Below, one piece after another: positions 1-64,000 of a stretch of DNA of 64,000 nt. Made by a program: the position numbers and the translations under genes. The stretch comes from Candidatus Terasakiella magnetica (GTDB taxonomy: Bacteria > Pseudomonadota > Alphaproteobacteria > Rhodospirillales > Terasakiellaceae), in contig NZ_FLYE01000001.1 of assembly GCF_900093605.1 (NCBI RefSeq), positions 372,001-436,000 of the forward strand, given 5' to 3'. How positions within the stretch are numbered: the first letter of the stretch is position 1; every line of letters begins with the position of its first letter. The notes under the pieces were generated by a model. That model was not told where the DNA came from. It made no database searches and was given only the letters and a program-made list of their open reading frames with translations.

Positions 1-1713
1 ACACCCACAGAGAAGGGAGTGAAAATTGTCCTCGATAACTTGCAAATCGCCCGATTGCGCGCAGATCACGTGCCAAGCACCCTGCGATTACATGTAAATT
101 CAACTAAAAACCAAGTGAGAACAGGTCAATGGGTCAAAGCCCGCGCCATGTTAAAACCACCACCGCAACCTTCAAGCCCAGATGGTTTTGATTATCAACG
201 CCATGCCTACTTTCAAAAAATAGGCGCCATTGGGTTTAGTTATGGGGCTGTTACAATCCTAAAAGAAACACCAGGTGGTTTTCTCAGCCTGTTTGATGAT
301 TTGCGCCTTTCTATTCAAGAGCGCATTAGCCAGACCTTTCATGAAGATGATGACAAAGATATCAAAGCCCTTGCCATTGCTTTTCTTACAGGCAACAAAA
401 ATGTCATTGATGAAGCCACCCACGAAACCGTGCGTATATCCGGCCTTGCCCATCTCTTGGCGATTTCAGGCCTTCATATTGGCTTGGTCAGCTCCATTGC
501 CTTTTTTAGTATTCGCTTGATTTTAGCCTATATCCCCAACATGGCCTTGCGCTATCCCATTAAAAAATGGGCCGCCGTTGGGGCCATACTCGCAGCCCTT
601 TTCTTTACATTACTCACCGGGGCGAGCGTGCCAACGGTGCGCGCCTTTATCATGTGCGCAGTTGTCTTTAGCGGCATCTTGCTTGATCGCAAAGCCATCT
701 CTCTTCGCACTGTGGCCTTAGCCGCCATTGTTATTTTACTGACTTACCCAGAAAGCCTGCTTGGGGCCAGCTTCCAGCTTTCTTTCGCTGCCGTAACAGC
801 CCTTGTGGCATTTTATGAAAATCGCAAAACCGATTTCAATTCCTTTGCGCCTGTGCGTTATGTGAAAGAGATTTTTAATTCCAGCCTCATTGCCTCAGGC
901 GCGACCATGCCTTTTGCGGCCTATCATTTTCACCGCATCGCCCTTTGGGGGATTGGCGCAAATCTTCTGGCTATTCCCATCACGGTATTCTGGGTCATGC
1001 CCTTTGGCTTACTCTCACTCGCTTTGATGCCAATAGGGTTTGAATATTTCCCCTTAATGGTCATGGGGTGGGGGATTGAAAGCCTGCTTTGGGTCGCTCA
1101 ACAGACCGCTGAGCTTCCTTTTGCACAACTTTCTATTGAGGCCATCTCAACTGGCTCCCTCATCCTCATCACATTAGGCGGGATAATCGTTTGCTTTATG
1201 ACAGGGCCTTTGCGTCATACTGGCATCGCTGTTCTTATGATTGGTTTAAGCTTTAACCTTTTTAACCAGACACCCGATATTTTGATTAATGGGGATGGAA
1301 AACTCAGTGCTATTCATCAGGAAAACGGGCACGTGCTTATGTCTCAAATGCGCAACAGCAGCTATACCCGAAACAACTGGCTAAAACGCTGGGGAGAGAT
1401 GGATACAGCGGCACAAACATATGATCAACTTTTAGACTGTGATCAACAAGGGTGCCGTTATCTGCATAAATCAACCCAGCAAGTAATTTTTAACCGGCAA
1501 TCCCTTGCCTTAAGAGAAGACTGTCAAAATGCAGACTTGCTGATTACCCCGTTAAATAGCCCGCTCAATTGCCCAAAACCGCACCATATTATTGATGCGC
1601 ACGACCTAAAGACAAAAGGGGCTCATGCCATCTATTTTAACGAGGGTGACATTCATATCGTTTCCGTAAAAGACAAGCGCGGGCAACGCCCTTGGACGGT
1701 TTACGGGGATTAA
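1..1713 (+). CDS. comEC: ComEC/Rec2 family DNA-uptake membrane protein (5' partial)
   Basis: Polytopic inner-membrane protein of the ComEC/Rec2 family, which passes single-stranded DNA into the cytoplasm during transformation. Frame 1 is open from the first base, and the first residues already lie inside the N-terminal soluble domain (DUF4131 type), so the true start is outside the window; the GTG at 19 is only an in-frame codon. The Competence domain follows with HLLAISGLHIG near residue 150, then many hydrophobic helices. The C-terminal part shows no HxHxDH metallo-beta-lactamase motif and ends in a short cysteine-containing domain, as in alphaproteobacterial relatives. It is convergent with lexA, 20 bases away. 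Family assignment is firm; transformation in this organism is only inferred. Confidence 0.9.
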   Translation, partial: TPTEKGVKIVLDNLQIARLRADHVPSTLRLHVNSTKNQVRTGQWVKARAMLKPPPQPSSPDGFDYQRHAYFQKIGAIGFSYGAVTILKETPGGFLSLFDDLRLSIQERISQTFHEDDDKDIKALAIAFLTGNKNVIDEATHETVRISGLAHLLAISGLHIGLVSSIAFFSIRLILAYIPNMALRYPIKKWAAVGAILAALFFTLLTGASVPTVRAFIMCAVVFSGILLDRKAISLRTVALAAIVILLTYPESLLGASFQLSFAAVTALVAFYENRKTDFNSFAPVRYVKEIFNSSLIASGATMPFAAYHFHRIALWGIGANLLAIPITVFWVMPFGLLSLALMPIGFEYFPLMVMGWGIESLLWVAQQTAELPFAQLSIEAISTGSLILITLGGIIVCFMTGPLRHTGIAVLMIGLSFNLFNQTPDILINGDGKLSAIHQENGHVLMSQMRNSSYTRNNWLKRWGEMDTAAQTYDQLLDCDQQGCRYLHKSTQQVIFNRQSLALREDCQNADLLITPLNSPLNCPKPHHIIDAHDLKTKGAHAIYFNEGDIHIVSVKDKRGQRPWTVYGD

Positions 1714-1733
1714 AGCGTGCAGACACAAAGCCC

Positions 1734-2459
1734 TTAATATTTACGGATCAACCCAACAAGACGACCCTGAATTCTCACTCGTTCTGGCTGAAAGGTGCGG
1801 GTTTGATAAGCTGCGTTTGCAGGCTCCAGCGCAACAGCGCCGCCTTTGCGACGCAATGTCTTTAAAGTTGCTTCTTCCTGATCCACAAGTGCCACAACAA
1901 TGGCACCATTTTCTGCTGTGGTACATTTCTGGATCACAACCGTATCACCATCATTGATACCTGCTTCGATCATGGAATCACCTTCAACTTCCAACGCATA
2001 GTGATTACCAAGCCCCAACAGGCTTGCCGGCACATCCACATGGTTAGAATTATCCTGTAAGGCCTCAATGGGCGTACCCGCTGCAATCTTGCCAACCATG
2101 GGCAGCTCGACCGCTTCAGAATCAGGTAGAACATCTGTATTGGTGCCAATGGCCGCTTCAACACCACCCACCTGATTTTTCATTTCATTGAAATCAGTGA
2201 TTTTGGAACTGTCTGAGCGCAGTGGCGCATTAAGCTGATCTTGGTTTTCAGGCACGCGCAACACTTCAACCGCACGGGCACGATGGGGCAGGCGGCGAAT
2301 AAAGCCACGTTCTTCCAACCCTGTGATCAAGCGGTGAATGCCGGACTTTGATTTTAAATCCAGCGCTTCTTTCATTTCATCATAAGAGGGCGACACACCT
2401 GTATCTTTTAAACGCTTTTCCAGAAACAAAAGCAGGTCATATTGTTTTTTCGTCAGCAT
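1734..2459 (-). CDS. lexA: LexA SOS repressor / autopeptidase
   Basis: Repressor of the SOS DNA-damage regulon. The N-terminal winged helix starts [17 protein letters not shown]; the C-terminal S24 peptidase domain has the Ala127-Gly128 cleavage site (KIAAGTP), nucleophile Ser162 in EGDSM and Lys200 in TLKTL, so autocleavage looks intact. Length is 241 aa, normal for alphaproteobacteria. I chose the ATG at 2459 because an AAGGA lies 8 bases upstream; the in-frame ATG at 2468 directly abuts that AAGG and is too close. It follows moeA in the same direction after 90 bases that hold its own LexA boxes, so it has a separate, self-repressed promoter. Convergent with comEC. Confidence 0.96.
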
Positions 2460-2485
2460 GGGTCGCATCCTTCAAAATAAAAAAG

Positions 2486-2553
2486 GAACAAAAGTAAAAC
2501 ACATATAATGTTCTACTTTAGTTCCCTCTTATCGTCAAGAACAAAAGAAGTAC
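2486..2553 (-). promoter_or_regulatory. LexA (SOS) boxes in the lexA promoter
   Basis: Alphaproteobacterial LexA binds the direct repeat GTTC-N7-GTTC. A perfect copy lies at 2510-2524 (GTTC tacttta GTTC). Two flanking three-out-of-four copies read the other way: GAAC-N7-AAAC at 2486-2500 and GAAC-N7-GTAC at 2539-2553. The perfect box lies about 50 bases upstream of the lexA start and indicates autoregulation. The flanking half-matches may be chance or auxiliary sites. Confidence 0.85.
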
Positions 2554-2558
2554 TTTTC

Positions 2559-3779
2559 TTAGACCGAAAGCAAACTGTCATTCACATAAATCACGTCTGT
2601 CTCATCACCTGCCTTTAAAGCTTCGCCATGAACCGCGCGAATGATAAACCCTTCACAATGGGCAAGGTTTGCCAGCATAGAGCTATCTTGCTTATCATAC
2701 GGTGTTGCAACTAAACGACCCGCATCATCGCGTGAAAAGACAGCACGCATATATTCTTGGCGAATACCGTTCTTTGGCACATCTGCACCAAGGATCGCCC
2801 GGATCGGTTTATCCTGCTCAAATGGCAAGCCTTGCATTTTGCGCAATGCGGCACGTAAGAAAATAAAGGCTGTTACATAGGAAGACACCGGGTTACCCGG
2901 CAAGCCCATGGCAGGCGTATCACCGATTTTGCCAAACATAAATGGCTTACCCGGCTTAATGGCAATGCGCCAAAAATCAATATCCAAGCCTTCTTCACCC
3001 AGTACGTTGCGCACAAGGTCATATTCCCCAACTGATACACCGCCAGAGGTCACAAGGATATCTGCCCCATCAAGGCCGGCCAATGTGGCGCGCAAGGACT
3101 CTTCTGTATCGCCTGCAATACCCAAATTAATTGCTTCCCCGCCCATGGCTGTAACCATAGCAGCGACCATCAAACTGTTAGAGCTGATAATCTGGCTTTG
3201 ACGTACCGCTTCACCGGGCATGACCAGCTCATCACCTGTGGCAAGAATGGCAACGCGTGGCTTGCGATAGACCTTAACCCATGGGACATTCATGGCACAT
3301 AAAAGGCCGATGTCACGCGCACTGAGCAATTGCCCCGTTTTGACCAGAACATCACCTTCACTAAAATCCAAGCCCGCACGGCGCACAAACTTACCTTCAA
3401 AGGCCACTTCTTTAAAAGTGATCTGATCGCCCTCTACATCGCTATCTTCCTGCATGATCACCGCATCCGCACCAGCGGGTAGGGGAGCACCTGTAAAGAT
3501 GCGCACACATTGACCTGACACAAGCGTGTCTTCAAAGGGGCCACCCGCTTGTGATTCACCCACGCGGGTCAAGCTCACAGGCTGGTTTTGAATATCAGAG
3601 GATAAAACCGCATATCCATCCATGGAGGAGACAGCAGATGGCGGCTGGGTTAAGCGCGCTGCTACATCTTCTGCCAACACACGGCCTACGGCTTGTGCCA
3701 CACTGATTTGTTCTGAGGCAAGGGTATGGATACCGGCCTCTACCTTGGCAAAGGCTTCATCAAGGGGCAGCAAACTCAT
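2559..3779 (-). CDS. moeA: Molybdopterin molybdenumtransferase MoeA
   Basis: Inserts molybdate into adenylylated molybdopterin in the last step of molybdenum cofactor synthesis, in the cytosol. The 406 aa length is standard. Visible family signatures are [13 protein letters not shown] near residue 50, the [10 protein letters not shown] loop near residue 245 and [10 protein letters not shown] near residue 290. The start ATG overlaps the moaC stop as ATGA, so the two are translationally coupled. It is the fifth gene of the leftward run trpG-trpD-trpC-moaC-moeA, and lexA follows with its own promoter. No molybdoenzyme is encoded in the window. Confidence 0.95.
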
Positions 3780-4255
3780 GAGGCTATAAACTTTCCTGAA
3801 TTACCGCCGTCCTTATAGGTCAAGCGCACATCCGTAATCGTCATGCCCTTATCGATGGCTTTACACATGTCATAAACCGTCAAACAAGCAATGGAGACCG
3901 CACTTAAAGCTTCCATTTCGACCCCGGTACGGCCCTTAAGCTTACAGGTGCCTTCCACATCAACAGCGTTGCGCTCAGGATCGCAGGTGAGCTCCACCTT
4001 TACAGAGGTCAATGCCAATGGGTGACATAGCGGAATAAGATCAGGCGTCTTTTTCGCCCCCATAATACCAGCAAGCTGCGCAACGGGCAGAACGTCACCT
4101 TTCTTCATGGTGCCATCCATTATGCGCGCCAATGTTTCTGGCTGCATAATGATACTGCCTTTAGCCGTGGCAACACGCTCGGTAATGTCTTTTTCAGAGA
4201 CATCCACCATTACGGCATTACCATCTTGATCGATATGCGTAAAATTCTCGCCCAT
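3776..4255 (-). CDS. moaC: Cyclic pyranopterin monophosphate synthase MoaC
   Basis: Works with MoaA to turn GTP-derived 3',8-cyclo-7,8-dihydro-GTP into cyclic pyranopterin monophosphate, the first stable molybdenum cofactor intermediate. The 159 aa protein carries the family motifs [13 protein letters not shown] (about residues 68-80) and [11 protein letters not shown] (about 114-125), and the C-terminal KDGGNSG. It starts 7 bases after trpC with AGAAGA as a ribosome site and overlaps moeA by four bases. The link of trpC to moaC-moeA is a common alphaproteobacterial arrangement. Function is confident from family motifs. Confidence 0.96.
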
Positions 4256-4262
4256 AATCTTC

Positions 4263-5060
4263 TTAGTCCTTTTTTGCCAGAAGCGTTCTTGTTGCTTCTT
4301 CTACATCGTCTTGACGCATTAATGATTCACCAACCAAGAAACAGTTCGCATTGACTTTGGACATGCGTGATAAATCTTCGGGGCTAAAGATCCCGCTTTC
4401 ACACACAAGCATACGGTCTTGCGGCACCATGGTTGAAAGGCGCTCTGTGGTTGTCAGGCTGATTTCCATGGTCTTGAGGTTACGGTTATTCACCCCAATC
4501 AATTTGGATTTAAGCTTTAGTGCGCGTTCCATCTCTTCTTCGTCATGGACCTCAATAAGACAATCCATCCCATAAGACATGGCAAGTTCTTCTAACTGGC
4601 CAGCTTCTTCATCATTAAGGGCTGCCATGATGATCAAGATACAATCTGCACCAAGTGCGCGCGCTTCAACCACCTGATAAGGATCAACCATAAAGTCCTT
4701 GCGCAAGACCGGAAGGTTTACGGCTTGGCGCGCCACTACCAGATATTCATCCGCACCTTGAAAGTACGGCACATCGGTAAGCACAGACATACATGCCGCC
4801 CCACCTGCCTCATATGATTTGGCAATGGTGATCGGGTCAAAATCTGCGCGGATCAACCCTTTAGATGGAGAGGCTTTTTTAATCTCGGCAATCAGGCCAT
4901 ATTGCTTGGCACGAACGCGCGAGCGCAACGCACTGATAAAACCACGTGGTGCTGAGGCCTGTTGGGCGGCGACTTCCAATATGCTGATATCTTTTCGGGA
5001 TTTACAGCCTGCAACATACTCACGCTTGTCATCACAGATTTTTGCAAGAATATCACTCAC
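4263..5060 (-). CDS. trpC: Indole-3-glycerol phosphate synthase TrpC
   Basis: Closes the indole ring in tryptophan synthesis, converting carboxyphenylamino-deoxyribulose phosphate to indole-3-glycerol phosphate. TIM-barrel protein with [11 protein letters not shown] near residue 60, [11 protein letters not shown] near 115, NNRNLKT near 185 and SESG-like CESGIF near 215. I chose the GTG at 5060, giving 265 aa: AGGG lies 8 bases upstream and the product begins like its relatives ([14 protein letters not shown]). The alternative ATG at 5075 overlaps the trpD stop and has no visible ribosome site. It lies 4 bases after trpD and 7 before moaC. Confidence 0.94.
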
Positions 5061-5064
5061 TGGC

Positions 5065-6084
5065 TTAACCCTCATTCGTGATGGTAACAAGTTTTTGCAA
5101 AACGTCCTTTGCCTTGCCACTATCAATGGATTGCGCAGCAAGTTCCATACCCGCCTCAATGCTCTCCACCTTATCAGCCACCATTAAGGACGCTGCGGCA
5201 TTAAGCAATACCACATCGCGGTACGCCCCTTTTTCCCCATCAAGTAAGCGATGAATAGCAGCAGCGTTATATTCACCATCGCCACCTTTTAAATCATCTT
5301 CTTGAGCAAGGGTGATGCCGTAATCTGCCGGATTTATTTCAAACTCACGCACAGTGCCGTTAGCATATTCTGCCACAAAGGACGAACCTGTTGTTGTGAG
5401 CTCATCCATCCCGTCAGAACCATGAACGACCCAGACTTTTTCACTACCTAAACGGCCCAGAACTTCTGCAAGCGGGCGTACCCACTCTTTGGCAAACACA
5501 CCTGTCATCTGGCGCTTCACACCAGCAGGGTTGGAAATAGGCCCAAGCAGGTTAAAAACCGTGCGCGTGCCCATTTCAACGCGTGGTCCACCGACAAAGC
5601 GCATGGCGCTATGATAAAGCGGTGCCATCATGAAACCGATCCCAGCCTGTGCAATAGCTTTTTCTACCACCGGGATTTCAGCCTGCATATTCACCCCAAG
5701 GCAAGATAGAACATCTGCGGCGCCAGATTTTGACGACAAAGCTTTATTGCCGTGCTTTGCCACAAAAAGACCGCAGCCTGCCACCACAAGGGCAGTGGCT
5801 GTTGAGATATTCAATGTCCCCTTGGCGTCCCCGCCTGTCCCCACAATATCAATGGCATCAGCAGGGGCGGAAACCTTATTCATCTGCTCGCGCATGGTTG
5901 TGGCTGCGGCTGTGATTTCATCAACCGTTTCACCGCGCACCCGCAAAGCCATCAAAAACGCACCGATCTGGGCTTGGGTGGCTTCACCCGTCATAATCAG
6001 ATCAAAGGCGGCTTTGGCTTCATCTTGGCTTAAAGCCTGACCATCTGCGACCTTGGCGATGGTTGGTTTCATTGCGTCACTCAT
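5065..6084 (-). CDS. trpD: Anthranilate phosphoribosyltransferase TrpD
   Basis: Transfers the phosphoribosyl group of PRPP to anthranilate, the second step of tryptophan synthesis. The 339 aa product has the glycine-rich [15 protein letters not shown] motif near residue 80, [15 protein letters not shown] near 110 and [17 protein letters not shown] near 160, which are the PRPP, substrate and metal sites of the family. The ATG at 6084 has AGGG 9 bases upstream and lies 4 bases after trpG; frame is open farther upstream but runs into trpG coding sequence. Member of the leftward trpGDC-moaC-moeA operon. Confidence 0.96.
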
Positions 6085-6088
6085 TTGC

Positions 6089-6667
6089 TTATCCCTGTTC
6101 TTTGGCAAGTGTGAGGAAGTTTTCCAAAATTTTATGTCCATACTCAGAAGCAATGCTTTCTGGATGGAACTGCACCCCATGGATTGGATATTCTTTATGC
6201 TGAACCCCCATGATGACACCATCTTGGGTTTCTGCTGTAACTTCAAGACAATCAGGTACGCTCATTGGATCAATCGTTAAAGAATGATAACGCGTCACAT
6301 CCAGCGGGGAGGGGATATCAACAAACACCCCTTTGTTGGTGTGTACGATGGGGCTGACCTTGCCATGCATGGGCTGCGGGGCGCGCACAACGCTGCCACC
6401 AAATGCCTGACCGATTGATTGATGACCAAGACACACACCAAAGATCGGCAACTTACCAGCTGCTTTTTCAATCAACTCAAGGCAGATACCAGCCTGATCA
6501 GGATCACATGGACCGGGCGATAAAATAATTCCATCCGGTGCCATTTCCATGGCTTCATCAGCCGTTAACACATCGTTACGACGTACTTCTATATCTGCAC
6601 CCAGTTCACCAAAATAATGAACGAGGTTGTATGTAAAGCTATCGTAGTTATCAATTAATAAAAACAT
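6089..6667 (-). CDS. trpG: Anthranilate synthase glutamine amidotransferase subunit TrpG
   Basis: Releases ammonia from glutamine for the TrpE subunit, which converts chorismate to anthranilate. Class I amidotransferase of 192 aa with nucleophile Cys79 in FGVCLGHQ and the His168/Glu170 pair in VQFHPES. It is the first gene of the leftward trpGDC operon. Its partner trpE, which often lies directly upstream, is here 4.2 kb away at 10900-12420 behind a copper cassette on the opposite strand, so trpG must use its own promoter. A TATAGT sequence (minus strand, 6688-6683) is a possible -10 box, but I find no convincing -35 or tryptophan leader peptide. Confidence 0.96.
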
Positions 6668-6763
6668 TTCAATATCTTATTTACTATACTTAAAGCACCA
6701 CACTAAGCACTAAAAGCGACTCAAAACCGTCATGAAGGGGCAGAATGCAAGGTGACCGACGCG

Positions 6764-6820
6764 AGGTCAAGACGCAATTTTTATCACTTGACCTTGCCCT
6801 TACTGGAAGGAGCATATAAC
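6764..6820 (+). promoter_or_regulatory. CueR-type operator and promoter of the copper cassette
   Basis: MerR-family promoters have a -35 and -10 box held too far apart around a dyad. Here the -35 is TTGACC (6788-6793), the dyad is CCTT-N11-AAGG (6792-6810) and the -10 lies in CATATAAC (6813-6820), a 19-21 base spacer depending on the hexamer used. The block CCTTGCCCTTACTGGAAGG closely resembles known CueR boxes. Upstream, AGGTCAAG (6764-6771) forms an 8-base inverted repeat with CTTGACCT (6787-6794) across the -35. The site lies 28 bases before the copA start and settles that start. cueR is the second gene of the cassette, so the loop is self-contained. Confidence 0.9.
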
Positions 6821-6847
6821 ATTACAGTAAGATGGAAAGTTAAAACA

Positions 6848-8959
6848 ATGGCAACCTATAAACTACAAATCACGGGCATGAGCTGTGCAGCCTGTTCAGC
6901 ACGTATCGAAAAAGTCCTCAACCGCATGGATGATGTGGAAGAAGCAAGTGTCAATTTGGCTATTGAACAGGCCAATGTCCTTGTTCGCAATGAGACTTTA
7001 AGCCAAGACGATATCATTACCAAAATCGAAAAAGCTGGTTTTGGCGCAACCCCTGTGGAAGATGCCCCAAAACAGGAGGAGGAAAAGCCAAATTCAAACG
7101 AGCTTTACCTGCTAATTGGTTGCCTCGCCCTAACCACACCGCTTGTTGCCCCTATGATTGCCATGCCTTTTGGCAAAGACCTCCATCTTGATGGGCTTAT
7201 TCAGCTGTTTTTAGCCTTACCTGTACAGATTGTCGCGACTTATCGCTTTTATCCCTCTGCTTGGGGGGCTTTAAAGGGGCTTACAGGCAATATGGACCTT
7301 TTGGTTGCCATTGGCACCACAGCTGCCTTTGGACTTAGTCTCTATATGCTTTTTGGTACAACAGACACACATCCCGCCCTTTACTTTGAAGCCTCCGCAG
7401 CCGTGACAAGCCTTGTACTGCTGGGCAAGTGGCTGGAGAACCGCGCCAAGCATGGGGTTACACAAGCCATTCGCGCCCTTATCAAGCTGCGCCCTGAAAC
7501 GGCACGCAAGTTTGAAAACAACCGTGAAACCAATGTTCCCATCAATGAAATCATCGTTGGTGATAAAATCCTCATTAAGCCGGGGGAGCATATTCCTGTT
7601 GATGGCACAGTACTGAGCGGGGAAAGCGAAGTTGATGAGTCCATGCTCACAGGGGAAAGCCTCCCCGTTGCCAAGGCATTTGGGGCAAAGGTTACTGGCG
7701 GGTCCGTAAATGGCTCAGGCCTTTTGATTGTCAAAACCACGTCAGTGGGTAAAGAAACCGTCCTATCCAAAATCATTGAAATGATCCAGGGCGCACAAGC
7801 CAGCAAAGCCCCTGTGCAAAAACTGGCTGATAAAATTGCCGCTGTTTTTGTCCCCATTGTCTGTTTGATTGCGCTTGTGACCTTGATCGGCTGGACCCTT
7901 TATGGCGCTACCCTTGATCAAGCCATCATTAATGCGGTCACCGTGCTTGTTATTGCGTGTCCTTGCGCCCTTGGCCTTGCAACACCCACAGCCATTATGG
8001 CAGGCACCGGTGTTGGGGCCAAATATGGGATTTTAATAAAGGATGCCCAATCCCTTGAAATCGCCAACCAAATCGATACGGTTATCTTTGATAAAACGGG
8101 CACGCTCACAGAAGGTAAGCCGCAGATCGCCTCTGAACGTGGCAAATATTTCAACATTGCCGCCAGCCTACAACATGGCAGCGAACATCCCCTTGCCAAG
8201 GCCTTTCCAACCGATAGCCCCATCACAGTGGAAAATTTCAAAGCCACAACAGGCCACGGCATTGAAGGCAGCCTTGAAGGAACCCACTATCGCCTTGGTA
8301 ACCGCAAGCATATGAAAGCAGATACATCTGCTTTCCAAGAGCAGGCTGAGACGTTTGAAAATGACGGATTTAGCGTAATCTGGCTTGAAAACGAGGCGCA
8401 AATTCTCTCTATTTTCGCGGTTGGCGATACTTCAAAGGAAACTTCAACTCAGGCCGTTAATATATTGAAATCAAAAAATATTAACCCCATCCTGATTAGC
8501 GGCGATACTCAAAGGACAGCCGAAAAACTGGCTTCTCAAGTCGGTATCGAAACGACCTTTGCAGAAGTGCTTCCCCAAGATAAAGCAAGCCATGTTTCTA
8601 AACTCCAAAAACAAGGCGCTGTCGTTGCCATGGTTGGTGACGGAGTCAATGATGCTCCGGCCTTAGCCACGGCTGATGTAAGCTTTGCTATGGGGACAGG
8701 TTCAGACGTTGCCATTCATAGCGCGGGTATTACCTTGATGCGCTCAGACCCGATCCTTGTGCCGCAAGCCATTGAAATTTCAAAAGAAACCTATAAAAAG
8801 ATCAAACAGAACCTTTTTTGGGCCTTTTTCTATAATGTGATCGCACTTCCCGCCGCTGCTTTTGGTCTTTTAAATCCGGTAATTGCCGGTGGTGCAATGG
8901 CGCTCAGTAGTGTAAGTGTTGTCACCAACTCGTTATTGTTAAAACGGTGGAAGCCATGA
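6848..8959 (+). CDS. copA: Copper(I)-exporting P1B-type ATPase CopA
   Basis: Pumps Cu(I) out of the cytoplasm at the cost of ATP. The 703 aa protein has one N-terminal heavy-metal domain (MSCAAC, residues 11-16), TGES at 268-271, the CPC ion-path motif at 371-373, phosphorylation site Asp415 in DKTGT, the HP motif at 447-448, GDGVNDAP at 597-604, and YN (662-663) plus MALSS (684-688) in the last helices, the Cu(I) signature. The ATG at 6848 is chosen because the CueR promoter lies inside any longer reading. The stop overlaps cueR as ATGA. Codons 74-75 hold a CCCAAAA heptamer discussed under findings. Confidence 0.97.
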
Positions 8960-9366
8960 ATATCAGCAAGGTTTCAAAACTCACAGGCGTAACCTCAAAG
9001 ACCATTCGCTATTATGAGAGCATTGGCTTGATGCCGGAGCCTGCGCGGGCAGAAAATGGCTATCGCGATTATTGCGACCAAGATGTTGAAATTCTGCGTT
9101 TTATTCAAAGTGCGCGCAAAATGGGCTTTCCGCTAAAAGACGTCGGTAACCTTCTGGCGCTATGGAACGATAAAAACCGTGCCTCGCGTGATGTGCGCGA
9201 ACTTGCCAAGCGTCATATCGATGAAATTGAATCTCGCATTCAGGAACTTGAAGATATTCGTAATACATTGAAAAACCTTGTTGATTGCTGCCAAGGTGAC
9301 GATCGCCCCGATTGTCCGATCCTCAATAGCTTTGCAAAGGAAAGTGATTGTGGCTGCACCGAATAA
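8956..9366 (+). CDS. cueR: Copper-sensing MerR-family regulator CueR
   Basis: Cu(I)-responsive activator that untwists the long-spacer promoter of copper-export genes. The 136 aa protein has the MerR winged helix (residues 1-70, including [13 protein letters not shown]), a dimerisation helix, and the metal loop with Cys112 and Cys120 separated by seven residues (CQGDDRPDC), the same numbering and spacing as E. coli CueR, which marks it as a monovalent-copper sensor. The ATG at 8956 overlaps the copA stop; a GTG three codons upstream is possible but unneeded. Placing the sensor second in the operon it controls gives direct feedback. Confidence 0.94.
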
Positions 9367-10594
9367 AAAGCGAAAAAACAGCAAAAAGAAAAAGGGCCGC
9401 AGCAAGGCGAAGAAAAAAGGCCTGAACTATCCGGTGATGTTTGGTGTCTTGCTGGTGGGCGCACTTGTTTATGGCGGGGTCTATTTTAAAGACCGTATTT
9501 TGCCCAAGGAAGAAGTCGTTACGCCTAAAAAAGTCACCATGGCTTGGTATAAAAACCATACCGAACCTGTTGGTATGATCCGTATGCCCGATGCACCGCT
9601 GATCTTAAGCGATACGGAAGCAGAAATTGATACAACGATTGTTGAAATCAAACCCAAAAAGCCTGTTACTCTTGAGTTTAAGCAAAAACAGGCCCCACGG
9701 GTTGCACATGTGGAGCTAGCAGCCAAACCCAAGCCGCCTGCACCAACAATCTATGAGGAGGCGCTACCCCAAGACGTCTATACGCCTAAGGTCATTGTTC
9801 CCGTAAAGCCAAAAACAGTACAAAAGCCTGAACCTGTTCTTGCACCAACCCAAGCCCCTCGCACGACACAGCCGCGCTGGATGAAATATGCCTTAAAAGT
9901 CAAGCCAACACCACATAAGCCGATGATTGCACTGGTGATTGATGACCTTGGGCTTGATCGCAAACGCACGGCACGCACAGTGGCCTTGCCCGGCCCCATG
10001 ACCATGGCCTTTATTCCTTATTCAAAGAATTTGCGCAAACAAACGAGTACGGCACGAAGGGCAGGCCACGAACTGCTTGTTCACTTACCGATGGAGCCCA
10101 TTAATCAAAAGGTTGATGCAGGTCCCAACCATCTTCACACCGGCTTGGCTGATGAAGATTTAAAAGAACGCATTCATTGGAACCTTGAGCGTTTTGAAGG
10201 TTATGTCGGGGTCAACAACCATATGGGCAGCTTGGCAACCGCCAATAAAAAAGTCATGACAGCCCTCATGGAAGAGCTGCGCACACGTGAAATGTTGTTT
10301 TTAGACTCCCGTACCAATGCCAGTTCTGTGGGGGCGAAGATTGCCCTGCAAGAAGGCGTGCCTTTTGCTGAGCGCAACGTCTTTCTTGATAATGTGAATG
10401 AAAAAGATGCTGTGCTCAAACAATTAAGTTTATTGGAAAAAGTTTCTTTAAAAACAGGTTACGCTGTTGGTATTGGTCACCCCCGTGATGGCACAATTGC
10501 CGCTCTTAAAGAATGGCTTCCTCTCATTGAATCAAAGGGTTTTACCCTTGTTCCCATTTCCCAAATCGTCTTGAAAAACCAAGGCCTCAGTTAA
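9350..10594 (+). CDS. Divergent polysaccharide deacetylase (YibQ/DUF610 family)
   Basis: Predicted envelope protein of the divergent polysaccharide deacetylase family; the substrate is not known. From the GTG at 9350 (AAAGG 9 bases upstream) it is 414 aa: a very lysine-rich cytoplasmic tail (residues 5-23), one membrane helix (about 26-46), a proline- and lysine-rich linker to about residue 190, then the catalytic fold with VIDD (196-199), NNHMGS (289-294) and GHPRDG (376-381). It overlaps cueR by 17 bases and is followed at once by copZ, so it is co-transcribed with the copper genes. Why a wall or envelope enzyme sits there is unclear. Confidence 0.88.
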   Translation: MAAPNKKRKNSKKKKGRSKAKKKGLNYPVMFGVLLVGALVYGGVYFKDRILPKEEVVTPKKVTMAWYKNHTEPVGMIRMPDAPLILSDTEAEIDTTIVEIKPKKPVTLEFKQKQAPRVAHVELAAKPKPPAPTIYEEALPQDVYTPKVIVPVKPKTVQKPEPVLAPTQAPRTTQPRWMKYALKVKPTPHKPMIALVIDDLGLDRKRTARTVALPGPMTMAFIPYSKNLRKQTSTARRAGHELLVHLPMEPINQKVDAGPNHLHTGLADEDLKERIHWNLERFEGYVGVNNHMGSLATANKKVMTALMEELRTREMLFLDSRTNASSVGAKIALQEGVPFAERNVFLDNVNEKDAVLKQLSLLEKVSLKTGYAVGIGHPRDGTIAALKEWLPLIESKGFTLVPISQIVLKNQGLS

Positions 10595-10604
10595 GGAGTT
10601 TAAA

Positions 10605-10808
10605 ATGTCTAATAGCTATATCGTAGAGGGGATGACCTGTGGTCACTGCGCCCAAGCTGTAACCAATGCGCTTAAGTCTATTAAGGACTCTGCAGAGATT
10701 GAAATTGAACTAGACAGCAAAAAAGTCACCATCAATGGCCTTGATGATGAAGCTGCCATTAAAGAAGCCGTTGAAGATGCGGGCTTTGATTTTATGGGTA
10801 AGGCATAA
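10605..10808 (+). CDS. copZ: CopZ-like copper chaperone
   Basis: Small cytosolic carrier that hands Cu(I) to CopA. It is a single 67 aa heavy-metal-associated domain with the metal site MTCGHC (residues 10-15) and the usual beta-alpha-beta-beta-alpha-beta layout ending EDAGFDF. AAGGAG overlaps the preceding stop region, giving a strong ribosome site 10 bases after the deacetylase. Last gene of the copA-cueR-deacetylase-copZ cassette; a hairpin element follows at 10818. The gene is separate, so the cell need not rely on a short CopA product as chaperone. Confidence 0.93.
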   Translation: MSNSYIVEGMTCGHCAQAVTNALKSIKDSAEIEIELDSKKVTINGLDDEAAIKEAVEDAGFDFMGKA

Positions 10809-10817
10809 GGTAAAACT

Positions 10818-10883
10818 GTCATGCTGGCAAAAGCCAGCCATCCAGTATCAGGCCAAAGGTGGACACTGGCTTTTGCCAGTGTC
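10818..10883. repeat. Dispersed hairpin element, copy A
   Basis: Contains GTCATG followed by CTGGC-AAAA-GCCAG (10824-10837) and, 28 bases on, CTGGC-TTTT-GCCAG (10866-10879) then TGTCAC. Each half folds alone, and the two halves are also reverse complements, so a cruciform is possible. It fills the gap between the convergent ends of copZ and trpE and could stop transcription both ways. It shares GTCAT plus CTGGC...GCCAG with copies near 26813, 57665 and 63205. Confidence 0.75.
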
Positions 10884-10899
10884 ACACATTATTTATCGC

Positions 10900-12420
10900 T
10901 TAATTTGATGAGCTTTCATCAGAGGCAAATTTATAAGCTTCTTCTGCTGCGCGCACTAAGGCACGGGCCTTGTTGATGCTTTCTTGATATTCACCCTCAG
11001 GGCTACTATCAGCAACCACACCACCGCCAGCTTGCACATACATCTTGCCATCTTTTAACAAGGCTGTGCGCAGGGCAATGGCTGTATCCATATCGCCATT
11101 GGCCCCGAAATAGCCGATACATCCGGCATAAAAGCTTCGGCGCTCAGGCTCCAGCTCATCAATGATTTCCATAGCGCGCACTTTTGGCGCACCGGAAACC
11201 GTACCAGCGGGGAAACCGCCCACAAGCGCATCCATATTATCAAAACGCTCGCTATCCAGCTCACCCACAACGTTTGAAACAATATGCATCACGTGGGAAT
11301 AAAGCTCGACAATCATTTGATCGGTTACTTTGACCGTGCCGATTTTTGCCACACGCCCCACATCATTGCGCCCCAAATCCAGCAGCATTAAATGTTCTGC
11401 CAACTCTTTTGGGTCTGAAAGCAGGTCTTCTTTCAAAGCTTGATCTTCTGCTGCATCAGCACCGCGAACACGCGTCCCTGCAATTGGGCGTATTGTCACT
11501 TCACCATCGCGTTGACGTACCAAAATTTCTGGGCTTGAACCCACAAGGGTAAATTCACCAAAATTCAGGAAGAACAAAAACGGCGACGGGTTAAGGCGAC
11601 GAAGGGAGCGATAAAGGGAAAAATGCGGTAATTCAAAGGGCAGGGTGAAACGTTGCGATAAAACCGCCTGAAAGATATCACCAGCTAGAATATATTCCTG
11701 TGCCTTATGAACCATGTCATGAAACTGTTCACGCGACATGTTTGATACAGGTTGGGGCAAATCCCCGATGTCATCATTAAAGTTTCTATTCACCCGCAGG
11801 CTTTGTTGCATATCTTCAACGATTTCCTGAAGGCGATCAAGCGCGCCATCATAGGCATTTTTCGCATCCACACCTTGTTCTACACGAACAGGGGTAACAA
11901 TGGTCACCACATCTTCAATATTATCAAATGCGGCAATGATGGTGGGGCGCATAAACAAACCATCGGGAACGCCAATTGGGTCTGGATTACTATCTGGCAG
12001 CTTTTCCATCAAGCGTACCGTATCATAGCCCATATAACCCACAAGACCCGCTGCCATAGGGGGCAGATGGTCTGGTAGATCAATGGAGCTTTCATCAATA
12101 AGGGCACGCAGGCTGTTTAAAGACTCTTTATCACAAGGCTCAAACGCATCGCGATCAATGCCAGCCTTGCGGTTAATTTCGGCTTTTTGACCAAAACAGC
12201 GCCATGTGAGGTCCGGCTTTAAGCCAAGGAAGGAATAACGACCACGTTTTGCCCCACCTTCAACGGATTCAAGCAAAAAGCTATCAGGCTTGCCATCAGC
12301 CAGTTTCATCATGGCAGAAACAGGCGTTTCTAAATCCGCAACCTGCTTTGTCCAGACGACTTGAGCCTCGCCTTTATTATAGCTCGCCTCAAAATCTTTA
12401 AATGCCGGATATGTCTTCAT
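10900..12420 (-). CDS. trpE: Anthranilate synthase component I TrpE
   Basis: Converts chorismate and ammonia (or glutamine via TrpG) to anthranilate, the committed step of tryptophan synthesis. The 506 aa protein has the LLES feedback-inhibition motif near residue 48, and the chorismate-binding signature IAGTRVRG near 325, LDLGRNDVGRV near 365 and GGFPAGTVSGAPKVRAMEII near 425. It starts one base after the ppiD stop, so the two form an operon. Its partner subunit TrpG lies 4.2 kb farther along, beyond the copper cassette; equal subunit supply therefore needs two promoters. No leader-peptide attenuator is visible before it. Confidence 0.96.
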   Translation of the reverse strand: MKTYPAFKDFEASYNKGEAQVVWTKQVADLETPVSAMMKLADGKPDSFLLESVEGGAKRGRYSFLGLKPDLTWRCFGQKAEINRKAGIDRDAFEPCDKESLNSLRALIDESSIDLPDHLPPMAAGLVGYMGYDTVRLMEKLPDSNPDPIGVPDGLFMRPTIIAAFDNIEDVVTIVTPVRVEQGVDAKNAYDGALDRLQEIVEDMQQSLRVNRNFNDDIGDLPQPVSNMSREQFHDMVHKAQEYILAGDIFQAVLSQRFTLPFELPHFSLYRSLRRLNPSPFLFFLNFGEFTLVGSSPEILVRQRDGEVTIRPIAGTRVRGADAAEDQALKEDLLSDPKELAEHLMLLDLGRNDVGRVAKIGTVKVTDQMIVELYSHVMHIVSNVVGELDSERFDNMDALVGGFPAGTVSGAPKVRAMEIIDELEPERRSFYAGCIGYFGANGDMDTAIALRTALLKDGKMYVQAGGGVVADSSPEGEYQESINKARALVRAAEEAYKFASDESSSN

Positions 12421-12421
12421 G

Positions 12422-14281
12422 TTACTGCTGCTCTTGTACGAAGAGACGGTTCATTGTGCCACGGTCAACTTTAACCTGATAACGCGTACGTAGCGCATTT
12501 ACAAACTGACCTTGCAAGTCTGTTGATACACCATTTGCCATAGAGCGGCGCAATTCATTGATCTGGTTTTGATCTTGCGTACCTTCCATAGATTTAATGT
12601 CGCGCAAAACCGCGATAACATGACCTTCTTGTGTTTCACCACTTGCTGTTTCACCAACCTTGGCTGCAAACAAGGCCTTAACCACATCTTGTGGCAAAGG
12701 CGCGTTAAAGCGTGTAAAGCCTGCTTCTGATTTCACTTCAAAGCTCGCTTCTTTCGCTGCAACCATCAAAGACGTGCCGCCTTTAACTTTTTTCAGCAAT
12801 TCTTCAGCCTTTGTTTTGGCTGCATTGCTTTTCTGGTTATCGGCAACGATTGTCTTAGCCACCTCTTTTACCGTTTCAAACGAACGTGCTTTGCTCTGCG
12901 TTACACCATCAACGCGCACCATGAAATATCCGCCATTGCCATCATCCTTCATGGCTGGCTCAGCATTCATATCGAGCTTGAAGGCTTCTTCAAGGATTGT
13001 CGCCTGATTAAAGAGCGCTTTAATCGGCGTGCCTTCTGTGTTTGAGCCTGACTTATCAGCCGCTTCAATCACCATGAGGTCAAAGCCTGCTGTCTTGGCG
13101 GCTTCTTCAATGGTTGCACCGCCACCCATGGCATCTTCTACATCGTTTGAGATACCAAACAATTCTTCACCCGCCATTTCAGTGGCAAGTGCATTACGAA
13201 GCTGGTCACGGACTTCCTCAAAAGAAGGGTTCACCGCTTGCGTAACAGCAGAGACACGAACAATGTGCCAGCCCAGTAAAGATTTGATCGGCGCACTGGC
13301 AGAACCCGCAGATAGGGCAAAAGTCGCCTCGCGCAATTCTTCAGGGAGTTCTTCTTTGGTTACATCACCAAGGGAGAGAACATCACTTGAGAGTGCTGAA
13401 AATTCTTTACCCGCGGCTAATTTAGCAGCGGCGGCTTTTGCCTCGTCTTCAGTTGAAAAGACAATTTGGTCAACCGTGCGACGCGCGGGCTTTTTGAAAT
13501 CACCTTGGCGCTCAGCAAATGCATCTTCGATATTTTCTAATGGCACATCGATATTTTCAGCCACATCACCCGGTGTAATATGTAGCAAAGTTAATTTGCG
13601 ATATTCCGGTGCCATGAAGTTTTTGATGTTCTCATCATAATATTTACGCACATCCGCATCAGATGGGGCAGGGAGTTCACCAACGTCCGTTTTCTTGATC
13701 AAGACCACATCGGCAGAACGTTTTTCCTGACGATGCTTATAAAGGTCTTTGGCGACCTGCTCAGGCATTGTTGCGCCACTCACCAAGACGCTAATGATTT
13801 GTTCGCGCGATAGATCATCACGCACCAGCTCAATATATTGTGCTTCATTTAACTGGTTGGAAAACATGACCTGTTCAAAACGTGGGCGGCTGAATTTGCC
13901 ATTATCTTGAAACATTTCAGTTTCGTGAATAGACTTGCGCACCAGCTCGTCACTAATGGCAACATCCATGTCATTAGCACTTACGGCTAAAAGCGTGCGG
14001 TTTACAGCACGATCAACAACACTGCCGCCAATCGCCATGGAAAGGTTATCGTTCACAGCCTGATCACCGGTGAGCTGACGCATACGTGCCATTTCGCGCT
14101 GAAAGTCGCGATAAACTTCCTGTGCTGAGATTTCCACACCCCCAACAGTCGCAACACTGCTTCCTGTTGTAGCAGGGCGCAACATATCGCCAATTCCCCA
14201 AGCTGCAAAACTTGCAATCAAAAGGAAGAGAAGAGTCTTTACGACAATTGAATTTGAATTTTTGCGAAAACCTTCGAGCAT
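12422..14281 (-). CDS. ppiD: Periplasmic folding factor PpiD (SurA N-terminal and parvulin domains)
   Basis: Inner-membrane-anchored chaperone with a peptidyl-prolyl isomerase (parvulin) domain, acting on proteins as they leave the Sec channel. From the ATG at 14281 it is 619 aa: a short cytoplasmic start (MLEGFRKNS), a membrane helix at about residues 15-32, a SurA-like N-terminal region, a parvulin domain in the middle (about 240-350) and a long C-terminal region. An upstream in-frame ATG at 14377 would add 32 unlike residues and is rejected. One base separates it from trpE, an arrangement common in Rhodospirillales. Divergent from tpiA. Confidence 0.92.
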   Translation of the reverse strand: MLEGFRKNSNSIVVKTLLFLLIASFAAWGIGDMLRPATTGSSVATVGGVEISAQEVYRDFQREMARMRQLTGDQAVNDNLSMAIGGSVVDRAVNRTLLAVSANDMDVAISDELVRKSIHETEMFQDNGKFSRPRFEQVMFSNQLNEAQYIELVRDDLSREQIISVLVSGATMPEQVAKDLYKHRQEKRSADVVLIKKTDVGELPAPSDADVRKYYDENIKNFMAPEYRKLTLLHITPGDVAENIDVPLENIEDAFAERQGDFKKPARRTVDQIVFSTEDEAKAAAAKLAAGKEFSALSSDVLSLGDVTKEELPEELREATFALSAGSASAPIKSLLGWHIVRVSAVTQAVNPSFEEVRDQLRNALATEMAGEELFGISNDVEDAMGGGATIEEAAKTAGFDLMVIEAADKSGSNTEGTPIKALFNQATILEEAFKLDMNAEPAMKDDGNGGYFMVRVDGVTQSKARSFETVKEVAKTIVADNQKSNAAKTKAEELLKKVKGGTSLMVAAKEASFEVKSEAGFTRFNAPLPQDVVKALFAAKVGETASGETQEGHVIAVLRDIKSMEGTQDQNQINELRRSMANGVSTDLQGQFVNALRTRYQVKVDRGTMNRLFVQEQQ

Positions 14282-14471
14282 GATGAAGTCTATCCGATAG
14301 AAATAAGTTATAAATTGTTGCGCATCATAAGAAAGGAAACACAACCCCGCAATGGTTAAACACGTTAATTTTGCCAAGATTGTGACAAAGTGAATAAATC
14401 AATGGAACTCAGCATAAGAATTGTGTAAAAACAGCATCAAATATCACTGTAGATATAGAGGACATATTATA

Positions 14472-15239
14472 ATGACTGAGCGTCGCCCCCTGATCGCTGG
14501 TAACTGGAAAATGAACGGCCTTCGCGCAGATGCACGTCGCCTTGCTGTTGAGATTGGCACGTTGCGCCAATTCAAGCCTGATGCCGCCTTTGATTTGCTG
14601 GTCTGCCCACCTTTTACTGTTCTTGAAGCTGTCAGTCAGATGATTGAAAACACAGGTGTCTATCTGGGGGCTCAAACCTGCCATGTTGCAGAAAAAGGCG
14701 CTCATACGGGTGATATCAGTGCCGCCATGGTGGCAGATTCAGGTTGCTCCCATGTGATTTTAGGTCATTCTGAGCGCCGCACAAATCATGCAGAAACCAA
14801 TGATCAAGTTAACGCTCAAGCCAAAGCAGCCCATGAACAAAGCCTGATTGCGATTATCTGTGTTGGTGAAACCGAAGCAGAACGCGAAAGCGGCAAAGCC
14901 CTAGAAGTTGTTGCAGAACAGGTTAAAGCCTCCGTTCCTGATGATTCTTCTTATGGCAATACGGTCATTGCCTATGAGCCCGTTTGGGCCATTGGCACAG
15001 GAAAAGTTGCGACTCCAGATGATGTTCAGGAAGTTCACGCCAACATTCGCAAAGTCTTGGCAGAGAAACTTGGCCAAGAAGAAGCCGACGGCATTCGTAT
15101 TTTATATGGTGGTTCCATGAAACCGGAAAATGCCAAGGAATTGCTGGCTTTAGGCGATGTTGATGGCGGGCTTATTGGTGGTGCATCATTAAAAGCAGAA
15201 GATTTTTGGGCAATTGCACAAAGTTGTCCTAGCATTTAA
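14472..15239 (+). CDS. tpiA: Triosephosphate isomerase
   Basis: Interconverts dihydroxyacetone phosphate and glyceraldehyde 3-phosphate in glycolysis and gluconeogenesis. The 255 aa TIM barrel has Lys13 (GNWKMNG), His99 (LGHSERR) and Glu169 (AYEPVWAIGTGK) and the phosphate loop YGGSMKPEN, so all catalytic residues are present. The ATG at 14472 starts the typical MTERRPLIAGNWK; a longer reading from 14421 is unsupported. First of a rightward run tpiA, secG, pyrG, kdsA, with about 100 bases between the first three genes. Divergent from ppiD. Confidence 0.97.
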   Translation: MTERRPLIAGNWKMNGLRADARRLAVEIGTLRQFKPDAAFDLLVCPPFTVLEAVSQMIENTGVYLGAQTCHVAEKGAHTGDISAAMVADSGCSHVILGHSERRTNHAETNDQVNAQAKAAHEQSLIAIICVGETEAERESGKALEVVAEQVKASVPDDSSYGNTVIAYEPVWAIGTGKVATPDDVQEVHANIRKVLAEKLGQEEADGIRILYGGSMKPENAKELLALGDVDGGLIGGASLKAEDFWAIAQSCPSI

Positions 15240-15342
15240 CAAAACTTCGCGCTAAAAGAAGCGCCAAGATTTATACCACGGGCGTGAAAATGATTTTTCC
15301 CGCTCGTTTGACTTGTTTGATTTAAAGGATGGAAGAGAAGCG

Positions 15343-15699
15343 ATGACAAACGTACTTCTCGTTATTCACTTGGTCTTGTGCCTCGGCCTGATCATTTTGG
15401 TTTTGATCCAACGCTCTGAAGGTGGCGCACTTAGCGGCCTTGGTGGCGGTGGCGCTAGTGGCGGTGGCATGGGTGGCCTGATGACAGGTCGTTCAGCATC
15501 CAGCCTACTTACACGCGCAACAGGCCTTCTGGCTGGTGGTTTTATGCTGACAAGCTTGATCCTGTCATTGCTTGCCAATGCAGATCGCAACAACACCTCC
15601 ATCTTGGATACAGAAACAACAGCACCTGCTGCTCAGGAACAACCGGCTGCACCAAAAGCTGACAAGCCGACTGAGCCGGGCGCGCCTCTGGCAAAATAA
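15343..15699 (+). CDS. secG: Preprotein translocase subunit SecG
   Basis: Small inner-membrane partner of SecYE that helps SecA-driven export. The 118 aa protein has two hydrophobic helices (about residues 2-20 and 58-78) joined by a glycine-rich loop with the family signature LIQRSEGGALSGLGGG, and a proline- and alanine-rich C-terminal tail as in other alphaproteobacteria. The ATG at 15343 has AGAG 7 bases upstream; ten extra upstream residues are possible but lack support. It lies between tpiA and pyrG, a usual place for secG. Confidence 0.93.
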   Translation: MTNVLLVIHLVLCLGLIILVLIQRSEGGALSGLGGGGASGGGMGGLMTGRSASSLLTRATGLLAGGFMLTSLILSLLANADRNNTSILDTETTAPAAQEQPAAPKADKPTEPGAPLAK

Positions 15700-15742
15700 T
15701 TTTTCGCTTTATTTTTTTAAAAGTGAACTTGAAATTAGATGA

Positions 15743-15775
15743 AAGAGGCGGTCAAATGGCTGCCTCTTCTTCTTT
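15743..15775 (+). terminator. Possible terminator after secG
   Basis: AAGAGGC (15743-15749) pairs with GCCTCTT (15762-15768) around a 12-base loop, followed by a pyrimidine-rich but interrupted T stretch. It lies 33 bases before the pyrG start, so it could either end secG transcription or act in the pyrG leader. The weak T run keeps confidence low. Confidence 0.4.
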
Positions 15776-15807
15776 GAATGAAATTTATCGACGTTTAGGT
15801 TTTTGAC

Positions 15808-17439
15808 ATGGCAGCACGTTATATCTTTATTACTGGCGGTGTGGTTTCCTCATTAGGAAAAGGCTTGGGTTCTGCGGCTTTAGGCGCTTGTTTGCAATCC
15901 CGTGGATTTAAGGTTCGCTTGCGCAAACTCGACCCCTATCTAAACGTTGACCCGGGTACAATGAGCCCGTACCAACATGGTGAAGTCTTTGTGACTGATG
16001 ATGGGGCCGAAACCGATCTTGACCTTGGTCACTATGAGCGTTTCACCTCTGTAAGCGCCATGCAAAGTGATAACGTCACATCGGGTCGAATCTACTCCAG
16101 CGTCATTCAAAAAGAACGTGCTGGTGAATATCTTGGTGCCACAGTACAAGTTATTCCCCATGTGACCGAAGCCATAAAAAACTTCACCAAAGACAATGTG
16201 ACCGATGAAGACTTCATTCTTGTTGAAGTTGGCGGTACGGTTGGTGATATCGAATCTCTGCCATTCTTGGAAGCCATTCGCCAAATGGGCAATGAGCTGG
16301 GCCGTGGTCGTGCCATGTATTTGCACACCACACTGGTTCCCTACATTCCGGCTGCAGGTGAGCTGAAGACAAAACCGACACAACACTCTGTAAAAGAATT
16401 ACTTGGTCTGGGTATCAGCCCGGATGCATTACTATGTCGTTGTGATCGTGAAATTCCAGCAGGTGAGCGCCGCAAAATCGCGCTTTTCTGTAACGTGGCT
16501 GAAGATGCGGTTATTCCGGCATTGGATGTAGACACCATTTATCGTGTGCCACTTTCTTATCATGCAGAAGGACTTGATACGGTTGTTCTGAAACACTTCG
16601 GCATGGCCGCACCTGAGCCTGACCTTTCCAAATGGGAAGAGATCGTTCACCGTGTGCTTGAGCCAGAAGGTGAAGTCAATGTTGCCATCGTTGGTAAATA
16701 TACTGAACTTCTAGAAGCTTATAAATCACTGGCTGAAGCCCTTACCCATGGCGGTATTGCCAATACGGTCAAGGTAAACCAGCATTGGATCGATGCCGAA
16801 ACACTTCTTGAAGAAGATGGTTTAAAGCAACTTGAAGATAAAGATGCAATCCTCGTTCCCGGTGGTTTTGGTGAACGTGGTGCAGAAGGTAAAATTACGG
16901 CTATTAACTATGCCCGTACCAACAAGGTCCCATATTTTGGGATTTGTTTGGGTATGCAGATGGCAGTTGTGGAAATGGCGCGCAATATGGCCGGCATTGA
17001 CGGGGCAGGGTCATCTGAATTTGGTGGCTGTAAAACACCAATCGTTGGCCTGATGACCGAATGGGAAAAAGACGGTTCCAAAGAAACCCGTGACCAAGAT
17101 GGTGATCTGGGCGGGACCATGCGCTTGGGCGCTTACCCTTGTAAGATGGTGCCTGATACATTGGCATGGAAAATCTATCATGAAGCCGATGAAATTTCTG
17201 AGCGTCACCGTCACCGTTATGAAGTAAACGTTGAGTTTAAAGATCAGCTTGAAAAAGCTGGCATGAAATTCTCTGGTCTTTCTCCTGATGGGGTTCTGCC
17301 AGAAATCGTTGAACTTCCAGACCATCCTTTCTTTGTTGCCGTGCAGTTCCACCCTGAACTGAAATCACGCCCAACAGACCCACATCCGATCTTTACAGCA
17401 TTCATTGAAGCTGCAATCCAGCAGAGCCGCTTGGTTTAA
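15808..17439 (+). CDS. pyrG: CTP synthase
   Basis: Makes CTP from UTP, ATP and glutamine. The 543 aa protein has the N-terminal synthase domain with [11 protein letters not shown] (about residues 10-20), [15 protein letters not shown] (about 41-54) and HYERF, and the C-terminal glutaminase domain with nucleophile Cys in FGICLGMQ (near residue 378) and the FHPE histidine and glutamate near 512-515. Length and motifs are complete. It is followed by kdsA 21 bases on, likely in one transcript; both products feed CMP-KDO supply for lipopolysaccharide, since CTP activates KDO. Confidence 0.98.
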
Positions 17440-17460
17440 AGAAAATAAGGAATTAAAAGC

Positions 17461-18324
17461 ATGGTTGCACCAAAACACGTTCAGGTCGGCAATGTCACAT
17501 TTGGCAATGATCTTCCGTTTTGTTTGATTGCGGGCCCCTGTTCAATGGAAGGGCGCACCCATGCTTTGGAAATGGCCCATGCGCTGACAGAAATGTGCAG
17601 TGAACTGGGCATCGGGCTGATTTACAAATCCTCATTTGATAAAGCCAACCGTACCTCGGTTGAAGGTAACCGCGGGATTGGCATTATGCCGGCCATGTCC
17701 ATCTTTCAAGAAGTTAAAGAAGTTTTTGGCTGCCCTGTAATTACAGATGTCCATACCGAAGACCAATGCGCGGTTGTGGGCGAAGTCTGTGACATGATGC
17801 AAATCCCAGCTTTTCTATGTCGCCAAACAGACCTGTTGTTAGCCGCAGGACAAACCGGCAAAGCGGTTAATGTTAAAAAAGGTCAGTTCCTGGCACCTGG
17901 CGATATGCCCAATGTCGTCAAAAAAGTCGCCTCAACAGGTAATGAAAATATCCTGATTACCGAGCGGGGCTCAAGCTTTGGCTATAACACGCTTGTGACT
18001 GACATGCGCGGCCTGCCGCAAATGGCCCTTGATACAGGCTATCCGGTGATTATTGATTGTACCCATTCGGTTCAACAGCCGGGCGGACATGGCACAAGTT
18101 CTGGTGGACGTCGTGAACTCGCCCCTGTTATTGCACGCTCAGCATTGGCCTTGGGTATTGCTGGTGTCTTTGCCGAAACACATGAAGACCCGGATAAAGC
18201 CATTTCAGATGGGCCGAACATGATCCCGGTTCAAAAACTCAAAGGCGTGTTGCAAACACTCAAAGCCATTGATGAAGTGGCAAAAGCAAACCCTGTCGAT
18301 CTTATTGGTATGGCAACTTATTGA
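17461..18324 (+). CDS. kdsA: 3-deoxy-8-phosphooctulonate synthase KdsA
   Basis: Condenses phosphoenolpyruvate with arabinose 5-phosphate to KDO 8-phosphate, the first step to the lipopolysaccharide inner-core sugar. The 287 aa TIM barrel has IAGPCSMEG (about residues 23-31), YKSSFDKANRTS (about 60-71), ITDVHTEDQC and a C-terminal HEDPDKAISDGPN motif. AAGGA lies before the ATG. It lies 21 bases after pyrG, the common alphaproteobacterial order pyrG-kdsA-eno, here with one extra gene inserted before eno. An outer membrane is thus implied. Confidence 0.97.
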   Translation: MVAPKHVQVGNVTFGNDLPFCLIAGPCSMEGRTHALEMAHALTEMCSELGIGLIYKSSFDKANRTSVEGNRGIGIMPAMSIFQEVKEVFGCPVITDVHTEDQCAVVGEVCDMMQIPAFLCRQTDLLLAAGQTGKAVNVKKGQFLAPGDMPNVVKKVASTGNENILITERGSSFGYNTLVTDMRGLPQMALDTGYPVIIDCTHSVQQPGGHGTSSGGRRELAPVIARSALALGIAGVFAETHEDPDKAISDGPNMIPVQKLKGVLQTLKAIDEVAKANPVDLIGMATY

Positions 18325-18362
18325 GTATTTACATGAACAAACATCTTCTTTAGATTGTTCTG

Positions 18363-19085
18363 ATGAATAAAAACTTCATAGTTTTGCATATTATAGTCGT
18401 ATTGACCTTGCTCATTTGCAGCAATGGTTCGCGTGCTGACTCAGAGTATTATGCTGATTTATCAATTCCTCTCGTTGAAGAGATCAGCTTAAATCTTGAT
18501 AAAAAATTTGATGGCTATCATGGTAAAATCGTCAAACAAATCCTTGACCAATATCCTGATAAAATCAGTTTTAACCTGACCTCACCTAAACATGCCTATG
18601 AAGCCTTTTATAAGGGCAGATATTCCTGTGTGACGCCAGACAGTAAATCCTATTACGACCTGCCAAACGACTTTGTAGATTCCACTGCGCTCAGTTCTGT
18701 TGATTGGGTCATCGTGCAACGTAAAGGCACAAAGCCGATCTTGTCCAAAAAAGACCTTATTGGTTTAAGCGTTGGAAGTTTCTATGCACCTGAAGAAATT
18801 GCCTCAATCGTGCCACAAGAAGGCGTTGTCTATGATGTCATTCCAAACCACAGCACCATTTTGCGCAAAGTTGCAGCAAGACGAAATGACATTGCCATTC
18901 TTCCCCAAGTCGGTCTGACAAAACTCATTGCAAAAAGAGAAGAGCTGAAGGATCTAACCTTTGAAATCTCTCCTAAAATTGCAACGGTTGCCGAAGCTAT
19001 CATGTGTCATGATACAAAACGTGGACGAGAGATTATTAAGCTCGTCAATCAAGGCTTAAAAGCAATCAACAAAAAACAGCCCTAA
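18363..19085 (+). CDS. Exported solute-binding-like protein, ligand unknown
   Basis: Probable periplasmic protein of 240 aa with a signal peptide (hydrophobic residues about 5-19, probable cut after SRADS near 25). The rest resembles the bacterial extracellular solute-binding family 3 fold: two short lobes, with LSKKDLIGLSVGSFYAP near residue 125 and the RKVAARRNDIAILP pattern near 165. No ABC permease or ATPase is adjacent, so it could be a stand-alone sensor or chemotaxis binding protein. It lies between kdsA and eno, 38 bases after the former, and interrupts a pair that is usually adjacent. Specific function cannot be named. Confidence 0.7.
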   Translation: MNKNFIVLHIIVVLTLLICSNGSRADSEYYADLSIPLVEEISLNLDKKFDGYHGKIVKQILDQYPDKISFNLTSPKHAYEAFYKGRYSCVTPDSKSYYDLPNDFVDSTALSSVDWVIVQRKGTKPILSKKDLIGLSVGSFYAPEEIASIVPQEGVVYDVIPNHSTILRKVAARRNDIAILPQVGLTKLIAKREELKDLTFEISPKIATVAEAIMCHDTKRGREIIKLVNQGLKAINKKQP

Positions 19086-19090
19086 ATTTC

Positions 19091-19119
19091 TTGCATTTTG
19101 GGCCTCAAAGAAGTATCTA
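19091..19119 (+). promoter_or_regulatory. Candidate sigma-70 promoter of eno
   Basis: TTGCAT (19091-19096) and TATCTA (19114-19119) are separated by 17 bases and lie about 50 bases before the eno start. The first gene upstream ends at 19085, so eno can be transcribed on its own. Sequence match only. Confidence 0.5.
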
Positions 19120-19130
19120 GGGCGCATTAA

Positions 19131-20444
<1,314 letters not shown>

Positions 20445-20484
20445 AGAATCTACAGGTCTTAACCTGTCAGACTTATCATGAGAA

Positions 20485-20517
20485 AGGCTGTCTCTGTATT
20501 GAGGCAGCCTTTTTTTA
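20485..20517 (+). terminator. Rho-independent terminator of eno
   Basis: AGGCTG-T-CTC pairs with GAG-G-CAGCCT around a six-base loop (stem arms 20485-20494 and 20501-20510, one T-G wobble), followed by seven T residues at 20511-20517. It lies 40 bases after the eno stop. Confidence 0.9.
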
Positions 20518-20613
20518 TTTTTTCCCCAAGAGTCTTAATTCAGGTTAGGATTTGTTTACCATTTAGAGTCATAAAGAATGTCTATTGATACATCTTTTGG
20601 ATAGTCGGATTAA

Positions 20614-20928
20614 ATGAAGGCACTGCGCAACATTCTTACCAAGTTTCAGCCGGGGGTATTCCTGCCGGTGCTTGGTGTGTTCGTAGTTCTGTATTTTGCT
20701 TATTACTTTGTTCAAGGTGATGGGGGTATTCGTGCGCTTTTGGATTATGAAGCCCGCGTTGAAAAAACCAAAGTACAGCTTGCCAAGGTCAAAGCCAAAC
20801 GTGAACGCCTAGAACATCGCGTTTCTCTGTTGCGCTCAGACAGTCTTGATCCCGACCTGCTTGAAGAACGCGCCCGCGCCGTTTTAAACTTCGCTCATCC
20901 AAATGAAATTGCCATTATTATTAAATGA
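20614..20928 (+). CDS. ftsB: Cell-division protein FtsB/DivIC family
   Basis: Bitopic inner-membrane protein of the septum, which joins FtsL and FtsQ in the divisome. The 104 aa protein has one membrane helix (about residues 14-33) and a coiled coil (about 45-75, EARVEKTKVQLAKVKAKRERLEHRV) followed by the short LDPDLLEERARAVLNFAHPNEI region typical of the DivIC family. Position directly after eno is the usual alphaproteobacterial context. No strong ribosome site is visible. An ABM-domain gene follows 10 bases later. Confidence 0.88.
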   Translation: MKALRNILTKFQPGVFLPVLGVFVVLYFAYYFVQGDGGIRALLDYEARVEKTKVQLAKVKAKRERLEHRVSLLRSDSLDPDLLEERARAVLNFAHPNEIAIIIK

Positions 20929-20938
20929 GGCATCTGCC

Positions 20939-21271
20939 ATGACTGCTCAATCTTTACCCAACCCACCTTATTATGCAGTCATTTTCGTTAATCAACGAAC
21001 CGAACAAGATAGCGATGGCTATTCCCACACCGCTGATAAAATGGTTGAGCTGGCAGAACAGCAAAACGGTTTTCTTGGCCTTGAAAGCGTGCGCGATGAA
21101 AAAGGCAAGGGGATCACCGTTTCTTATTGGAAAGATACCACGGCAATCGAAAACTGGAAAAACGATGTTGAACATTGTGAAGCCAGACAAAAGGGTAAAG
21201 ATAAATGGTATGAAGATTACCAACTTCAAATTGCCAAAGTCGAACATGGTTATCGCTGGATCCGTAATTAA
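20939..21271 (+). CDS. Antibiotic biosynthesis monooxygenase (ABM) domain protein
   Basis: Cytosolic 110 aa protein that looks like one ABM dimeric ferredoxin-like barrel: a first strand YYAVIFVNQR, helix MVELAEQQNGFLGLESVRD, strand GITVSYWKD and helix AIENWKNDVEHCEARQKGKDKWYEDY. Members act on small aromatic compounds or have unknown roles; residues alone do not tell which. The ATG at 20939 has GAGG upstream and lies 10 bases after ftsB, so the two are co-transcribed. Its place between ftsB and the PDH operon looks like an insertion into a region that is often eno-ftsB-pdhA. Confidence 0.75.
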   Translation: MTAQSLPNPPYYAVIFVNQRTEQDSDGYSHTADKMVELAEQQNGFLGLESVRDEKGKGITVSYWKDTTAIENWKNDVEHCEARQKGKDKWYEDYQLQIAKVEHGYRWIRN

Positions 21272-21656
21272 ACGAATCGCACAAGCCAATTGGTACTGAC
21301 ATACCGTTTTTCATTTTCAGTACCATTTCCGCACTGCAAAATAGCTATATTTCAGTTAAATGACGTTTTTGTTTACTGACTGAACAACTTTAACAACAGT
21401 TTTATTAACTGCATTATAGTTAAAACCCTTATTTTCCAAGGGGTTTAAAATTTAGCCTTTTTGCATATTCACACAGGGCGTACGCACAAACCCTGACAAG
21501 TAAGTTAATCATAATCGAGTTAATCATTCATTTTGCATTGCAAAACAATACCTTCGCCTGTGCGAAAAACTTGCCATAAAGCTCCATATGCGTTTCAAAG
21601 GAACATCAAATTTGCTTCGCACAAATGCCTTTCACGGTCAGCCAAGGGGAGCCCTT
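21272..21656 (+). other. AT-rich PDH operon leader and control region (385 bases, no gene)
   Basis: No coding signal on either strand. It holds several repeated short motifs: a perfect inverted repeat TTTTGCA-T-TGCAAAA (21531-21545), lone half-site-like TGCAAAA near 21335 and TTTTTGCA near 21458, and a direct repeat AGTTAATCAT at 21503-21512 and 21518-21527. These suggest binding of at least one dimeric regulator before pdhA. Confidence 0.55.
21531..21545 (+). promoter_or_regulatory. Candidate operator upstream of pdhA
   Basis: Perfect 7-base inverted repeat TTTTGCA/TGCAAAA with a single central T, 112 bases before the pdhA start. TTTGCAA-like motifs are used by short-chain fatty acid regulators (ScfR/RamB type) in related bacteria, but the exact regulator here is unknown. 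Confidence 0.45.
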
Positions 21657-22670
21657 ATGGCAACACAAACTAAACGCACAACTCGGGGAAAGAAAAAAGC
21701 ACCCGAGGCGACACCAGAAGAACTTATCCAGTATTATAAGGAAATGTTGTTGATCCGCCGCTTTGAAGAAAAAGCAGGTCAATTATACGGCATGGGTCTT
21801 ATCGGTGGGTTCTGTCACCTTTACATCGGACAAGAAGCCGTCGTTGTCGGCATTCAGTCCATTGCAAACCCGCAAGACACCTTAATCACATCTTATCGTG
21901 ATCACGGTCATATGCTCGCCTGTGGTATGGACCCAGACGGTGTTATGGCTGAATTGACAGGCCGTGAGGGCGGTTTGTCAAAAGGTAAAGGTGGGTCCAT
22001 GCATATGTTCTCAAAAGAGAGCGGTTTTTATGGCGGCCACGGTATCGTTGGCGCCCAAATCCCGTTGGGAACAGGTCTTGCTTTTGGTCACAAATACAAT
22101 GAAGACGGCGGCGTGAACTTTGCCTATATGGGTGATGGCGCTGTTAACCAAGGCCAAGTCTATGAAGCCTTTAACATGGCAGCCCTTTGGAAATTGCCTG
22201 TTGTTTATGTAATTGAAAACAACCAATACGGCATGGGTACATCAATTGAACGTGCCTCAAGCAACACAAACCTTTCTGAGCGCGGTGCGGCACACGGTAT
22301 CCCCGGCATTCAGGTTAACGGTATGAGTGTTCTTGAAGTTCGCGAAGCTGCAAAAGAAGCTGCTGAAAAATGTCGCCGTGGCGAAGGACCTGTCATTCTT
22401 GAAATGAAGACCTATCGTTATCGCGGTCACTCTATGTCTGATCCTGCGAAATATCGCGCTAAAGAAGAAGTTCAAAAAGTTCGCTCAGAAAGTGATCCGA
22501 TTGATTTCGTACGCGCGCTTCTTATTGATGGCGGTCATATGGATGAAGCCGGTCTTAAAGAGATCGACAAATCGATTAAAGCCGTTGTGACAAAATCCGC
22601 AGAATTTGCCCAAACCAGCCCGGAACCAGCCGAAAGTGAGCTGTGGACCGACGTGTTGGTCGAAGCGTAA
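21657..22670 (+). CDS. pdhA: Pyruvate dehydrogenase E1 component, alpha subunit
   Basis: Thiamine-diphosphate half of the E1 enzyme that decarboxylates pyruvate. The 337 aa protein has the GDGAVNQGQVYEAFNMAALWKLPVV-type thiamine motif (starting near residue 160) and the phosphorylation-loop region YRYRGHSMSDP near 260. The ATG at 21657 has AGGGGAG 5 bases upstream; a longer reading from 21588 is unsupported. A basic, lysine-rich N-terminus (residues 5-16) precedes the fold, as in other alphaproteobacteria. First gene of pdhA-pdhB-pdhC-lpd. Confidence 0.96.
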   Translation: MATQTKRTTRGKKKAPEATPEELIQYYKEMLLIRRFEEKAGQLYGMGLIGGFCHLYIGQEAVVVGIQSIANPQDTLITSYRDHGHMLACGMDPDGVMAELTGREGGLSKGKGGSMHMFSKESGFYGGHGIVGAQIPLGTGLAFGHKYNEDGGVNFAYMGDGAVNQGQVYEAFNMAALWKLPVVYVIENNQYGMGTSIERASSNTNLSERGAAHGIPGIQVNGMSVLEVREAAKEAAEKCRRGEGPVILEMKTYRYRGHSMSDPAKYRAKEEVQKVRSESDPIDFVRALLIDGGHMDEAGLKEIDKSIKAVVTKSAEFAQTSPEPAESELWTDVLVEA

Positions 22671-22691
22671 AGCTAGATAAGAGGAAATAAT

Positions 22692-24065
22692 ATGCCTATT
22701 GAAATTCTTATGCCTGCGCTTTCTCCAACAATGGAAGAAGGCAATCTTGCAAAATGGTGCAAGGCAGAAGGTGATACCGTTGAAAGCGGTGATGTGATTG
22801 CCGAGATCGAAACTGATAAAGCCACAATGGAAGTTGAAGCCGTTGACGAAGGTGTTATGGGGAAAATTCTTGTTACAGAAGGCACTCAAAACGTAAAAGT
22901 AAACGAACTGATTGCCTTGTTGCTTGATGAAGGTGAAGACGCCTCTGCTGTTGAAAATTACGCAGCGGGCGGTGCAGCCCCTGCACCCACAACAGACGCT
23001 GCCCCTGCCGCAGCAGAAGCAACATCAGCCCCAACAGCATCAGCAGCTCCTGTCGCTGTTGTTGAAGATGCCTATGATGGCCCAACAGAAGCCATTACAG
23101 TACGCCAAGCTTTAAACAGCACTTTGTTTGAAGAAATGCGCAAAGATGAAAAAGTCTTCATCATGGGTGAAGAAGTTGCTGAATACCAAGGTGCCTATAA
23201 AATTTCCCAAGGTTTATTGGATGAATTTGGTGCCAAACGCGTTGTTGATACACCGATCACCGAAATCGGTTTCACAGGTGTTGCTGTTGGTGCAGCCTGG
23301 TCTGATTTAAAGCCTGTTGTTGAATTCATGACATTCAACTTCTCCATGCAAGCCATTGATCACATTATCAACTCTGCAGCCAAGACACTTTATATGTCTG
23401 GTGGCGAGATTTCTTGTCCGATCGTCTTTCGTGGATGTAATGGTGCAGCCTCACGTGTTGCTGCCCAGCACTCACAATGTTATGCCTCTTGGTATGCACA
23501 TTGCCCAGGCTTGAAAGTTGTCGCACCTTATTCTGCTGAAGATGCCAAAGGCCTGTTGAAAGCAGCCATTCGCGATCCAAACCCTGTTATCGTTTTGGAA
23601 AACGAACTTCTTTATGGGCGTACGTTTGATTGCCCAACGGATGAAGATTTTGTCATTCCATTTGGTAAAGCCAAAATTGAACGCAGCGGCACTGATGTAA
23701 CTTTGGTGGCTTATTCCATCACAGTGGGCTGGGCTTTAGAAGCTGCTGAAAAGCTTGCTGAAGAAGGTATCTCTGCTGAGGTCATTAACCTGCGCTCTAT
23801 TCGTCCGCTGGATACCCATACAATTGTTGAATCGGTTAAGAAGACAAACCGCTTGGTTACAATTGAAGAGGGGTGGGCTTTTGCCAATATCGGTTCTGAA
23901 ATTTCATCGCAAGTTATGGAACATGCGTTTGATTACCTTGATGCACCCGTTACGCGCATCACAGGTGCAGACGTTCCTATGCCATATGCTGCAAATCTGG
24001 AAAAACTCGCCATGCCAACCATTGATGACATCACAACAGCAGCAAAAGCTGTGTGTTATAAATAG
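22692..24065 (+). CDS. pdhB: Pyruvate dehydrogenase E1 beta subunit with N-terminal lipoyl domain
   Basis: Completes E1 with PdhA. The 457 aa protein is a fusion: a lipoyl domain (residues 1-78, lipoyl Lys in ETDKATME near residue 43), an alanine- and proline-rich linker (about 96-125), and the transketolase-like E1 beta domain with [17 protein letters not shown] and the C-terminal [10 protein letters not shown]-type region. This lipoylated E1 beta is typical of alphaproteobacteria. Its lipoyl domain is nearly the same as that of PdhC, at DNA level too (see findings). It lies 21 bases after pdhA with AGAGGA as ribosome site. Confidence 0.97.
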
Positions 24066-24079
24066 AGGAAATCAGCATT

Positions 24080-25378
24080 ATGCCTATTCAAATTTTAATG
24101 CCTGCGCTTTCTCCAACAATGGAAGAAGGTAATCTGGCGAAATGGTGCGTTGCAGAAGGCGACACTGTTGAAAGCGGCGATATTCTGTGTGAAATCGAAA
24201 CAGACAAAGCCACAATGGAAGTCGAAGCTGTTGATGAAGGGACAATCGGCAAGATTGTCATTCCCGATGGCACCGAAGCTGTCAAAGTAAACGAGCTTAT
24301 CGCTTGGTTACTTGAAGACGGTGAAGATGCCTCAAGCATCGATAGTGCTGCCTCAAGCGCACCTGCACCAGCTGCAGCAGCGCCTGCTGAAGCCTCAGCT
24401 GCACCCGCAGCTGCTTCAAACACACCAGCCCCGGCTGCACCAACAGCTGATAATGGTGATCGTATCTTCTCAAGCCCGCTTGCACGTCGCATTGCAGCTC
24501 AAGAAGGTCTGGATCTGACAGCCGTTTCCGGTACTGGCCCACGTGGTCGTGTCGTTAAGCGCGACATTGATGCAGCAATCGCTGCTGGCACAGGTAAAGC
24601 ACCCGCAAAAGCTGAAGCAGCCCCTGCACCAAAAGCAGCTGGCGCTGAAAGCAATGCGCTTTCTGTTGATGATCCAATCTTCAAGCTTCTGCCTGAATTT
24701 GAAGCTGTGCCTAACACAAACATGCGCAAGACAATTGCCAAACGTTTGACTGAATCAGCACGCGACATTCCACACTTTAACCTTCAGGTTGACGTGGAAA
24801 TTGATAAGCTCATGGCCCTTCGCAAAGAGCTCAACTCCCGCGATGGCGCTGACTATAAGATTTCTGTAAATGATTTCTTGGTCAAAGCAACTTCGCTGGC
24901 GCTGTCACGTGTTCCTGATTGTAACGTTGCCTATACCGATGGTGCGATCTTGAAGTTTAAACAGGTTGATATGGCTATCGCGGTTGCTGTTGAGGGTGGC
25001 TTGATTACACCAATCATCAAAGATGCAGCTTCTAAAGGCCTTGCAACCTTGGCAAACGAAGCCAAAGATTTAGCTGGACGTGCGCGTGAAGGCAAACTGT
25101 CGCCTGAAGAATATCAAGGCGGTACATTCACTATCTCTAACCTCGGCATGTTCGGGATTAAGAGCTTCAACTCCATCATCAACCCACCACAAGGCGGTAT
25201 TCTGTCTATTGGTGCAGGTGAGCAACGCCCGGTCGTGAAAGACGGTGCCCTTGCCGTTGCAACGGTTGTGACACTTACGCTTGCTGTTGATCACCGTTGT
25301 ATTGATGGCTCCACGGGTGCAACCTTCATTAAGGAACTCAAAGGCCTTATTGAAGACCCAATCGCGTTGATGCTTTAA
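24080..25378 (+). CDS. pdhC: Pyruvate dehydrogenase E2, dihydrolipoamide acetyltransferase
   Basis: Core of the PDH complex, transferring the acetyl group to CoA. The 432 aa protein has one lipoyl domain (residues 1-78, ETDKATME), a linker, the peripheral subunit-binding domain (about 132-170, [17 protein letters not shown]...[10 protein letters not shown]), a second linker and the catalytic domain from about 200, with the active-site HRCIDG near residue 403. It lies 14 bases after pdhB. The HRCIDG form differs from the commoner HRVVDG but keeps the catalytic His and Asp. Confidence 0.97.
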
Positions 25379-25395
25379 GAGATAGGAAATTTAAG

Positions 25396-26799
25396 ATGTC
25401 TGATACAAATTTTGACGTCATTGTTGTCGGCGCAGGCCCTGGTGGTTACGTTGGCGCGATCCGTGCGGCACAACTGGGGCTGAAAACAGCCCTCGTTGAA
25501 GCCAATCATCTGGGCGGCATTTGCTTGAACTGGGGTTGTATCCCAACAAAAGCACTGCTTCGCTCAGCCGAAATCTACGAACATATGAAACATGCTTCAC
25601 AATTTGGTCTTGGTGCGAAAGAGGTCTCTTTCGATATCGCCAAAATTGTTGAGCGTTCACGTGGCGTATCAAAGCAGCTGTCCGGCGGTGTCGGTCACTT
25701 GCTTAAGAAAAACAAAGTCACCGTCATTGATGGCTATGGCAAACTTTTGGGTGGCGGTAAGCTTTCTGTTGAAAAAGACGGTAAGGTTTTCACAACGCTA
25801 ACGTCCAAAAACATCATCATGGCCACAGGCGCACGTGCCAAATCCTTCCCCGGCCTTGAGCCAGATGGCAAGCAGGTTTGGACTTATATGGAAGCCTTGG
25901 TGCCAACGGAAGTGCCAAAATCCATGTTGGTTATTGGTTCTGGTGCCATCGGCATTGAATTTGCCAATTTCTATCATACCTTTGGTGCAGATGTGACGGT
26001 TGTTGAAGCCCTTGACACCATCATGCCTGTCGAAGATGAAGAAATTTCCGGCATGGCGAAAAAATCCATGGAAAAACGCGGCCTTAAGTTCAAAACCGGG
26101 ACACTGGTGAAGAAACTTGATAAAGCGGCTGATGGCGTTACAGCAACCCTTGAAAAAGGCGGCAAGACTGAAACCATCAAAGTGGATAAAGTCATCACTG
26201 CTGTTGGTGTTGTGCCAAACGTTGAAAACATCGGCCTAGATGCTGCGGGTGTAAAACTGGACGAACGTGGCTTTGTTGCCATTGATGGTTACTGCAAAAC
26301 ATCCGCTGAGGGCGTTTATGCCATTGGTGATGTGGCAGGTGCCCCCTGTTTGGCCCATAAAGCGTCTCATGAAGCGATTATCTGTGTTGAGAAAATTGCA
26401 GGCCAGAAAGGCGTTCATCCCCTTGATAAATCGCTTATTCCGGGCTGTACTTATTGTCAGCCACAAGTCGCAAGCGTTGGCTTGACAGAAAAAGCTGCTA
26501 AAGAAGCAGGTTATAAAGTCAAAGTCGGTCGTTTCCCATTCATGGGTAACGGTAAAGCGATTGCGTTGGGTGAGCCAGAAGGCATGGTCAAAACCGTGTT
26601 TGATGAGAAAACTGGCGAACTGCTGGGTGCTCATATGGTCGGTGCAGAAGTAACTGAGCTTATTCAGGGCTTTGGTGTTGCAAAAACACTGGAGACAACT
26701 GAAGAAGACCTCATGCATACTGTCTTCCCACACCCAACATTGTCTGAGATGATGCATGAAAGTGTGCTGGATGCCTATGGCAAAGCCATTCACTTCTAG
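25396..26799 (+). CDS. lpd: Dihydrolipoamide dehydrogenase (E3)
   Basis: Flavoprotein that reoxidises lipoamide with NAD+ in the PDH complex and related systems. The 467 aa protein has the FAD motif GAGPGGYVGAIRAAQLG (about residues 11-27), the redox disulphide CLNWGC (about 43-48), an NAD motif GSGAIGIEFANF (about 183-194), AIGDVAG near 310 and the C-terminal HPTLSE with the active-site His and Glu. It lies 17 bases after pdhC and closes the operon. A hairpin element and a terminator follow before arsM. Confidence 0.97.
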   Translation: MSDTNFDVIVVGAGPGGYVGAIRAAQLGLKTALVEANHLGGICLNWGCIPTKALLRSAEIYEHMKHASQFGLGAKEVSFDIAKIVERSRGVSKQLSGGVGHLLKKNKVTVIDGYGKLLGGGKLSVEKDGKVFTTLTSKNIIMATGARAKSFPGLEPDGKQVWTYMEALVPTEVPKSMLVIGSGAIGIEFANFYHTFGADVTVVEALDTIMPVEDEEISGMAKKSMEKRGLKFKTGTLVKKLDKAADGVTATLEKGGKTETIKVDKVITAVGVVPNVENIGLDAAGVKLDERGFVAIDGYCKTSAEGVYAIGDVAGAPCLAHKASHEAIICVEKIAGQKGVHPLDKSLIPGCTYCQPQVASVGLTEKAAKEAGYKVKVGRFPFMGNGKAIALGEPEGMVKTVFDEKTGELLGAHMVGAEVTELIQGFGVAKTLETTEEDLMHTVFPHPTLSEMMHESVLDAYGKAIHF

Positions 26800-26812
26800 G
26801 CTGTCCTAAGCT

Positions 26813-26884
26813 GTCATACTGGCGAAGGCCAGTATCTCGTCAGCCCCAGACCGTTGCTAGATGCTGGATCAAGTCCAGCATGAC
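26813..26884. repeat. Dispersed hairpin element, copy B
   Basis: GTCAT is followed by ATACTGGC-GAAG-GCCAGTAT (8-base perfect stem) and, 30 bases on, ATGCTGGA-TCAAG-TCCAGCAT (8-base stem), then GAC. The outer ends GTCATACTGG and CCAGCATGAC are also inverted repeats with one mismatch. It lies after lpd and is the longest of four related copies in this window. Confidence 0.8.
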
Positions 26885-26923
26885 GATTGGGAAAAGGTTG
26901 ACAAAAAAGTGAATTGATTAAGA

Positions 26924-26961
26924 CGGGGAGGGGGCTATAGTTTCCTCCTCGTTCTTTTTTT
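26924..26961 (+). terminator. Terminator-like hairpin just before arsM
   Basis: CGGGGAGG (26924-26931) pairs with CCTCCTCG (26944-26951), eight pairs with one G-T wobble, followed by TTC and seven T (26955-26961). It ends 16 bases before the arsM start. It may end the pdh transcript; if the arsM transcript starts upstream of it, it would act as an attenuator. A TTGACA lies at 26899-26904 but has no good -10 at normal spacing. Confidence 0.65.
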
Positions 26962-26977
26962 ATTATTGAGGTTCTTT

Positions 26978-27802
26978 ATGTCTGGTTGTTGTGGCCCTAA
27001 AACAGATGATGATGTTCGCAAGGACGTCTCAGAAAGTTATGCAAAAATCGCCAATGATGGTGGCAATGCGGGTTGTTGCCTACCTGCAACAAGTGGTCCA
27101 GACACACCCTCAGCTGAGGCTTTTGCCAAAAACTTCGGCTATAGCGATGAAGAACTTGCTGCCGTGCCAGACGGGGCAAATATGGGCTTGGGCTGTGGTA
27201 ACCCATCTGCAATTGCTGCTATGAAAGCAGGCGAGGTGGTGGTTGACCTTGGTTCTGGCGGTGGCTTTGACTGTTTCCTTGCAGCAAAACAAGTCGGTGA
27301 AGATGGTTTTGTCATTGGCGTGGATATGACCCACGATATGTTGCGCAAAGCAAAAGACAATGCCGATAAGTTAAAGGCAAGTAATGTCGAATTTCGCCTT
27401 GGTGAAATTGAAAACCTGCCCATTGGCGATAACACCGCAGATGTGATTATCTCTAACTGTGTGGTTAATCTAAGCCCGCGCAAACATCGCGTGATTGAAG
27501 AAGCCTTTCGTGTCTTGAAACCGGGCGGGCGTGTTGCCATTTCCGATGTCGTTGAAACCCACGATATGCCGGAAGATATCCAAAATGACACAGAACTGCT
27601 GTGTGGTTGTGTTTCTGGTGCAGCTGCTGTAAAAGACCTGCAAGAATGGCTAAAAGCCGCAGGTTTTTGCGATATTAAGATTGATATCAAAGAAGAAAGC
27701 CGCGACTATATTAAAGACTGGGCACCGGGGCGCGGTATTGAACAATATGTGGCCTCTGCCTCAATCGAAGCGGTTAAGCCAAACACCAAATGCTGTGGGT
27801 AG
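26978..27802 (+). CDS. arsM: Arsenite S-adenosylmethionine methyltransferase ArsM
   Basis: Methylates arsenite to volatile or less retained products. The 274 aa protein has the SAM motif VVDLGSGGGFDCFLAA (about residues 88-103) and the conserved As(III)-binding cysteines Cys73 (GLGCGNP), Cys161 (SNCVVNL) and Cys211 (CGCVSG). Extra cysteine pairs sit near the ends (GCCG at 3-6, GCC at 32-34, KCCG at the end). The ATG at 26978 has GAGG upstream; a TTG at 26966 is rejected. No arsR, arsC or arsB is adjacent, so it is an orphan here. lipA follows 34 bases on. Confidence 0.93.
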   Translation: MSGCCGPKTDDDVRKDVSESYAKIANDGGNAGCCLPATSGPDTPSAEAFAKNFGYSDEELAAVPDGANMGLGCGNPSAIAAMKAGEVVVDLGSGGGFDCFLAAKQVGEDGFVIGVDMTHDMLRKAKDNADKLKASNVEFRLGEIENLPIGDNTADVIISNCVVNLSPRKHRVIEEAFRVLKPGGRVAISDVVETHDMPEDIQNDTELLCGCVSGAAAVKDLQEWLKAAGFCDIKIDIKEESRDYIKDWAPGRGIEQYVASASIEAVKPNTKCCG

Positions 27803-27836
27803 GAACACCTAAAGCATAGAAAAGGATCAAAAGATC

Positions 27837-28781
27837 ATGAGCGAAGCCAACAAGCTACGTCATCCCGAAAAGCAGAAAAACCCGGATAACCCGATTCAGC
27901 GCAAACCAGCCTGGATCCGCGTTAAAGCCCCTGTATCCAAGGGCTATAAGGAAACACGCGAACTTATGCGTGATAAAAATCTGCATACGGTCTGTGAAGA
28001 AGCTTCCTGCCCCAATATTGGGGAATGTTGGGAGCGCAAACATGCCACCTTTATGATCCTTGGTGAAATTTGCACGCGCGCCTGCACATTCTGCAACGTC
28101 ATCACAGGTAAGCCCAAGGCAACCGACCCGATGGAACCTGAAAATGTTTCCGTATCCGTTGCCACCATGGGGGCCAAACATGTAGTTATCACATCAGTTG
28201 ATCGCGATGACCTTGATGATGGCGGGGCCGATCAGTTTGTTCAATGTATTGAGCGCATTCGTGAAAAATCCCCTGAAACCACCATTGAAATCCTGACACC
28301 GGATTTTCGTGGTAAAGAAGGCGCGCTTGAACATGTGGTTGCGGCCAAACCAGACGTATTTAACCATAACCTTGAAACCGTGCCGCGCCTGTTTCCATCT
28401 GTGCAATTAGGCTCGCGCTATTTTCATTCTTTGCGCGTTCTTCAACAGGTTAAAGAGATTGATCCGCATATCTTTACCAAGTCCGGTATTATGGTTGGCC
28501 TTGGCGAAACAAAAGAAGAAGTCATTCAGGTAATGGATGATATGCGTTGCGCAGATGTTGACTTTCTCACCATAGGGCAGTACTTAGCACCTACACCGAA
28601 GCACGCAGCTATTGATCGCTTTGTGACGCCGGAAGAGTTTGAAGAGTATACAAAAATCGCCAAACGCAAGGGGTTCTTGCTGGCCTCTTGTACGCCTTTG
28701 ACTCGCTCGAGCTACCATGCCGATCATGATTTTGCCAAGCTGCGCGCCGCGCGTGAGGAACAGTTAGCTAAGCAAAAGTAA
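27837..28781 (+). CDS. lipA: Lipoyl synthase LipA
   Basis: Radical-SAM enzyme that inserts two sulphur atoms into protein-bound octanoate to make lipoate, the cofactor of PdhB, PdhC and other complexes. The 314 aa protein has the auxiliary iron-sulphur cysteines Cys53, Cys58 and Cys64 ([12 protein letters not shown]), the radical-SAM cluster Cys79, Cys83 and Cys86 (CTRACTFC), and the C-terminal RSSYHAD serine ligand. AAAGGA precedes the start. Its closeness to the PDH operon matches its function. Followed 18 bases on by a RatA/Coq10 gene. Confidence 0.97.
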
Positions 28782-28799
28782 GTAGGCCTGAGCGCATAA

Positions 28800-29240
28800 A
28801 TGCCAACCCATGCAGAAATAAAGAAAAGCCCATTTTCGGCGGCGCAGATGTATGCACTCGTCGCCGATATGGCAAAGTATCCTGAGTTTCTACCATGGTG
28901 CGTGGCAACGCGTGTGCGCTCGCTTGAAGGTAACCATATGGTTGCCGATATGGTTATCGGCTTTAAAATGATCCGTGAGAAATATACCTCTGAAGTCACC
29001 CTTGATCAGGATAAAGAGGTTAAAATCGTCTATAAAAACGGCCCCTTCAAATATCTCCATAGCCATTGGAAATTTGAAGATGAGGCCGATGGCGGCTGCA
29101 CCATTGATTTTTTCGTGGATTTTGAATTTCGCTCAGCTTTACTGCAAAAACTTATGGGCGCTGTATTTAACGAAGCGGTCCAGCTGATGATCGGCGCTTT
29201 TGAAAAGCGCGCGCTTGAGCTTTACGGCACCAAGGCCTGA
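28800..29240 (+). CDS. RatA/Coq10 family START-domain protein
   Basis: A 146 aa single START-like domain of the RatA/Coq10 group. Relatives bind ubiquinone and support respiration (Coq10), or were described as a ribosome-association toxin in E. coli (RatA); the sequence cannot separate these. Visible landmarks are MYALVADMAKYPEFLPWC near residues 17-34 and the hydrophobic C-terminal helix NEAVQLMIGAFEKRA. It follows lipA by 18 bases and its last 19 bases overlap the convergent pncC gene. In this lipA context a lipid or quinone-handling role is more likely than a toxin; that is inference. Confidence 0.85.
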   Translation: MPTHAEIKKSPFSAAQMYALVADMAKYPEFLPWCVATRVRSLEGNHMVADMVIGFKMIREKYTSEVTLDQDKEVKIVYKNGPFKYLHSHWKFEDEADGGCTIDFFVDFEFRSALLQKLMGAVFNEAVQLMIGAFEKRALELYGTKA

Positions 29241-29707
29241 ATTTGAATAAGCTTTAAAGCACGTTCTGCCGTTTGGTGGCGTATTTGCTCACGCTCCCCC
29301 TCAAACTTGTGCTTTTCAACGATGGTCTCGCCGTCTTTTTTAGCACATGCGATATACACAAGCCCAACCGGCTTTTCATCACTGCCGCCTGTGGGGCCAG
29401 CTATACCTGTGACCGCAACGCAAATATCGGTTCTGGACGCCTCGCGCCCGCCTTCAGCCATTGCCTTTGCAACGGACTTACTCACCGCGCCATGTTTTTC
29501 CAGCTTTTTGGCAGGTATATTCAACATGGCTTGCTTGGCAGTATTTGAATAGGTCACAAAACCACATTCCACCACATCAGAAGAACCTGCAACAGATGTA
29601 AGGGCTGCACTAATCATACCGCCAGTGCAAGATTCAGCTGTTGAAACCATCAAGCCAGTGCGACGACAAGCAACGAGTGTTTCTTTTGCTAAACTATTCA
29701 GTGACAT
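29222..29707 (-). CDS. pncC: CinA C-terminal-domain amidase (nicotinamide-nucleotide amidase)
   Basis: Predicted to hydrolyse nicotinamide mononucleotide to nicotinate mononucleotide in NAD recycling. The 161 aa protein equals the stand-alone CinA C-terminal domain: AESCTGGMISAALT (about residues 24-37), VTYSNTAK, HGAVSKSVAKAM and VTGIAGPTGG. No N-terminal MoCF domain is present. The ATG at 29707 lies 4 bases after the pgpA stop, so the two form an operon. Its 3' end overlaps the convergent RatA/Coq10 gene by 19 bases. Confidence 0.92.
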   Translation of the reverse strand: MSLNSLAKETLVACRRTGLMVSTAESCTGGMISAALTSVAGSSDVVECGFVTYSNTAKQAMLNIPAKKLEKHGAVSKSVAKAMAEGGREASRTDICVAVTGIAGPTGGSDEKPVGLVYIACAKKDGETIVEKHKFEGEREQIRHQTAERALKLIQIQALVP

Positions 29708-29711
29708 GCCT

Positions 29712-30221
29712 TTACATCCCCGCCAACTGGATTTGAATAAAATAAATCGCAATTAGACCGTAAATGGCTGCAACCACATCGTCCAGCATAATCCCCAATC
29801 CACCGTGAACATTTTTATCAAACCAACAGGCAGGCCAAGGTTTGAAAATATCAACAATGCGAAACAGCACAAAACCAACAATATAGAGTTTCCAATCCAG
29901 TGCAGCAGGAATAAGCACCATCCATTGCCCGGCAACTTCATCAATTACAACAGCACCGGGGTCTTTGACGCCCGCTTTTTCTTCAAAAACATGGGCTGCC
30001 CACCAGCCAATAAGAAAGACCACGACAGTCGCAATGGTTAAACCAATCCAGCCCGTATAATACTGAATGCCCCATGCAAAGGGCAGGGCAGCAAGCGAAC
30101 CCCATGTGCCCGGTGCCTTTGGTAAAAGGCCGGAGCCAAACCATGTTGCAAGCATACCTGCAGGTGAAACGAGGAATTCTCTGTTTAATTTTTGGTCGTT
30201 ACCCACAATGAACCGTCCCAT
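29712..30221 (-). CDS. pgpA: Phosphatidylglycerophosphatase A
   Basis: Removes phosphate from phosphatidylglycerophosphate to give phosphatidylglycerol in the inner membrane. The 169 aa protein has the family signature WFGSGLLPKAPGTWGSLAALP (starting near residue 27), DPGAVVIDEVAGQW near 92 and the LFRIVDIFKPWP helix end near 118, with three to four membrane helices. The first 20 residues before the conserved part are unlike relatives, and an internal start at Met23 cannot be excluded. Operon with pncC; divergent from the M23 peptidase gene across 242 AT-rich bases. Confidence 0.92.
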   Translation of the reverse strand: MGRFIVGNDQKLNREFLVSPAGMLATWFGSGLLPKAPGTWGSLAALPFAWGIQYYTGWIGLTIATVVVFLIGWWAAHVFEEKAGVKDPGAVVIDEVAGQWMVLIPAALDWKLYIVGFVLFRIVDIFKPWPACWFDKNVHGGLGIMLDDVVAAIYGLIAIYFIQIQLAGM

Positions 30222-30463
30222 ATGGTTGGAAACTTATTATTAACACATCGTGATGTATCATAAGATGAAGTAAAACCAATAGGCAAAGAAATTACATTTT
30301 TTTTATTATTGGCATAGCGTTAAAGGGCAAAGCACTGTATAAATGCTTGGGTTTTAGGGAAGAATGGCTGCATAGTAGTTTTCGACCTCTTATAACAAGC
30401 TACTTAAACGCTTGAAAAATAAATGTAAATATTCAGGGTCTGTAAAACAGTTTCTAGGGACAC

Positions 30464-31774
30464 ATGAGCGACTTTAAAAAACGGTTTGATGAGTTAAAAG
30501 ACAAAACCATCGAGATTACCGATAAATATTTTCCAGAACGTCAACTCGTTTTGCGTACTGACGCCGATATCAAATATATCCGCGCTTCCAAACGATTGCA
30601 GATGTCCGTAGCCGCCAGTGCCTTTGCATTGCTCAGCTGGACAAGTTTTACAAGCATCACGCATTTCATGCATGATTCAGAATTGCTTGCAAAAGACAAA
30701 GAAGTCCTCAGTGTGCAAGTTGCGTATCGTAGTCTTTTGACCGAAGTGACTGAATACCAAGCAAAATTTACAAACATCAGTGACGAGTTGGAAGCCAACC
30801 ATTCCATGATGGTGGCAAGCCTTGGTCAGGATGTACTTAAGAATAAAGATAAGCTCGTCAGTGCTGATGCCGCACGCAAAGAAGCACAAATCGCGCGCAT
30901 GCATCTTAACACGCAGCTTAATTCTATTGAAGATTCAATGCGTGAATTGGCAAACCGCAACTATTCCCTTAAAGGCGACCTGTCTTTAAAGGAAATGGAT
31001 TTGCAGACAGCCATAGCGGAACGCAACACAGCACGGCTTCAAAAAGAACGTATTGAAGAACAGCTACGCGAAACAGAAATTCAGGTTGCCCGCCTTAATC
31101 ATTCTCAAGAAGACTTGATTGCGCGCGTCACAAACCAAGCGAGTGAAGAGATTTCAGATATTGAAGATATCTTGAGCCTTGCTGGCCTTGACCCTGACAA
31201 AATGCTGAGCGCTGTTGGCGAAGATACGACGGCCTCTGGCGGCCCGTTTATCGCAGCCCTTAATAAAAACGGTGAAGAAACTCAAGAAGCTGAACAGATA
31301 CAACTCAACGCAGTTGATCGCCATCTTGCACGTTGGCAGGGCTTGCAAAAAATCAAACAGTCTCTCCCGTTGGCACAGCCACTGGATTATTATTACATCA
31401 GTAGCCGTTATGGTAAGCGCCGCGACCCGGTGAACAAACGTTGGGCTGTTCACTATGGTCTTGATATGGCTGCCTCGAAGAAAACGCCCGTTTACGTATC
31501 AGCACCTGGCAATGTGAAATTTGTTGGCTGGAAAGGCAACTACGGTCGCTTTATCATCATTGACCATGGTAATGGTATTGAAACACGTTATGGTCACCTT
31601 CATAAGACACTTGTGAAAAAAGGTGATACAATCAATTTCAGAACTAAAATTGGACTTGTGGGTAACACAGGCCGTAGCACTGGCGCGCATTTGCACTATG
31701 AAGTACGTGTAAATGGTAAAAATGTCGATCCGTTCAAATTTATCAAGGCAGGACGCAATGTTTTCCAAGGCTAA
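30464..31774 (+). CDS. Membrane-anchored M23 (LytM) peptidoglycan endopeptidase
   Basis: Predicted zinc endopeptidase that cuts peptidoglycan cross-links. The 436 aa protein has a cytoplasmic start, one membrane helix (about residues 48-66), a long coiled coil (about 70-225, with many charged heptads) and the M23 domain from about 309 to the end. Active-site residues are all present: His330 and Asp334 (HYGLD), His378, and His409/His411 (GAHLHYE), so it should be active, unlike EnvC-type activators. Its last 17 bases overlap the bactofilin gene, which suggests that the bactofilin scaffold places this hydrolase. Confidence 0.9.
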   Translation: MSDFKKRFDELKDKTIEITDKYFPERQLVLRTDADIKYIRASKRLQMSVAASAFALLSWTSFTSITHFMHDSELLAKDKEVLSVQVAYRSLLTEVTEYQAKFTNISDELEANHSMMVASLGQDVLKNKDKLVSADAARKEAQIARMHLNTQLNSIEDSMRELANRNYSLKGDLSLKEMDLQTAIAERNTARLQKERIEEQLRETEIQVARLNHSQEDLIARVTNQASEEISDIEDILSLAGLDPDKMLSAVGEDTTASGGPFIAALNKNGEETQEAEQIQLNAVDRHLARWQGLQKIKQSLPLAQPLDYYYISSRYGKRRDPVNKRWAVHYGLDMAASKKTPVYVSAPGNVKFVGWKGNYGRFIIIDHGNGIETRYGHLHKTLVKKGDTINFRTKIGLVGNTGRSTGAHLHYEVRVNGKNVDPFKFIKAGRNVFQG

Positions 31775-32264
31775 TAAAAATAACTCACCAAAAAGCTCCA
31801 GCGTTTCAACGCCGAAAAAACGCGTAGCACCTTCTATCATCAGCGAAGACCTTTCTGTTACAGGTAACTTAAGCAGTGAAGGTGAAATCCAGATTGATGG
31901 GCGTGTCACTGGTGATATCCAGAGTAAAGATATTCTCGTTGGCGAAACGGCTCACATCAAGGGTGAGATTATTGCTGAATCAATTCGTGTGCATGGCAAA
32001 GTAGACGGTCAGATTAAAGCACAAAATGTAAGCTTGGCAAAAAGCTCTCATGTTGTTGGTGATATCCTGCATGACAACCTGTCTATTGAAACAGGTGCAT
32101 TCCTTGAAGGCCATTGTAAACGTCTGGCTGAAGGTGAATTCAGTCTTGAGAGCGACAAAAAGCCATTGCAAGAAAAGCCGACTTCAACAACGAAGTCACA
32201 GGCTTCAAGAAATACACAGAATACAAACAAATCAGCTTCGAATGAGAAAAAAGCAACCGCTTGA
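31758..32264 (+). CDS. Bactofilin
   Basis: Cytoskeletal protein that forms filaments of beta-helices at the membrane and places wall enzymes. The 168 aa protein has a polar serine-rich N-terminus, the bactofilin core (about residues 25-125) built of short beta-helix rungs such as GEIQIDGRVTGDI and SIRVHGKVDGQIKAQN, and a polar disordered tail rich in S, T, K and N. The ATG at 31758 has AGGA upstream and lies within the M23 gene, so the two are coupled. Bactofilin/M23 pairs shape cells in Helicobacter, Caulobacter relatives and Hyphomonas. Confidence 0.93.
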   Translation: MFSKANKNNSPKSSSVSTPKKRVAPSIISEDLSVTGNLSSEGEIQIDGRVTGDIQSKDILVGETAHIKGEIIAESIRVHGKVDGQIKAQNVSLAKSSHVVGDILHDNLSIETGAFLEGHCKRLAEGEFSLESDKKPLQEKPTSTTKSQASRNTQNTNKSASNEKKATA

Positions 32265-32285
32265 TTTCATAGAAGAAAATTTTAG

Positions 32286-32316
32286 AAAGCCCGGTCAATC
32301 TGCCGGGCTTTTTTTA
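32286..32316. terminator. Bidirectional terminator after bactofilin
   Basis: AAAGCCCGG (32286-32294) pairs with CCGGGCTTT (32303-32311) around an eight-base loop, with a T run to 32316 on the plus strand. The A residues on the left give a short U run on the other strand, so it can also stop the hydrolase transcript that ends at 32314. Confidence 0.88.
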
Positions 32317-33162
32317 TTGGATGAAACGCAAGATTTCCGCTTGGGCCATTTCTTCTTCCAAGGTTGGTGCATGACCAACACCGTTGATTTCAATCCCTGA
32401 AATATGTTCAAGCCCATCAAGCATCTTATCAAAAGTCACTTTTGTAAAAACATTGGACTCTTCACCGCGAATAACAAGCACACGGCGCTTACCCAAAGCA
32501 TAAAAATAGGGCCAAAGGTCTTTGCGCTCATCTTTTGATTGATCATTCTTCAGGTTTTCAGCGATTTTTACGTCCCAATTGGGCACATAACGCCCCTCTT
32601 TTAGCTTGTAAGTTTTCTTGGCGATATTAAACCAATCCTTATCTGCAAAGCTCTTTTCTTCCTGATAATAACTCTTCAGTTTTTCAACCGCCCCCTCAAG
32701 ATCACTAACACTGGCATTATCACTTGTATAAGCGATAATCTTCGCTAACCCTTCTTCGTTAAGGTCAGGTCCGACATCATTGAGGATCACACTATGAACA
32801 AGCCCCGGTGCCATGGCGCACATTGCCATTGAAAGTAAACCACCAAGAGATGTGCCAAGAAAAACAGCATCATGAACCCCAAGAGCGCTACATACATTAA
32901 ACACGTCGCCAATATAGGTTGCAGGGTTATAGTTTTCCCAGTTTTCATCAAACTCGGATTGACCACGCCCACGATAATCCATTGTGACTACACGGTGGCC
33001 CTGCTCAAACATGGCTGCGCCAATATGATCAAAATCTTGGGAATTGCGCGTTAGTCCAGACAGGCACAAAATTGTGCGTCCCATTGCGCGGGTAGGGCGA
33101 TAATCGCGGACATAAAGCTTAAGCCCGTCCCCAGCTGAAATTAATCGTTCCTGATACGCCAT
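32314..33162 (-). CDS. Alpha/beta-fold hydrolase, substrate unknown
   Basis: Cytosolic serine hydrolase of the alpha/beta fold. The 282 aa reading from the ATG at 33162 has an oxyanion region CLSGLTRNSQDF near residue 33, MDYRGRGQSE near 63, the nucleophile elbow GTSLGG near 104 and the catalytic His in GVGHAPTLEE near 262. The ATGs at 33177 and 33183 inside the end of the previous gene are alternatives; no ribosome site decides. It is the third gene of the leftward slt / haloacid dehalogenase / hydrolase set. Lipase, esterase or dehalogenase-like activity cannot be told apart from sequence. Confidence 0.82.
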   Translation of the reverse strand: MAYQERLISAGDGLKLYVRDYRPTRAMGRTILCLSGLTRNSQDFDHIGAAMFEQGHRVVTMDYRGRGQSEFDENWENYNPATYIGDVFNVCSALGVHDAVFLGTSLGGLLSMAMCAMAPGLVHSVILNDVGPDLNEEGLAKIIAYTSDNASVSDLEGAVEKLKSYYQEEKSFADKDWFNIAKKTYKLKEGRYVPNWDVKIAENLKNDQSKDERKDLWPYFYALGKRRVLVIRGEESNVFTKVTFDKMLDGLEHISGIEINGVGHAPTLEEEMAQAEILRFIQ

Positions 33163-33166
33163 CGGC

Positions 33167-33862
33167 TTACAATCCATTATCAATTAACTCAGGCAATTTA
33201 TGTAATGACTTAATCTCACATTGTGGAATTGCATCTTGACCAAGCTTTTCAGGCTTTTGACCAAAACGGTTAACCCAGACCACTTGGAAACCAAAAACGG
33301 TTGCACCTGCGGCATCCCAAGAATTTGCTGATTGAAAAGCGATATTTTCAGCCTTAACCCCCATCTGATCAACCGCCATTTGATACACCCGTGGATCGAT
33401 TTTGAAAATCCCCACATCATCCACACTCAATACAGCATCAAGGCTATCATAGATGCCAGCCTGACGCACAGCAGAGGTCAGCATGGTGCGCGACCCGTTT
33501 GAGAGAATAGCCGTTTTAATCCCGCGATCCTTCAGGTTTTCCAACATTCTCTTTACTTCGGGATAGGCATCAAGTTTCAGATAAAGCTCCATCAACCTTG
33601 CACGAAGGGCAGGGTCCTTCATATTGAAAGTATCCATGGTGAAATCGAGGGCTTCACCTGTGACATGCCAAAAATCATGATAGCGCCCCATCATGGAGCG
33701 CAACCAGGTATATTCCAGTTGTTTTTTGCGCCAAAGGGCTGAGAAATTTAGCCAATTATCACCAATATCTGCTGCACAGTGGCGCGAAGAGGCTGCGACA
33801 TCAAACAAAGTGCCATAGGCATCAAAGACACAAGCCTCAATATTTTCAAGCTTTTGAACCAT
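33167..33862 (-). CDS. Haloacid dehalogenase, type II (L-2-haloacid)
   Basis: HAD hydrolase of the (S)-2-haloacid dehalogenase group, which replaces a halogen on short 2-haloacids by hydroxyl. The 231 aa protein has nucleophile Asp in CVFDAYGTLFDV (near residue 14), QLEYTWLRSMM, the LSNGS motif near 118, a conserved Lys in GIFKIDPRVYQ near 152 and SANSWDAAGA near 178; the Ser, Asn and Asp positions of known enzymes are kept. It starts one base after slt, an odd partner for a lytic transglycosylase. The true substrate may be a phosphate ester or haloacid; only the family is sure. Confidence 0.85.
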   Translation of the reverse strand: MVQKLENIEACVFDAYGTLFDVAASSRHCAADIGDNWLNFSALWRKKQLEYTWLRSMMGRYHDFWHVTGEALDFTMDTFNMKDPALRARLMELYLKLDAYPEVKRMLENLKDRGIKTAILSNGSRTMLTSAVRQAGIYDSLDAVLSVDDVGIFKIDPRVYQMAVDQMGVKAENIAFQSANSWDAAGATVFGFQVVWVNRFGQKPEKLGQDAIPQCEIKSLHKLPELIDNGL

Positions 33863-33863
33863 C

Positions 33864-35852
33864 TTATCTTTTTCTCTTTAAATCAGCTTCAAGGGATGAT
33901 GCTATTTGGGTTGTTTTCAAGCGATAACGATAGATTTGAACATTCTCCAACACACGCTGCACGTAATTACGCGTCTCGCTGAATGGAATTTGTTCTACCC
34001 AATCAATTACATAATCACGATCATCTGTACGCGGGTCACCAAATTCCCTTATCCATTGGCGCGCACGATGTGGCCCGGCATTATATGAAGCCAGTGACAA
34101 CACGTACGAGCCTTTAAATTTTTTCAACAAAACATCAAGATACTCACTGCCTAACCAGACGTTCATTTTCGGGCTGGAGGTTAATTTCTTGCGTGAATAT
34201 CGGTAGTTCTTCTGTTTGGCTAAACGATAGGCTGTACGTGGCATCAATTGCATGAGCCCACGTGCACCAGCCCGGCTTTTCGCCTTTTCATAAAAAGCAC
34301 TTTCTTGGCGAACAATACCGTGAACAAGGGCGGCTTCAGGGGTTTTACGCATGAGTTTTTCATCCAACACAGGGTAGGCGGCTTCAATCACACCATGGCC
34401 CTCGCGCAAGGCTTTTTTGCCCACATAAACAGCCAAATCAGGACGCCCGGCTTTAATGGCAAGCTCTGCGACCAAGGTGCGCCACCCTGCCGTAGTACTC
34501 ATGGTATTTAGCTGATAGATGAAAGAGCGCATCTCATCGCGCTCCCCAAGGCGTTGTAAGAATGTCACCACATCAACAAGCTCGCTTTGCTCAAATGTAA
34601 TGCGCTCTTGTCTATTGGGTTGGGCTTTTAAATTAACACTGACTTTTGATTTTTTACCCAAACGCTCACTGGCAAGCTGGCCATAATAGGCTGTTGGATA
34701 TTGCGCTGCTTTTTCATACCAGGTCTTGGCTTCTTGAGCTTTATTCAAATCATCAAAGCTACGTGCTTTCCAATAAGCTGCACGCGCCTTACTGATGGGA
34801 AATTTCACGGCCTTATTGAGCTTTTCAAAATGCTCAAGCGCGAGATTGGGGTCTTTTAAAAAGCGTAACTGTATCCAGCCGGCAATCCATTCTGCATCGG
34901 CATAATTGGCACCATAATCCAGCCCGTGGTTCGTTACCATGCGATAGGCTTCACTATAATGGCCTTCACGAATGGCCTGACGCGCCATAATCACACGCTG
35001 TTTCCACCACACATGTGCATAGGGCAAATTTTTAGGTGCTTTAAAAAATAGCTCCGTTGCGCCTTCATAACGCCCTTTAATGCGGCGCCAACGCATGCGT
35101 TCAAATAAAAGCCCCGGATGGTTGATAAATTTCTTGGGCACCCGAGAAATGGCACCGTCCACACCGCCGCGCATACGTCTTAGGGTCAAACGAGCCTCAG
35201 CAAGGCGTTGCCAGTCTTTTTTCACATACGGCAACATACGCCGCGCCGGATAATAGCGACCTTCCCACAACAAACGATCCAAACGATCAATATGATCCTG
35301 ATAGGTCAGGTATTTCTTATACTTGCGGTAAAACTGTTTTTGCTGATCACGGCCAAAATTGACATTTTTCCAAGATTTGCGCACCTGTTCGCGCATTTCA
35401 TGGGTGCGGCCCAATTGTTTAAGCGCACCTGCTAATGAAATATGTCCATTGGCACTTCTGGGCTGGCGCCCGTTAAACCATTTCAAAACCGCTTCTGGTG
35501 GCAGGCTTTGGCTCATGGCCTCTTCAGCACGGCGCTGTAAGATAGATTGGCGCGGCCAGTCTGAATTATGCGAGATAAAGGCAGCAATTTCCTGAAAAGG
35601 CACATCCTTTTTCGGGTCAATAATCTGCATCCAGCGAACCAGCTTTGCCGGGGTCGCGTTTTTAGCTTTTACCGCTTTTTTAGATGCGCGTGACCATTTT
35701 TTCTTTTTGGCATCTTGGAAAGCGGATTTAGCAATTTTATAATCCGCATTGGACAAAGCCGCCTGCGCATGTGGCACGGCAACAGAACTACACAGAATAA
35801 ACAGCCCGCTTAACAGGCCAACTGTGTGTTTCTTATATCGAGACAAACCCAA
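33864..35852 (-). CDS. slt: Soluble lytic transglycosylase (Slt70 type)
   Basis: Periplasmic enzyme that cleaves peptidoglycan glycan strands to 1,6-anhydro ends. The 662 aa protein has a signal peptide (hydrophobic about residues 10-24, cut after AQA near 31), a long alpha-superhelical U/L region and a C-terminal SLT domain with catalytic Glu517 (IVRQESAF), [10 protein letters not shown] and [12 protein letters not shown]. The start is a TTG at 35852, which has AAGGGATGG about 10 bases upstream; an in-frame TGA two codons earlier rules out a longer reading. First gene of a leftward three-gene operon, divergent from dapA. Confidence 0.94.
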
Positions 35853-35975
35853 TTGTCATCCATCCCTTGTTATTTTTTGCGACAATTCCTTTAAACGACC
35901 ATCGCTTGAATGGTTACTCTATGCGCCACACATGCCCACGGCAAGGAAGGATTCAACTTTTTTCACTTTGAAAAC

Positions 35976-36004
35976 TTGCCCATTGCCAAGAGAAGGGCTA
36001 TGTT
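35976..36004 (+). promoter_or_regulatory. Candidate sigma-70 promoter of dapA
   Basis: TTGCCC (35976-35981) and TATGTT (35999-36004) with a 17-base spacer, about 70 bases before dapA. The inverted repeat at 36031-36056 would lie in the transcript leader. Sequence match only. Confidence 0.5.
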
Positions 36005-36030
36005 CCCCAATCCAAAAAATAGTTTTGTTT

Positions 36031-36056
36031 TGTGTAAGCTTTATTTTTCTTACACA
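36031..36056 (+). promoter_or_regulatory. Inverted repeat in the dapA leader
   Basis: Perfect 8-base arms TGTGTAAG (36031-36038) and CTTACACA (36049-36056) around a T-rich 10-base loop, ending four bases before the AAGGAG ribosome site of dapA (36061-36066). It could be an operator or an RNA hairpin that affects initiation. There is no T run after it, so it is not a terminator. Confidence 0.5.
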
Positions 36057-36072
36057 TACCAAGGAGATAATC

Positions 36073-36945
36073 ATGTTTCAGGGTTCTATTCCTGCCCTGA
36101 TCACGCCATTCAAAAACGGACAGATCGATGAACAAGCGTTCCAAGATCACGTTGAATGGCAGATCGAGCAAGGGTCTGACGCACTCGTCCCAGTCGGCAC
36201 TACAGGTGAATCACCGACTCTCAGCCACGAAGAACACCACCGTGTGGTCAAACTGTGTCTGGAAGTTGCCAAGGGGCGTGTACCAGTAATTGCTGGTACC
36301 GGTTCTAACAATACAGCCGAAGCCGTCAGCCTGCAGAAACATGCAAAAGAAGCCGGTGCCTCTGCTGGTCTTGTTGTGACACCTTATTACAACAAACCAA
36401 CACAAGAAGGCCTGATCGCCCATTATAAAGCCATTCATGAGGCTGCTGACCTGCCGATTATTATCTATAATATTCCGGGTCGCTCCATCATTGATATGTC
36501 CACTGAGACAATGGCTGAGCTGGCAAAATTGCCAAATATCGTTGGTGTTAAAGATGCAACGGGTGATCTGACGCGTCCGCTCAACACATATCTGGCCTGT
36601 GGTGAAGACTTCTGCCAACTTTCAGGTGAAGATGCGACTGCCGTTCAGTTCCTATCTGCGGGTGGGTCAGGCTGTATTTCGGTAACCGCAAATATCGCAC
36701 CAAAACTCTGTTCAGACATGCAACGTGCATGGCGCGAAGGTGATGTGAAAACAGCAATGGACATTCAGTTCAAACTGTTGCCGCTTCACAATGCCATGTT
36801 CTGTGAAAGCAGCCCCGGTCCGGTTAAATATGCAGCTGAGCTGATGGGCCGTTGTTCTCGTGAAACCCGTTTGCCACTGGTTGAAATTTCTGATGCCAGC
36901 AAAGCCACTGTACGCAAGGCATTGGCTGACCTCGACATGATTTAA
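36073..36945 (+). CDS. dapA: 4-hydroxy-tetrahydrodipicolinate synthase DapA
   Basis: Condenses pyruvate with aspartate semialdehyde in the lysine and diaminopimelate pathway that feeds the cell wall. The 290 aa TIM barrel has Thr43-Thr44 (GTTGES), Tyr132 (IYNIPGR) and Schiff-base Lys160 (GVKDATGD), all catalytic residues of the family. The ATG at 36073 follows AAGGAG by six bases; frame is open far upstream but without similarity. smpB starts four bases after its stop, so the pair shares a transcript. Its wall-precursor role fits beside the divergent slt. Confidence 0.97.
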
Positions 36946-36949
36946 GTCG

Positions 36950-37435
36950 ATGGCTGCGAAAAAGAAAAATAACGACGACTTCTCGGCGCGCATTGCGGCA
37001 CAAAACCGCAAAGCGCGCCATAATTACTTTATTGAAGATACCGTTGAATGCGGGATGGTCCTAACCGGTACCGAAGTCAAATCCCTGCGCAGTGGTCGCG
37101 CCAGTATTCAAGAAGCCTACGCCACTGAAAAAGATGGCGAGCTTTACCTGATCAATGCAAATATCCCGATTTATGAAGGCGGTAACCGTTTTAACCATGA
37201 ACCAAAGCGTCCACGCAAACTCCTTCTGCATAGAAAAGAGTTGGATAAATTGCTTGGGATGACCACTCAAAAAGGCTACACGCTCGTGCCTTTACATATC
37301 CACTTTAATGACCGCGGCATTGCCAAAGTCGCCATTGGTGTGGGTAAAGGTAAACAGAGCCACGACAAACGCGATAGTATTAAAGATCGCGATTGGAAAC
37401 GTGATAAAGCGCGCTTAATGCGTGAGAAATATTAA
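36950..37435 (+). CDS. smpB: SsrA-binding protein SmpB
   Basis: Binds tmRNA and brings it to stalled ribosomes for trans-translation. The 161 aa protein has the OB-fold start [22 protein letters not shown] (beginning near residue 19), [28 protein letters not shown] and the basic tail [22 protein letters not shown]-like end that enters the ribosome. It begins four bases after dapA. The tmRNA gene itself was not found in this window. Followed by 262 gene-free bases before the chemoreceptor, with small imperfect hairpins but no clear terminator. Confidence 0.97.
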
Positions 37436-37697
37436 AACCGATTCTTCTAATGCGAGAAGATTCGCATCTTGAAAAACCATTTCCTTCCTCCTAAAGCCCA
37501 AACAGTCAACCTATTGGCGAATTGAATAAAATTTTATTTAATTAAAAATCAATACCTTAGCTAAAAATTTAACAAAAAATTAACACCTCACCTAAATTGA
37601 TGAGGCAATTTCTAATTCTAAAGTATAGTAAGCGCCATTATTTTGTCGAAGGCTGGGGGGCGAGCTATTCGACTATATCTATTAACGAGGTGTAGTT

Positions 37698-39404
37698 ATG
37701 CGCATTACGACGAAGATGGTTGTCTTCTCAACTTTATTATTACTCTTATCATCCCTTGGTATAGGTACGGCATCCATCCTGACACTGAATTCAGAGCTCA
37801 AAGGCTCTATTCAAGAATTACAATCCAAATCCCTGCGCACAGCTGCCATGGGGTATCAGATGCTTTTCCCCAGCCTGAAATTTAAAGTTGATGAAAATGG
37901 CAATGTGACGGATTTGAAAACAATCCGTTTTCCAAAGTTTAGAAACCATTTCATGATTGACCGCATCACCCAAGCCACGGGCGATACAGCAACAATTTTC
38001 CAATGGGATGAAAAAACAAAAGACTTTTGGCGCAAAACCACCAATATCAAAAAGCCAGATGGCACCCGCGCCATTAACACACCACTTGGTAAAAATGGTC
38101 GTGTCTATCCCGTCGTAAAACAGGGTAAAACCTATCGCGGGGAAGCGACCATTTTTGGCAAAGAATATTACACCGAATATAATCCGATCTTCAACCTAAG
38201 TGGTGAAGTTGTCGGTATCCTTTATGTTGGAATTGAAAAAGAAAAAAGTGCTGCTTTTTTCAATAATATTGCCACCTCGATTATCATTTCCTCCCTCCTT
38301 GTTCTCATCCTCTTTATCATCATCACAATTTATCTGGCACGCAAAGGTGTGAAGCCGATTAAAAGACTTGTGGCTGTTACAAACCAACTTGCCGATGGCA
38401 ACTTAGAAGCTGATGTTTCGTCCATTAATCGTGAAGATGAAATTGGCGATATGGCCAAGGCTATTCAGGTCTTTAAAGAAAGTGCTATTGAGCGCATTCG
38501 CCTTGAAAAGCGCGAACATGCAGAACAAGAAAAACAAATCGAGCGTCAAAAAGCTGTTGCTGAACTGACCAAAAACTTTGAAACTAAAATTGGCGATATG
38601 CTGGGTGTTGTCTCCCAATCTATTGGGACACTCCATAATGCGGCAGACTCCTTAAACGGCAATGCAGAATCAACCAGTGTAAAAGTAGAAAGCGCTTCCC
38701 AAGATACACAGGAAGCCGCGCAAAATGTGGACTCTGTTTCTGTTGCGAGTATTCAGCTCAGTGCCTCTATTCAGCAGATTTCAAGTGATGTGCAACAAAC
38801 AACAAGCCTGCTGTCTAATTCTGTTGAAAAGGCTGATGTGGCAAATGAAAAGATTGGTCACCTTGCCAATGCTTCTGATCGCATCAGTGAAGTTGTCGGC
38901 CTAATCAGTGATATTTCCAACCAAACAAACCTACTGGCCTTGAACGCAACAATCGAAGCTGCACGCGCAGGTGATGCTGGTAAAGGTTTTGCCGTTGTTG
39001 CCTCAGAAGTTAAAAACCTCGCCTCACAAACCAGTAATGCAACGGAAGAGATTGCCGCGCAGATCATCAACATCCAAGGGGAGATCAATGGGGCGGTGAG
39101 CGCCATTCGCGAAATTTCACACATGATCAACCAGATCAGTGAAATGTCTTCAAGTGTGGCTGCTGCTGTTGAAGAACAAAGCTCCTCAACCGATGAAATC
39201 ACCCGCAGCGTTCAACAAGCTGCCGACGGTACGCAGCGCGTGGCTGATAATATCGGTAATGTCAGTGATGCAGCCAAAGACACAGGCGTAAAAGCCAAAG
39301 AAGTCTCAAGCTCAGCAACCCAGTTGATGACGGTTTCTTCTGATTTGCAAAGCTATGTAGAGAACTTCCTAAACGATGTTCACAAAGCAGACAAAGCAGC
39401 TTAA
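37698..39404 (+). CDS. Methyl-accepting chemotaxis protein with periplasmic Cache-type sensor
   Basis: Transmembrane chemoreceptor. The 568 aa protein has a membrane helix at about residues 7-27, a periplasmic sensor of the single-Cache type (about 28-190, with the [20 protein letters not shown] and [13 protein letters not shown] strands), a second helix (about 191-213), a HAMP domain (about 214-270) and the signalling domain with the hairpin tip [22 protein letters not shown] near 412. There is no C-terminal CheR/CheB pentapeptide. No che or flagellar genes adjoin. A strong terminator follows. The ligand is unknown; related Cache sensors bind organic acids. Confidence 0.92.
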
Positions 39405-39420
39405 AAACATCATCCTAGAC

Positions 39421-39461
39421 AATCAAAAGGCCACCTCCATTATGTGGGTGGCCTTTTGATT
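39421..39461 (+). terminator. Terminator after the chemoreceptor gene
   Basis: Fifteen-base perfect stem: 39421-39435 pairs with 39447-39461 around an 11-base loop. The core is AAAAGGCCACC against GGTGGCCTTTT, with T residues in the right arm and A residues in the left, so it works on both strands. It also lies 21 bases after the end of the leftward NPCxAK gene. Confidence 0.88.
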
Positions 39462-39481
39462 CTCATATTCCTGTAAGGATA

Positions 39482-39751
39482 TTACATCTTTTTCTTTGCT
39501 GCGCAGGGGTTCTTCGCAGCGCATGGGTTTTTGGCTGCACACGGGTTCTTCGCAGCACACGGGTTTTTAGCCGCACAGGGATTTTTGGCGGCGCAAGGGT
39601 TCTTTGCTTCACAAGGATTATGATGGCCTGCAACTTCAAACGAGCCTTGGGGGGCAGCAAGCGCTGCAGGAATGACAGCAGTACTCATGGCACCAACCAT
39701 TACGGCACAAGCAACACCGTTGATCACTGTTTTTTTATTAAGGACGGACAT
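39482..39751 (-). CDS. Secreted cysteine hexapeptide-repeat protein (NPCxAK)n
   Basis: Unrecognised 89 aa protein. Residues 1-32 look like a signal peptide (KK at 6-7, a hydrophobic stretch about 10-30, cut after ALA). Residues 45-86 are seven perfect hexapeptides, NPCEAK once then NPCAAK six times, then KKM; two His (43-44) stand just before. Mature protein would carry seven regularly spaced cysteines, six residues apart, and many lysines. The DNA units differ at many third positions although the peptide does not, so the peptide is under selection. GGAG lies 8 bases before the ATG. Metal binding or cross-linking is a guess; no known family is assigned. Confidence 0.8.
   Translation of the reverse strand: MSVLNKKTVINGVACAVMVGAMSTAVIPAALAAPQGSFEVAGHHNPCEAKNPCAAKNPCAAKNPCAAKNPCAAKNPCAAKNPCAAKKKM
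39494..39619 (-). repeat. Seven tandem 18-base coding units
   Basis: Seven in-frame 18-base units encode NPCxAK. Proline is coded CCT, CCC, CCG, CCG, CCA and CCC in units 2-7, and Ala, Cys and Lys codons vary likewise; units are not exact DNA copies. No spacers are present. Confidence 0.9.
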
Positions 39752-39873
39752 GATGGAAACTCCATTTCAAAATAAGAACATATAAAGCGGCTCTGTTTGC
39801 TATGGGCCGATCATTATTTGTCTCATATTTTTAAGGAAGGCGGGGATCACGTCGCTTCACAAGACTGTGAGCA

Positions 39874-40551
39874 TCAAACATCAAGGGGCCAACAATTGGG
39901 GGCAGCAGAGCCAAAAGCCGCCAACTTGGAGATCAATTCAAAATCAACATCAATACTACACGATACTTTTATAGGGTCTGGTTGATCGAAAATTTTAGAG
40001 GAAAAAGTAAACTCAAGCTGTTCAACATCAGAGAGTAAATTGATAAAGCTCTCTTTTGTCAGATAGTTAACACCTTCATCACATTTCTGTTTTGACTGTT
40101 TTTTTGCACAACGTAACTTATGGGGGGCAAAATATATTTCACGACTAATGGCATTGCCTGCTTGTATCGGTTCGGGCTTGGCTTCGCTAATAATCTCATC
40201 TTCCACCCGGGCTTCTGTACCCTTAAATTTATGAACCGACTGCCATACCTGATTATAAGTTTGTCCGCCAAGCGTAAAAGATACAGTCTCTTTTTGCACC
40301 ACTGCATTATGCCCTGTGTGCCCGCTATTGGCATAAGCAACCCTTGCACCGATACGAATATATTTCTGAGTGTCCTCTGGATGATATTGATAAAAAATCA
40401 ACATCACTTGCTCTGGTGCAAAAAGCGTTAGCTGGGCGCCACGAACAAGATGATATCCCTGCATCAAGACACCACCAAAAGCCATTAAAAAAGCGGCTAA
40501 GGCGAGGATATCCGTTTTGCGCTCAATCTCTATATAAGGAAATTTGTTCAT
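39874..40551 (-). CDS. Membrane-anchored protein of unknown function
   Basis: I do not recognise this 225 aa protein. It has a short charged N-terminus, one membrane helix (about residues 14-36) and an extracytoplasmic domain of about 185 residues that looks rich in beta strands (for example VSFTLGGQTYNQVW near 90). Four cysteines cluster in the last third (KLRCAKK, KQKCDEG, KVSCSID, PNCWP), which may form two disulphides in the periplasm. It starts 7 bases after the 94 aa gene and its stop lies 122 bases before the NPCxAK gene, same strand. Probably an accessory envelope protein. Confidence 0.7.
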   Translation of the reverse strand: MNKFPYIEIERKTDILALAAFLMAFGGVLMQGYHLVRGAQLTLFAPEQVMLIFYQYHPEDTQKYIRIGARVAYANSGHTGHNAVVQKETVSFTLGGQTYNQVWQSVHKFKGTEARVEDEIISEAKPEPIQAGNAISREIYFAPHKLRCAKKQSKQKCDEGVNYLTKESFINLLSDVEQLEFTFSSKIFDQPDPIKVSCSIDVDFELISKLAAFGSAAPNCWPLDV

Positions 40552-40558
40552 CGCTTGT

Positions 40559-40843
40559 CTAGAGCTCAGACAAGCACTGAGGATATCTCAGCTTAAACTT
40601 AAACTGCAAAGACTCCTTCAAGCCCGGATAAATCTTTTTAAGCTTTTCACAATCAGCATCACTTAAAGCGGAAAGCGGTCCACTTGCTGGGCCGGGGGCA
40701 GGAGCTGAAGGTGGGGGCCCTTTAATAAATGACGGTGCAGGCATTAATGTAGGTGAAGGCGGAATACCTTCTTCATTTGCTTGAACATCATTGCCAAGGA
40801 CAATGCTTACAAAGAGAATTAAACAACCTACAAATAAACGCAT
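40559..40843 (-). CDS. Small exported proline-rich protein, unknown function
   Basis: Unrecognised 94 aa protein. A signal peptide spans about residues 1-22 (hydrophobic FVGCLILFVSIVLG, cut after VQA). A proline-, alanine- and serine-rich stretch follows (about 28-58, PPSPTLMPAPSF and onward), then a short helical end with two cysteines (DADCEKLKK and YPQCLSEL) that could pair. The ATG at 40843 has AGG 6 bases upstream; a GTG one codon earlier is less likely. It is seven bases before the 225 aa membrane gene, so they form an operon. A TATAAT (minus strand, 40865-40860) lies just upstream. Confidence 0.65.
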   Translation of the reverse strand: MRLFVGCLILFVSIVLGNDVQANEEGIPPSPTLMPAPSFIKGPPPSAPAPGPASGPLSALSDADCEKLKKIYPGLKESLQFKFKLRYPQCLSEL

Positions 40844-40927
40844 CACACACCTAAAGATTATTATAATTATGAACTAAACTTTAGAGTGCATTAAATCACA
40901 CAACGAAAACCCACACAAGCTTTGACT

Positions 40928-41104
40928 TTACTTATCCAACTTATGATCGTCTAAATTGTTTTTATCTTTTGCTTGTTCAAGAGCTTCTTTTTTCTTCTGC
41001 TCTTTCGTGCGGCCAAATTTTGCACGATTTTCTTCGGCCTGCTTTTCCTTATCTGAGCGGGCCTTATCTTTGCGTTTCTGTCTGAGGCTAATAATCTCAG
41101 CCAA
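40928..41104 (-). CDS. DUF4169 family protein
   Basis: Short, very charged cytosolic protein of the alphaproteobacterial DUF4169 family, function unknown. The 58 aa reading begins (M)AEIISLRQKRKDKARSDKEKQAEENRAKFGRTK-like and matches the family pattern AEI-NLR-RK, ENRAKFGRTK; it is almost all helix. The start is taken as TTG at 41104 because family members begin with MAEI; the frame has a GTG at 41122 adding six unlike residues. The TTG overlaps the thrH stop by eight bases, so the two are coupled. Confidence 0.75.
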   Translation of the reverse strand: MAEIISLRQKRKDKARSDKEKQAEENRAKFGRTKEQKKKEALEQAKDKNNLDDHKLDK

Positions 41105-41708
41105 AGCGGGGGCTCGCAGCACGAATGTGATCCATCAGCTCATCATAAGTGAAGGCTGTTTTAAACTGGGGGAATTCCGCAATCACATTATCAGGGGCAC
41201 TAAACAAAATACCTGTTTCCGCTGCGCCTAACATGGTGGTGTCATTATAGCTGTCACCAGCTGCAATGGTGTGGAAGTTCAGTTTTTTGAACGCTTCAAC
41301 CGCTTTGCGCTTATGGTCTATCAGACGTAGTTTATAATCCGCCACGCGGTCATTTTCATCAACGATCAAACGGTGACAGAACAGGGTCGGCCAATCAAGC
41401 TGGCGCATCATGGGTTCTGCAAACTCATAAAATGTATCAGACAGGATCACCAACTGGAAATCTTCACGCAGTTTTGCCAAAAACTCATTGGCACCTTCAA
41501 GGGGGCCAAGGCTGTCGATCACTTCTTGAATATCCTTCATTTTAAGCCCATGTTCATCAAGGATATCAAGGCGATAACGCATTAAAACGTCATAATCGGG
41601 CTCATCGCGTGTCGTTCTTTTTAAGGCTTCGATCCCTGTTTTTTCTGCAAAATTGATCCAAATTTCAGGAATTAACACACCTTCAAGATCAAGACATACG
41701 ATTTCCAC
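41097..41708 (-). CDS. thrH: ThrH: phosphoserine phosphatase / homoserine phosphotransferase
   Basis: HAD-superfamily enzyme that removes phosphate from phosphoserine and can pass it to homoserine. The 203 aa protein begins MEIVCLDLEGVLIPEIWINFAEKTGI-like with nucleophile Asp7, and has RDEPDYDVLM (about 35-44), LSDTFYEF (about 89-96) and AGDSYNDTTML (about 149-159), matching ThrH rather than SerB. The start is GTG at 41708 with GGGGA six bases upstream. It overlaps the DUF4169 gene and follows the uracil-DNA glycosylase gene closely in the same direction. Confidence 0.92.
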   Translation of the reverse strand: MEIVCLDLEGVLIPEIWINFAEKTGIEALKRTTRDEPDYDVLMRYRLDILDEHGLKMKDIQEVIDSLGPLEGANEFLAKLREDFQLVILSDTFYEFAEPMMRQLDWPTLFCHRLIVDENDRVADYKLRLIDHKRKAVEAFKKLNFHTIAAGDSYNDTTMLGAAETGILFSAPDNVIAEFPQFKTAFTYDELMDHIRAASPRFG

Positions 41709-41720
41709 GATTTATCCCCT

Positions 41721-42368
41721 TTATTTTAGTTCTTCGCATACTGAGCGAAAAACATCATGAAACATTTCTTCGGTCAAACGACCCGTGTTGGTGTTGTAGC
41801 GTGAACAGTGATAACTGTCGAATAAAATTGGCAAATCATCCGCCATTTCATGTCGCATATTATGACCAAATTTCCATTGGGACTTTTTCAAGCCCAAGGT
41901 CTGAATGACAGCGTTATGCCCAACACCCCCAAGCGCCACGATGGCCTTAAGGTTTGTCATGGCCTTCATCTCATCAATCAAAAACGGGCGACAGGCTTTT
42001 TCTTCCGCACCCGTTGTTTTATTTTGAGGCGGCACACAGCGCACCGCATTGGTGATACGACAATTTTGCAGCTCAAAACCATCCTCAGCCGTGCCACCAT
42101 AAGTGCCTGTGGCAAAACCAAATGTTTTAAGGGTGGGATATAGTAAATCCCCGGCATAATCACCGGTAAAAGGACGCCCCGTACAATTGGCCCCCTTTAA
42201 ACCGGGTGCAAGGCCAACCACCAGTACTTCGGCCTCAATCGGGCCAAAGGAGGGCACGGGGGCATTAAAAAAATCAGGGAATTTCGCTTTATTTTCAAGG
42301 CGAAATTCCACCAAACGCGGACATAGATCACAATCAAGCGCAGGAACAGAAGGGGTAGGGCAAGACAT
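41721..42368 (-). CDS. Family 5 uracil-DNA glycosylase (UDGb)
   Basis: Removes uracil and some other damaged bases from DNA, with an iron-sulphur cluster. The 215 aa protein has CDLCPRL (residues 13-19), GLAPGLKGANCTGRPFTGD (about 52-70), further cysteines at about 104, 111 and 126, VALGGVGHNAV near 143 and the late CSRYNTNTGRLT loop near 188. These match UDGb (family 5), not family 4, which has a different GE-PG loop. It is followed 12 bases on by thrH, and preceded by the NYN gene with 5 bases between. Confidence 0.9.
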   Translation of the reverse strand: MSCPTPSVPALDCDLCPRLVEFRLENKAKFPDFFNAPVPSFGPIEAEVLVVGLAPGLKGANCTGRPFTGDYAGDLLYPTLKTFGFATGTYGGTAEDGFELQNCRITNAVRCVPPQNKTTGAEEKACRPFLIDEMKAMTNLKAIVALGGVGHNAVIQTLGLKKSQWKFGHNMRHEMADDLPILFDSYHCSRYNTNTGRLTEEMFHDVFRSVCEELK

Positions 42369-42373
42369 GGGCG

Positions 42374-42976
42374 TTACTCTTCTTCAAAAGAGCTGTCATC
42401 ATTGTCCAGATATTCATCATCATAATCCGGCTGAGAAGAACGTACCCCCATCGGGCGCGTTACTGTATCTTCCAGATCGCACAGCTCGATGAAGTTATCT
42501 GCTTGGCGGCGCAATTCATCTGCCACCATGGGTGGGTTTGAACGCACAGTACTTACAACGGTTACCCGCACGCCTTTGCGCTGCACGGCATCAACAAGGC
42601 GGCGAAAATCACCATCGCCTGAGAAGATAACAACATGATCGAGATGTTCCGCCATTTCCATCACATCAATGGCAAGCTCAATATCCATATTACCTTTGAT
42701 TTTACGACGTCCTTGGGCATCGGTAAATTCCTTGGTCGGCTTGGTTACCATGGTATAACCATTATAATCCAGCCAATCGACAAGGGGGCGAATCGGAGAA
42801 TATTCCTGATCTTCAACAAGGGCTGTGTAATAAAAAGCCCGGATCAAATGGCCCTTATTGGCAAAAACTTCTAAAAGGCGCTTATAATCAATATCAAAAT
42901 TCAATGCACGCGCGGCAGCGTAAAGGTTAGAGCCATCAATAAACAGCCCCATACGCTCTTGTGGATAAAACATCAT
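42374..42976 (-). CDS. NYN-domain (LabA/DUF88) protein, probable RNase
   Basis: Protein of 200 aa with one NYN (PIN-like) domain, a fold of metal-dependent RNases. Visible acidic sites are FIDGSNL near residue 13, the NMDIELAIDVME motif near 95 and SGDGDFRRLVDAV near 117; the pattern is the LabA/DUF88 group. A C-terminal acidic tail (DYDDEYLDNDDSSFEEE) ends it. The ATG at 42976 or 42973 follows GGAAG; an upstream TTG is less likely. It lies 5 bases before the glycosylase gene. Divergent from folK. The target RNA is not known. Confidence 0.88.
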   Translation of the reverse strand: MMFYPQERMGLFIDGSNLYAAARALNFDIDYKRLLEVFANKGHLIRAFYYTALVEDQEYSPIRPLVDWLDYNGYTMVTKPTKEFTDAQGRRKIKGNMDIELAIDVMEMAEHLDHVVIFSGDGDFRRLVDAVQRKGVRVTVVSTVRSNPPMVADELRRQADNFIELCDLEDTVTRPMGVRSSQPDYDDEYLDNDDSSFEEE

Positions 42977-43084
42977 CTTTACTTCCAATAACTAAAATAT
43001 AAATCATTGCCAAAATATGGCGGCAACTCTATAAAAACGCTTATTATTTTACGCGAAATCTCTTTTTTCGCAAGGATTTATAAG

Positions 43085-43600
43085 ATGATTCTTATCGGAC
43101 TTGGCGCCAATTTACCTTCGCCAAAATACGGCAGCCCTATTGAAACATTGGACGCGTGCCTCAAACGGCTTAGCGAGACAGGCCTAACGGTGGTTAAGGC
43201 TTCACGCTGGTTTAAATCAGCCCCCGTGCCCATGTCTGACCAGCCTTGGTACATCAATGGCGTGGCTGTGATTGAGACAGCGCTTTGCCCCCGTGAGGTA
43301 CTTGAGCAGCTTTTAAAGGTTGAAAATGAGTTTGGCCGTGTGCGCCTTGAGGCAAACGCACCACGTGTGCTGGACCTTGACCTCATTGCGTATTATGATG
43401 AAGTCATTGAAGATGCGGGGAAAATTGAAGATAAGCCATTTTGCATTCCACATCCGCGTATGCATGAGCGTGCCTTTGTCCTGCTGCCGATACAAGATAT
43501 ATCACAAGACTGGACACACCCTAAAAAACAGGTATCTTTACAAGAATTAATCACTCAATTGCCAAAAGATCAAATTATTGAAGCAATTGAGCAAGATTAG
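43085..43600 (+). CDS. folK: 2-amino-4-hydroxy-6-hydroxymethyldihydropteridine pyrophosphokinase
   Basis: Activates the pterin for folate synthesis by transfer of pyrophosphate from ATP. The 171 aa protein has the family signatures LGANLPS (residues 6-12), WYINGVAVIET (near 58), ENEFGR (about 81-86), RVLDLDLIAYYD (about 97-108) and IPHPRMHERAFVLLP (about 122-136). The ATG at 43085 has AAGGA nine bases upstream; a reading from 43007 adds 26 unlike residues and is rejected. No folP or folB is next to it. Followed at once by the rpoZ promoter. Confidence 0.95.
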   Translation: MILIGLGANLPSPKYGSPIETLDACLKRLSETGLTVVKASRWFKSAPVPMSDQPWYINGVAVIETALCPREVLEQLLKVENEFGRVRLEANAPRVLDLDLIAYYDEVIEDAGKIEDKPFCIPHPRMHERAFVLLPIQDISQDWTHPKKQVSLQELITQLPKDQIIEAIEQD

Positions 43601-43602
43601 GC

Positions 43603-43630
43603 TTGATTTCATAGGCGGTGGCGCTATATT
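43603..43630 (+). promoter_or_regulatory. Candidate promoter of rpoZ-rsh
   Basis: TTGATT (43603-43608) and TATATT (43625-43630), 16-base spacer, 42 bases before rpoZ and right after the folK stop. It would drive rpoZ, rsh and likely the genes beyond. Sequence match only. Confidence 0.5.
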
Positions 43631-43671
43631 TTGCGCCCTTCGCATTTTTTATATTTTGGAGTGACGTCTTT

Positions 43672-44067
43672 ATGGCTCGCGTTACCGTTGAAGATTGTAT
43701 CGTTAAGATCCCAAACCGCTTTGAGCTGGTTATGTCCGCTGCTCAGCGTACCCGTGATATTTCTGCTGGTGCAGAACTAACTGTTGAGCGTGATAACGAT
43801 AAGAACCCGGTTGTATCTCTTCGTGAGATTGCTGATGAAACAATTGCAATCCCTGAATTGAAAGAGTCCCTCATTCGTGGCTCACAACGCATGGCACCTG
43901 CACGCGATGAAGCAGAAGAAGCTGAAACTGAAGAAGTTGCAGCAGACGCTGAAGAAAACGCCGATGCACTTGCTGATGCCTTGAACGTACAAGACGACAG
44001 CGCTTCTTTGGATGCAGCTGGCGCTTTGGCTTTCCAAGACGAAGTTGAAATCGACGACGAAGATTAA
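43672..44067 (+). CDS. rpoZ: RNA polymerase omega subunit
   Basis: Small subunit that helps RNA polymerase assembly and can form part of the ppGpp site. The 131 aa protein starts [21 protein letters not shown]-like, with AAQRTRDIS and the [12 protein letters not shown] strand typical of omega. The C-terminal half (about residues 78-131) is an acidic, alanine-rich extension longer than in E. coli. The ATG at 43672 has GGAG upstream; a reading from 43618 is rejected. It lies 13 bases before rsh, so ppGpp synthase and omega are made together. Confidence 0.96.
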
Positions 44068-44080
44068 GAGTAGGTAAAAC

Positions 44081-46237
44081 ATGATCCGTCAATACGAACT
44101 TGTTGAACGGGTCCGAGCCTATGATTCAAGCGCGGATGAGGAAGCCCTCAACCGCGCTTATGTTTTTGCAATGAAGGCCCATGGCTCGCAAAAACGTGCG
44201 TCCGGTGACCCGTATTTCATGCATCCGCTTGAGGTGGCTGGTATTTTGACAGACTATCGTCTGGATACAGATACCATCATTACAGCCCTGTTGCATGACA
44301 CCATTGAAGACACCGAAGTCACATCAGAAGATATTGAAGAAGCTTTTGGTGAGCGCGTGCAACGCCTTGTAGGCGGTGTCACCAAACTCACCCAGATTGA
44401 ACTCCAATCCTCCCATACCAAACAGGCGGAAAACCTGCGCAAGCTGGTTATCGCCATGTCTGATGACATTCGTGTGCTGTTGGTTAAGCTGGCTGACCGT
44501 TTGCACAATATGCGCACACTTCATTTCATTAAAAAGCCGGAAAAGCGCCGTCGTATCGCTGCCGAAACAATGGAAATCTATGCCCCATTGTCTGAACGTA
44601 TCGGCATGCATGAGATCAAGGACGAGCTTCAGGACATGTCCTTTGAACAGCTCAATCCTGAAGCGCGCGATTCCATCATCACCCGCCTTGAATTCCTGCG
44701 TGAACAGGGTGGGGACCTTGTTGGGCGCATCTTAAAAGAACTGCGCGACACGGTTAAAGAAAACGGTATTAAAGCGGAAATCAGCGGTCGTGAAAAAGCG
44801 CCATATTCCATCTGGCGCAAAATGCAGCGCCAAGATGTGGGGTTTGAGCAGCTCTGCGACATTATGGCCTTTCGTGTTATTGTTGATGATATCCAAGATT
44901 GTTACCGCATTCTTGGCATCATCCACGGCAAATACCCAACGGTGCCGGGGCGTTTTAAGGATTATCTTTCAACCCCTAAGCCCAATGGCTATCAATCTTT
45001 GCACACAGGGGTTTTTGGGCCGGACCATCACCGTATTGAAATTCAAATCCGCACCCGTGAAATGCATGAAATTGCAGAATATGGCGTGGCGGCCCACTGG
45101 CATTATAAGGCCAAGGGCGGATCTAACAACCAGATGACAGAAGGGCGCCAATATCGTTGGCTGCGCGAACTTCTTGATATTCTCGATAGTGCGGATGACC
45201 CCGAAGAATTTCTGGAACATACCAAGCTTAATATGTTCCAAGACCAAGTCTTCTGTTTCTCACCTAAAGGGGATTTAATCAACCTGCCAAGCGGGGCAAC
45301 GCCTGTTGATTTTGCCTATGCGGTCCATACAGAAATCGGCAACCGTTGTGTTGGGGCCAAGATCAACCGCCGTATCGTTCCCTTGCGCACCGAATTGCAA
45401 AATGGCGATCAAGTCGAAGTCATTACTTCAAAAGTGCCGCAACCCTCACCCACATGGGAACGTTTTGTGGTCACGGGGAAAGCGCGCGCTTGTATTCGCC
45501 GCTATATTCGCCTGCAACAACGCGATGAATATCTTGCCCTTGGCAAAATCATGTTGCAACGCGCCTTTAGGCAGGAAGAATATGAATTTGCAGAAAAAGC
45601 CTTACAAGGCGTTCTTAAAAAATTCAATTCAAATGATGCTGAAGATTTAATTGCTGAAGTGGGCAGTGGTCATCTGCCAGCCCGTGAAATTGTCGAGGCT
45701 GTTTTCCCCGGTATTAAATCAAAGAGAACAACAACTTCCACAAAAATTCCGGTTAGTAAACACAAAGATTCACCCCATCCTGAATCTGTCCCTATTCGCG
45801 GGCTTATTCCGGGAATGGCCATGCATTTTGCCGGATGTTGCCATCCGCTTCCCGGTGATCGCATTGTTGGTATTGTCACAACGGGGCGCGGCGTGACCAT
45901 CCATACCATTGACTGTGATAGCCTCATGCAGTTCCAAAATGAGCCGGAACGCTGGCTTGATGTATCTTGGGATATGACCCAGCAGGAACAAAACACCAAA
46001 CATGTAGGGCGCATCAAACTAACCGTCATTAACGAACAAGGTGCGCTTGGGTCGCTTTCCATGGTCATTGCCAAAAACAGTGGCAATATCCACAATTTGA
46101 AAATCACCCATCGCACGCAAGAATTCTATGAAATGATCATTGATGTGGAAGTTGAAGATGTGCGCCACCTCACCAATATCATTGCAGCACTACGTGCAAC
46201 CCCTGAAATCAATTCTGTTGAACGTTCACGCAGTTAA
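44081..46237 (+). CDS. rsh: Bifunctional (p)ppGpp synthetase/hydrolase Rsh
   Basis: Makes and degrades the stringent-response alarmone. The 718 aa protein has the hydrolase HD domain (about residues 25-180, with YFMHPLEVA and catalytic HDTIEDT near 72-78), the synthetase domain (about 235-370, GREKAPYSIWRKMQ, PKPNGYQSLHTG), a TGS domain (about 390-450), and C-terminal zinc-finger and ACT regions (GCCHPLPGD near 589). The intact HD motif shows that it is bifunctional, as usual for a lone alphaproteobacterial Rsh. It lies between rpoZ and a DUF2062 gene, 8 bases after its stop. Confidence 0.96.
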   Translation: MIRQYELVERVRAYDSSADEEALNRAYVFAMKAHGSQKRASGDPYFMHPLEVAGILTDYRLDTDTIITALLHDTIEDTEVTSEDIEEAFGERVQRLVGGVTKLTQIELQSSHTKQAENLRKLVIAMSDDIRVLLVKLADRLHNMRTLHFIKKPEKRRRIAAETMEIYAPLSERIGMHEIKDELQDMSFEQLNPEARDSIITRLEFLREQGGDLVGRILKELRDTVKENGIKAEISGREKAPYSIWRKMQRQDVGFEQLCDIMAFRVIVDDIQDCYRILGIIHGKYPTVPGRFKDYLSTPKPNGYQSLHTGVFGPDHHRIEIQIRTREMHEIAEYGVAAHWHYKAKGGSNNQMTEGRQYRWLRELLDILDSADDPEEFLEHTKLNMFQDQVFCFSPKGDLINLPSGATPVDFAYAVHTEIGNRCVGAKINRRIVPLRTELQNGDQVEVITSKVPQPSPTWERFVVTGKARACIRRYIRLQQRDEYLALGKIMLQRAFRQEEYEFAEKALQGVLKKFNSNDAEDLIAEVGSGHLPAREIVEAVFPGIKSKRTTTSTKIPVSKHKDSPHPESVPIRGLIPGMAMHFAGCCHPLPGDRIVGIVTTGRGVTIHTIDCDSLMQFQNEPERWLDVSWDMTQQEQNTKHVGRIKLTVINEQGALGSLSMVIAKNSGNIHNLKITHRTQEFYEMIIDVEVEDVRHLTNIIAALRATPEINSVERSRS

Positions 46238-46245
46238 GGGGAGCC

Positions 46246-46851
46246 ATGTTTAGAAGACGCCAACAGCCTAAATTCCATCAAAAAGCCATCGGCTTTTTCT
46301 GGCCTGCCATGGGATGGAAACGTTCTTCCAAATATGTCGGTCATCGCGTTGCGCGCCTGCCCGGAACCCCTTATAGCATCGCAGCTGGCTTTGCTGCGGG
46401 CGCGGCTATTTCCTTCACACCTTTTATGGGTTTGCATATTATTTTAGGTGCGGCAATTGCGTGGCTAACGCGGGGTAATATTCTCGCCTCTGCCATTGGC
46501 ACCGTAGTGGGTAACCCGTGGACCTTTCCCTTTATCTGGCTTGCCACCTATAAAACCGGGCTTATGCTTGGCGCAGGTAGTGGTGCAGCCGAGGAAGAAA
46601 ACCTCGAATTTTTCGTCTTTTTTGATAAATTGATCGAAGCGGTAAAAAGTCTTGATTGGACCTATGTTGGTGATGTGGCATGGCCTGTCTTTTGGCCCAT
46701 GTTTATTGGTGGTTTGCCTGCTTTTGCCTTAAGCTGGGCTCTTTTCTTTTTCCCCATTCGCATCATGGTCAAGCGCTATCATAGTCGCCGTGTAAAACGC
46801 CATGCCATCGCAAAGAAATCTACTTTTGCAGGACATCCTCATGATGAATAG
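46246..46851 (+). CDS. DUF2062 membrane protein
   Basis: Inner-membrane protein of 201 aa in the DUF2062 family, whose role is not settled. Conserved landmarks are [25 protein letters not shown] (starting near residue 40) and the [10 protein letters not shown] stretch near 85; three or four hydrophobic segments are seen. A basic start ([13 protein letters not shown]) would stay inside the cell. GGGGAG is its ribosome site, 8 bases after rsh. Its last 11 bases overlap pdxJ, so it belongs to the rpoZ-rsh-DUF2062-pdxJ-acpS run, a set often found together in Rhodospirillales. Confidence 0.86.
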
Positions 46852-47581
46852 AAAATTGCGCCTCGGGGTCAATATTGACCATGTGGCAACCATCCGCAAT
46901 GCCCGTGGCGGCTCTTTTCCTGATCCTGTGCGCGCTGCTCAACTTGCGGCCCAAGCGGGTGCTGATGGCATTACAGCCCATTTGCGCGAAGATCGCCGCC
47001 ATATTTCAGATGACGATATCACGCGCTTAACCAATGAAGTGGATTTACCGCTTAACTTTGAAATGGCTGCTACTGAAGAAATGCTCGGTATTGCCTTGCG
47101 TCATCGCCCCCATGCAGCCTGTATTGTGCCTGAAAAACGCGAAGAGCGCACAACAGAAGGCGGTCTGGATGCCAAAGGTAACTTTGACCATCTCAAACCT
47201 TTTGTAAGCAAGCTGAGTGAAGCAGGCATTCGCGTCTCGCTTTTTATTGAGGCAGACCCCGCACAATTAGAGGCAGCCAAAGCCCTTGGCGCACCCGTGA
47301 TTGAACTTCACACCGGTGCATATTGTGAAGAAACTGGTGAAGCACGCGATAAAGAGCTTCAACGTATTGTTAAGGCGGCTGCCTACGCTGATGAGCTTGG
47401 CTTGGAATGTCACGCCGGTCATGGGCTAACATATAACACCGTTAAGCCCATTGCCGAAATAGACACCATTGTTGAGCTCAATATCGGGCACTTCCTTATT
47501 GGGGAAGCCATCTTCTGTGGCCTTGCCCAAGCCATGGATAAAATGCGCAGCCTGATGAATGAAGCCAGAACGGGGGCCTAG
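46841..47581 (+). CDS. pdxJ: Pyridoxine 5'-phosphate synthase PdxJ
   Basis: Joins 3-amino-2-oxopropyl phosphate with deoxyxylulose 5-phosphate to make pyridoxine phosphate (vitamin B6). The 246 aa TIM barrel has [16 protein letters not shown] (about residues 8-23), [12 protein letters not shown] (about 46-57), the ELHTGAY strand near 158 and AGHGLTYNT near 193. The ATG at 46841 has AGGA nine bases upstream; a second ATG follows at 46844. It overlaps the DUF2062 gene and its stop is directly followed by the acpS start, so the genes are coupled. Confidence 0.97.
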
Positions 47582-47992
47582 ATGATCATTGGTGTTGGCA
47601 CGGACCTGATTGATATTCGCCGCATTGAAAACACCCTTGAAAGGTTCAAGGATCGCTTTATCAATCGCGTCTATTCCATTGAAGAAAAAGAAAAAGTTGA
47701 ACGTCGCGCCCATGTGGCAAATGGCTATGCCATGCGCTATGCCGCCAAGGAAGCCGCAGCAAAAGCATTGGGCACAGGCTTTCGCGATGGGGTGTTTTGG
47801 CGCGATCTGGTCAATGATAATTTGCCTTCAGGCAAGCCTGTTATGACCTTTCGCGGTGGGGCAAAAGAGAGGCTTGAAAAACTCTTGCCTGAAGGGATGG
47901 AGGCCCAAATTGATGTGTCTTTAACCGACGAATATCCCATGGCACATGCAATTGTTATAATTTCTGCTGTTCCAAAGGCAGTTGGTGCTTGA
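47582..47992 (+). CDS. acpS: Holo-[acyl-carrier-protein] synthase
   Basis: Attaches 4'-phosphopantetheine to acyl carrier protein to enable fatty acid synthesis. The 136 aa protein has GVGTDLIDIRRIE (residues 4-16) with the metal-binding Asp, and RYAAKEAAAKALGTG (about 51-65) with the catalytic Glu and Lys. The start directly follows the pdxJ stop, the typical pdxJ-acpS pair, which continues with lepB-rnc-era in many Proteobacteria. Length is within the family range. Confidence 0.96.
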   Translation: MIIGVGTDLIDIRRIENTLERFKDRFINRVYSIEEKEKVERRAHVANGYAMRYAAKEAAAKALGTGFRDGVFWRDLVNDNLPSGKPVMTFRGGAKERLEKLLPEGMEAQIDVSLTDEYPMAHAIVIISAVPKAVGA

Positions 47993-48054
47993 CATTCAGG
48001 CCATAAGAGACGATTCATCACCTCCGTAAATTAACGTAAAATCAAAGCATATCC

Positions 48055-48759
48055 ATGGATACGATTAAAACAGTTTTTTGGGCTATTGTCCTTGCTTTAG
48101 GCATCCGCACTATCGCATATGAACCCTTCAATATTCCGTCCGGCTCAATGAAGCCGACTTTGTTGATTGGCGACTATCTTTTCGTATCCAAATTTTCTTA
48201 TGGATACAGCACCTATTCCTTGCCTTTTGGCGTTAATCTCTTTGATGGGCGCGTGCTGGAAACTCAGCCTGAGCGCGGCGATGTGGCGGTTTTTAAACTG
48301 CCTACAGACACATCAAAAGATTACATCAAACGCATTGTCGGCCTGCCGGGCGATAAAATTCAGGTTGTTGAAGGCATTCTCCATATCAATGGTGAAGCGG
48401 TCAAACGTGAAGAAGTCGGTGAATTTGTCACACGCAACCAGCACGGCAGCGTGCAACGGGTGACCAAATATATCGAAACATTGCCAAATGGCGTTGTGCA
48501 TGAAATTGCAGAAGAAAACGACAATTGGCACTGGAGCGACAGCACACCGGTCTATACGGTCCCGCCAGAGCATTATTTTGCCATGGGTGATAACCGTGAC
48601 CATTCTCAAGACAGCCGCTGGCTGACTGAAGTGGGCTTCATTCCAGCGAAAAACCTTGTCGGGCGTGCAGAATTCCTGTTTTATTCTAAAGATACGCTGG
48701 AACCCATCTGGGATTTATCCTCTATTCGTTTCAGCCGCCTTTTCACAGGTATCGAATAA
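48055..48759 (+). CDS. lepB: Signal peptidase I
   Basis: Inner-membrane serine protease that cuts signal peptides from exported proteins. The 234 aa protein has a membrane anchor (about residues 5-20), catalytic Ser31 in PSGSMKPT and Lys92 in YIKRIVGLPGD, and the late MGDNRDHSQDSR motif near 182. A second helix, seen in E. coli, is absent, as in many alphaproteobacteria. Three bases separate it from rnc. It is available to process the exported proteins in this window, such as the binding protein and the NPCxAK protein. Confidence 0.96.
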   Translation: MDTIKTVFWAIVLALGIRTIAYEPFNIPSGSMKPTLLIGDYLFVSKFSYGYSTYSLPFGVNLFDGRVLETQPERGDVAVFKLPTDTSKDYIKRIVGLPGDKIQVVEGILHINGEAVKREEVGEFVTRNQHGSVQRVTKYIETLPNGVVHEIAEENDNWHWSDSTPVYTVPPEHYFAMGDNRDHSQDSRWLTEVGFIPAKNLVGRAEFLFYSKDTLEPIWDLSSIRFSRLFTGIE

Positions 48760-48762
48760 CAT

Positions 48763-49455
48763 ATGCGCAGCCCAAATCAGCTTGAACAGACAATTGGTTA
48801 TAAGTTTGAAGACAAAAGCCGTCTTAAACTTGCCCTTGTCCATTCCAGCACCCATCGGCGCAAAAAAGACGGCTCTGCCCATGATAATGAGCGCTTAGAG
48901 TTTCTGGGTGATCGTGTTTTGGGCCTTGTCATTGCCGATATCCTACTGAAACGTTTTCCTAAAGACACAGAAGGTGATTTAGCACGCCGTCATACCGCAT
49001 TGGTGCGCAAAGAAGCCTTGGCGCGTGTTTCTATGAATATCGAGCTTGGTCAATATATTGACATGCTTGAAGCTGAAGCCGCCCTTGGCGGGCGCGAAAA
49101 CCCCGCTATTTTGGCAAATGCTTGTGAAGCGGTGATTGCCGCGCTGTTTTTAGATGGTGGTCTATCGGTCGCACAGGATTTTATCACAAAGTTCTGGGCT
49201 GAGCTGATTTTAGAAGACCCCACACCACCACAAGATAACAAGACCGCCCTACAAGAATGGGCCCAAGGCCAAGGCCTGCCACTTCCGGACTATAAGATCG
49301 TGACACAAACCGGGCCAGCACATGCGCCTTTGTTTGAAATTGAAGTGCGCGTCTTAAACCATCCTCCCCAACGCGCCCAAGGCTCCTCAAAACGAAAAGC
49401 CGAGCAAGCCGCTGCGGGTGAACTTCTTAAAGTACTTTTGGATCAAAAAAAATGA
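48763..49455 (+). CDS. rnc: Ribonuclease III
   Basis: Endonuclease that cuts double-stranded RNA in rRNA maturation and mRNA control. The 230 aa protein has the catalytic signature NERLEFLGDRVLGLV (about residues 44-58) and the second acidic site NACEAVIAALFLDGG (about 120-134), then a C-terminal double-stranded RNA-binding domain (about 155-228, with GSSKRKAEQAAA). Its stop overlaps the era start as ATGA. Part of lepB-rnc-era. Confidence 0.97.
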   Translation: MRSPNQLEQTIGYKFEDKSRLKLALVHSSTHRRKKDGSAHDNERLEFLGDRVLGLVIADILLKRFPKDTEGDLARRHTALVRKEALARVSMNIELGQYIDMLEAEAALGGRENPAILANACEAVIAALFLDGGLSVAQDFITKFWAELILEDPTPPQDNKTALQEWAQGQGLPLPDYKIVTQTGPAHAPLFEIEVRVLNHPPQRAQGSSKRKAEQAAAGELLKVLLDQKK

Positions 49456-50366
49456 ACGAAGACATGGACATCTCTAAACAACGTGCCGGTTTTGTCGCTT
49501 TTGTTGGCGCCCCAAATGCGGGGAAATCAACCGCGATCAACCATATGGTCGGCACCAAAGTTTCCATCGTTTCTCCAAAAGTGCAAACCACACGTACCCG
49601 TGTGCTCGGTATTATGATGAAAGAGGAAACTCAGATCATCTTTGTGGATACACCGGGTATCTTTGCGCCTAAACGCCGCCTTGATCGTGCCATGGTGGCA
49701 GCAGCGTGGGGTGGGGCCGCGGATGCAGACCATATCGTTGTGCTGGTTGATGCCAAACGCGGCATTTGTAACGAAACCCAAACCATCATCAATACGTTAA
49801 AGGAACAAAAACGCAAGGCGATCTTGATCCTTAATAAAATTGATCTGGTGGATAAGGGTACGTTACTTACCCTAACAGAAAAGCTCAATGGGGAAGAAAT
49901 CTTCACCGATACCTTTATGGTCTCTGCCTTAAAAGGCGATGGTCTTGATTATTTTGTTGATTTTATTGCCCAAAAGCTCCCCCAAGGGCCTTGGCTATTT
50001 CCTGAAGATCAAGTTTCTGACATGCCAGAGCGCTTGCTCGCAGCAGAAATCACCCGTGAGCAGCTTTATCTAAAACTGCGCCAAGAACTGCCTTATTCCA
50101 CCACGGTTGAAACAGAAACCTGGGAAGAAAAGAAAGACGGCAGCATTAAGATTGAACAGATCATTTATGTAGCGCGTGACGGTCAAAAGAAGATTATTCT
50201 GGGTAAAGGTGGTCAGCAGATTAAAGCCATTGGCGCTAATGCGCGCAAACAACTGGAAGAGATCATGGAATGCCGTGTCCATCTGTTCTTGTTTGTAAAA
50301 GTGCGCGATAAATGGAGCGACGACCCTGAGCGCTATAACTATTGGGGCCTAGATTACAACGCTTAA
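49452..50366 (+). CDS. era: GTPase Era
   Basis: GTP-binding protein that aids 16S rRNA maturation and 30S assembly. The 304 aa protein has P-loop GAPNAGKST (about residues 18-26), switch TRTRVLG, DTPGIF (about 65-70), NKIDLV (about 127-132) and SALKGDG (about 158-164), followed by a C-terminal KH domain with the GKGGQQIKAIG motif near 257. It overlaps rnc by four bases. The ATG at 49452 could also be replaced by Met5; either gives the same domain. Usual partners in many bacteria are rnc upstream and recO downstream; recO is here 3 kb away. Confidence 0.97.
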   Translation: MNEDMDISKQRAGFVAFVGAPNAGKSTAINHMVGTKVSIVSPKVQTTRTRVLGIMMKEETQIIFVDTPGIFAPKRRLDRAMVAAAWGGAADADHIVVLVDAKRGICNETQTIINTLKEQKRKAILILNKIDLVDKGTLLTLTEKLNGEEIFTDTFMVSALKGDGLDYFVDFIAQKLPQGPWLFPEDQVSDMPERLLAAEITREQLYLKLRQELPYSTTVETETWEEKKDGSIKIEQIIYVARDGQKKIILGKGGQQIKAIGANARKQLEEIMECRVHLFLFVKVRDKWSDDPERYNYWGLDYNA

Positions 50367-50383
50367 GGCAAAGGTCTCACCCC

Positions 50384-50689
50384 ATGCTGTTCTTTCGTCT
50401 CTCAAGCCTGATTATGGTACTTGTCTGGATTTTAAGCCTAACCATGTGGCTCATGCCCGAGCAGATGCGATGGGACATGGGACTTTTCCATGTCTATACC
50501 AGCACGTTTCTTGAACTGCCGTTTCTTGCCGTCCTTATTGGTGTAGTGGGTGTATTTTTGAGAAAAAGATGCACCAGTCCGCGCTTGTTTAAAGCCACCA
50601 TGTTTTTAAGCTGGGGCTATGTGGGCTTTCCCCTCATAACCTCCGCCTTGTTAATTCTGGTGACTTTTTTGGGTATTACGGGCTATTGA
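50384..50689 (+). CDS. Small inner-membrane protein, unknown function
   Basis: I do not recognise this 101 aa protein. It has three hydrophobic segments (about residues 5-21, 32-51 and 67-94) joined by short polar loops, with KR and R residues between the second and third segments. AAAGG lies 10 bases before the ATG at 50384, 17 bases after era. The gene may be co-transcribed with era. No catalytic motif is visible. Convergent with the 118 aa unknown gene. Confidence 0.65.
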   Translation: MLFFRLSSLIMVLVWILSLTMWLMPEQMRWDMGLFHVYTSTFLELPFLAVLIGVVGVFLRKRCTSPRLFKATMFLSWGYVGFPLITSALLILVTFLGITGY

Positions 50690-50703
50690 ACAATCAAATG
50701 CGT

Positions 50704-51060
50704 TTAACGTGAAGATCGTAATTCTTCGTTAAATTCCAAGACCTTCTTTGCCACGGTCTCAACAAAAACATCCACACCTGTGAATTTGATCATTTCATTG
50801 ACCGCTTTGATCTTTTTGTCTTTTAAGATTTTACCGGACTTTTCATCGATCTTCACATCAAAGTCCATTTCCAGTTCTTCTGAAAAAATAGCCAACCATG
50901 TGCAGTTGGGCTCAAGGTCATGTTCCACACTGACGAACAGTTCAGCATTTTCCTCATCAGTCACCTGAATGCGATGTTCTTCTGTGCATAACAAAGGATC
51001 AGGTCCTAATTTTGTGCGCAGTTTTTTAATGACCATATCTACTGGAGTTTGGCGTCCCAC
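50704..51060 (-). CDS. Conserved-looking cytosolic protein, unknown function
   Basis: Unrecognised 118 aa soluble protein with no signal peptide, membrane helix or known catalytic motif. It reads as alternating strands and helices and is rich in Lys, Glu and Asp. The GTG at 51060 is favoured: AAAGGA lies 8 bases upstream. The downstream ATG at 51036 would drop eight residues. It follows the TPR-glycosyltransferase gene by 12 bases, so the two are co-transcribed and may be functionally linked. Confidence 0.65.
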   Translation of the reverse strand: MGRQTPVDMVIKKLRTKLGPDPLLCTEEHRIQVTDEENAELFVSVEHDLEPNCTWLAIFSEELEMDFDVKIDEKSGKILKDKKIKAVNEMIKFTGVDVFVETVAKKVLEFNEELRSSR

Positions 51061-51072
51061 AGTCTTATTCCT

Positions 51073-53262
51073 TTAAGCGTTAAAATTATCAAGTTCTTGA
51101 CCAAGGCGGGCAAAAACATCGGCCCAATCCCCATGAACGGATTGGCGATAAAGCGTCATGGATGGATACCATTCAGAGGTTACACCTTGACCACCGATGG
51201 GCACGCCCCAACGCCAATCACAGGCGTAAGGCAAGACCATCCACACAGGTTTGCCCATGGCCCCTGCAAGATGGGCAACAGCTGTATCACAGGTAATGAC
51301 AAGGTCTAAGGCCTCAATCAAGGCAGCCGTATCAGCAAAATCAAGCAGATCAATGCCATAATTGCGCACAACCTTTGCCAATTGCGGGTCTGCTAGGACA
51401 TCACTGCCATCACCAACCTGCATACCAAAGAAATCCAGATCACGCATATAAAATAGGCGAGAAAACGGCCAGATCCCCGGCGAGCGTCGGCTGTCTTTGC
51501 GATAAGACTTATCGCCTTGCCAGACAAGCCCCACTTTGCGCGCGGTCGCATCTTTGGCAATACGGTCCTGCCAGAGTTTTACATCTTTTGTAGAGGCACT
51601 CATATAAGGGCTAAAGACGGGTACATCAGCAAAAGATTGAATTTTTAGAAGATGAGGTAGGCTATTTAAGCTGGCTTGCACATCATGGCGGGGCAGGGGC
51701 GTATCTTGCGGGATGACACCACTCACCCCCTCAACAGCAGCAAACAGACGTGCTAAATCCTTCTGACAGGCAATATAAATATCGCTGATACGCTCTTTCA
51801 CCATGGGGATAAAGCGCATGAACTGAATGGCTTCACTAAAGCCATTTTCCACATAAAGCACAATGCGGCTTTCGGCCATGGGTTTTCCATCCCACTCAGG
51901 CGCGCTTAAATCCTGCTTTGATAGTAAGGGCTTATAAGTGGGCAAGCGTTTGCGCGCTTCATAGTTTTTCCACCCCTCAGCCCAATTGCCGCTTTGGAGC
52001 TGAATTTGTGCCAAGCGGAATTTTACTTCACTGTCTTTTGGGGCAAGCGCATGGGCTTCGCGAATATGGTGAAGGGCATTATCCAGATCGAGATTATCCT
52101 GATAGGCCAAAGCCAGCTCAACACAAGGGCGCATCTGATCAGGTGCATAGCGTACAGCCTTGCCCAAACGATCAATCGCATCAATCAGCTTATCATCTTC
52201 GCGCAGTAAAACGCCAAGAGCATTCAACGCCTGCCAGTCAGTTGGGGCAATTTGCACGGCTTTTTGGCAAGAATCATGGGCTTCATTCACATGACCCACC
52301 GCCCTTAATGCCAAACCGCGGTTTGCATAGGCCAAGGCATAAGCCGGATCATTTTCAATAGCGCGGTCATAACTTAACACCGCACCGTCATATTCTTTCT
52401 TTGCAGATAAACAATCACCCATCAGGCAATAGGCTTGCGCGCTATTGGGTTTAAGCTTGGTTTCACAACGCAAGGCCTGCAAGGCACCATCATAATCATT
52501 CAGCTGCATCAACTTGCTAGCAACCTTCATATGATAGTCACTGCGTTTTTGGCTATATTTTGAAGCAGCATAAAAATGTTTGCGTGCCAGCTTCACATCA
52601 CCATTGCCAAGTGAGAGCAAAGCATAAAGGAAATGGGCTTCGGCATATTCTGGCTTTATTTCCAAGGCCCGCTTGGCATGAACGCGGGCCTCATCGCGCA
52701 TACCACGGCGCGCTTCAATGGCTGCGCAGCGATAATAGGCCTCATAAGATTCGTCCCAATTATCAAGGATATGGCGATATTGTTTTAAAGCACGCTCAAT
52801 TTCACCATTGCGCTCTAAAATCTGTGCGCGTCCTAAATGAAAGCGCACATCCTCAGGCGCCAGCTCAGCAGCTTTGCCATAGGCATCATCTGCACGCTCC
52901 ACATATCCCATAAGGGTGAGGATTTCACCAAGCTTGCCATAATAAGACGCGTTTGTTGGCTCCGTCTCAATGGCTTTTTCGATCATGGCGATGGCATCTT
53001 CCCTAAGGCCGCGCTCAAAAGCAGCGACACCCAAAAGGTAATTGGCGTCCGCATGATCGGGATATTTCCTTAAAATGCCGCTATAGATTTGCACGGCCTT
53101 TTCCATCTTACCTTTTTTATGGGCGCGAATGGCAGCGGCCAAAGACAAGGAGACACTAATGGGCGCAGGCTTTTGCGCGCCATCTTTATCTTTAGAATCA
53201 ACACCTTCTTCAGAAGGTTCATTTTCTTGCGCTTGATCGTTCAAGCTTGAAAATGCAGACAC
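51073..53262 (-). CDS. TPR protein with C-terminal GT9-like glycosyltransferase domain
   Basis: Large 729 aa protein. Residues about 40-440 are a run of roughly a dozen tetratricopeptide repeats (for example AEAHFLYALLSLGNGDVKLARKHF), a protein-interaction scaffold. From about 470 to the end lies a glycosyltransferase fold like family 9 heptosyltransferases, with VGLVWQGDKSYRKDSRRS and DLVITCDTAVAHLAGAMGKPVW near 665, the nucleotide-sugar motif. The start is GTG at 53262 with GGGGA eight bases upstream. Acceptor is unknown; related TPR-GT proteins are thought to glycosylate proteins or sugars. Divergent from recO. Confidence 0.85.
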   Translation of the reverse strand: MSAFSSLNDQAQENEPSEEGVDSKDKDGAQKPAPISVSLSLAAAIRAHKKGKMEKAVQIYSGILRKYPDHADANYLLGVAAFERGLREDAIAMIEKAIETEPTNASYYGKLGEILTLMGYVERADDAYGKAAELAPEDVRFHLGRAQILERNGEIERALKQYRHILDNWDESYEAYYRCAAIEARRGMRDEARVHAKRALEIKPEYAEAHFLYALLSLGNGDVKLARKHFYAASKYSQKRSDYHMKVASKLMQLNDYDGALQALRCETKLKPNSAQAYCLMGDCLSAKKEYDGAVLSYDRAIENDPAYALAYANRGLALRAVGHVNEAHDSCQKAVQIAPTDWQALNALGVLLREDDKLIDAIDRLGKAVRYAPDQMRPCVELALAYQDNLDLDNALHHIREAHALAPKDSEVKFRLAQIQLQSGNWAEGWKNYEARKRLPTYKPLLSKQDLSAPEWDGKPMAESRIVLYVENGFSEAIQFMRFIPMVKERISDIYIACQKDLARLFAAVEGVSGVIPQDTPLPRHDVQASLNSLPHLLKIQSFADVPVFSPYMSASTKDVKLWQDRIAKDATARKVGLVWQGDKSYRKDSRRSPGIWPFSRLFYMRDLDFFGMQVGDGSDVLADPQLAKVVRNYGIDLLDFADTAALIEALDLVITCDTAVAHLAGAMGKPVWMVLPYACDWRWGVPIGGQGVTSEWYPSMTLYRQSVHGDWADVFARLGQELDNFNA

Positions 53263-53372
53263 GTTTCAGGTCCCCGTTACACCATAGTGATAATTTTGGC
53301 TTCCATCATATGAAATCATGGGCCATGTTCCCATAGTGTTTTTGCTTTTTTTCAATTTTTTTACAGAAACTT

Positions 53373-54089
53373 ATGATCTGGACTGACCACGCCATCGTCT
53401 TATCGACCCGAAAACATGGGGAAAGCAGCGTTATTATATCTGTTCTAACCCGCAAACACGGTCGCCATTTGGGCCTTGTGCGCGGTGGTGCCAGCAAAAA
53501 ACTCGCAGCCCTCCTGCAACCGGGGAATCTTTTATCCGTGGAATGGAAAGGTCGATTAGAAGAACATCTTGGTGTTTTTCAGGTTGAAATGGAAACCGCC
53601 CATGGGGCAAAGGCCCTAAGCAGCCGTGAAAAGCTCACCAACCTCAACACCGTTTGCGCCATGTGCGAGGCCTGCTTGGCGGAGCGTCAAGAAGCTGAAG
53701 GGATATTTGGGGCCACCCTCATCTTATTGGATATGTTGGACGAAACCCGCCTGTGGCCGGAGCTTTATCAACGATGGGAATTAGGTCTTTTAAATGAGCT
53801 TGGCTTTGGATTGGACCTATCTTGTTGTGCAGCGAGCAGACAAACGGGGGATTTGATCTACATCTCGCCCAAAACCGGACGCGCGGTTAGCCGAAATGCC
53901 GGGGAGCCCTTTAAAGACAAGCTTTTCCCGCTGCCGTACTATCTACTTGTAGATGAGGTAAAACCAACGAAAAAAGACCTTTTATCCGTCTTTATAGTCA
54001 CCGCTCATTTTATTGAGCGTTGTGTACTTGCGCCTATGAACAAGAAGATTCCCTCTGCACGTACGCGTTTTATTGACCGATTGAAATAG
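53373..54089 (+). CDS. recO: DNA repair protein RecO
   Basis: Loads RecA onto gapped DNA with RecF and RecR. The 238 aa protein has the N-terminal OB fold (about residues 1-80: HAIVLSTRKHGESSVIISVLTRKHGRHLGLVRGG-like), then a helical domain with LYQRWELGLLNELGFGLDLSCCA near 130-150. Of the usual four zinc cysteines only CC(A) near 150 is evident, as in many alphaproteobacterial forms. Starts 110 bases from the divergent TPR gene and precedes parC by 55 bases. Confidence 0.93.
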   Translation: MIWTDHAIVLSTRKHGESSVIISVLTRKHGRHLGLVRGGASKKLAALLQPGNLLSVEWKGRLEEHLGVFQVEMETAHGAKALSSREKLTNLNTVCAMCEACLAERQEAEGIFGATLILLDMLDETRLWPELYQRWELGLLNELGFGLDLSCCAASRQTGDLIYISPKTGRAVSRNAGEPFKDKLFPLPYYLLVDEVKPTKKDLLSVFIVTAHFIERCVLAPMNKKIPSARTRFIDRLK

Positions 54090-54144
54090 ATGGTTAAACT
54101 AGGCTCAAATTTTTTGATCAAAACACTTCCTTATCTGGGGACCA

Positions 54145-56376
54145 ATGTCTGAAACTGTAAATACTGGTGAGATCCGCGAAACCCGATTGGCTGATGCATT
54201 GGGTGATCGTTATCTGGCTTATGCCATGTCGACCATTATGTCACGCTCATTGCCTGATGTGCGCGATGGGCTAAAGCCTGTTCACCGTCGTCTTTTGTTT
54301 GCCATGCGCCAACTTAAATTAGACCCGGCAAAAGGGTTTAAGAAATGTGCGCGTGTTGTGGGGGATGTGATTGGTAAATATCACCCCCATGGTGACAGCT
54401 CAGTCTATGAAGCCATGGTGCGTCTCGCCCAAGAATTTGCCGTGCGCTATCCTTTGGTGGATGGGCAAGGAAACTTCGGTAACATCGATGGTGATAATGC
54501 CGCGGCCATGCGTTACACCGAGGCGCGCTTAACAGACGTCGCCATGGCGCTGTTGCGCAACATTGATGAAAACGCCGTTGATTTTCGCCAGACATACGAT
54601 GGGGAAGAAGAAGAGCCTGTGGTTTTGCCATCTGCCTTCCCAAACCTGCTGGCAAACGGCTCAAGCGGTATTGCCGTGGGTATGGCAACCAACATTCCGC
54701 CCCACAATGCGGGTGAGCTGTGTGATGGTTTGCTTCATTTGATCAAATTCCCCAATGCGGGCATTGAAAAGCTGGTGGACCTGATCCCTGGTCCTGATTT
54801 TCCAACAGGTGGTGTCATCGTTGATGATCGCGCCACAATCATTCAGACCTATACCAAGGGCAAAGGATCATTTCGCATTCGGGCAAAATGGGAAAAAGAT
54901 GAACTTTCCCATGGTATGTATCAGATTGTTGTCACTGATATTCCCTATCAGGTTCAGAAATCCAAGCTGATTGAAAAAGTTGCTGAGCTTCTCATTGCGA
55001 AAAAACTGCCTCTGCTGGCTGATATCCGCGATGAATCAACCGAAGAAGTACGCATTGTGCTGGAACCACGCAACAGATCGGTTGAACCTGAAGTTTTGAT
55101 GGAACAGCTCTTTAAGCTGACAGATTTAGAGGTCCGTTTCGGCCTCAATATGAATGTGCTGGATGCGGACCAAACCCCGCGTGTGATGAATTTGCGTGAA
55201 GTTCTGCAAGCTTTCCTTGATCACCGCCGTGTGGTCTTGCAGCGCCGCTCGAAATATCGTCTGGAAAAAATTGATCGCCGCTTGGAAATTCTCGAAGGCT
55301 ATATCATTGCCTTTTTGAACCTTGATGAAGTCATCCGCATCATCCGTGAAGAAGATCATCCCCGTAATGATTTGATGAAGGCCTTTAAGCTGACAGAAGT
55401 TCAAGCAGAAGCCATCTTGAACATGCGCTTGCGCTCGTTACGTAAACTCGAAGAGATGGAGCTCAAGAGCGAACATAAAGAGCTGAGTGACGAAAAAGCT
55501 GGCCTTGAAGCGCTTTTGGCTGATGAGACCAAACAATGGTCAACCATTTCAGATGAAATTCGCGACACCAAAAAGCAATTTGGACAAAAAACCGAACTGG
55601 GCAAACGCCGAAGTGAATTTGGCGATGCCCCAAGTGCCGATGTGGTGAATTTTGAAGCCTTTATTGAGCGCGAACCTGTGACAGTCGTTTGTTCCCACAT
55701 GGGCTGGATTCGGGCTTTCAAAGGCCATAACAACGATGAAAGCGCCATTAAATATAAAGACGGTGATAAAGCCCGCTTTGTCATTAAAGGCTATACAACA
55801 GATAAACTCTTGGCCTTTAGCTCTAACGGGCGTTTCTTCACCATTGGCTGTGATAAGCTGCCACCAGGCCGGGGCCATGGTGAGCCCGTGCGCCTGATGG
55901 TGGATATCGGCAATGAAAATGAAATTATCGACATGTTCGTTCATGAACCCGAGCGCAAACTGCTGGTCGCTTCAAGTGCCGGGCGTGGTTTTGCCATTGA
56001 GGAAAAAGGCGTTGTTGCCCAAACCAAAAACGGTAAACAAGTACTCAACCTACAAGAAGGTGAAAAAGCAAGAACCTGCCTTCCTTTAACAGGTAATGCT
56101 GTTGCGGTTGTCGGTGATAACCGTAAAATCCTCGTCTTTAAAATTGAAGAACTGCCAGAGATGAACCGCGGGCGTGGTGTGATCTTACAAAAATATCGCG
56201 ATGGCGGTATGTCTGATGTCATCACCTTTACCCTTGAAGACGGTTTAAGCTGGCAAATGGGCGGCGGTAGCGATCGCACCCGAACTGTAACCGACCTTTT
56301 ACCATGGATTGGTAAACGTGCTGGGGCAGGGCGTATGGCGCCAAACGGCTTCCCGCGTAACAACAAGTTTACTTAA
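54145..56376 (+). CDS. parC: DNA topoisomerase IV subunit A
   Basis: Decatenates daughter chromosomes with ParE. The 743 aa protein has [22 protein letters not shown] (starting near residue 28), [14 protein letters not shown] (about 80-93), catalytic Tyr124 in AMRYTEARL and a C-terminal beta-propeller-like region that is shorter than in GyrA and lacks a clear GyrA box. The residues equal to E. coli Ser80 and Glu84 are Ser85 and Glu89, the quinolone-sensitive forms. Recombination gene recO lies just upstream. Confidence 0.96.
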
Positions 56377-56389
56377 ACAAAAACACTGT

Positions 56390-56409
56390 GCCCCTGCAAC
56401 AGCAGGGGC
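56390..56409 (+). terminator. Hairpin after parC (weak terminator)
   Basis: GCCCCTGC (56390-56397) pairs perfectly with GCAGGGGC (56402-56409) around a four-base loop, 14 bases after the parC stop. No T run follows (CTCTACTTG), so it may only stabilise the mRNA end or need Rho. The 278-base gap to bioB also holds AATCGG/CCGATT (56552-56557 and 56568-56573), a 6-base inverted repeat. I see no BioR-type TTATMKATAA box. Confidence 0.4.
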
Positions 56410-56654
56410 CTCTACTTGTAGATATCAAACAGCTTTGGCACCTGAATACCGCCTCATTAGGTATGATAGATTGCGACAGATGATTTGATGAAGCCATTGC
56501 GCATTTGCCCCAATAGGCTTAAGTCATTGTTTTATATACTAACAATAAATTAATCGGTATTCGAGTGCCGATTTATCTTGAAATCAAGCTTGCACTCACG
56601 TATTTATGTGCCTAAATAACGTGGTACGCCACTCAGGTATTATGGAAAGAAACA

Positions 56655-57653
56655 ATGACCCCCACAATTTCTGCGACACCTCGCAACGACTGGACAACTG
56701 AAGAAGTTGAAGCACTTTTTGCACTTTCGTTCAATGACTTGCTGTTTCATGCACAATCTGTTCACCGCCAGAACTTTGACCCAAACCGTGTGCAACTGAG
56801 CACATTGTTAAACATCAAAACAGGTGGCTGTGCAGAAGATTGTAACTATTGTTCACAATCTGCCCATAACGACAGCGAGCTTAAAGCAGAAAAAATGGTT
56901 CCAACCGAGGAAGTCATTAAAGCCGCACAAGCTGCTAAAGAAGGCGGGGCAACTCGTTTTTGTATGGGCGCTGCTTGGAGCTCACCTAAAGACCGCGACA
57001 TGCCGGAAATCCTAAATATGGTGAAGTCCGTTAAAGGCCTTGGCATGGATACTTGCATGACCTTGGGCATGTTGTCTGATGACCAGACAGAACAGCTAAA
57101 AGAAGCGGGTCTGGATTATTATAACCACAATATCGATACTTCGCGTGAGTATTACGACAAAGTCGTTTCTACGCGTACATTTGATGACCGCCTCGCCACG
57201 TTAGATCGTTGCCGCGATAACGGGATCAAGCTTTGTACAGGTGGCATCATCGGTATGGGCGAGACCCAAAAAGACCGTGCTTCCATGATGGTGACCTTGG
57301 CAAACCTGCCAAAACACCCAGAAAGTATTCCCATTAATATGCTCATCCCCATTGAGGGCACGCCTTTTGAAGCAAAAGCGAAAATCGATCATTTCGATTT
57401 CGTAAAAACCATTGCTGTGGCTCGCATTGTGATGCCAGCCTCTTACGTTCGCCTAAGTGCTGGTCGTGAAGAAATGAGCGAAGAATTACAGTCGCTTTGC
57501 TTCTTTGCCGGGGCCAATTCCATGTTTTATGGGGATAAGTTGCTCACAACAGGCAACCAAGGTGTCGCAGCTGACCAAGATATGTTCACCCGCCTTGGCA
57601 TTGAGCCGGAAGAACACCGCGAAGGTAAGCCGATGTTAGAAGCAGGCGAGTAA
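56655..57653 (+). CDS. bioB: Biotin synthase
   Basis: Radical-SAM enzyme that closes the biotin thiophane ring. The 332 aa protein has the SAM cluster Cys59, Cys63 and Cys66 (CAEDCNYC), the [11 protein letters not shown] stretch near 97, [12 protein letters not shown] near 156, [10 protein letters not shown] near 194 and the late [19 protein letters not shown] region near 282, with conserved Arg for the [2Fe-2S] cluster. No other bio gene adjoins, so biotin genes are scattered. Followed by a hairpin element and a strong terminator. Confidence 0.97.
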
Positions 57654-57664
57654 GGTTCAAACCC

Positions 57665-57717
57665 GTCACTCTGGCGAAAGCCAGAGACTATGGTTTCTGG
57701 ATTTTTCGCCAGTATGA
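57665..57717. repeat. Dispersed hairpin element, copy C
   Basis: GTCA followed by CTCTGGC-GAAA-GCCAGAG (57669-57686, seven-base stem), then a decayed second half TTTCTGGATTTTTCGCCAGTATGA. It lies between bioB and the terminator in a convergent gap. It shares the GTCAT-CTGGC-GCCAG core with copies A, B and D. Confidence 0.72.
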
Positions 57718-57722
57718 ATAAT

Positions 57723-57766
57723 AAAAAAAGGCCGCTTAAGGGAATTCCTTGAAGCGGCCTTTTTTA
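57723..57766. terminator. Bidirectional terminator between bioB and dctM
   Basis: GGCCGCTTAAGG pairs with CCTTGAAGCGGCC (one unpaired G) around GAATT, spanning 57730-57760, with seven A before it and a T run after it. It can stop transcription from both sides of this convergent pair. Confidence 0.9.
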
Positions 57767-57783
57767 TTGTATGTATCTTTTAC

Positions 57784-59355
57784 TTATCCAAAGATCACAC
57801 TTGGTAACCATGTTGCAAGGCCCGGGAAGAAGGACAGTAACAACAGGCCGATGACCTGAATGATAATGAACGGGACAACACCTTTATAAATCTGCATGGT
57901 AGAGACCTCTTTGGGGGCCACACCGCGCAAGTAGAAAAGCGCAAAACCAAAAGGTGGTGTCAAAAACGATGTTTGCAAGTTCATCGCCATCATCACACCC
58001 AACCACACAGGGTTTAGATCCATCATCAAAAGAACAGGTGCAACGATCGGCACCACGACAAAGGTGATTTCGATAAAGTCCAAGAAGAAACCAAGGACAA
58101 ACATTACTGCCATCACCACCAGCATAGCCCCGACAACACCGCCGGGTAGATCGCTGAGCAATTCATGAACCATATCGTCCCCGCCAAGCCCACGAAAGAC
58201 GAGGGAGAAGACAGAAGCACCAATCAGGATCACAAACACCATGGAGGTAATATCCATTGTAGAGCGACAGACGGTTTGTAAAATGTTTGCATCCCACACC
58301 CGTTTTGCTGCCATAAAAATGCCAAAGGCCAGCACCAGTGAACATACAGAAACAGCAATGATCCCAAACATATTGGCGCCACTGGTTTCATTCATGCCCA
58401 AGCGCAGGTCCATTGTGTTGGTCATAAACAACATCACCACAAGAGCAAGACCCGCCCCGTAAAAGGGAATGCCATGGCTTTCATCAAGACGAAGGCCTGC
58501 CAATAACAAAGCACCGACAGAACCAACGGCGGCTGCTTCTGTTGGGGTCGCAACACCAGCCAAAATAGAACCAAGCACCGCAACAATCAAAATGATTGGC
58601 GGGATCAAGGCATGGGCGATGCGTTTACCCAAACCTTCTACATTGAGTTCTTCTTCTGGGATTGGGGGGGAGGTCTCAGGTTTGAACCAAGCCACCAGTA
58701 ATTGATAGGTAATATACATACCCACAAGACCAAGGCCCGGAATTAAGGCCCCGGCAAACAAATCCCCAACCGAAACCGGTTCTGGTGAAAAGTTCCCTAG
58801 CGAGCGTTGCGCATCTGAATAAGCATTTGAAATCTGATCGCCCAAAAGCACAAGTACGATGGAAGGCGGAATGATTTGCCCCAATGTTCCCGCCGCACAA
58901 ATCGACCCACATGCCAGTGAGGGATTATAGCCACGTTTCAACATGGTCGGTAAAGACAGCAAACCCATGGTGACAACCGTTGCGCCCACAATCCCGGTTG
59001 AAGCCGCCAATAAAGCCCCAACAATTGAGACTGAAACGCCCAAACCACCGCGCAGGGAACCAAACAACATGCCCATACTATCAAGCAGTTCTTCTGCCAC
59101 CTTGGATCGCTCTAACATCACCCCCATGAAAATGAAGAGGGGGACGGCGATCAAAACCTCATTGGTCATGGCATTGCCAAAAATACGTGATGGCAGCGCG
59201 CCAAAGAGGGACCAGCTAAAGACGTCCGTTGCAACCCCCATGGCGGCAAAGAAAATACTTGTGCCTGCTAGGGTAAAGGCCACCGGGAAGCCAAGCATTA
59301 AAAAGCCACAAGTGACCACAAACATGGCGAGACATAAAATTTCTGCAATTTCCAT
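57784..59355 (-). CDS. dctM: TRAP transporter large permease (DctM family)
   Basis: Main channel of a tripartite ATP-independent periplasmic transporter, driven by an ion gradient. The 523 aa protein has about 12-13 hydrophobic helices with the family motifs GFPVAFTLAG near residue 22, PLFIFMGVMLERS near 73, GTLGQIIPPSIVLVLLG near 154 and the late FLDFIEITFVVVPIVAPVL segment. The ATG at 59355 has GAGG 10 bases upstream; the TTG at 59361 overlaps the dctQ stop but lies too near that GAGG. Last gene of dctP-dctQ-dctM. Confidence 0.95.
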   Translation of the reverse strand: MEIAEILCLAMFVVTCGFLMLGFPVAFTLAGTSIFFAAMGVATDVFSWSLFGALPSRIFGNAMTNEVLIAVPLFIFMGVMLERSKVAEELLDSMGMLFGSLRGGLGVSVSIVGALLAASTGIVGATVVTMGLLSLPTMLKRGYNPSLACGSICAAGTLGQIIPPSIVLVLLGDQISNAYSDAQRSLGNFSPEPVSVGDLFAGALIPGLGLVGMYITYQLLVAWFKPETSPPIPEEELNVEGLGKRIAHALIPPIILIVAVLGSILAGVATPTEAAAVGSVGALLLAGLRLDESHGIPFYGAGLALVVMLFMTNTMDLRLGMNETSGANMFGIIAVSVCSLVLAFGIFMAAKRVWDANILQTVCRSTMDITSMVFVILIGASVFSLVFRGLGGDDMVHELLSDLPGGVVGAMLVVMAVMFVLGFFLDFIEITFVVVPIVAPVLLMMDLNPVWLGVMMAMNLQTSFLTPPFGFALFYLRGVAPKEVSTMQIYKGVVPFIIIQVIGLLLLSFFPGLATWLPSVIFG

Positions 59356-59357
59356 GA

Positions 59358-59903
59358 TCAAGGCACCTCGTGAACTTCATGGTCTTCTTCTGGCACCAGC
59401 GCCCCTTTAAGAATAAGGAACGAGCGCAGAGCCATAGCAATGCCTTGCAAGGCCAAAAGAACACAGAAAACCAGAATAATCGATTTTAAAATAAATAAAG
59501 CATGGATACCGCTGGTTTCTTTAGAGCCTTCAAAAATAGCCCAAGAATCAATCACGTAATCCCATGATGACGTAAAAATCAAAAGACAGACAGGAAGCAA
59601 CAAAAAGACAACGCCAAAAAGATCGATGATGGCTTTATTCCTGATACTGGCTTCGCGATAAAAAACATCGACCCGAACATGACCATTATGGAGCAACGTA
59701 TATCCAGCGCCGACCATAAAAAGGAACGAATGCATATAAACAACTGATTCCTGCATCATAATGGAACCGATGCCGAAAACGTAGCGCATGACAACGACGG
59801 AGAATTGTGTAACCACCATGATTACAGCCAACCACGCAACCGTTTTACCGACTGTCTGGTTAAGCCCGTCAATGGCGCGCATCAAAGCCGCAAGAGACCC
59901 CAA
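59358..59903 (-). CDS. dctQ: TRAP transporter small permease (DctQ family)
   Basis: Small membrane subunit of the TRAP transporter. The 181 aa protein has four hydrophobic helices (about residues 17-36, 52-70, 92-112 and 133-165) and the family pattern MQESVVYMHSFLFMVGAGYTLLHNGHVRVDVFY near the second helix. The start is taken as TTG at 59903: AGGAG lies seven bases upstream, better than for the ATG seven codons later. It lies between dctP and dctM. A hairpin upstream probably lowers its level relative to dctP. Confidence 0.93.
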   Translation of the reverse strand: MGSLAALMRAIDGLNQTVGKTVAWLAVIMVVTQFSVVVMRYVFGIGSIMMQESVVYMHSFLFMVGAGYTLLHNGHVRVDVFYREASIRNKAIIDLFGVVFLLLPVCLLIFTSSWDYVIDSWAIFEGSKETSGIHALFILKSIILVFCVLLALQGIAMALRSFLILKGALVPEEDHEVHEVP

Positions 59904-60003
59904 GGATTTTCTCCTAAGTTTATAACTGCCAGCCTCGTTTACCTGATAAGCTAGCCCCTGATTGACTTGCTATTATCATAGAAGTGATGACTGAAATTGA
60001 TAC

Positions 60004-60040
60004 AATAAGGGCGATTTCGCCGAAGCAAAACCGCCCTATT
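60004..60040 (-). terminator. Intercistronic hairpin between dctP and dctQ
   Basis: Read leftward, AATAGGGCG (60040-60032) pairs with CGCCCTTATT (60013-60004), one bulged base, with a small inner stem in the loop. It lies 10 bases after dctP and about 100 before dctQ. It lacks a long U run, so it likely protects the dctP mRNA end and weakens read-through, giving more binding protein than permease. Confidence 0.55.
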
Positions 60041-60049
60041 TTGTAGATA

Positions 60050-61183
60050 TTATTCGTACTTGAATGGAAGCTGACGTGCTTCCCAGAAAGCGCGATCAGA
60101 CAAGTCTGACCAACCCATTGCTTTCTTACGGAAGGCTGCAAAATTCTCAAAGATTTTGCCTGTCACTTCATCACCTGCTGCAACTTCGCGCATAACTTCA
60201 CCAGCAGCATTGCCGATTTCAGTCATGATATCATCGTTGAATTTGCGCAGCTGAACACCATGTTGAGACAACAAGACATCAAGGCTGTCACCATTACGGG
60301 CGTTAAATTCAGCCATCATGAAGTTGTTTTCAGCCATTGTTGCGTTGCGTACAATCTCTTGATGGGCAGAGCTCAAAGAGTTCCAGACATCAAGGTTCAC
60401 ACCGCAAGACAATGTAGAGCCTGGCTCGTGGAAACCTGGGTAGTAATAGTATTTGGTCACTTTATAGAAACCAAAGGCCAGATCGTTCCATGGGCCAACC
60501 CATTCTGTTGCATCGATTGCACCAGATTGCAGAGATGGGAAAATCTCACCACCGGGCAGGGATACCGCAGCAGCACCCAAACGGCGAAGCACTTCACCAC
60601 CCAGACCCGGCATACGGATTTTAAGACCTTTAAGGTCTTCTACAGTGTTGATTTCTTTGTTGAACCAACCGCCCATTTGCACACCTGTGTTACCACAAGC
60701 AAAGGGCTTGATGTTAAATTTGGCAGAAAGATCATCCCAAAGTTCCTGACCACCACCATGGTGAATCCATGCATCCATCTCACCAGCTGTCAGACCGTAA
60801 GGAACCGCTGTAAAGAAGTTGAATGCCTTATGCTTACCTTGCCAGTAATATTCAGCAGCATGGTACATATCTGCTGTACCACTAGATACCGCATCAAATG
60901 ATTCAAATGGGGGGACAAGTTCACCCGCTGCAAACAGTTTAACGGTTAGCTCACCATCAGACATGTCTGTAATTCGTTTTGCTGCACGTGCTGCACCAGT
61001 ACCAAGGCCGGGGAAATTCTTCGGCCAAGTGGTTACCATTTTCAGTTCACGTTTTTTCTTCATCACTGCAGGTGCTGCAGGCTTAGCTTCTTTCTTATCC
61101 TCGCCACATGCTGATAGTGCAATTGCTCCTGCACCCAATGCTACACCGCTGGCAGCTCCGGATAGAAAATCACGACGCTTCAT
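60050..61183 (-). CDS. TRAP transporter periplasmic binding protein (TakP/DctP type)
   Basis: Solute receptor of the TRAP transporter. The 377 aa protein begins with a twin-arginine signal (KRRDFLSGAASG) that ends in a lipobox (ALSAC, Cys near residue 26), so it is probably a Tat-exported lipoprotein. The fold matches the TakP group: GTADMYHAAEYYWQGK, WFNKEINTVEDLKGLKIRMPG, ATEWVGPWNDLAFGFYKVTKYYYYPG-like region and a C-terminal long helix. Related TakP binds 2-oxo acids with sodium. GGGAGG precedes the ATG. First gene of the operon. Confidence 0.93.
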   Translation of the reverse strand: MKRRDFLSGAASGVALGAGAIALSACGEDKKEAKPAAPAVMKKKRELKMVTTWPKNFPGLGTGAARAAKRITDMSDGELTVKLFAAGELVPPFESFDAVSSGTADMYHAAEYYWQGKHKAFNFFTAVPYGLTAGEMDAWIHHGGGQELWDDLSAKFNIKPFACGNTGVQMGGWFNKEINTVEDLKGLKIRMPGLGGEVLRRLGAAAVSLPGGEIFPSLQSGAIDATEWVGPWNDLAFGFYKVTKYYYYPGFHEPGSTLSCGVNLDVWNSLSSAHQEIVRNATMAENNFMMAEFNARNGDSLDVLLSQHGVQLRKFNDDIMTEIGNAAGEVMREVAAGDEVTGKIFENFAAFRKKAMGWSDLSDRAFWEARQLPFKYE

Positions 61184-61216
61184 GTGAAAACCTCCCTAAT
61201 CACATTAAAATTCTTT

Positions 61217-61235
61217 CCTGAAAATTATCTTCAGG
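61217..61235 (-). promoter_or_regulatory. Inverted repeat upstream of dctP
   Basis: CCTGAA (61217-61222) and TTCAGG (61230-61235) with a seven-base gap form a perfect 6-base dyad 34 bases before the dctP start. It fits an operator of a dimeric regulator. No regulator gene is adjacent; promoter boxes are unclear. Confidence 0.4.
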
Positions 61236-61352
61236 CTTTGGTCTTACATAACCAATAAGTATTCAGCTTACGCTTGCTGAGAATGACATGCAATTAAAAG
61301 AGTGTACCTATTAATGCGTACTGCATTGCAATATTTAGGTTTTTTGTAAGTA

Positions 61353-62075
61353 TTAGTCGGTATCCAGCGCAACCCATTGGCCATCGACACAGCCTTCAAG
61401 GGGGGCATAACGCTCTTTATAGGACATTTTGCGACAATCCTTAATCAGATAGCCGAGATACACATAAGGGAGATTTTGCGCAACAGTTTCACCAATGGCC
61501 CACAGCACCATATAATTACCCATACCACTATATTTCTTATCTTCATCAAAGAAGCTGTAAACAGCAGATAGACCGTCATCCAGATGATCTAATAATAAAG
61601 TGGCAACAAGCTTACCTTCATCGCGAAACTCAATGATAGAGGTTTCAACAGGTGTTTCTTCCACCATGGAACGATAATCAAAGAAATCCATAGAGGCCAT
61701 GTCACCATCGCCGTGGCGTTTTCTCTGATATTTTTCAAAAAGGATAAATTGTTCTTGTGTGGCAAGGGGCGCGCAGAACTCAACACTTAGTTTGGAGAAT
61801 TTTTTCTCAACTCTGCGCCAGCGCCCAGAAAAATCAAAATGTGCCGCATCAACACGCACAGGAATGCAGGCTGAACAATTTGGGCATACAGGCGCATAGG
61901 CCATATAGTGACTGCGACGAAAACCACCTTTAGATAGGGCATTGTGAAGTGTATTGGCATCCTTACCGCTTAGCTCTGTCACAATACGGCGCTCAACCTG
62001 ACCTTCCAGATACGGACAGGTGAGGGGAGATGTCGTATAGAAAAAGACCTTTGACTGGGCACGATCCGGGCGCAT
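61353..62075 (-). CDS. bpt: Aspartate/glutamate leucyltransferase (Ate/Bpt)
   Basis: Adds leucine from tRNA to N-terminal Asp or Glu of proteins, marking them for ClpAP decay in the N-end rule. The 240 aa protein has FFYTTSPLTCPYLEGQVERRI (starting near residue 11), the CPNCSACIPVRV motif near 64, FEKYQRKRHGDG near 111 and YLGYLIKDCRKMSYKERYAP near 207, typical of bacterial Ate. It lies 20 bases after an RDD-domain gene, a usual neighbour in Rhodospirillales. ClpS and ClpA are not in this window. Confidence 0.94.
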   Translation of the reverse strand: MRPDRAQSKVFFYTTSPLTCPYLEGQVERRIVTELSGKDANTLHNALSKGGFRRSHYMAYAPVCPNCSACIPVRVDAAHFDFSGRWRRVEKKFSKLSVEFCAPLATQEQFILFEKYQRKRHGDGDMASMDFFDYRSMVEETPVETSIIEFRDEGKLVATLLLDHLDDGLSAVYSFFDEDKKYSGMGNYMVLWAIGETVAQNLPYVYLGYLIKDCRKMSYKERYAPLEGCVDGQWVALDTD

Positions 62076-62095
62076 GTCTCACTCAAATAAATTTA

Positions 62096-62593
62096 TTAAT
62101 CCCGCTCAGGGATATTAAGCACTAACGTCCCTGCAAGTATATCATGAAGACAGCGTCTGCGAATATTAAACAAACAGACAAGCAGAATAAAAAAGCTTGT
62201 TGGCGGTACAGTTAGGAAAAAGAGAGCCGATTGTATAAAGGCCTGCGTCATCTCTGGGCGTTGCCCATCCGTGCGATAAACCCGAATGCCAACAAAACGC
62301 ATACCAAAGGTCGCGCTTTTGGAAGACCCGATCAAAACGGTATGATAGACAATGGGGATGAGGGCAAACAAAGCCATCATAGGGGCAAACAACAGGCCAA
62401 AACTCATTACGCCAACAATTGCTGCAATCACCACACCAACAGCGCCCAAAGCAAAACAAACGATAAAATCAATCACATAGGCAATGATTCTCTTTTGTGA
62501 AATCCCGTCATAATATTCCGGTTGATCAACAGGATCAGGTCCAACAGCTTGTTTGTTATCCCCTGAATATGCACCAGATTGCGAACCAAACAT
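62096..62593 (-). CDS. RDD family membrane protein
   Basis: Inner-membrane protein of 165 aa with the RDD domain: YYDGISQKRIIAYVIDFIVC near residue 27 and FGMRFVGIRVYRTDG near 95, with two to three membrane segments and a polar, glycine-rich N-terminus. RDD proteins are of uncertain role, sometimes linked to transport or ion exchange. AGGGGAAATA precedes the ATG. First gene of the pair with bpt. Confidence 0.88.
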   Translation of the reverse strand: MFGSQSGAYSGDNKQAVGPDPVDQPEYYDGISQKRIIAYVIDFIVCFALGAVGVVIAAIVGVMSFGLLFAPMMALFALIPIVYHTVLIGSSKSATFGMRFVGIRVYRTDGQRPEMTQAFIQSALFFLTVPPTSFFILLVCLFNIRRRCLHDILAGTLVLNIPERD

Positions 62594-62723
62594 TATTTCC
62601 CCTCAAAACGACCTTGATGATTACTTATATAAAATATAGCGGATAAGAATGATTAAACAAGTTATTGACGGTTGTTCTTTCTATCTCTATTGAATCATTC
62701 AAGATAACGTTCGAGGTAAGAAG

Positions 62724-63197
62724 ATGAGTTTTGACCAAAGAGAGTTTCGTGATGCGCTTGGTAAATTTGCCACGGGGATCACTGTCGTCACCACAAAAAC
62801 GGCTGATGATCAAAACATCGGTGTCACGATCAACTCGTTTGCTTCTGTCTCGCTAGAGCCGCCTTTGGTTCTATTCTCCCTTAAGACAGAGAGTAACCTC
62901 ACGGATGTTTTTCTAAACCAGCCTAATTTTAATATTTGCATCCTTTCAGAGACCCAAGAAAATGTCTCCAACCTGTTTGCAGGCCCAGAAGAAGACAAGT
63001 TTTCAAAGGTTGACTGGACAGAAGGTGAAAACGGCAGCCCCGTCCTTAAGGGGACACTTGCCACATTAGAATGTAAACGCGCAGAAACACATAAAGGTGG
63101 CGACCACACCATCTTCGTTGGTGAAGTTACAAATATGGACCTGCAAGACAATGGCGGGCCTTTGCTATACTTCCAAGGCGGATATAAAACACTGTAA
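62724..63197 (+). CDS. Flavin reductase-like (FMN-binding split barrel) protein
   Basis: Probably reduces FMN or FAD with NAD(P)H for a partner oxygenase. The 157 aa protein matches the flavin reductase domain: FRDALGKFATGITVVTT (residues 8-24), INSFASVSLEPPLVLFSL (about 37-54), FNICILSE near 73 and HTIFVGEV near 130, ending YFQGGYKTL. No two-component monooxygenase is next to it, so the partner is unknown. An AGGT ribosome site precedes the ATG. Convergent with the crotonase gene. Confidence 0.88.
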   Translation: MSFDQREFRDALGKFATGITVVTTKTADDQNIGVTINSFASVSLEPPLVLFSLKTESNLTDVFLNQPNFNICILSETQENVSNLFAGPEEDKFSKVDWTEGENGSPVLKGTLATLECKRAETHKGGDHTIFVGEVTNMDLQDNGGPLLYFQGGYKTL

Positions 63198-63204
63198 AAA
63201 TAGT

Positions 63205-63226
63205 TTCTGGCCCGCGCCAGAATGAC
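63205..63226. repeat. Dispersed hairpin element, copy D (half unit)
   Basis: TTCTGGC-CCGC-GCCAGAA (63205-63222, seven-base stem) followed by TGAC; reverse complement begins GTCATTCTGGC like copies A-C. It lies in a convergent gap, eight bases after the flavin reductase stop and eight before the end of the crotonase gene, and may act as terminator for both. Confidence 0.72.
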
Positions 63227-63233
63227 AAAGCGC

Positions 63234-64000
63234 TTACTTGGCCTTAAAGATCGGCTTCTTCTTTTCCATAAAGGCGCGATAGCCATTTTGGTAATCTTCT
63301 GAATCACAGGTCGAGAAAGCTTCATCTAGCTCTTCTTGCGTTAAAGGAGAGGGCTGTTTTAAGCGTGAGACCATCTTTTTATGCAGGCGCGCTGCCAGTG
63401 GGGCACCTTTGGCAATACGTTCTGCGCAAAGCTTGGCTTCTTCTTCAACTTCCCAATCTTCTACAATACGGTTGATCATGCCCACACGCAGGGCATAGTC
63501 CGCATCAACCACACGGCCTTCCAGCAAAAGCTCTAACATCACAGCCGGGCTGACAAGGCGCAAGATGGCATCCAGTTCAGGATAAGCCAATGTGTGGCCC
63601 AAACGGTTGATCGGCACACCAAAACGAGAACTTTCCCCAGCGATGCGCATATCACACGCACATGCAATTTCCAGCCCGCCACCAGTACAAGCCCCTTTGA
63701 TCATGGCAAGTGTTGGATGGCGACATTCTTCAATAGCCTTTACCGTGCGCGTCACAATCTCGCCATATGCTTTGGCTTGGGCAGCACTTGAGCGTTCTTC
63801 AGGAAATTCCCCAATATCAGCACCTGCGGCAAAGGCCTCATCGCCCGCACCGCGCAAGATGATACAGCGCAGATCATTATCGGCTGAAAGTTCTTCCATT
63901 ACATCGCCAAGCTTTTGCCAAGCGGGCTTGGTCAAGGCATTGCGTTTTTCAGGATTATTGATCGTTACGGTGGCGATTGTGCCATCACGTTGCAGCAAAA
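63234..64000 (-). CDS. Enoyl-CoA hydratase/isomerase (crotonase) family, 5' partial
   Basis: Crotonase-fold enzyme acting on acyl-CoA esters. At least 254 residues are visible: TVTINNPEKRNAL near the start, the CoA oxyanion loop AFAAGADIGEF near residue 56, ACTGGGLEIACACDMRIA near 104 and the catalytic-region FGVPINRLGHT near 126. The last in-frame start in view is a TTG at 63998, but the reading runs off the window and relatives have a few more residues, so the start is outside. The active-site acids differ from typical hydratase, so substrate and reaction are open. Convergent with the flavin reductase. Confidence 0.9.
   Translation of the reverse strand, partial: LLQRDGTIATVTINNPEKRNALTKPAWQKLGDVMEELSADNDLRCIILRGAGDEAFAAGADIGEFPEERSSAAQAKAYGEIVTRTVKAIEECRHPTLAMIKGACTGGGLEIACACDMRIAGESSRFGVPINRLGHTLAYPELDAILRLVSPAVMLELLLEGRVVDADYALRVGMINRIVEDWEVEEEAKLCAERIAKGAPLAARLHKKMVSRLKQPSPLTQEELDEAFSTCDSEDYQNGYRAFMEKKKPIFKAK

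Follow-up and report, generated by a model that had tools for sequence, protein, structure and literature searches.

What could be the role, and who the partner, of a small protein whose regular array of cysteines falls outside every Pfam and NCBIfam model? The question is raised by a gene in the window, the 64,000-nucleotide stretch of DNA analysed here (G000:C1:372001-436000, where G000 is the 3.68-Mb genome of Candidatus Terasakiella magnetica). The gene lies on the minus strand at 39482-39751, with its ATG start at 39751 and its stop at 39484-39482, exactly the ORF that a preliminary description had given without a strand, and it encodes a protein of 89 aa.

The array gene and its protein

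Translation bears out the seven NPC(A/E)AK units, the two His and the KKM end previously described: the layout is MSVLNKKTVINGVACAVMVGAMSTAVIPAALAAPQGSFEVAGHH followed by NPCEAK, six NPCAAK and KKM, with GHH between the signal-like part and the NPCEAK unit. The seven hexapeptides (residues 45-86; 39494-39619, minus strand) are seen in the translation and the codon table and also in the DNA, where TRF detects a tandem array with a period of 18 and its multiples. Residues 1-32 (MSVLNKKTVINGVACAVMVGAMSTAVIPAALA; 39656-39751, minus strand) are kept in congeners and by eye show K6-K7, then a long run of hydrophobic residues, then an ALA|A-type end. This N-terminus looks like a Sec signal, which makes the earlier label of a secreted protein plausible from sequence alone. 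Seven of the eight cysteines are within the units and one is within the signal-like part; those of the array are strictly six residues apart and form neither CxC nor CC pairs. A PDB sequence search with the protein returned no relative at E up to 1, and a structure model is of low confidence throughout (pLDDT 47.6), with the array modelled as disordered.

Metallothioneins are small, Cys-rich proteins of low complexity with CxC or CC clusters. The window protein is likewise small, Cys-rich and of low complexity, whereas its cysteines are six apart with no CxC or CC and its N-terminus is signal-like; no metallothionein model matched it, the one AtDEF-like match (E 0.31) being below threshold. 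Two ORFs of 225 and 95 aa lie upstream on the same strand (39874-40551 and 40559-40846) and match no Pfam or NCBIfam family above cut-off. They were rejected as operon partners, since the congeners (stretches L143, L146 and L142) do not have them next to the array gene.

Selection on the array

The seven units have a mean pairwise nucleotide identity of 75%, against 79.3 +/- 1.8% expected when synonymous codons are drawn by the usage of six neighbouring genes, and the observed value is lower than 99.95% of 2,000 such draws, in keeping with the earlier remark that the units use differing synonymous codons. Comparison with two congeners gave dN 0.11 and dS 1.8 (L086) and dN 0.10 and dS 1.9 (L085), a dN/dS of ~0.05-0.06 that rests on these two sequences, dS against L087 not being estimable. 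Low DNA identity between units together with dN far below dS indicates that the peptide has been kept, not the DNA. The array peptide is under purifying selection and its units are synonymously saturated, which supports the view that the repeat is old and maintained by selection. Repeat number varies slightly between congeners. Such slight differences would suit a neutral low-complexity expansion without function, a reading that is scarcely credible in the face of the dN/dS, the synonymous saturation, the wide spread of the arrays and the recurrent partner described below. Three of 31 array matches in 60 relatives are interrupted by one internal stop.

A widespread family of NPC arrays

A scan of genome contigs from 84,980 species recovered 286 coding relatives. 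Analyses of loci use the best 80 of the 286, which represent 79 distinct loci; by record title these are mostly from beta-, gamma- and alphaproteobacteria and more rarely from Rokubacteria, Nitrospinae and two cyanobacterial records, and the closest-scoring named relative among them is from Terasakiella brassicae (L006, 76% identity). They contain 104 distinct arrays with 4-37 NPC (median 10). The distance from one NPC to the next is six residues in 747 of 1,056 cases, and within these 747 units A or G follows Cys in 729 and K or R occupies the sixth position in 721. With a proposed family defined by a signal-like start and at least four NPC units, the window protein, which has seven, belongs to it. 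The scan thus finds the combination of signal-like start and NPC array, first noted in a single protein, to recur in many genomes, which is more than chance.

Some relatives are stand-alone arrays after a signal-like start. In other relatives arrays lie on either side of, or ahead of, a SoxA/TsdA cytochrome c domain, and further fusions are with cytochrome P460, YHS (a match scoring just below the Pfam cut-off), thioredoxin and DUF2282 (bufferin) domains. The literature searched contained no mention of NPCAAK, and the terms NPCNPC, KNPCA and NPCAA gave nothing relevant among the papers listed.

DUF6969 is the most frequent neighbour of the arrays

DUF6969 (PF22308), a conserved histidine-rich family annotated only as a domain of unknown function and not mentioned in the literature searched, is the most frequent neighbour of arrays. 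A profile search placed it at 55 of the 79 array loci (best 80 of 286 relatives), using an HMM built from 52 sequences of these loci themselves, some of which end at contig edges. The other 24 loci are from 23 genomes, 14 of which have DUF6969 elsewhere, including one fragment (model positions 2-49) and one weak match (E 3.5e-29); nine genomes, accounting for 10 of the 79 loci and including Motiliproteus coralliicola (L082), have no DUF6969 match. Other neighbours by locus are DUF302 (18), a sulphur transporter (15) and DUF3179 (14), counts over the same 79 loci that derive from single-linkage BLAST clusters with one Pfam-confirmed representative each and may include spurious members. No paper in the literature searched treats DUF302 and DUF3179 together.

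Across the window's class, DUF6969 is found in 90 of 385 genomes and the NPCxxKNPC DNA pattern in 30 of 385. Hand comparison of the two genome lists shows DUF6969 in 28 of the 30 pattern-positive genomes (Fisher p = 1.6e-17, kinship uncorrected). The two exceptions are G211, which has one isolated match that is probably due to chance, and G352, which has five matches in a genome that is 91% complete. Array matches occur in 17 of 60 relatives and DUF6969 in 23, with both present in 15 of the 17; G038, which has clear arrays, and G055 lack DUF6969, and the congener G001 has DUF6969 with no array match. The exact NPCxxKNPC pattern is absent from 62 of the 90 DUF6969-positive class genomes. What chiefly weakens the association is that arrays also occur without DUF6969, and DUF6969 without a detected array. 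A search for phage relatives of DUF6969 found none.

The genome studied here has a single DUF6969 gene (G000:C45:80793-81389, plus strand; 289 bits, 2.6e-86) and with it the second feature by which the proposed array family is defined. The window array gene is on contig C1, and the putative partner is invisible near it because DUF6969 sits on another contig, C45. Divergent from DUF6969 runs the gene of another NPCA-array protein (L111 7692-8660; 322 aa if the longest reading is taken), which has a CFECH motif and weak P460 similarity (23.2 bits against a cut-off of 27).

A 24-nt element precedes both the array gene and DUF6969

Comparison of upstream regions and a genus-wide search revealed a 24-nt element, TCACAGTCTTGTGAAGCGACGTGA, at 39847-39870 on the minus strand, 95 nt before the array ATG, with another copy in that genome at its DUF6969/P460 locus (G000:C45:80656-80679). 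The pattern TCACRNTYTNNTGANNNNNYGTGA was written from the upstream regions of congener array genes and the P460/DUF6969 locus. In six genomes of the genus it has 15 matches with at most one mismatch, compared with two for the reversed control pattern. Nine of the 15 are exact and all nine precede an array gene (G000, G002, G003 and G004) or DUF6969/P460 (G000, G002, G003, G004 and G005); the six one-mismatch matches adjoin unrelated genes. Seven of the nine exact sites were used to write the pattern, and the two independent ones (G003:C286 and G004:C59:89878) are both before DUF6969. G003 and G004 have no array protein beside DUF6969 in the stretch seen, and their exact sites are confined to the upstream regions of the array gene and of DUF6969. 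The congener G001, with DUF6969 and no array match, has no element before DUF6969 (best site, six mismatches), and in the window 39847-39870 is the only site with fewer than three mismatches.

Outside the genus, at eight array loci, the element is found in L113, L114 and L124 with one, two and two mismatches, in the first two ~85-100 nt before the likely array start codon; L036, L063, L115, L123 and L129 have no match better than four mismatches. Through the shared element the window gene is linked to DUF6969 by evidence that does not depend on gene order. Taking neighbourhood, co-occurrence and the shared element together, we conclude that array and DUF6969 very probably belong together.

Genes around DUF6969

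From the 62 class genomes with DUF6969 and without the exact pattern we sampled 40 DUF6969 loci, with 20 control regions from the same genomes. Other Cys-repeat ORFs, with units such as CGAKAKCGAC, SPCAAEQP, NPCAGH and CNPCAAAK, are present at 15 of the 40 loci and at none of the controls; by the filter used, 25 of the 40 have no Cys-repeat ORF. An FGE-sulfatase-like protein is found at nine and a P460-like protein at seven of the 40 loci, each at 0/20 controls. A Pfam census of neighbours (148 of 153 picked ORFs) counted FGE five times and P460 three times, fewer than the BLAST locus counts because at most four ORFs per locus were taken. ECF sigma genes were rejected as neighbours: most of an apparent 21/40 are an out-of-frame ORF over DUF6969, and real ECF sigma genes are present at no more than four of the 40 loci (L158, L159, L179 and L185).

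On the Burkholderia glumae plasmid NZ_CP035902.1 the product of the gene directly before DUF6969 (L153 4064-4333) is 89 aa long, looks secreted and is built of CGPKCASKCGAK units, which conform to C-[GAP]-x-K and contain no NPC. This sequence hints that the shared core of the arrays may be C-x-x-K rather than NPC. A DUF2282-DUF692-DUF2063-type-DoxX cluster lies 6-9 kb from DUF6969 on the same plasmid. The order on a Skermanella plasmid is DUF6969, NPC array, DUF302, sigma-70 and NrsF; the last is the putative anti-sigma factor by which DUF2282, DUF692 and DUF2063 genes of Caulobacter are controlled under chromium and cadmium (PMC3511200). The same filter detected no Cys-repeat ORF at plasmid DUF6969 loci of Sinorhizobium, Azospirillum and Ciceribacter, a result of little weight given that it overlooked the array on the Skermanella plasmid.

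The recurrence of haem proteins raises the alternative that arrays serve periplasmic haem proteins (P460, SoxA/TsdA-type cytochrome c) as tails for assembly or anchoring, with the short window protein as a free scaffold, perhaps disulfide cross-linked. Fusions of arrays to haem domains are numerous, the second array of the genome itself has weak P460 similarity, and P460-like proteins recur at DUF6969 loci as above. We regard this alternative as doubtful, however, as arrays also stand alone or are fused to DUF2282, YHS or thioredoxin, and the Burkholderia glumae and Skermanella stretches seen contain no annotated cytochrome gene.

The FGE-sulfatase-like protein is secreted-looking, with its best NCBIfam similarity to EgtB, SenA and PvdO, all far below cut-off. 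It occurs by DUF6969 or arrays at L166, L167, L168, L176, L178, L180, L187, L190 and L192 and also at L035, L059, L071, L072 and L083. The Pfam family counted most often among the scanned neighbours of the class DUF6969 loci L158-L197 is DUF2336 (8/148), which on an Azospirillum plasmid (L152) likewise comes after DUF6969.

DUF6969 has a confident model and no convincing structural relative

The AlphaFold model of DUF6969, made with 49 sequences, is of high confidence (pLDDT 93.0, pTM 0.91) and shows an alpha/beta protein with no signal-like start. Foldseek against the PDB gave a best E of 0.72 (probability 0.02), a second aligner (VIA) a best Z of 3.1 over 88 residues with an rmsd of 4.2, and the sequence profile a best E of 0.45 against the PDB; the absence of a convincing PDB match does not prove a new fold. 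Invariant residues (numbered as in L036), most of them on predicted strands, include H54, D59, D62, Q68, Y70, H72, H74, R75, E78, H81, H83 and H114, and this His/Asp/Glu/Tyr set would be suited to a metal site. DUF6969 was also considered as a divergent MNIO and rejected, hhalign giving a probability of 0.1 over 14 columns with an MNIO profile of two sequences.

Comparison with MNIO-modified peptides

The best parallels are peptides modified by MNIO enzymes. Bufferins and captophorins are peptides associated with copper stress that are exported through Sec or carry Cys repeats, and captophorin/oxazolin repeats are 5-mers with Lys-Cys (PMC12452194, PMC12668002). Captophorins and oxazolins (EGKCG-repeat; fontiphorin, HvfA) resemble the system described here in pairing a Cys-repeat precursor, whose start in the window protein is signal-like by eye, with a dedicated cytoplasmic partner, here putative. 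Groups of MNIO precursors have a Lys-Cys or Cys-Lys dyad or DUF2282 (PMC12668002), whereas the window unit, NPCxAK, has six residues and neither dyad, and the partner here is DUF6969, which has no detectable similarity to MNIO. Neither DUF6969 nor NPC appears in the main text of PMC12452194 or PMC12668002.

Bufferins, DUF2282 precursors encoded with MNIO, DUF2063 and often DoxX, are exported Cys peptides, as the window protein is predicted to be, and at three loci their genes occur next to NPC or CxxK arrays or in fusion with them: L074, where DUF2282, MNIO and DUF2063 adjoin an array-DUF2282 fusion; L019, with the order array, DUF6969, DUF2282-like precursor (by eye), MNIO and DUF2063; and the Burkholderia glumae plasmid. 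The window protein might then be an ordinary bufferin or captophorin made by an MNIO enzyme, with which it shares its anatomy of a signal-like start and Cys repeats and to which the L074 fusion and the L019 gene order would point. This is very improbable, unless the assembly lacks an MNIO gene that the organism has: the genome has no match to MNIO (PF05114), in a search whose control was positive in 2 of 14 known genomes, and the protein has no DUF2282 match and no Lys-Cys or Cys-Lys dyad. By analogy, the window protein may work like a bufferin, though membership of that group fails, and the comparison suggests that an action of DUF6969 on the array could parallel that of MNIO on bufferins.

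Proposed mechanism

We propose that the array precursor is made with a Sec signal, that cytoplasmic DUF6969, most simply a metal-dependent modifying enzyme, would bind it and act on the C-[A/G]-x-[K/R] cysteines before export, and that the exported peptide, alone or as the tail of a haem protein, would serve as a periplasmic soft-metal (copper-like) chelator or redox buffer. Judged from sequence, the whole of this mechanism, with modification of the array by DUF6969 and metal chelation or redox buffering by the product, has in our estimate a probability of about 45%. The preliminary description had offered metal binding, cross-linking and modification side by side; DUF6969 and the bufferin links at the three loci would favour modification with a metal or redox role, leaving cross-linking as a less probable alternative.

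The array could also be exported unmodified, as a plain periplasmic thiol array acting as a metal buffer or a disulfide/redox sink, with DUF6969 as a chaperone, metal-loading factor or sensor. Regularly placed cysteines with Lys and a disordered model need no modification, DUF6969 is without a relative among known enzymes, and some arrays occur without it. Free thiols, however, are commonly oxidised in the periplasm, and a plain chelator would need no recurrent cytoplasmic partner; we therefore consider export without modification possible but rather unlikely.

Modification by DUF6969, our preferred reading, would mean that modified Cys peptides for export can arise by a route other than that of MNIO and unrelated to it, and would bear on copper and soft-metal defence and on array-carrying haem proteins. 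A family of 286 relatives, without a name in the literature searched, is tied to one uncharacterised protein, and the system would be categorically new if that protein proves to be an enzyme. A broader proposal, that DUF6969 represents a new fold and a class of metal-dependent peptide-modifying enzyme whose substrates are NPCxxK arrays and their CxxK-type relatives, a new class of modified exported peptides that in many bacteria would be joined to cytochromes as relays for metal or electrons, is tentative.

Additional proteins near the arrays

A multihaem c-type cytochrome adjoins arrays at L022 (7338-8627), L064 (6205-7476), L082 (6036-7214), L071 (5430-6683) and L023 (413-1681) and has similarity to ExtKL/Cyt554 models below cut-off; the genomes of L064, L071 and L082 have no DUF6969 match. 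Near arrays in L016, L028, L036, L044, L063, L064 and L082 is a small secreted-looking protein, cupredoxin-like by eye, that ends in a conserved YSCPLNxTPDY, the L036 copy having no Pfam match. Finally, genes of an arsenosugar-type set, comprising an ArsS-like radical SAM protein, TIGR04282/TIGR04283 glycosyltransferases and a TVP38-FAD oxidoreductase, are found near arrays or DUF6969 at L037, L043, L050, L068, L069, L076 and L153.
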